From: a virus
Strand: one strand, 5' to 3'
DNA: 25,461 nt
IMG/VR virus record: IMGVR_UViG_3300031772_000253
Coordinates: 1 to 25,461 of that record
In this document: positions 1 to 25,461 of the stretch, piece by piece
Layout: every line of letters begins with the position of its first letter
Numbering within the stretch: the first letter of the stretch is position 1
Translations under genes and position numbers: made by a program
The notes under the pieces: model-generated
The model's database searches: none
Told to the model about the DNA's origin: nothing
Seen by the model: only the letters and a program-made list of their open reading frames with translations

Positions 1-1348
1 CGGCTGTAGCAATAGCTGCATCATCTCTAGTGGTGAGATTGATATCTGCCGTCTGGTATTCGCCTTTAGTATATTGACCAACGTCGGTCCCCGTAATACC
101 GGGATATACATCACTCAGTACTGCGTATAAGGCTAGAGCAGCAGTCGTAGGACTAGCGCCCAATGAATCAACACTCAGTTCCTCTATACGTCTAAAGTAA
201 GAGTTTGGATCAGAAGATTTCTTAACCCAATCCCCTTTTGATATGTTGATAAATGAACCAGACACGCCGCTCAAGTAATTGGTACCGCTATCCCAAGCTA
301 CTGGCGCAGACACATTATTAAAATTAGCCTCACGACTTAGATTGATCCATGCAACCATATCAGAGCTAGTCAAAGTGACAGTATCAGCACGTACTATCAA
401 GTCTCTTGAGTCAATTAGAGAATAGTAATGAAGATCCTCAGTCCACGTTGCTTCACCAGGGGTAACACCAGAATGTTGCCACTCACCCTTAGACTTAATC
501 GTACTGCCTAAAGCATCTAGGAATGCGTTGTTGATACTTGGACCGCTGCCTGGCGTAGCACTACCTTGATACCAATAAGTTGTTCCACCGAGTTCTTTGA
601 TGCGTGTCATCACAACATCCATCCACTCTTTGAGAGTGCGGATGTTCTTGTCACCACCCTGGAATGGATTTGGATTCAAGGCCGTGGTCATCTTACCTGG
701 TGGCTCTAACCGAGCATAGGACGCACTAGGGTCTTTGCGGAAATTGTAGGTAGAGAATGGATCTGGAGATATGCCACCAGTTCCAAGTCTAAAGAAATGA
801 TCTCGGCAGTCCTCAATAGACGAAATAACAGTCCCAATAACCACTTTACAGATGGGTATGGTGTTTTCTGGGAATGTCGATGTAGAGACATTGACTTCAA
901 TCTTAAGAGCAGTCTGGGTATTTACGTCTTGACTGAATTCACCCCCAGCGCCGCCGTTCTGATCGGGATCCCAAAAGGCTCTACTATCGCGAGCTGTATC
1001 AAGAGTACCGAGGGTGAGATATACGAAGTTAGTCGCATTTTGTCTAAGTTCAGGAACAAGTGGTTGGGCATTTATATGGCCTTCTTTAAGACCATAATAG
1101 AAGGCGCCCGCTTGAGCTCCAGGGTAGTAGACAACTGATTCAGCAATCCTCAGTGAAATGCTGTTAAAACCAAGTGAATCTTGGGGATTAATGACATCTA
1201 AACCATGAAGAATATAGGGTTTATCTGCCCCAATAAAACTTTGGATCAAATACTTGAAGTCAGCAGCCACATAAGAATCAACGGAAAGAAGATCCGCTAA
1301 ATCAAGGCGCTCACCTGAACCAATTAAGAGACGTCCTAGTACTGCCAA
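1..1348 (-). CDS. Tail/baseplate-associated virion structural protein (3' part outside window)
   Basis: My own translation of the minus strand gives an uninterrupted frame of 449 codons from a TTG at 1346-1348 to the left edge. A stop (TAA) lies two codons upstream of the TTG and no in-frame ATG precedes a well-placed GGAGA, about 8 nt before it, so TTG is the likely start. The protein begins MAVLGRLLIGSGERLDL and contains tracts such as AFWDPDQNGGAGGEFSQDV, which read as a folded structural protein and not as noise. It follows the gpI-like gene by 43 nt, the usual place for proteins linking baseplate to fibres. Near its visible end is a segment GDWVKKSSDPNSYFRRIEEL that resembles one in the J-like protein (see findings). 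The exact role is not recognised; fibre connector, wedge accessory protein or fibre are all possible. Confidence 0.75.
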   Translation of the reverse strand, partial: MAVLGRLLIGSGERLDLADLLSVDSYVAADFKYLIQSFIGADKPYILHGLDVINPQDSLGFNSISLRIAESVVYYPGAQAGAFYYGLKEGHINAQPLVPELRQNATNFVYLTLGTLDTARDSRAFWDPDQNGGAGGEFSQDVNTQTALKIEVNVSTSTFPENTIPICKVVIGTVISSIEDCRDHFFRLGTGGISPDPFSTYNFRKDPSASYARLEPPGKMTTALNPNPFQGGDKNIRTLKEWMDVVMTRIKELGGTTYWYQGSATPGSGPSINNAFLDALGSTIKSKGEWQHSGVTPGEATWTEDLHYYSLIDSRDLIVRADTVTLTSSDMVAWINLSREANFNNVSAPVAWDSGTNYLSGVSGSFINISKGDWVKKSSDPNSYFRRIEELSVDSLGASPTTAALALYAVLSDVYPGITGTDVGQYTKGEYQTADINLTTRDDAAIATA

Positions 1349-1379
1349 GTGTTATTCTCCATTATCCAAGTTCACCTGA

Positions 1380-1385
1380 ATTATA
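1380..1385 (-). promoter_or_regulatory. TATAAT-like candidate -10 element
   Basis: The minus strand reads CGGTATAATTCAGG in the 43-nt gap, about 32 nt upstream of the TTG start at 1348. The same hexamer or a close variant recurs in the other intergenic gaps. No convincing -35 box is seen, so this is a candidate only. Confidence 0.35.
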
Positions 1386-1391
1386 CCGTAA

Positions 1392-3515
1392 CTACTGTTG
1401 ACCTGTGGGGTACAAAGTATCATTCCCGCTTCGATAGACATCTAAAACACTATATAGTTGCTCAGGGAAGCGAATCAAAAATTCGATAAAGATTCCAACT
1501 GACTTCACCTGCCGCAATAAATCCTGTAAGAGCTCCCTTGCCACCCCTGTATCGGTGACATATAAACTGTACTCTTTACCCAAACCACTCATCACTATGG
1601 CCCCACGCCGCCTTATGATCGTAATGCTCGAACCTATCTCATGATTTTGCTTGAAAATATAGGTTGGATCAAGTTGTACAGAGTTAGCTGTTGGCTTATA
1701 CAACACTCTTACGGGTCCTTCTTGAAACTCTGTGCCAAAGTCAAAGATAGCAAAAGACTCTTCGTTACCGATATTGTTAGGTGAATCAATGGGCAATGTG
1801 CGAACATTGTTACCGGCCTTGATTTCCATTTGAATCGTGGACGTAAGTGACGACACTACAAAGGCCGCATTAAGATCCCAAGTATATGGACCTAAAATAC
1901 CGGTATCGAGTTGAGCACTAGTTAGGTGCGCTATGCTGCCCTCATTAGACATGCCAATACGCTCAGTGCGACACACGCCCCCGGTATTAATCCCCGCAAC
2001 TCCAATCGCTGAATAGGTGAACGATGTTGGTGAAGGAATAGAGGCTACAACAAATGTCCCATTTATAGTTGGATCTGCTACTGAGTTTTGCACCCTAACA
2101 CCCTCACCTATCAGAAATCCATGCGGCGTTACAGTGGCCACGGTAACTGTAGTACCAGCACGAGTGGCAGTGGATATGTTGGTCTCAAATAAGTCAGCAA
2201 CTTCTGGCAAATCTGGCGTCACACCATTGAGGATGTTGCCGGTTTTAGAGGTGTAGGTGTACGCCTGATTATGATCAAATCTAGTATTAAAATCCTTGGA
2301 TAAAACAATGTCTTCAGAGATAGTGAGAACGTGAGTCTTAATCTCCTTCAACTCCTGGACAACAAATCGTCCTCCATTAAGAGGCCAATTGGTCGCATCT
2401 GCAACCTCAAGAGATGTCGCACTTAGTCTGTTGATTACTCGTTCTGAAAAACCGTTTATATGTGCGGAGCCAGCAAGACCTCGTCTCACCACTGGTGGTG
2501 AGGCTGGCATCTCTACGATTATCTGCCCGGGTGACACTTCCCACACCACAGAGCGTGAGTCATTGCCGTATATTACAAGTTTTAATGGCGATATGAAGTT
2601 TAAAGCTGTAATAGAGGTATGAGTGTGAGAGCCAACTATGCCAAACAGGTTTACGAACGTAAAAGATGATGCAGATAGATCAACTGTGTTTATTACGAAT
2701 GAGCCTGTATTCCCAGGAATATCAATGATAGCGATATCGCCAATTTGCACCTTGTTGAGATTGGGGGTGAGTCCACCGGTGTGTTGAAACGTCACGGTAT
2801 CACCAATCTTGGTGATAGTCCACGTAGTTCCAATGCTAGCCCCAGCATCCTCATTAAAGCCCTTAAATTGCAATCCTATATTAGCTCTACCACCAACTAC
2901 CTGTATAGATCCTTTTGCACCAACGGTATTTGAGAACAAACGGATAAACTTCTTCTTCTGAATACGATCGTCATACACCACAGCAAAACTATGACTAGTC
3001 TGCCGATTAATAACTCCAACGATTTCTTCTGCTGTAGCGGCAGCAATGTCGGTAAAGTTCTCAGTCTTAAACACAATCCGCTCTTCATGCACCTGATCAA
3101 CGCGGTAGTTCAACTCCCAACCATCTCGAAGAGTTAATGGGGTAAACTTCATTGATTGAGTAAAGGATGTCGTAGTTTCCTTAAAGAAGAAGATGTCTAG
3201 TAAGGTGTCCATAACAAGTTTTACTTGTTTAGGTTGGTAGGCTAGAACAGGTATATAACGACGAAAATCGTCATCCTGCATGCCGATAAACCTAGGCCTA
3301 GATATCTTAAAATTCGTACCAAGCCTATCAATATATGGTCTAGATGCAGTTTTGATAAAGAATTGTTGGCGCACTTCTTCCGTGAGATCTGCGAGTTTCT
3401 GATCTGATTCGCCAAGGGCTTCTATAAGAGCTTTCCAATTAGGGTTCTGCCGAGTTTTAAAATAACGCGGTAACTCATCATGGATGCGATCTATTTTTGT
3501 TTTATTATTAGCCAT
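1392..3515 (-). CDS. gpI-like tail/baseplate protein
   Basis: This 707-residue protein starts with ATG one nucleotide after the stop of the J-like gene. It has no obvious Shine-Dalgarno of its own, so translation is probably coupled to J. The first ~115 residues (including RPYIDRLGTNFKISRPRF and DDDFRRYI) and the end (LLQDLLRQVKSVGIFIEFLI, then RFPEQ) look like the two ends of P2 gpI/Mu gp48-type tail proteins, which cap the J ring of the baseplate wedge. Between them lie several hundred residues of beta-rich, Thr/Ser/Gly-rich sequence, making it much longer than a typical gpI. One inserted module (VTPHGFLIGEGVRVQNS, then a VASIPSPTSFTY tract) resembles a module in the neighbouring J-like protein. 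The position directly after J supports the assignment. Sequence similarity alone is modest, so the name is partly by context. Confidence 0.6.
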   Translation of the reverse strand: MANNKTKIDRIHDELPRYFKTRQNPNWKALIEALGESDQKLADLTEEVRQQFFIKTASRPYIDRLGTNFKISRPRFIGMQDDDFRRYIPVLAYQPKQVKLVMDTLLDIFFFKETTTSFTQSMKFTPLTLRDGWELNYRVDQVHEERIVFKTENFTDIAAATAEEIVGVINRQTSHSFAVVYDDRIQKKKFIRLFSNTVGAKGSIQVVGGRANIGLQFKGFNEDAGASIGTTWTITKIGDTVTFQHTGGLTPNLNKVQIGDIAIIDIPGNTGSFVINTVDLSASSFTFVNLFGIVGSHTHTSITALNFISPLKLVIYGNDSRSVVWEVSPGQIIVEMPASPPVVRRGLAGSAHINGFSERVINRLSATSLEVADATNWPLNGGRFVVQELKEIKTHVLTISEDIVLSKDFNTRFDHNQAYTYTSKTGNILNGVTPDLPEVADLFETNISTATRAGTTVTVATVTPHGFLIGEGVRVQNSVADPTINGTFVVASIPSPTSFTYSAIGVAGINTGGVCRTERIGMSNEGSIAHLTSAQLDTGILGPYTWDLNAAFVVSSLTSTIQMEIKAGNNVRTLPIDSPNNIGNEESFAIFDFGTEFQEGPVRVLYKPTANSVQLDPTYIFKQNHEIGSSITIIRRRGAIVMSGLGKEYSLYVTDTGVARELLQDLLRQVKSVGIFIEFLIRFPEQLYSVLDVYRSGNDTLYPTGQQ

Positions 3516-3516
3516 G

Positions 3517-6500
3517 TTATGCTACACTAATATCTTGAGGTTCAATAAAGGCTCTCTCTGAGTCAGATACGGGTATTCTCCCCTCGATACTCGCCAACGG
3601 AGCGCTAACCGTCATGGCCTCAATCCCTGTTATTCCCATGACACGAACTATAACCTCAGCTAAGATTGCATCACTACCTATGCCTAATGTGTTAACGTAG
3701 CCCACTATAACAGACTTGATGTCATTTGTTATGTCGTTGATGTTAACACCCACATTAGTAGTAATTTGTAACACCATGCTCAAGCGCTTGATCAATGGCG
3801 GTAGGGTTTCTATGGCGCCGCCGATAGCACGACGACCTGGATAGGTAACCTGATCTGGTTCAAAACCATCCACAATGCGCTGTACTGTGCGCATTAGCCC
3901 GGTGTAGTATGTGTACCCGTCGATACCCGTAGTCACATCTACTGAGTACCCCAGTTTACCCATAGGAATTATCTGCGTACCGCTGACCTGAGATACCTTA
4001 TATGCTCTGGTAGCTGGAGTTAGGAAGACCTGACGACGATTGGCATTAAATGTATCAATAACAGTGTGTTCGATTCTACGCAGACTTCTGTAGGTGTTAT
4101 TGACACCCTCAATCAAGAAGTAGCCAATTGGACTTACAGAAATCTGGCGTGTAGATTGCGTAACTCCAGTCAAATTCTCTGTCCTAACGAATGGGCGACA
4201 GTCGGCAGTGCTGCCCACCTGTGTCAACTTGAAGGATCCAGAGTTTGCTGAACTGAACCAGTTCGCATGGGCGATATTATCAACAAACAGTGTGTCATCC
4301 ACTCTAGCAGAGTCGCCTTCAAGGATCTGTATATCGCCTACATTTTGAAGATACGCGCCTTTTCCTGCATCAAGTGTTTGATTAAAAGAGACACCAATTG
4401 ATGTTGAGGTGGTTCCCTTATAATTCCCACCAAGAGTAACGACTGTAGCAGTGTCAAAAGAACCGGTATTCTTCGCAATCACTTGACGATAAAGTGTCTC
4501 AGGATCTTCTTGTTTCTTTACCCAGGTGCCAATGCTGAGGTTCTTGAATGCACCTGCAGCCCCAGTCACCTGATCTAGGTTTGCAGCCCAATTAGTGGAT
4601 AGATTCAAGTTGTTAAATAGAGTTGCCGTGTCTAACTGCTCAGTGGCTCCCTCATTTTGGAAGATAATCGAATCATTGGTCAATCCAAGAATTCGAAATG
4701 TTCCAGAGTTGGAGGCACCAAGTGTCTCACCGGAGATCACTATGAGGTCATCGACTGCAGCACCGCAGTCGATAAAGCCCGGTGCGTCACCATCTATCCA
4801 GCGAAGCTTATATAGACTATTAAACCCAGTCGACTCCACGGTGTATCGCGTAACTGTTCTTGCAGCATCGATCACATGCCCATCAACGTAGCTACCATTG
4901 GACGTCGCAGTGGTAAAAGTAAATGTCAGCACACTGGGCACTGTGAGCACAAGATATGTTGATGGAACCACATTGTTATCAGTGAGAACAAAGGTATCAC
5001 CCTCTTTTAATCCGTGCTGAATCAGGGTGGTGGCAGTTGCTGTACCCCCCAATACACTGATTTCTACCAATGGTATCTTAGCAGAGTGTTTTAGATTCCA
5101 TTTGATAATAGGGGTCGGGACGATGCCAATATTCCCTGTTGTGCCTACTGCCTGATTAGTCATGGCGACACCATCTGGATTGACTACGTCAACGTATCGG
5201 GCTACAGCATCTTTACCGACAATAGGTAAACCAGAAACATTGGCATCTCCAGTAGCTTTTGCTTTATTGCCGCTACTCCAACTAGACGAGAAGGTTCCAT
5301 AGGCGCAAAGTAGATCACCAATCTCAACATCATCTAGGTTAGCACCTTGAGTTTGTGCTCCGATAAAATGTGTGCTGAATGCTGCAGTTGCCAACAGTTC
5401 AATGGAGAGGGCAGATACAACCTCATCTTCTGTATTGCTGCTCAGAATATCAACACGTATTTGATTCGTAGCTGCTATATAGGTTGCTCCAGTTGGAGCT
5501 GTTAAGTTGGCATCCACTGAGAACCACACAGCAAATGTGACGCCGCTTGCACTTTGGAATGTGAAGTAGTCAGCTTGAGTAGGTACGCCACTAACCGTAA
5601 GAGAAAAGGTCTGTGGAGTGGTGACAGAACCAAGATGTGGTGCGGGGATTTCAAAGTGAAGATTTGCAGCATCTGCAATACCAGCCGCTATCTCGTCGTC
5701 TGGTCCAATAGATGCTGCACCATTCACAGTTGCAGTAACGTTGAAAACTGAGCCGCCATCATTGTGGGTCCAACGCCACACTGTTCCAGCAGGGCGACCA
5801 TATGACGTAGATTGGTCAGCAATCGTAAATCTAACAAAGGATCCTAATTGTGTGTCTTTGTAATTCCAGCGATACTCAACGTTGCTGCCAACACCCTTAA
5901 GCACATCAATAGAGTCACCAATTTTTAGTTTAGATGCTCGCTTGGTGGGTTGTGCATTGACGATTTCCACATAATCGCCACGTGTTAGGGTAACTGGAAA
6001 TGCTGCCGTCTTAACTGCTAATAGGTTGTCAGGGACACCGGGAGAGATCTGTCCATCGCCGAATATAGATAGTGCAATATTGTTGGCGTTGCCCCCAACC
6101 ACTTCTACTGCGCCAGCGGATCCCAGTTCTTTAGACCTGACCTGTATTTTCCTTATTGCACTCGATATTGCCACGTCAGAAACAATGGGGAGTTGTGATA
6201 GTGCTTTCTGTGTGAAATGGTGATATACGTTGTTTAGCGTAACTGGCACCAGTTTAAAGAATTCACCGAGATCTGTTGTGTCGTGATTTGGCGCACTCTC
6301 GATAGCATAGGCAGTTGGAGCACTTCCTTGAAGTATCATTGCTGTCTTTAGGGAGAAGTTTGGTAGAGTATTTTCGAATTGGCGAACCCAATTGATGCCA
6401 TCATATAGGCTGACATATCCATTAACTGTATTCCCCGGATCTGGATCATGTCCATAAGACAGCGACATGCTGTAATCACTCGGACCCGCAGGGAGATACT

Positions 6501-9500
6501 CCTCATCGCGGGTCGCTTTAACAATAGGGTTTGTACCACTAACCAATGCTGCATACAACACAGTGCTGTCAGCATTTATTTGGGTTACAATGTCAGATAC
6601 AGCTGTCCCCGTTAGTGAAAAGATAAGAACAGATGTTGCAATAGCGATGGTTTCAGGACCCGCATTAGTACCAGCAGAAGACTGCGCCGCAGTAAAACCT
6701 GAAGTCCCTACAGCAGCAGGTAGTCTTCCACCGTTTGCGGCGTCAGTGACAGTTATCACATTAGCGAGCACGGTGGCAGATGCAAAACCAGAATCACCGT
6801 TGATAATCACGGCTGTCTTAGTTGCTATTGTGCCAGCACTGTCGCCAGCGTTTACAGTGCTGATTCTTACTGCCCTACTTGCACCGTGTAGAGGCTGTGG
6901 AGTAACACCAGAGACATCATACCAAAAGGCAACACTACCCGCAGCATCTTGAAGTATGAAGTATTTACCGTCCAAGCTTACATCTGCCACACCGGTGAAG
7001 GGAGCACCAAAGGCGAAGCCTGTGGTATTCACACCTTCGGCAGCAGGAGCATATGGTCCATTATCCGCGTTTGTTATAGTTACAATGTTGCCAAGCACAG
7101 AAGCAGTAAACTCAGGATCAGCACCGACAATGCTCGCAGTCAATCCTGCAACAGTAACGGCAGAATCAAGCGCAACAACTTTAACAACCAGTATGCGGTT
7201 TGCGCCATAAGATACGGGTGTACCAACAACACTGTTTGTGTCATATACTACAGCAACAACTCCAGCGGAGTCATTGAGTGTAAAGAAACTGTTATCTACA
7301 AGTGGGGGTGTTGCTGTAGTAGTTACCGTATTATAAGATTTACTTCCAATATTATCAGCAATGGTGGTTACTGCTGTAACCTCCGGAGACCCGGCACCAG
7401 TTATGGTGGCCTCAGGATTGTGGACATCAACATATTTAAGAATATCGCTGACCGCCTTAATCCTAAATTGCCCTCTATTGGAGGCACTTACACCAGAATC
7501 ACCAAGCATGCTGACAATGTCGCCAGCGACCACTGTTGCTAGGTTGGTACCAGGATTAGAGAATGTCAGGCGATAATCATCGCCACCCAATGAAGTTACC
7601 GCAATAGTATCACCGGTTACAACCCCAGTTGCTTTGATAGAGCCAGAACCAAAAGTGTAGGTATTAAGAGCATAATTAGGAGTTGTACTATGCAATATAG
7701 TGCTTAGTTGATCTGGAGAAGTGGGGTACTCAATACGAAATCTATAGTTATCACCATGTGGACCGTATTCACGAGCACGAATTAGTAAGGCTCCACCACC
7801 TGATGTAGCACCACCAGATACATACCAGTTTCTAGAACGGAACCAAACAGCATAGTCTTTAAAATCCGTCTTGTTAGCGGTTTTCCCCCAAACTGGTAGA
7901 CTGGAAAATATCACATTTGGTTCATTGTCAGCATCGTATGCAGAAAATGATTGATCAGATATAGGCAGCGATGTGCTAACCCGTCCCGTTCGCGACATCC
8001 GGATATCTATAGTTTTCGCAACTGAATCTTGATCTAAGATGAAGACAATACTATCTTCAGCATTTATAGATATTGGTCTCACCAAATTGAAGCGATCATT
8101 AATACTATGATCCATCAAGGTGCGAGGTAGCGCATGCTGTGTTCCCACTCTATCGCCGGCCAGTTTATCTCGGATAGAGCGATATTGTCCCTTGTTATTG
8201 CCGTCCAGGTTGCTGATGTAATCGTCGTAATCTACCACAGTTGCATTAAGACTGTCAGTAGATTGAAGCTCTTCACTATATGGATCTGGATCTGGGGCAA
8301 TAATGGGGTATGGACTATACACCCCTGGTATGGCATTGGACGTCAATACCCCACTTCTATCAGCATATGTAACTCGATCAAGCCAAACTAATTTACCCAA
8401 TTCTGCGTCAGCATTGGTGCTCGTTGGTTCTGTGATTTTAAAGAAGGACACCAGATCTTTGCTAGACACCCTATTAGCGATATGCGACGGATTGCCCGCA
8501 TATTCAGGTTGTTGACTACTAAATAGGAAAGCGGCGTTACCTACGGATATTGGAAGCGCGATGCTGCCACCATCTTCTGTAGTAGAGGTGATTTTTACAG
8601 CACTAGTTTTAAAGACTGAGGCCTTTACATTCACCAGGTTGCTATTGATCGCATCAACGATACTTTGAATAGTGGCAGCAGGTGGGGTAGCAGTAAAAAT
8701 CCCTTTCCAAAGTTGCAAAAATTTATCGGCTTTAAAGATCTGCATGTCTTCAGTTGCTGCAACAACATGAACACCGGGAACAATATCTACATTCTTGACT
8801 TCAATATATGAATCAGTGTTGGCAACTGTGTGCCCACCTTTCGATACTATCTTGTACAATCCAGTGTTTGCAGGATCAATCCATGAATCCAACCCACTAT
8901 GACTGGTGATATAAATGAAGTCATGCGGTAATGCTGCTTCAAAAGACAACAATGAGTCTGACATCAACCGCATTACATTAGACGATTGATCTGTGATCGT
9001 GATCGTTTGGCCCAGAGCCAAACCTATGCCAGATCGCGAGTTAACCTCTAATGCATCTGCCGTTATTACAAGCTCTGCTGGTCTGTTTTTTGAGTCTGTC
9101 GATACATTGTAGGCACCCGTAATTGTCTCAGACGAAATAACACTCCCCTTAGCATCACTTGTTCCTGCGGTAATGGAATCACCAGGGGCAATATCAGTAA
9201 GAATCCTAAGATTACCTGTTTGACGATTTAACTGAAAATTAGAATTCTGACCAACTGCTGCAATTTTTTGATTATTAAATAAAGCGTTGAAATACGTACC
9301 GCCATCAATAGAGAGTGTTGATGCTGATCCGCTCTTGTTGGACACAATTTGTAACTTGCCGCTAGTTATGTTTGCAGTGGTTGTTACACCGGCGTACTTG
9401 GCGTTAAAAGCGGTGACCCAGTCTGTGAGCGTTACAGCAGTAAGCGCAATACCATTAAAATCTGTAGTGTCAAATCCCCTATTCTGCGGGGGTGTGCCAT

Positions 9501-11061
9501 CCACTGATATGATTAGGTTTCCAGGGATTGAGATATTCCACGATGAAAACGTAGTTGTTAACAGAGAGGCAGACTTTTGCTCCTCATTTAGCAGAGTGTT
9601 ATTTTGATATAGACGAATATAGGAATATGAGTTAGTTGGAAACTTCAATATCACATTCGCCGATTGGAGCGGATCATCTGTTGCCAGAAGAGGCGATACT
9701 TGGATAGTTTCTGTAGCATGATCAACAGGAAACAACAGTATGCTTGTCGACGTATCTGTAAACGTCGCCTTAAAGGTTGTAGATTGGTTATTGATGGCGA
9801 CAATAATCTCACTGATAGTGGCTGCCGAGATATTAAAAAACTGACTACTGTTAAATACCACTGTCTCTTCTATGCTATCAACTAGTACACGCAACTCCAT
9901 TCCATCTGTTAACTCATAGGGTCCATCTGCCACATTGATTACTTGAGGACGTGGAAGCGGATAATTGGCTAGTTGTAGAAACTCCTCATTACCGGATGCA
10001 TCACTAAGTAGAGTGTCGACACTTTGTCCCTGGAATGACGGTTGAAAACCACTTCCATCGTCAATATACAGAATCGATGGATCCCCAACAATGGGTGGCT
10101 CCGTGACGGAAGCTGAGGCCACTTGTTTTCCATCATCAGAGTCATAGACCCCAATGATGGAAGATAGGATCGCAGATGCAGTACCACGGGCTAGGGTGGT
10201 TGAATAAGACTTAATGCGTTCACGAAAGGCATCATCTGTCTCAGCATCTCTTCCATCTGTTGGTGAAGAGGTATTAAAGACAGTGGCACCGGTGAAGGGT
10301 AGAGCAGTAAAACTAGTGATAGTGTTTATGCCTGCATTATTCCGGGAACCGGATAAAACGGATGTGATACTGATATTGGTTACCGTATCTTCACCAGCAG
10401 GAATTACGGCATCCCTGAGTGTCCTAAATTCAACACTAGGGTTCTGATTATTGGCAGGAATGATAATGGCCGTCCCAGCAGCTATCAATCGATCTACTGT
10501 ACCCTGGCCATCTACAACCGTATCAGAGATTAGATGGTCTTTCTGCAGGGCAGATCCAAGTGTGACAGTGTAGAACGAACCGTTATAGACGATCTCTGTA
10601 TAGGGAATTGGGCCTTCAAAGTTTTGAGTACCGCGACCAATAAAGAGATCGCCCCACGCACCAATACCCAGCCCCACACCGTTCCATGCCGATGCATCAT
10701 TTACATATATTGTCGTAGAGCTAGAAATAGGGGGCGTTTTAACTTGATATAGGCCTGTACTTCGTTTAGAGATATTAGTATCTTGGATAGTCACAAAACC
10801 AGTACTTCTTTGTGCTGAAATTCTTGACAAACCAAAGTCAGCTCCACGGGCATCTAGATCATTGTTTCTTGTGGCATCGATATTGAGGAGTTCAAGGACG
10901 CTAAGAATTGATGCATTGGTTTCAAAGTCAGTCTGGGCAGCGGCCTCCAATAAAGACAGGAGTACAGACCCGGCATTAAGGTCATTAAGGGGCGTATCGG
11001 CAATTATTTTACGCACCATTTCGCCGAGGATCTGATTATAGCTGCGAATATCAATTGTCAC
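3517..11061 (-). CDS. Giant baseplate J-like (gp6-like) wedge protein
   Basis: This 2514-residue protein starts at a GTG (11059-11061) preceded by GAGGT at suitable spacing, 8 nt after the preceding gene. Known J/gp6 proteins form the ring of the contractile-tail baseplate that holds sheath and fibres. The N-terminal ~330 residues (NDLDARGADFGLSR, then GRDAETDDAFRERI near residues 265-280) carry the conserved J pattern. The last ~135 residues (TVQRIVDGFEPDQVTYPGRR, VNINDITNDIKSVIVGYV) match the J C-terminal region. Family members are usually a few hundred residues long; here roughly 2000 residues of Thr/Ser/Gly/Asp-rich beta-type sequence sit between the two ends. That insertion holds internal repeats (about residues 1254-1457) and a motif KYVDVHNPE/RYVDVVNPD seen twice. 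It has no frameshift and no stop. The J assignment is firm at the ends; the insertion's role (spokes or fibre platform) is inference. Confidence 0.85.
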   Translation of the reverse strand: MTIDIRSYNQILGEMVRKIIADTPLNDLNAGSVLLSLLEAAAQTDFETNASILSVLELLNIDATRNNDLDARGADFGLSRISAQRSTGFVTIQDTNISKRSTGLYQVKTPPISSSTTIYVNDASAWNGVGLGIGAWGDLFIGRGTQNFEGPIPYTEIVYNGSFYTVTLGSALQKDHLISDTVVDGQGTVDRLIAAGTAIIIPANNQNPSVEFRTLRDAVIPAGEDTVTNISITSVLSGSRNNAGINTITSFTALPFTGATVFNTSSPTDGRDAETDDAFRERIKSYSTTLARGTASAILSSIIGVYDSDDGKQVASASVTEPPIVGDPSILYIDDGSGFQPSFQGQSVDTLLSDASGNEEFLQLANYPLPRPQVINVADGPYELTDGMELRVLVDSIEETVVFNSSQFFNISAATISEIIVAINNQSTTFKATFTDTSTSILLFPVDHATETIQVSPLLATDDPLQSANVILKFPTNSYSYIRLYQNNTLLNEEQKSASLLTTTFSSWNISIPGNLIISVDGTPPQNRGFDTTDFNGIALTAVTLTDWVTAFNAKYAGVTTTANITSGKLQIVSNKSGSASTLSIDGGTYFNALFNNQKIAAVGQNSNFQLNRQTGNLRILTDIAPGDSITAGTSDAKGSVISSETITGAYNVSTDSKNRPAELVITADALEVNSRSGIGLALGQTITITDQSSNVMRLMSDSLLSFEAALPHDFIYITSHSGLDSWIDPANTGLYKIVSKGGHTVANTDSYIEVKNVDIVPGVHVVAATEDMQIFKADKFLQLWKGIFTATPPAATIQSIVDAINSNLVNVKASVFKTSAVKITSTTEDGGSIALPISVGNAAFLFSSQQPEYAGNPSHIANRVSSKDLVSFFKITEPTSTNADAELGKLVWLDRVTYADRSGVLTSNAIPGVYSPYPIIAPDPDPYSEELQSTDSLNATVVDYDDYISNLDGNNKGQYRSIRDKLAGDRVGTQHALPRTLMDHSINDRFNLVRPISINAEDSIVFILDQDSVAKTIDIRMSRTGRVSTSLPISDQSFSAYDADNEPNVIFSSLPVWGKTANKTDFKDYAVWFRSRNWYVSGGATSGGGALLIRAREYGPHGDNYRFRIEYPTSPDQLSTILHSTTPNYALNTYTFGSGSIKATGVVTGDTIAVTSLGGDDYRLTFSNPGTNLATVVAGDIVSMLGDSGVSASNRGQFRIKAVSDILKYVDVHNPEATITGAGSPEVTAVTTIADNIGSKSYNTVTTTATPPLVDNSFFTLNDSAGVVAVVYDTNSVVGTPVSYGANRILVVKVVALDSAVTVAGLTASIVGADPEFTASVLGNIVTITNADNGPYAPAAEGVNTTGFAFGAPFTGVADVSLDGKYFILQDAAGSVAFWYDVSGVTPQPLHGASRAVRISTVNAGDSAGTIATKTAVIINGDSGFASATVLANVITVTDAANGGRLPAAVGTSGFTAAQSSAGTNAGPETIAIATSVLIFSLTGTAVSDIVTQINADSTVLYAALVSGTNPIVKATRDEEYLPAGPSDYSMSLSYGHDPDPGNTVNGYVSLYDGINWVRQFENTLPNFSLKTAMILQGSAPTAYAIESAPNHDTTDLGEFFKLVPVTLNNVYHHFTQKALSQLPIVSDVAISSAIRKIQVRSKELGSAGAVEVVGGNANNIALSIFGDGQISPGVPDNLLAVKTAAFPVTLTRGDYVEIVNAQPTKRASKLKIGDSIDVLKGVGSNVEYRWNYKDTQLGSFVRFTIADQSTSYGRPAGTVWRWTHNDGGSVFNVTATVNGAASIGPDDEIAAGIADAANLHFEIPAPHLGSVTTPQTFSLTVSGVPTQADYFTFQSASGVTFAVWFSVDANLTAPTGATYIAATNQIRVDILSSNTEDEVVSALSIELLATAAFSTHFIGAQTQGANLDDVEIGDLLCAYGTFSSSWSSGNKAKATGDANVSGLPIVGKDAVARYVDVVNPDGVAMTNQAVGTTGNIGIVPTPIIKWNLKHSAKIPLVEISVLGGTATATTLIQHGLKEGDTFVLTDNNVVPSTYLVLTVPSVLTFTFTTATSNGSYVDGHVIDAARTVTRYTVESTGFNSLYKLRWIDGDAPGFIDCGAAVDDLIVISGETLGASNSGTFRILGLTNDSIIFQNEGATEQLDTATLFNNLNLSTNWAANLDQVTGAAGAFKNLSIGTWVKKQEDPETLYRQVIAKNTGSFDTATVVTLGGNYKGTTSTSIGVSFNQTLDAGKGAYLQNVGDIQILEGDSARVDDTLFVDNIAHANWFSSANSGSFKLTQVGSTADCRPFVRTENLTGVTQSTRQISVSPIGYFLIEGVNNTYRSLRRIEHTVIDTFNANRRQVFLTPATRAYKVSQVSGTQIIPMGKLGYSVDVTTGIDGYTYYTGLMRTVQRIVDGFEPDQVTYPGRRAIGGAIETLPPLIKRLSMVLQITTNVGVNINDITNDIKSVIVGYVNTLGIGSDAILAEVIVRVMGITGIEAMTVSAPLASIEGRIPVSDSERAFIEPQDISVA
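6680..7300 (-). repeat. Two tandem domain repeats inside the J-like protein
   Basis: Two adjacent ~95-residue units are visible by eye in translation. The first runs from DNSFFTLNDSAGVVAVVYD through GANRILVVKVVALDSAVTVAG and NIVTITNADNGPYAPAAEG to TTGFAFGAP. The second runs from DGKYFILQDAAGSVAFWYD through GASRAVRISTVNAGDSAGTI and NVITVTDAANGGRLPAAVG to TSGFTAAQS. A third, more diverged copy (ADYFTFQSASGVTFAVWFS, then TNQIRVDILSSNTEDEVVSA) lies further along the protein, around 5380-5590. The fold is unknown to me; the alternating hydrophobic pattern suggests beta sandwiches. Confidence 0.8.
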
Positions 11062-11069
11062 CTTTTACC

Positions 11070-12653
11070 TCAACCTGTATTAATGACGAAGTTAATTGGC
11101 AGTAAAGATCCAGAGCCTGCCAATCTAACGACTAGAGAAATTATAGCAGAACCTTGATCAATGGTCACATTCAGAGTCTCTATTCTCGAGAAGCGCTCAT
11201 CAGCCTCTACCATGGAGTTTATACCTGTAATAAGAGTATCTTTAATATTGTTGGGGTCACTGTTTTTCACCCCTATCACAGAAGACAATCCATACTCTGG
11301 ATGCCTAATAGATTGCCCTCTTTCTGACACCATTTTGAGCTGCATTGCCTGCATGGCGTTAGTTAGACCAAAATTAAGTTGAAAATCTCCGTTAGCAGCG
11401 AATACTAGGTCGTTCTTCGTATCAAGCAGTAGATCTACGCCCGCTCTTTTCTCATCTTCACTCTTGGACGCCAAGAAGAATGGCGTCTCCTTAGTGGACG
11501 ACTGCGAAACTGCATCTGGTTGTGGAAGCATGATTAGAAAATTACTATTAATCGTGTTTGGTTTAAATATCCGTATGTGCGCATTATCAATAGTTTGATA
11601 TAGACCTAAGTTGGCTTCGCCATTTAACTCAATCACTATCTCGCCAGAGATGGGGATTTCTCTAATATTTATAATCGCGCGTTGATCGGGAAACTTAATT
11701 GCAGTAGACTGTAGAAACACAACTTGATTTATATATAGTTTTTCAATATTGGGCGCACCAGAACCGTCGAGTTTAGCAATATTTAACTGACTATCGCTAC
11801 CATTAGAAATCATTGATATTGTTTGACCAATTTCATCAACATAGGGTGGCTTCAATCCATTTGCAACCGCAATCTCGATCCAGCGCTCGGGATCATCTAA
11901 ATAGCGGGCTGCAATAGCCTGTAGACTGTCACCAAAGAACATGCGAACCAGTTGACCCGACAAACCTGTTTGAATATCAATGTCGGGATTATTGGCGTTA
12001 GCTCTCGCAAGAGCAAACGGATCTACATTGGTCGTCGACAATGACGCCGTATTTGCTAGTATGTAGTCAATTGCAAATATCGATTGCTGAAATGTCTGCA
12101 TATCGGCGATATCACTTATCCTGACCGCGCGGAGTTGTGGCGTAGAGCTTCTACCAAAGGTGGTGTTGTAGTCGGTATCCGATAGACCCACGGTATCGGC
12201 GATTTCATTTCTACCGTCTACCAGACTCTGCCGTATGTTTAAGAAGTCTGTTTTTATAAACCGGCGTATACGAGAGAGTTTGTTGTTGGCTAGGGCAGAC
12301 TCTTCTTTCGTTAAGGGAATACTGGTGAATTCAATGTTTTCCCATACAGCATAATATGTATTCAAGATATCAGATCTAGCGAATGGATTTACGCGCTTGT
12401 TCGCATCGTTACGCTGTATGCGAATAAGTTCACTCAAGCTGTTGATTTGATCACTTAATATATCGGGGTACACATAAGTGTTTAGTTTCGCTGTTAGGGA
12501 GTCTAAGATAAACTCCCAGTTTTCACGGAAATAAACCCAACGAAGAGGAATGACCTCTTGCACATCGGCAAGGGTTAGATCAACACCAGACTGATCGTTG
12601 AACCAAATTTTTAATTCACATAGATTCTTGAATGCTGTGTCTATTAGTGACAT
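11070..12653 (-). CDS. Baseplate wedge protein: LysM domain fused to gp25/GpW-like domain
   Basis: This 527-residue protein starts at an ATG overlapping the previous stop (TAATG) with AGAGGGG upstream. Residues ~228-280 hold a LysM-like segment (FFGDSLQAIAARYLDDPERW, IEIAVANGLKPPY), as in T4 gp53-type wedge proteins. Residues ~410-525 hold a gp25/GpW-type domain, with NDLVFAANGDFQLNFGLTN, AMQAMQLKMVSERGQSIRHP and EYG, the family's signature stretch, and the ETLNVTIDQGSAIISLVVRL end. The N-terminal ~220 residues are not recognised. gp25/W joins the sheath's first ring to the J ring, so the position just before J fits. In T4 the LysM (gp53) and gp25 parts are separate proteins; here they share one chain. 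Despite the 'lysozyme-like' label sometimes given to the gp25 family, no catalytic activity is expected. Confidence 0.8.
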   Translation of the reverse strand: MSLIDTAFKNLCELKIWFNDQSGVDLTLADVQEVIPLRWVYFRENWEFILDSLTAKLNTYVYPDILSDQINSLSELIRIQRNDANKRVNPFARSDILNTYYAVWENIEFTSIPLTKEESALANNKLSRIRRFIKTDFLNIRQSLVDGRNEIADTVGLSDTDYNTTFGRSSTPQLRAVRISDIADMQTFQQSIFAIDYILANTASLSTTNVDPFALARANANNPDIDIQTGLSGQLVRMFFGDSLQAIAARYLDDPERWIEIAVANGLKPPYVDEIGQTISMISNGSDSQLNIAKLDGSGAPNIEKLYINQVVFLQSTAIKFPDQRAIINIREIPISGEIVIELNGEANLGLYQTIDNAHIRIFKPNTINSNFLIMLPQPDAVSQSSTKETPFFLASKSEDEKRAGVDLLLDTKNDLVFAANGDFQLNFGLTNAMQAMQLKMVSERGQSIRHPEYGLSSVIGVKNSDPNNIKDTLITGINSMVEADERFSRIETLNVTIDQGSAIISLVVRLAGSGSLLPINFVINTG

Positions 12654-13654
12654 TAGAGCGCCCCTCTGACACCACTAAGTAGAGTACTGGCTTTCCCAAC
12701 AACATTAGTAAGTTTAGAAAAAAGAGACCCATTGAGACTACCTAAACCCAATTCTTTTAGTAAGTTATCTGCAGGAACCCCTTTTGCATTAACATTTTGT
12801 AAATTAAAGGCCCTTAATCTAATGCTGTATTCGTACAGCATTGGGTGTTCTGCTGAACGGTTTAGAGTAAATGAAATTGGCACGCAGTCGTATTTAATAT
12901 TATCTTTATAGTTTAAAAACTGAAGCGGGTGGGTTTTACGTGACGTAGTCTTCGCAATTGGAGAGAAACCACCCCTTTTAAAATCAAGTGTACCGTTTAC
13001 CTGTCCCAACTTCTGCAGCGTTGCTGCAGCACCTAGTGCTCCAACCCTAGATGCATCGGCTTTATATTGAAGCAGGAACTTATAGAAGTTATGAAATGCA
13101 TAGTATCCGCTTTGCTCAGGCTTGATCCCCGTTTCGTTAACAACTTCTCCACCTGTCTTAATACTTTTAACTAGATTTGCTGCCGCAGCAAAGGTGTTCG
13201 CTACCTCTGGTAGGAAACCACCTAGCGCTGCCTTATTAGCAGAACCAAAGGATGATCTTCCAATAGAGGGACTACCAGGATTATTGGGGTTTGGTAGGGC
13301 AATACCTGGTTTTGGTATTGCTGTCCCATCAACACTGCCTGGGACGGTCTTAAAACCAACAGTATACTTTGGAGCAATTCCAGTATTACCGGATATAACT
13401 ATATCGTAGTATCTAACCTCAGAGTGTTCCTCAACAATGCCGTACAGGGTGGTAATAATATTGGTGGCATAATGCGTAGTAACATTAATATTATTGGGTG
13501 CAATTGGTAACCAGAATGTTTCTGAGGCTTGACCACCCCTCTTGACATCAAAACTTGAGAATGCAAAACCATACGGATAAGACTTGTACCATCTGGTAGG
13601 ATCTACCACATATGTTGTATCTTTGTTATTATTGCTAAAATTTAGGATACCCAT
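12653..13654 (-). CDS. Conserved hub / tube-initiator candidate protein
   Basis: This 333-residue protein has an ATG start with a strong AGAGGTGAT upstream, and its stop overlaps the next start. Its N-terminal ~100 residues contain ETFWLPIAPNNINVTTHYAT followed by TLYGIVEEHSEVRYYDIVIS, a pattern I associate with phage tail proteins sitting between hub and tube, although I cannot name a family with certainty. The middle is Gly/Ala/Pro-rich and probably flexible. The C-terminal third has KYDCVPISFTLNRSAEHPML and YEYSIRLRAFNL, which looks like a beta domain typical of tube/hub-type proteins. Its place between spike and W-type wedge suggests a job in the central hub or in nucleating the tube (the role of T4 gp48/gp54). 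The function is inferred from context only. Confidence 0.5.
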   Translation of the reverse strand: MGILNFSNNNKDTTYVVDPTRWYKSYPYGFAFSSFDVKRGGQASETFWLPIAPNNINVTTHYATNIITTLYGIVEEHSEVRYYDIVISGNTGIAPKYTVGFKTVPGSVDGTAIPKPGIALPNPNNPGSPSIGRSSFGSANKAALGGFLPEVANTFAAAANLVKSIKTGGEVVNETGIKPEQSGYYAFHNFYKFLLQYKADASRVGALGAAATLQKLGQVNGTLDFKRGGFSPIAKTTSRKTHPLQFLNYKDNIKYDCVPISFTLNRSAEHPMLYEYSIRLRAFNLQNVNAKGVPADNLLKELGLGSLNGSLFSKLTNVVGKASTLLSGVRGAL

Positions 13655-13671
13655 TAAATCACCTCTTTGCT

Positions 13672-13677
13672 ATTATA
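13672..13677 (-). promoter_or_regulatory. TATAAT candidate -10 element
   Basis: The minus strand reads GCTATATAATAGC in the 39-nt gap between the spike gene and the 333-residue protein, about 18 nt upstream of the start codon at 13654. Here the hexamer is close to the Shine-Dalgarno, so the leader would be very short. Confidence 0.25.
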
Positions 13678-13693
13678 TAGCGTAAGTCATAAG

Positions 13694-14767
13694 CTACTTA
13701 TTGCTTTCAATAACGGCATCCGCGTCACCGGAGAGTTCAAAAGACTTGGCATCTTTTAGAGATCCTTTAACCAATGACATCTTGATCTTAAGCGGCAGTA
13801 TCTGTGCTGCCCACGTGGGGGCGGCACTAAGCGGAGTGCACGTACCAACTGGACTAATAACTGTAAGAGTACCTAGTGCATCAATTAGCTTCATAAGTCC
13901 ATCGATTAGTTCAAACTGCTCATTGCCAATAGCTATTTGAGTCCCTTTGATACTAACCTGTAGAGACTGTAACGCTAATCCGGTGGTGGCCTTAATAGAA
14001 GCCGTGGTGCTAAAATCCATTACAGCTTTTCCAGACTTTACGCCAAAAGAACCTAAAGCAGGATTACCGCCTAATTCAATCTGGGATGAGCCAGACTTGA
14101 GAATAATGGATCCCTTAGCAATATTCTTATATATCTTTAAAAACTGACCACCATCTGAAACTACAAAACTCCCGTTTTTACTAAAACCGTAATATGAGCC
14201 GCCAGTTAGGGGATTATATACTGGTGGCGGTACATTAGCTCCTGTGGGTGGAATCTTAAGTGTAGCATCATTTGTGGGAGCATACCCCTTGAACGTTATC
14301 TTGTAGCTACCATTTGGTGTTATGCTGGTCTCTAACCCGTTAAACTCAGACAGATACGCTATAGTACCCTTCTTTAAAATTGGTTTTCTAGAGTTGTGGT
14401 TTAAGCCACCTATAATGACACCTTCCCTAGATTTACCATTCAGGTACGCTACCAACACAACATCACCAGATCGGGCCTTGTATTCAGCCCCAGCTGCGGG
14501 AGATAAGGTCCCCGCAGCAGTAGTCAACCACGGCCTGTACCCTACTTCCTCAAAATTATGTGCACCACCATATTTCACTAATGGGACGCAACCCACAAGT
14601 ATGGTTTTGCTATCCATGGAGACTTCTACTATGTATATCGTGCCGGTCTTAGTTTGTTTTTGTTCACGAACAATACCAATACGAACAGCTGTATCACTAG
14701 CATGCGTGGCAGCATATGTGTGTATGTTTCGCAATACAGAACTATCTTTAACTATGTAATCGCCCAT
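13694..14767 (-). CDS. Baseplate spike protein with OB fold (gpV/gp5-like)
   Basis: This 357-residue protein has an ATG start sharing a base with the upstream hub stop (TAATG). Residues ~25-125 have the pattern of the gp5/gpV OB fold: VRIGIVREQKQTKTG, then RSGDVVLVAYLNGKSREGVI (99-118) and IGGLNH, the part that sits on the hub trimer. Residues ~200-300 consist of short alternating strands (GSFVVSDGGQFLKIYKN, GSIILKSGSSQIELGGN, FGVKSGKAVMDFSTTASIKA) consistent with a triple-stranded beta-helix needle. No lysozyme domain like that of T4 gp5 is visible; the predicted muralytic activity of this tail is in the tape measure protein instead. A C-terminal PAAR-type metal-binding tip motif is not evident, so a separate tip protein may exist elsewhere. 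Confidence 0.75.
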   Translation of the reverse strand: MGDYIVKDSSVLRNIHTYAATHASDTAVRIGIVREQKQTKTGTIYIVEVSMDSKTILVGCVPLVKYGGAHNFEEVGYRPWLTTAAGTLSPAAGAEYKARSGDVVLVAYLNGKSREGVIIGGLNHNSRKPILKKGTIAYLSEFNGLETSITPNGSYKITFKGYAPTNDATLKIPPTGANVPPPVYNPLTGGSYYGFSKNGSFVVSDGGQFLKIYKNIAKGSIILKSGSSQIELGGNPALGSFGVKSGKAVMDFSTTASIKATTGLALQSLQVSIKGTQIAIGNEQFELIDGLMKLIDALGTLTVISPVGTCTPLSAAPTWAAQILPLKIKMSLVKGSLKDAKSFELSGDADAVIESNK

Positions 14768-16635
14768 TACACTGAGCCTTTATCAATATGGGTCGCAGGC
14801 AATCTCTGGGGTTTACCTAATTTAAGCTCTTTAGATGCAGGCAACTTTACGGTGGCAGTAGTAATAACATTGCCACTGCGTTCATTCTCGTTGGTGAGAG
14901 AGTCTGCTGATCTATCGATCGCACCATCAGGTCGCTGGATGAAGGTGCCAAACTCGTTCACACCAACAATGATACCATCCGAGGTTGACAAAATGCCGCG
15001 AACGAATTGGATTGTTGTAGTAAATGTTCTAGCGCCAGTCTCTGCATTGATGGCAAAACTATGCATTACACTTTCCACATGCGCAAGAAAAAATACATTC
15101 TCTTTCTTCTGTGTAGCGTTAAACGGCACATTGCCCAACACTTGGCTATCAATAATGATGTTATCACCAACTTGGATATAGTTGTTTTGACCAATGCAGG
15201 TGACTGAGCCATTCAGCATCATATGCGTATTAAAATACCACTCTCTAAGTAGGAATTTCCAGTGACTAAGTTGCTCAATCGCTAGTGTCTTCTTATCATC
15301 AGAGGGGTACAGTGGAATAAAAGCAGAGGTAGCAAAATATGGCTTAAAGCCATCTCTCTCATAAGCCCGTCGATCAACTGTCTGTCCATTAAGCTTGGCC
15401 GATATTCCCTGTGTCTCTGGCATTAATTGTGAATTCGCACGAACCTCAATAAAGTTTATCTTATCTCGCCAATTGGTTCCAAAATTTATATCCACCACGT
15501 CTTCCAGTGGGATACTAATCCTCCTAACATTGCTAAACAAAGACACCAGTGGATCAACAGTTGTTTTGGCACGAACAGCATCCTTTTCCCCAGCCTTGGC
15601 ATAGGAGTCCAAAAAAGCTTTCCGATTCACAAACGGCCTAATTCTATGATACAGTGTAAATTTGGGCACATCGCCATCCCACCGAATATCTGATATCAAT
15701 TCGTAGAGCGTGTGATTTGATACGTCGTTTAGCAATTGCCACAGCGAATGCTGCCCGATTAATTGATCTGGACTTGGAAAACCGTATGAGTCTTCTATCT
15801 TTTTATAATTAAAACCGGTTTTATCTGGATCATCGTAACCTGGCAAAACACCATGCTGTCTCTGTATGAGCTTGTTCCACCCAGGAACGCCCCTTGTAGG
15901 TTGTTGAGGAGAAGTCAGCTGTTGCTGCATAAATTCTGCTACTGCCGTAGGCATTTGATACTGTGTTCTTGTGGATAGGAGAATCTTGCTACCCCACCCC
16001 GCGCTCGCTTGTTCGAGCAGTTTTTCGCCATTCACGATTGCTGCCCCAGCACCATATCCCCACAATCCAATCATGTCATCTACGAGTTTAGATGGATTCG
16101 GAATACCCTTTTTCTCCGCAAAGCTATTAAACATATTAAAATTTAGAATAGTATGAGCTTGCGCGAGCGCATCTCCCTTTAACGTATTCTCTGCAATACC
16201 TGCGTCTATGTACAGCACAGTGTTGAATACACTACCCCAATCTTGGCCAGTCACAACAAAAGCGGTTTGTCGTGCACCAGTTTGTTGGTCTACGCTTATA
16301 ACACCTCTCACGGAATCTATACGTCCCAACATCTTGAAACTATTTTTATTAGCACTATTAAGTAGGTTGGGTATCTCATTTTGAGACATTAGAATAGCGC
16401 ACCAACTACCGGGTGTAATTTTAGTGACCCAATTAAAATCTGGCGCGAGCCTAACTTCAAAACCCCCTGCTGGAGCAGACTTGGTTTTTGATGTGGACAT
16501 AGAAATCACCGATGTCATGCCAACAATCATTGGTTCGGTGTCGTGTACATCTGCAACAGCGCCATCAGCATTGATGCGGTCGACATAGTTCCATATCAGG
16601 AACGCTCCGTGCGGTGTAACTAATGTCGACTTCAC
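14767..16635 (-). CDS. Baseplate hub protein (gpD/gp27-like)
   Basis: This 622-residue protein starts at a GTG (16633-16635) with AGGTAGGAACAA before it; no in-frame ATG gives a better start. Residues ~58-82 (GFEVRLAPDFNWVTKITPGS, W) and ~101-137 (KMLGRIDSVRGVIS, then FVVTGQDWGSVF) show the pattern of the first tube-like domain of gpD/gp27-type hubs: a stretch ending in a Pro-Gly turn, a strand with GRID, and a TG-aromatic strand. The later part (WYFNTHMMLNGSVTCIGQNN, YIQVGDNIIIDS, HSFAINAETGARTFTTTIQF) matches the end of such hubs. The hub trimer connects tube to spike, and the spike gene follows immediately with a one-base overlap. The ~620-residue length exceeds the gpD/gp27 norm of about 390, leaving a middle region (about 150-330) that I do not recognise. 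Confidence 0.7.
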   Translation of the reverse strand: MKSTLVTPHGAFLIWNYVDRINADGAVADVHDTEPMIVGMTSVISMSTSKTKSAPAGGFEVRLAPDFNWVTKITPGSWCAILMSQNEIPNLLNSANKNSFKMLGRIDSVRGVISVDQQTGARQTAFVVTGQDWGSVFNTVLYIDAGIAENTLKGDALAQAHTILNFNMFNSFAEKKGIPNPSKLVDDMIGLWGYGAGAAIVNGEKLLEQASAGWGSKILLSTRTQYQMPTAVAEFMQQQLTSPQQPTRGVPGWNKLIQRQHGVLPGYDDPDKTGFNYKKIEDSYGFPSPDQLIGQHSLWQLLNDVSNHTLYELISDIRWDGDVPKFTLYHRIRPFVNRKAFLDSYAKAGEKDAVRAKTTVDPLVSLFSNVRRISIPLEDVVDINFGTNWRDKINFIEVRANSQLMPETQGISAKLNGQTVDRRAYERDGFKPYFATSAFIPLYPSDDKKTLAIEQLSHWKFLLREWYFNTHMMLNGSVTCIGQNNYIQVGDNIIIDSQVLGNVPFNATQKKENVFFLAHVESVMHSFAINAETGARTFTTTIQFVRGILSTSDGIIVGVNEFGTFIQRPDGAIDRSADSLTNENERSGNVITTATVKLPASKELKLGKPQRLPATHIDKGSV

Positions 16636-16665
16636 TTGTTCCTACCTGTCATTATCATAATCACG

Positions 16666-16671
16666 TTTATA
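16666..16671 (-). promoter_or_regulatory. TATAAA candidate -10 / late-promoter-like element
   Basis: The minus strand reads GGCTGTATAAACGTG in the 54-nt gap after the tape measure gene, about 31 nt upstream of the GTG start of the hub gene. It is a near match to the TATAAT found in the other gaps. Confidence 0.3.
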
Positions 16672-16689
16672 CAGCCTAGCAGTGTCGTT

Positions 16690-19600
16690 TTAACCAAAAT
16701 TACCTTTGCTCAATGGAGTAGTGTATTGCTCCTTATTACTATCAAGGGATTTTTGGGCCGGATCAGGCTTGAGCCAATCAAATATGCTGCCCGTACTACC
16801 AGCTTTCGGTGTAGGCCGTTCATATGGTGTAGGCGCGCGCGTGTTGTCCACTTGTTTACCAAGATTCAATGTCAACTTATCAACAACTTTTGCAAGCTCT
16901 TTCACCGACTCATCTAGATGGCCCGCAGAAGCTTTCACCATACTCTCAAAATTCCTCGGATCTACCTGTAGTGCGGCCTTCTCTATCACGTCAATGGAAT
17001 TACGCTCTGTGTTTAACCGATTGCCTTCCTCAGTTTCTTTTTGTTTGGCTTTGGCGCCGGCCCTTTTAGCTCGAAAACCATCGGACATATCCGAGTCGTT
17101 ATCACCTCTATTTTCTAGTGGCCCCTTATGATACCTCTGCATGTAGTTTGCTAAGCCTGGATTTATGCCCTCACTTGCCGATGCTGGCTCTACCCCAGTT
17201 TTAAGCCATTTTCTGGTATCACCCGGACCTACAAAGTGCAGGGCTGCCTTCAGCTCAGAATCTTGATACTTTGCTGCCTGTGGATATTCTTTTCTAATTT
17301 GCTTAAGCTGCACAGCATTCTGAGCCTGGAGTTTATCAAATAGCTTGTCTTGAAGAGCTGCACCCTCTTTTGAACCACCTAAAGCAACCATATTATCATA
17401 AGTCCCTGCTCCACCAAGACCATCGGCCGTCTCACGTATAAACTGATATTTACCAAAAGCACTGCCTTGTACCTTACCTGTTTTATCTTTAGGGCGAATT
17501 GTGGGGTTGCCACCAGATTCATTTGCTATGATTAGGGCCCGATATTCCTCATCAGTATATCCTTGACCTGGTTGTGTGGCCTTTCTTTTTACTGGAGCGC
17601 TCGTAGATCTTTTCGCTATTGTGCTTGCACCATCGCCAGCGATTGACCCTGCCACGCTTTGTAGCATATCTACATTGCCAACTATTGCTTGGCGGTTCTG
17701 CTGCCAGAGAGCTTCTGCCTGACGCTGATCAGCAGGCGTCATCTTCGCCTTCTTTTCTGGATCTATGTAGTCATCGAGAAGTGCAGACATATTGTCTGGT
17801 CTTGCATAGCTTTGTGATAGACGCATCGCTGCTGATTGAAGATTCACAACACCTAATTTATTTACTTTAGTGATAGCATCTTGCTGGTTTCCGCCTGTAA
17901 TCCAACCATATAAACCAGCATTTTCTATAGCTTTTTGTCTAGTTTCATTTGTTCCAGCCTTATCACTTAGCGCAGTCTTTAATGTCTGGATTTGGCTAGG
18001 ATCCATCTTCGCGGCGGCTTCACCAAGCATTGTGCCTGCATTGAGCCCAAGGTTATGTAATCTAGCAGATTGCACCATACTTGATATGCTGATATCGCGC
18101 TGCTTACTCGTCGCGTTGAGCGTACTCCCCATTTGTCCAGCGGCTCCAATAGCCATTGGATCGCTAAGACCGGCAGCCTTTAAGGCAGCAATTGAACCAG
18201 CCACACTTGTTGCGGCACCACCAAACGTGGAAACACCGCCAGCAGATGAAGCTGCCGCCATGTGCGACATAGTGTTGGTCATGTCGGCAATATTCTTCGA
18301 TGAATCCATGCCAGAAGCTACGGCCCTTGCTAAGACAGTGGCGAGATCAGTCTGGGTTCCACCGCTAGATGCAATCTGTGCACGCAAATCCATATACTGC
18401 TCACCAGAACCATGACCTGCCATCTCATAAGCACCGGCCGCACTGAGATCACTCTTCTTAAATTGTTTACCTAAGCCACCCAACCCTCTTCGCGTGAGAC
18501 TTAGAATCTCATCTTGACCCATGGCGTATTTATCAACTAATTCACCCTGAAATCCTGTATCGTGTATGTCTTTCTCGATTTTTTGCCGATTACTACCTGC
18601 ACCAGAAGTTGACAACCATGTCCCTTTTGAGTAGTCCATCGCTGTCTGCATGACGGCCGAATTCATGGCTTGTTGCGCTACAGATAACCCCATGCTTGCA
18701 CCCTGAGCAGCCAAAAATGCTCCTGCCCCGGTGGCGCCACTCTCTCGCTGAGCCGCTATGGCACTAGTTTGTTCCACAGCCGACATACCACCACCCAAAC
18801 CCCCGACAACGGCCCCTCCTAACGCTACATACGGATTTCCTGTTGCGCTGCCAGCCGCCGCTCCTGCAGTAGCACCTTTAGTTGTTTCTACTAAAGCTTT
18901 TAAAACTCCACCACCAATCTCAGCAGCAGCAGCACCAACTGCCTTACCACTTAGTTCACGACCAATACCAATTGATTTTTCCCACGATTTCTCTTGAAGT
19001 CTAAGCACCGCAGCCATATCGCCGCCCGCTGCTGCACGGGAATCTTGGAAGCGACTATTAGCGACACCCATCATTCCAGCTTGCAGTTGCATGGTGTCCA
19101 TCTCACGCCCAATGGCCCACTGCTTATATATACCTGCGCCACCTTGCAAAGCATTGCCGACAACGTTCACAGCATTAGCAGCATTTCCCCATCTATTGTC
19201 ACCAGCCTTATCGATAGCGGCTTTCTTTATGCTTGCTTGGTCGAATTGGTCTGATGCTGCCTTATGCGCCTTCTCAGCTGCATTTTTTTGATCAAGCGTA
19301 GCTGTTGAATCATGTAAAACTGCAGTCAAGTGCCCAAAACTCTCACCGAGTGCATCTAGTTTTTTCTTAAAATCATCCGTTATTGCCGCACTTGATCCGT
19401 GCTGCCCACGCATAGTTTCCTTAGTGAGCGTATCTTTTCTATCGCGACTAAGAATACCAGCAGTATGTTCATACATACTGCTAAGATCGACACCTTGTCG
19501 TCTTTGTATGGCCATGCCAGCCTTAACCGTACCCTCTTGTTGTGCGAAGGCTTCTAGTGATTGCCATTTTGTTGATAGCGCGGTACCAGCAGCAGTTCTT

Positions 19601-20082
19601 TCTTTTTCAGTTGCATTTACATTAGTCATCATACGCGCATCACCGAGAATACCCTGGTGCAAGGTACGTCTCTGCTGTTGCACATCCGACAATTGTCCCT
19701 GCAGTTCACTCGAGGAATATCTGTGAGCTACCCCAGATGCCGCGCCGTAATTTTCAGGGGAATGCGTATGCCGTGCTATATCGTCTCTAGTAGAGTTGAT
19801 ATTAATTGAAGTACGAACACCGCGACGAAATTGTTTATCTATAATAGCGAGTCTAGGAGCCGCCAATACTGATAAATCCGCTAGCGCGGATTCTCTAACA
19901 GCTGTATAGAGACTGATATCATGCTTGTTGCCTGCTATCTCCGCCTCTCGCAGATTGCGACCTATTTCTGCCAACTCACGATGATGAATCGCTTCCGGCT
20001 TGGAGGGTTCCATGCGACTTGCTTCACGCTCTCTCTGGCCTTCTTCACCCCGTGAGATAAATGTATTTTTCTTATCTACCAT
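16690..20082 (-). CDS. Tape measure protein with lysozyme-like domain
   Basis: This 1130-residue protein is the longest in the region between the chaperones and the hub, the expected place for a tape measure protein. Its start overlaps the chaperone frame-2 stop (TAATG), with GGAG upstream. The N-terminal ~300 residues are charged and mainly helical. Residues ~377-435 form a Gly/Ala-rich hydrophobic stretch (AVGAAAAEIGGGVLKALVET, then ATAGAAAGSATGNPYVALGG) likely to insert into membrane on DNA entry. Residues ~845-990 carry a lysozyme/lytic-transglycosylase-like domain: LIIANESGGNP with Glu855 as probable catalytic acid, then SAFGKYQFIRETADGLGG and ALHFVGPGDTRKWL. Family knowledge says such domains cut peptidoglycan locally during injection. 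By the usual rule of ~1.5 angstrom per residue the tail would be about 170 nm long, if the whole chain measures. The spike lacks a lysozyme, which fits this placement. Confidence 0.85.
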   Translation of the reverse strand: MVDKKNTFISRGEEGQREREASRMEPSKPEAIHHRELAEIGRNLREAEIAGNKHDISLYTAVRESALADLSVLAAPRLAIIDKQFRRGVRTSININSTRDDIARHTHSPENYGAASGVAHRYSSSELQGQLSDVQQQRRTLHQGILGDARMMTNVNATEKERTAAGTALSTKWQSLEAFAQQEGTVKAGMAIQRRQGVDLSSMYEHTAGILSRDRKDTLTKETMRGQHGSSAAITDDFKKKLDALGESFGHLTAVLHDSTATLDQKNAAEKAHKAASDQFDQASIKKAAIDKAGDNRWGNAANAVNVVGNALQGGAGIYKQWAIGREMDTMQLQAGMMGVANSRFQDSRAAAGGDMAAVLRLQEKSWEKSIGIGRELSGKAVGAAAAEIGGGVLKALVETTKGATAGAAAGSATGNPYVALGGAVVGGLGGGMSAVEQTSAIAAQRESGATGAGAFLAAQGASMGLSVAQQAMNSAVMQTAMDYSKGTWLSTSGAGSNRQKIEKDIHDTGFQGELVDKYAMGQDEILSLTRRGLGGLGKQFKKSDLSAAGAYEMAGHGSGEQYMDLRAQIASSGGTQTDLATVLARAVASGMDSSKNIADMTNTMSHMAAASSAGGVSTFGGAATSVAGSIAALKAAGLSDPMAIGAAGQMGSTLNATSKQRDISISSMVQSARLHNLGLNAGTMLGEAAAKMDPSQIQTLKTALSDKAGTNETRQKAIENAGLYGWITGGNQQDAITKVNKLGVVNLQSAAMRLSQSYARPDNMSALLDDYIDPEKKAKMTPADQRQAEALWQQNRQAIVGNVDMLQSVAGSIAGDGASTIAKRSTSAPVKRKATQPGQGYTDEEYRALIIANESGGNPTIRPKDKTGKVQGSAFGKYQFIRETADGLGGAGTYDNMVALGGSKEGAALQDKLFDKLQAQNAVQLKQIRKEYPQAAKYQDSELKAALHFVGPGDTRKWLKTGVEPASASEGINPGLANYMQRYHKGPLENRGDNDSDMSDGFRAKRAGAKAKQKETEEGNRLNTERNSIDVIEKAALQVDPRNFESMVKASAGHLDESVKELAKVVDKLTLNLGKQVDNTRAPTPYERPTPKAGSTGSIFDWLKPDPAQKSLDSNKEQYTTPLSKGNFG

Positions 20083-20941
20083 TATTGCTCGCTATCTCCA
20101 GATGGGTCAAAATTCAAACTCAAATCTTCACCAAAATCTTCACCAAAGGTTTCTTTATCTTTCAGTAGTTGCTCTTCCATCCACTTCACATTAGCCGGAT
20201 CTTTAGCCGGATTCTCGGCTGCTTCCTCAGCCTCCATCTGATCTGCCCAATCCATGGTGGCTTGCTCCTTCGTTTCTTCTATCTTATCATCTTCTTGTTT
20301 AACTCTCTCCACAATAGCTTTCTCATGCTCATGTACACTATGGAACTCATATACGAGTTCCTCAAATGTATAGGTTAACAGCAGTGGGTCCTTCATTGGA
20401 CGGTTCCACTGCTTGCACCACCAGCGCATTAAGAATAGGCAATACTCTCTATCACCCGTGAAATTCCTGGCATCATGGGCAGCTAAAGAGTATATGTCGT
20501 CAATTACGGAGATCGACTGAGGTCGCTCTCCGTTTATTCGTTTCCCTTTGGGGATTCCTTACCATCTACAGCCTTAGTCTCATCAACCTTCTTGCGAACT
20601 TCAGAACGCCATTCACGCTCTAGTGCTTGAACTTCATCGTAGATTTGGACAACAACATTCTCATCAAGGATTTTGCTGCCATAGTCTAGATTGGCCCACC
20701 AATCTGGCCACTTGGTGAGTTTTGTCCTCACTGTAGAGAGAATCTCAGCGATACCAGAAAGAGTGCCGGATGGATTGGCGTAATCAGCCATAAGGCGTGT
20801 TTTTTCAAGTTCTTTACTATGTCTCTCAGACATGTTGAGAACACATCGAGCGGTAAATTGACCTTCGAAGGTTTCACCGCTAGTATCACCCTCAACTTTG
20901 ATTGAGAAAGTGCGTTCATTCTTGGGAAGTGCCAAATACAT
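20082..20941 (-). CDS. Tail assembly chaperone, -1 frameshift fusion (gpGT-like)
   Basis: The predicted product starts at the same ATG (20941) as the short chaperone, slips -1 at 20540-20552 and continues in the second frame to a stop at 20082, giving 286 residues. The second frame is open from 20558 (after a TAA) to 20082 and fills the stretch 20430-20533 that would otherwise have no gene. Its first ATG (20429, MRWWCKQWNRP) has no good Shine-Dalgarno, which argues against independent initiation. The added tail is acidic in its later part (DKIEETKEQATMDWADQMEA, EEAAENPAKDPANVKW). In lambda and most long-tailed phages the G and G-T pair decorates the tape measure protein during tail assembly, and the tape measure gene follows at once here. 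The fusion is inferred from sequence, not measured. Confidence 0.85.
20506..20533 (-). promoter_or_regulatory. Stem-loop stimulating the -1 frameshift
   Basis: Starting 6 nt after the second slippery heptamer, the minus strand forms ACGGAGA / TCTCCGT (7 bp), a single G/A mismatch, then CGAC / GTCG (4 bp) closing a CTCA loop. The frame-0 stop TAA lies within the 6-nt spacer. The position and size are those of a classical -1 frameshift stimulator. Confidence 0.8.
20534..20941 (-). CDS. Tail assembly chaperone, short form (gpG-like)
   Basis: This 135-residue frame-0 product has an ATG start with AGGAG about 7 nt upstream. It lies between the last tube-like gene and the tape measure gene, the invariable place of the chaperone pair. 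The sequence begins MYLALPKNERTFSIKVEGDT and has a beta-rich start (TFEGQFTARCVLNM) then helical, charged sequence (WPDWWANLDYGSKILDENVV, VQIYDEVQALEREWRSEVRK), which suits this class of small soluble chaperones. Primary sequence conservation in the class is weak, so identification rests on position, size and the frameshift signal at its 3' end. It is expected to be made in excess over the fusion. Confidence 0.85.
   Translation of the reverse strand: MYLALPKNERTFSIKVEGDTSGETFEGQFTARCVLNMSERHSKELEKTRLMADYANPSGTLSGIAEILSTVRTKLTKWPDWWANLDYGSKILDENVVVQIYDEVQALEREWRSEVRKKVDETKAVDGKESPKGNE
20540..20552 (-). promoter_or_regulatory. Twin overlapping -1 slippery heptamers
   Basis: The minus strand reads CCCAAAGGGAAAC. 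In the frame of the short chaperone this is C CCA AAG followed by G GGA AAC, two X XXY YYZ heptamers sharing one G. Slipping back by one base at either gives the codons CCC AAA GGG AAA CGA of the second frame. Lambda's G/T gene pair uses the closely related GGGAAAG. Either site yields the same 286-residue length. Confidence 0.88.
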
Positions 20942-20970
20942 AGATGCTCCTACTGGTTCAATATAGGAAT

Positions 20971-20976
20971 ATTATA
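20971..20976 (-). promoter_or_regulatory. TATAAT candidate -10 element upstream of chaperone gene
   Basis: The minus strand reads TTAGGTATAATATTCC in the 58-nt gap between the third tube-like gene and the chaperone gene, about 30 nt upstream of the ATG. No clear -35 element is visible. Confidence 0.35.
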
Positions 20977-20999
20977 CCTAATTTACTAGAGAGAAGTTA

Positions 21000-21614
21000 C
21001 TAGAAACCGCCTAGCGAAGATCCTTCCTTTGACGCCCCTGGAGCACCAGGGACACTGCTTGATTTGCCGTTGGCACCTTTTGGTTCAGTGGGGATCAATT
21101 CATCAGACCAACCTAGAGCTTTCCAGGTAAGTTGGATAGTAGAAATCTCACCAGCCTGTAGAGTTTGAGCGCGATTTGTTATCACGGCTTTGTTAGTCTT
21201 AAAAATAGTTTGTCCCGTAGTCTGATCACTAATGTCGATGGTGATATATTTATGCATCAGATATGATAGGGCATTAGCCTGTACTAGCTCTTGGGTTGGT
21301 CCACGACTGGGAATATGAAACATAGATAGGGTGCCATTAACGGTGATACGCGACGGCATGAGTTCAGGTGCTATATAACTGTCAATTGTGCGATTCTCGT
21401 CATGTTCTGTAGTTATATTAAAACTCACAGCAAATGCAAAACCAAAAATTTTATCATTTACTTTTATAATCGCACGAGACCCGGTCATATATCGACCGAA
21501 GTTATTCAGAGGCGATAGACCACCAACAGCGCTCTTTAACACGCTGTCAGCTAAGCCTTTTACTTTACCAGACACAGTGCTATTATCAGTTATAGCATTT
21601 TTAATGTTAGCCAT
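21000..21614 (-). CDS. Tube-like protein, third paralogue (tube terminator/initiator candidate)
   Basis: This 204-residue protein starts at an ATG overlapping the stop of the preceding paralogue, with CAGGAG upstream. After a ~40-residue unique N-terminus, residues ~41-105 (GRYMTGSRAIIKVNDKIFGF, AFAVSFNITTEHD, then ITVNGTLSMFHIPSRG) align by eye with the start of the two tube proteins to its right, position for position around TG-xx-I-K-D/N-K and V-NG-xx-x-I. The C-terminal ~30 residues are low-complexity Ser/Gly/Pro-rich. The context, between tube genes and chaperones, suggests a minor tube-fold component such as the tube terminator or a baseplate-end adaptor; which of these cannot be told from the sequence. 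Confidence 0.6.
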   Translation of the reverse strand: MANIKNAITDNSTVSGKVKGLADSVLKSAVGGLSPLNNFGRYMTGSRAIIKVNDKIFGFAFAVSFNITTEHDENRTIDSYIAPELMPSRITVNGTLSMFHIPSRGPTQELVQANALSYLMHKYITIDISDQTTGQTIFKTNKAVITNRAQTLQAGEISTIQLTWKALGWSDELIPTEPKGANGKSSSVPGAPGASKEGSSLGGF

Positions 21615-22345
21615 TAGCTAAACTCCTGACCTGCACCAGATTTGCGTGCAATAAATGTGTCGTCATCTACATAGCGGGCTCTAAACGTAAGATCTATCGT
21701 AGCCACACCTCGCTTATTCAACTTAAAATTCAGATCCTCAAACCGGCAATCCCGCAATACAACCACCGGTACTTCATTGCGTTTTTGACCACCATTTAAG
21801 ACAGAATCTAGTTTTAGCGCAGCTCTTTGAGCTACCTGACGCTCACCGGTGAGCTGTTCCTTATCTCCAGATGGTCCACGCACGGTGCCAACCAACTTGC
21901 TGGTGGTGGCACCAGTTAATCCAACTTGGCGAATCTCTATATTGAACATCATTGATTGAAAGAATCTAGAAGGGTTGAAAGCCTCGTCCGCTTTCCCATC
22001 CCACTGACCGTCGACAGTTGGAAGACCAAGTGCAGAACCTATAGCTCCACCAGCACTAGCGGCACCATAGCTACCAATACTATTACCCCTATTATCGGTA
22101 CCGTGCGGCGCACCATCTCCAACAAACCCCTGTAGTCCTCGCCCATACCGAATTATAGACAATGTACCCATAACATCGTAAGTTAGTGGTTGAATAACCT
22201 CAACCTCAAATCTGCCTAAAACTCTAGGAGTAGCATGTTTCACACTAATTCTATAAGTTACGTCAGTAGCATAGGCTACAGTCTTATGGTTGAGCAAAAT
22301 ACGAGCGTTGCCGCCAGTGAGGAAGAATGGTTTCAGACCAGCCAT
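21614..22345 (-). CDS. Tube-like protein, second paralogue
   Basis: This 243-residue protein has an ATG start with AAGGATAGACAC upstream. Its first ~65 residues follow the same pattern as the 180-residue tube protein to the right: MAGLKPFFLTGGNARILLNH (versus MAGVKPGFITGANARIKLDG), an AYATD/AYCTD stretch, and a YDVMGTLSIIRY/YSVNGSFAVIRY strand. The ends also match (FNIEIRQV/FDIEIHQV, LRDCRFEDLNFKLNKRGV/IQDCRVTRRGSSLNKRGV). It differs by an insertion of roughly 45 residues between these blocks (around SGDKEQLTGERQVAQRAALK) and a Gly-rich loop (SYGAASAGGAIGSALG). It is probably a minor or specialised tube component, expressed separately from the first because a terminator lies between them. Confidence 0.7.
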   Translation of the reverse strand: MAGLKPFFLTGGNARILLNHKTVAYATDVTYRISVKHATPRVLGRFEVEVIQPLTYDVMGTLSIIRYGRGLQGFVGDGAPHGTDNRGNSIGSYGAASAGGAIGSALGLPTVDGQWDGKADEAFNPSRFFQSMMFNIEIRQVGLTGATTSKLVGTVRGPSGDKEQLTGERQVAQRAALKLDSVLNGGQKRNEVPVVVLRDCRFEDLNFKLNKRGVATIDLTFRARYVDDDTFIARKSGAGQEFS

Positions 22346-22380
22346 GTGTCTATCCTTTTAGCCTCGATTTAACAAAAGGC

Positions 22381-22386
22381 ATTACA
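22381..22386 (-). promoter_or_regulatory. Weak -10-like element (TGTAAT)
   Basis: The minus strand reads AAGTGTAATGCC, one mismatch from TATAAT, about 36 nt upstream of the ATG at 22345 and downstream of the palindromic terminator. A promoter is expected here if the terminator is efficient, but the match is weak; a TGATATCAT sequence 10-20 nt further upstream (22393-22401) is an alternative. Confidence 0.2.
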
Positions 22387-22426
22387 CTTAGATGATATCA
22401 GAAAAAACGCCATGCTACAGATGTGG

Positions 22427-22460
22427 AAAATCCCACCTATAGCGCTATAGGTGGGATTTT
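22427..22460 (-). terminator. Perfect palindromic terminator after the tube gene
   Basis: A 34-nt perfect inverted repeat with arms of 17 nt (AAAATCCCACCTATAGC on the plus strand and its exact complement) begins 15 nt after the tube stop codon. The GC-containing core is flanked by A and T tracts, so it can act as an intrinsic terminator on either strand. It would separate the abundant tube mRNA from the paralogues downstream, or protect its 3' end. Confidence 0.85.
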
Positions 22461-22475
22461 AAATTGCTAAATATA

Positions 22476-23018
22476 TTAGGCTAAATCTGTCTGACCAGAA
22501 TGAGATACAACTGTAGTCACATCTGTATCACCAGCCAATACACCGACATATGCATATGAGTCAACCATAACACCACGCTTATTCAGCGAGGAGCCTCGGC
22601 GCGTCACACGACAATCCTGAATCTTAAAGATACCGTTTGCGAGAGTCGAAGCCTCTGCATTAGCAGCAACTTGATGAATCTCAATATCGAAAGTAGAAGA
22701 TGTCAAGATCAAACCTGGGTCCAAGTGCTTTCCAATGGAGTTGGTGCCACCAATATTATTGGGAGCATCACCGGTTGCTGCAGTCCCCTCGTGAGGATTT
22801 GTGTAGTCTGCTTTTGTATAGCGAATAACTGCAAAAGATCCATTCACTGAATACGCGACTGGTTCATACGATTTAACTTCGTAGGTGCCAATAACCTCAA
22901 TAGGGATTACAGCCACGTCGACTGTGTAATTGAGATCAGTACAATAAGCGAGTGTCTTACCATCTAGCTTAATACGCGCGTTCGCGCCTGTGATAAAACC
23001 CGGTTTAACTCCTGCCAT
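22476..23018 (-). CDS. Tail tube protein (major tube candidate)
   Basis: This 180-residue protein has an ATG start with TAGGAG 6 nt upstream. It is the first tube-like gene after the sheath, has its own leader and its own strong terminator, and is the most compact of three paralogues; these point to the major tube subunit, which forms the inner tube of the contractile tail. Landmark stretches are MAGVKPGFITGANARIKLDG, EVKSYEPVAYSVNGSFAVIR, FDIEIHQVAAN and VTRRGSSLNKRGVMVDSYAY, the alternating pattern expected of a tube-fold beta barrel. The 70-nt leader holds small hairpins and a TATAAT further upstream, suggesting an independently started, well translated message. In the standard arrangement sheath and tube are adjacent; here the HNH gene separates them. 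Confidence 0.75.
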   Translation of the reverse strand: MAGVKPGFITGANARIKLDGKTLAYCTDLNYTVDVAVIPIEVIGTYEVKSYEPVAYSVNGSFAVIRYTKADYTNPHEGTAATGDAPNNIGGTNSIGKHLDPGLILTSSTFDIEIHQVAANAEASTLANGIFKIQDCRVTRRGSSLNKRGVMVDSYAYVGVLAGDTDVTTVVSHSGQTDLA

Positions 23019-23089
23019 ACTTTTCTCCTAATGGTGTTTCAGTTCACCGTATCGTGACATTTTTTTAAGCCAACTACTGGCTCAAGGAG

Positions 23090-23095
23090 ATTATA
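23090..23095 (-). promoter_or_regulatory. TATAAT candidate promoter of the tube gene
   Basis: The minus strand reads CCCTGCTATAATCTCC 72 nt upstream of the tube ATG, just beyond the 3' end of the HNH-kinase gene. It would give the tube gene its own transcript independent of the insertion. A -35 box is not evident. Confidence 0.4.
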
Positions 23096-23132
23096 GCAGG
23101 GTAGTAGTTAATTATTTTTGGCATTTTTAATA

Positions 23133-24131
23133 TTAATTTGCCAAAAGCCAGTCGTAGACCTCATCCCAGGTACCTGAGAATGTAAATAGACCCTTATTAT
23201 TTAAGGCTTCATACCTAGCGATACGCCTGTCTATTGTGGCAGTTATCTTGCCACCGCGGGAGCTTATCCTAGATAGGATGGTGTCCTTATTCTCGCGAAG
23301 ATATATTAGTGTTGCTTGGATTCCGTGGGTTTCTAGTGTTTTTTTCATACGCTTGGCTTGTATTGGAGTGACTACCAAGTTTGCCTTGTCGCCTGGTGTC
23401 GCCGCCAACTCTAAGCACTTCTCAAACGTGTGACTATCATAGTCCACTATGTTGAACCTGTCTGTTAGTTTATTAGCTAATGTGGTTTTACCACAACCAC
23501 TGGGTCCGGCTAGGATGTACACTGCATGGCTCGGCATCTTGTTTGATTTCTTTAAGTTGTTATTAGCCCATAAAGGCTGTAGGTTGCTGTGGTGACAAGC
23601 TTTTTTAAGCTCTTCAGCATCTTCGAGATTGAAGCTGGATATTGGTATCACGTGGTCAATGTGCCAACCTTTACGAGACCAGTTGTCCCAAGACATACCC
23701 GGCTGCCATTTAGATTCTAGATGTAGCTTAAGTTCTTCTATTGAGCAACCGAGATCTCTGACCGCAGAACCTGCTTTCTGACCGTTCTTTATGGCTGCAT
23801 TAAGACGTGCCCTTAGTGCAATAGATAGTTTAAAGTTAACGTCGCCAATATATCTTTGACGTCTTTCTTCTCGCCTATCTCTGCGGTCAATCTTTTTAAC
23901 TATTATTCCCGCTATTATTTTTTCTTTATAGCGAATATGTCCAGCGTCTGTGTTGCATCTTTCAGAACAGTACTTCTTATTTTTGGAACGCGAGATATCC
24001 AGGAATCCTGTCTTACAGGCCTCGCACTGTCTACCTATTGGTGATAGTGTTATCTTGTAACAAGATTGGCAAATCTTGGCAATAGACTTGGTAGATTTTA
24101 ACTGATTATTACATTTTATGCAGAGTTTAAT
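23133..24131 (-). CDS. HNH endonuclease fused to P-loop kinase-like domain; non-canonical start
   Basis: Translating upstream of the first ATG (23696) shows an open frame back to 24143. Counting from an ATT at 24129-24131 (332 residues), four Cys pairs make two zinc-ribbon-like units (C4-C7, C21-C24, C36-C39, C55-C59), followed by a basic linker, then LGCSIEELKLHLESKWQPGM and the HNH core GWHIDHVIPISSF (His157, Asp159, His160) with HHSNLQPLWANNNLKKSNK. These are typical of phage homing-type HNH nucleases. Directly after the core is a Walker A motif, ILAGPSGCGKTT (209-217), opening a ~130-residue nucleotide-kinase-like domain. No ATG, GTG or TTG precedes 23696, a start that would remove the zinc ribbons and half the nuclease. 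ATT with GAGGGGG upstream would give (M)KLCIKC, a usual HNH N-terminus. It is either an ATT-initiated gene or one silenced by a start mutation. It is a mobile insertion between sheath and tube. Confidence 0.8.
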   Translation of the reverse strand: MKLCIKCNNQLKSTKSIAKICQSCYKITLSPIGRQCEACKTGFLDISRSKNKKYCSERCNTDAGHIRYKEKIIAGIIVKKIDRRDRREERRQRYIGDVNFKLSIALRARLNAAIKNGQKAGSAVRDLGCSIEELKLHLESKWQPGMSWDNWSRKGWHIDHVIPISSFNLEDAEELKKACHHSNLQPLWANNNLKKSNKMPSHAVYILAGPSGCGKTTLANKLTDRFNIVDYDSHTFEKCLELAATPGDKANLVVTPIQAKRMKKTLETHGIQATLIYLRENKDTILSRISSRGGKITATIDRRIARYEALNNKGLFTFSGTWDEVYDWLLAN

Positions 24132-24134
24132 AAA

Positions 24135-24170
24135 AATGCCCCCTCAAGAATTATACCTTGAGGGGGCATT
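24135..24170 (-). terminator. Terminator hairpin after sheath gene, also HNH gene leader
   Basis: On the minus strand AATGCCCCCTCAAG pairs perfectly with CTTGAGGGGGCATT over 14 bp around an 8-nt loop, followed by TTTATT. It lies 25 nt after the sheath stop. The 3' arm contains GAGGGGG, the only plausible ribosome binding site for the full-length HNH gene, so the same hairpin could hide that site in read-through transcripts. Confidence 0.88.
24150..24155 (-). promoter_or_regulatory. TATAAT in the hairpin loop, candidate HNH promoter
   Basis: The minus strand reads AAGGTATAATTCTTG, spanning the loop of the sheath terminator, 19 nt upstream of the ATT. A transcript begun about 7 nt past it would lack the 5' arm of the hairpin, leaving the GGGGG and ATT single-stranded. 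Confidence 0.35.
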
Positions 24171-24194
24171 AGTAGTGGGTATTCTCTTACTTAA

Positions 24195-25461
24195 TTAGGC
24201 AGTTGCGCGCTGTATCGTGATTTCGCTCAAGATGAAGTCGATTCCTTCAACGATCTTGATCGTAACCTCTACAAAGATGGTATTACCCTCTAAGCGAACA
24301 ACCAGGTTTTTAAATCCTTGCGGTGCATCTGGGGTGCTTACCGTAATACCTTGAGTTAAGAAGCCATTCAAGATTGTGCTTGCAACACCTGCAATATCGG
24401 CCACCGAAACTGTGTTCTTCTTACCGACGTATACAGCTTCTAGCGAGTTGCGGAAGTTGAATGCAACGATGTCCGCTGCATAGATAACGTTGCCGCGGTT
24501 AAACACAAAGTTTCCGTCACGACCATAGGTTGTGTTATCAACAACCGTGCGGAATCCACCAGTCTGGGGATTCTCAAGGAAGGTGAGACCTGCCTGGATC
24601 GCTTCGTCAGTCTGCAGATCTGGATCGAAGTCTGTCACGATATCTGCATCAGGCGTAGACATAGGTTGTGCTGTCTGGCGAATACCCGAGCAATTAAGAT
24701 ACTTGAAGGTCATAGGTTCGCCGATTGGAGCGCCACCGCGTGCACCAGCAAGCAGACATGCGAGAGCCCATGGTTGGAACCACTTAATATTACCCTGTGC
24801 ATCGGATTGACGAACGTCTTGGATCACCAACTGTTGGCGAGCGTCAGATAGATCACCAGCCTTATCTTTGCAATTAGCAAAACTTGCTTTTAGAGCAAGA
24901 TATCCTTGACGCTCAGAGCGACGCTTGGTGGTCTTCATAAGAGAGATGTGTGTCTTGACAGCCTGGTGAATACCATCGATAGTATATGTGGAGGTTGCAT
25001 CAGTCAGACTGTCTGCCATATCACTGGTTGCATCCCAAGCAAACAAGGGAACAACTGCATTCACATGAAACTTCTCGAATTTCTCAAGGGCTGCCACGAT
25101 ACTAGCAGGCGAAGTACCGCCCTTAGCACCATTGGCCAATAGCGTCTCAGCGAGTGCATCAGGTAGACCCTTTACAGCTGGAGTTTCAAGAGAAGCCATC
25201 GAGCTTTGAGCGAATAGAGCAGCAACTTCAGAAGCATCTTTCTTAAGGCGGGCAGGTTGTGCAGTTGTAGCAGAAAGAGCACCAACAGTAGTAATGTTAT
25301 CCAGCGTATCAAGAGATAGTTGGTTATACAGCGTGCTAGTAAGTGAAGCGCTCCAGCCGCCGTAGGTAGCCGTATTGATCTCAGCAACAACATCCTTAAG
25401 AATCGCAAACCCTGATTTAGGAAGGACTACAGCGCCGAGGTTAGTAGTGAGAGTAATGTTT
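24195..25461 (-). CDS. Contractile tail sheath protein (5' part outside window)
   Basis: The frame is open from the right edge to the stop at 24195, 421 residues plus the cut codon; an internal ATG at 25199 (MASLETPAVKGLP) is not the start, because the frame upstream reads coherently (LGAVVLPKSGFAILKDVVAE, LTSTLYNQLSLDTLDNITT). Sheath hallmarks are the WFQPWALACLLAGARGGAPI stretch followed by a FLENPQTGGFRTVVDNTTYG region, then FNFRNSLEAVYVGKKNTVS and a C-terminal beta strand FVEVTIKIVEGIDFILSEIT that in this family contributes to the inter-subunit mesh. The sheath contracts round the tube to drive it through the cell envelope. The terminator just downstream suits an abundant structural mRNA. 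The N-terminal and variable outer domains are outside the window. Confidence 0.8.
   Translation of the reverse strand, partial: NITLTTNLGAVVLPKSGFAILKDVVAEINTATYGGWSASLTSTLYNQLSLDTLDNITTVGALSATTAQPARLKKDASEVAALFAQSSMASLETPAVKGLPDALAETLLANGAKGGTSPASIVAALEKFEKFHVNAVVPLFAWDATSDMADSLTDATSTYTIDGIHQAVKTHISLMKTTKRRSERQGYLALKASFANCKDKAGDLSDARQQLVIQDVRQSDAQGNIKWFQPWALACLLAGARGGAPIGEPMTFKYLNCSGIRQTAQPMSTPDADIVTDFDPDLQTDEAIQAGLTFLENPQTGGFRTVVDNTTYGRDGNFVFNRGNVIYAADIVAFNFRNSLEAVYVGKKNTVSVADIAGVASTILNGFLTQGITVSTPDAPQGFKNLVVRLEGNTIFVEVTIKIVEGIDFILSEITIQRATA

Follow-up and report, generated by a model that had tools for sequence, protein, structure and literature searches.

A terminator hairpin with a TATAAT loop as a candidate insulator and private expression unit for a putative HNH endonuclease gene in a contractile-tailed phage

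In T-even phages several homing endonuclease genes are locked by RNA hairpins, namely those of I-TevI, I-TevII, I-TevIII and segB in phage T4 and mobE in phage Aeh1 (PMC2988022). In these T4 and Aeh1 genes the ribosome site is paired within a stem when transcripts arrive from upstream, a late promoter inside or next to the stem bypasses the lock with RNAs too short to form it, and the ribosome sites of the T4 genes e and soc are hairpin-locked as well (PMC2988022). Another means of control is known from infC, which has a non-canonical AUU start codon and is repressed by IF3 (PMC5472188).

The DNA analyzed here, called the window, is the whole of the IMG/VR virus record IMGVR_UViG_3300031772_000253, a 25.5-kb fragment (25,461 nt) having on its minus strand the tail module of a contractile-tailed phage. 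Its sheath gene is homologous to sheath genes of named phages; the junction region behind that gene gave no DNA match in named phages, and a short query returned chance-level matches only. The features of the junction are as follows, all on the minus strand.

24195..25461 (-), tail sheath gene (phrog_279 tail sheath, E 5.6e-24), its 5' end cut by the window edge
24135..24170 (-), hairpin of 14 bp (15 with a G-U pair) with TATAAT as loop, putative intrinsic terminator of the sheath unit and ribosome-site lock
24150..24155 (-), TATAAT, putative -10 element that is exactly the apical loop, kept in the relative L003
24143 (-), predicted transcript start at the 7th nt after TATAAT, giving the RNA 5'-GGGGGCAUUUUUAUU, placed there from the TATAAT-N6-ATG peak of the phage group
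24139..24145 (-), GAGGGGG, putative Shine-Dalgarno sequence in the 3' arm
24132..24136 (-), TTTTT, T-run of the terminator
24129..24131 (-), ATT, putative AUU start codon, with no ordinary in-frame start, ATT also in L003 and a selected N-terminus
23133..24131 (-), putative HNH endonuclease gene, product with a Cys-rich N-terminus and a C-terminal P-loop kinase-like domain
23090..23095 (-), TATAAT (TGCTATAAT) belonging to the promoter of the tube gene and lying downstream of the HNH gene; corresponding TGnTATAAT-type sites precede the tube gene in relatives
22476..23018 (-), tube-like gene, the next downstream gene in all close relatives

The leader of the tube gene (window 23018-23075) reads about TTAAAAAAATGTC..GGTAAGG.GAACCGCAAC.CC, is conserved in many relatives and is possibly a structured or regulatory leader. 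A search for Rfam families gave none in the window or its relatives, this leader included.

The hairpin at the sheath/tube junction

The hairpin begins 24 nt past the stop codon of the sheath gene, and its arms (24170-24157 and 24148-24135) are 100% complementary over 14 bp, with one inner G-U pair bringing the stem to 15 bp in RNAfold and leaving an apical loop of exactly TATAAT (24155-24150). An earlier note on this DNA had described a 14-bp hairpin with TATAAT in the loop and GAGGGGG in the 3' arm, and this was confirmed from the sequence and by RNAfold. The fold has an energy of -29.3 kcal/mol, with a z-score of -3.87 against dinucleotide shuffles. From the 3' arm to the start the order is GAGGGGG (24145-24139), CATTTTT (24138-24132) and ATT (24131-24129), with TTTTTATT following GAGGGGG. 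The layout is that of an intrinsic terminator, as the stem is rich in G+C and the T-run of the transcribed strand comes immediately after it, and since the T-run lies on one side only, with the other strand lacking one, the terminator would be one-directional.

Among 179 terminator-like hairpins from related phages (1.2 Mb in all), only three have a perfect TATAAT loop, the window hairpin being one of them, and intergenic -10 sites placed in stems of at least 11 bp were observed 3 times among 413, with 0.065 expected from shuffled flanks. A hairpin with a TATAAT loop is more than chance. A 15-bp hairpin with TGGTATAAT in its loop was also seen between two tail-fibre-like genes of another phage (G012:48092-48131, locus L119), having no Shine-Dalgarno sequence in the arm and representing a promoter-like loop without an endonuclease gene.

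The HNH gene and its junction in relatives

The HNH frame spans 336 codons from stop to stop, with its upstream in-frame stop being the TGA within TTGAGG, and holds no ATG, GTG or TTG until 23696, about 145 codons in; the ATG found in the 5' arm (24169-24167) lies in a different frame. The ATT at 24131-24129, located 7 nt after GAGGGGG, opens the frame as (M)KLCIKC. This had been called the only position doing so, and while the N-terminus and its spacing held, a second in-frame ATT is present at 24137-24135. The encoded protein has an HNH core (WHIDHVIPISSF...NLQPLW...N..K) with PHROG matches, Pfam gave no HNH match above cut-offs, and the gene is present or absent among relatives at one and the same junction. 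PDB sequence matches of the HNH profile were weak and in a helical region, and they were disregarded. The C-terminal P-loop kinase-like domain was modeled with moderate confidence (pLDDT 67), with small-molecule and polynucleotide kinases as its nearest folds, and the protein may be considered a putative endonuclease-kinase fusion. That domain (window 23133-23530) is also found C-terminally in further putative endonucleases of the phage group, as follows.

G023:44941-45579, recurrent C-terminal P-loop domain
G015:26166-26567, the same
G013:23710-24087, the same
G008:87449-87835, the same

The protein had no relative in bacterial genome contigs, and an alignment query for further HNH relatives gained little. 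Other HNH genes of the group are mostly arranged otherwise, for example with leaderless starts or in overlap with the upstream gene.

One close relative of the HNH gene was found, on a 167.5-kb contig (L003), with 61% protein identity and placed at the same sheath/tube junction, and the window and L003 are the two known orthologues of the HNH junction. Comparing the two genes, silent sites are saturated (pS 0.86) at an overall pN of 0.27, and within the first 70 codons pN is 0.30 and pS 0.79, with identities of 0.67, 0.68 and 0.45 at the three codon positions. Because the N-terminal codons are under purifying selection, the N-terminus is apparently translated in these lineages, despite the lack of an ordinary start in the window copy. 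The junction of L003 reads GCCTCCGTGG-TATAAT-GGCTACGGAGG-TTTTT-ATT-ATT-AAA, thus with a different stem from that of the window and with GGTATAAT, GGAGG in the 3' arm, the T-run and ATT-AAA kept. Such sharing of an 8-mer (GGTATAAT) and of the layout, at saturated silent divergence, would be hard to explain without selection. The proposal of ATT as the start thereby gained support, with the 61%-identical relative also having ATT there and with the N-terminus being selected, and AUU is likely the start codon of the HNH gene. L003 also contains a second HNH gene (L003:6972-7607), located before the tail chaperone gene and having TATAAA 6 nt ahead of its ATG.

Further relatives were gathered with the sheath protein, whereupon about 40 non-redundant sheath-proximal hairpins were compared. 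The usual order in these relatives is sheath gene, terminator, TGnTATAAT-type promoter, leader and tube gene, and in most of them a hairpin without TATAAT follows the sheath gene. Only three of the hairpins, those of the window, L003 and one additional relative (L031), have TATAAT or TGnTACAAT as part of the loop, and each directly precedes an extra gene; a few other sheath-proximal loops reach 5/6 of a -10 element by lax matching. In L031 the extra gene of the junction is a different one, the loop is TGATACAAT and the 3' arm has AGAGGG.

L031:1963-2562, extra gene encoding a 200-aa protein with no Pfam match, behind a loop-promoter terminator

The promoter-in-terminator part of the arrangement is clearer than the lock in L031, since the frame of the 200-aa protein opens 16 nt further downstream, at a second ATG having an AAGG of its own. 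A lock without a promoter also occurs, as illustrated by a relative (L038) whose HNH gene follows a hairpin having AGGAGG in its arm and no -10. In yet another relative, L008, which has no HNH gene, the junction reads AATGCCCTCCAAGG-TCGAGAGA-TCCTGGAGGG-TTTTT, with a stem close to that of the window and no promoter in the loop. From these sequences we infer that the gene may have settled behind an existing terminator, whose loop would later have become a promoter.

Promoter, lock and competing explanations

The use of TATAAT as a -10 element in this phage group was analyzed through its distance to start codons. In 1.2 Mb of the group, 20 long ORFs have a TATAAT at a distance of exactly 6 nt ahead of their ATG, compared to none at 1-5 nt and about 6 at each distance beyond 6 nt, with controls at 6 nt giving 0 for the reverse complement ATTATA and 0-4 for other hexamers. 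A 6-nt peak is the signature of leaderless transcripts; it establishes TATAAT as a -10 element of the group and puts the start of transcription at the 7th nt. The following are examples of TATAAT-N6-ATG.

G023 46011 (-)
G013 59556 (+)
G013 75312 (+)
L040 3553 (-)
L046 6497 (-)

This pattern suggests that leaderless transcripts are widespread in the group, several being from endonuclease-like genes; the peak itself is carried mainly by more distant group members and not by the window, L003 or L005 phages. All five intergenic TATAAT of the window lie on the coding strand, as do both copies of GGTATAATTC, likewise intergenic. The loop sequence matches the sigma-70 -10 hexamer in 6/6 positions. 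No -35 hexamer was found for it, and the TG of an extended -10 is missing in the window (AGGTATAAT), with TG present in L003 and L031.

RNAs started from the loops would read 5'-GGGGGCAUUUUU-AUU in the window, 5'-GGAGGUUUUU-AUU in L003 and 5'-AGAGGGUAUUU-AUG in L031, each beginning at its own ribosome site without the 5' arm. For the read-through RNA, folding gave a probability of 0.00 for an unpaired Shine-Dalgarno sequence in all three phages. The structures of the loop-started RNAs reached only -3.6 to -5.6 kcal/mol, and their duplexes with the anti-Shine-Dalgarno sequence -6.3 to -10.5 kcal/mol (-8.4 kcal/mol for the loop-started RNA of the window). Folding accordingly predicts a ribosome site that is fully locked in read-through RNA and nearly free in loop-started RNA.

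We consider it probable, with some room for doubt, that the hairpin acts as an insulator and private expression unit for the HNH (putative homing) endonuclease gene behind the sheath gene. In RNA coming from upstream the hairpin would stop sheath transcripts at the T-run, with the transcript ending at 24135..24170, and in RNA that reads through the ribosome site is predicted to be shut within the stem. As DNA, the loop would serve as a TATAAT -10 element, and a start at the 7th nt thereafter (about 24143) would lie inside the 3' arm, so that the hairpin could not form and the RNA would present GGGGG 7 nt ahead of the AUU start, with AUU probably keeping nuclease output low. The nuclease would thereby be uncoupled from the transcription unit of the sheath gene and expressed from a weak unit of its own. 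A wider claim, which we would sooner question than rely upon, is that one 36-nt element combines terminator, lock and promoter with a conserved AUU brake, and that it is recurrent, having evolved independently for endonucleases or other cargo behind strongly expressed structural genes in a manner avoiding overexpression. The earlier note had suggested such a three-in-one element following the early/late logic of T4; comparison of the junctions supported its terminator, lock and promoter, but not that logic or the late timing. Because the upstream sheath gene is itself structural and the promoter is of the host type TATAAT, as opposed to the T4 late type, insulation against transcription of the sheath gene is favored over a temporal switch.

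The strongest competing explanation, which we nonetheless find rather unlikely, is that the hairpin is solely the sheath terminator, with the HNH gene being translated at a trickle from leaky read-through, the Shine-Dalgarno sequence in the arm being a brake and TATAAT occurring by chance. That most relatives have post-sheath terminators without TATAAT, that L038 combines a lock and an HNH gene without a -10, and that the window copy has neither -35 nor TG all agree with this explanation. However, GGTATAAT was kept in L003 at saturated divergence and TGATACAAT is found in L031, -10 loops occur only where an extra gene follows, and the three long-stem -10 sites exceed the 0.065 expected. It is improbable that the palindrome would instead be a DNA operator surrounding the promoter, to which the endonuclease or some other regulator binds, with RNA folding being secondary. 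I-TevI does bind an operator at its own late promoter in autorepression (PMC2988022) and the palindrome here is centred on the -10, but the stems differ between the window and L003, the G-U pairs of L003 suit RNA and not a DNA palindrome, and the T-run is on one side only. Translation from the 5'-arm ATG (24169), followed by a -1 frameshift at the T-run into the HNH frame, is likewise improbable; although an ATG is found at the stem base in both the window and L003, being in frame in L003, it has no Shine-Dalgarno sequence before it, the leader peptides are unlike each other, A_TTT_TTA is an imperfect slip site and the loop-promoter transcripts would lack the 5'-arm ATG. Finally, we give next to no credence to the possibility, raised in the earlier note, of a dead gene having lost its start codon, since in spite of about 145 codons without an ordinary start the frame stays open for 336 codons, its HNH and P-loop motifs are intact, purifying selection includes the N-terminus and the L003 orthologue has ATT, not ATG.

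In a wider scan the pattern CCTCC..TATAAT..GGAGGTTTT was found in 47 viral contigs and the ATTATA control in 20, with 12 of those 20 being contigs with palindromic loops found by both patterns. A gene start (an ORF of at least 40 codons) was located 4-13 nt past the hairpin for six or seven distinct TATAAT hairpins and for one control, these being small counts. Those with a near gene start include a MobB-like HNH family, the HNH gene L189 (with one full-length family member only), an integrase and a dUTPase. Nearly all 33 loci of the MobB-like family (L201-L233), whose HNH genes lie directly behind a tail-tube-like gene, keep the hairpin, the T-run and the ATG. The family was considered as a second conserved loop promoter and rejected as such, as its alignment showed that the Shine-Dalgarno sequence and exact TATAAT are not kept, and it was regarded as a parallel only. 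Its terminator stems are variable, with a TATTTAT in the loop, the T-run and the ATG being invariant, and TATTTATA has as its complement TATAAATA, which is the core of T4 late promoters.

Comparison with known systems

The MobB-like loci resemble the window in that a terminator hairpin, T-run and start codon directly abut an HNH gene that follows a tail structural gene, and one of their clades has a TATAAT loop with a GGAGG arm; they differ in belonging to another HNH family, in starting with ATG and in not keeping the Shine-Dalgarno sequence and exact TATAAT family-wide. With infC the HNH gene would share an AUU behind a Shine-Dalgarno sequence as a brake on translation. However, IF3, the infC product, autoregulates that gene, whereas the AUU would here only lower output.

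Genes e and soc of T4, which have AUG start codons, carry the same lock on read-through RNA as is predicted here but are virion or lysis genes, not endonuclease genes, and use T4 late promoters. Like the T-even endonuclease genes, the window has a predicted stem lock on read-through RNA and a putative promoter inside the stem, yielding transcripts too short to form it. The window differs from those genes in that its stem abuts a T-run and would terminate structural-gene transcription, that its putative promoter is of the host type TATAAT where those genes have a phage late promoter, that the gene upstream is structural, which would leave no early/late switch, that the likely start is AUU and that the phage group is unrelated.

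Gene finders limited to ATG, GTG and TTG would truncate genes of this type, and having alleles with and without the gene at one junction makes the origin of a newcomer endonuclease's expression signals testable; here the signal was apparently gained when the loop of a terminator already in place became a promoter. It seems that a phage group unrelated to T4 uses a trick known from that phage, together with a rare AUU start that the relative has as well. If this is true, T4-style control of a selfish nuclease arose again in that group, in a form more compact than that of T4 and also ending the transcript of the neighbouring gene.
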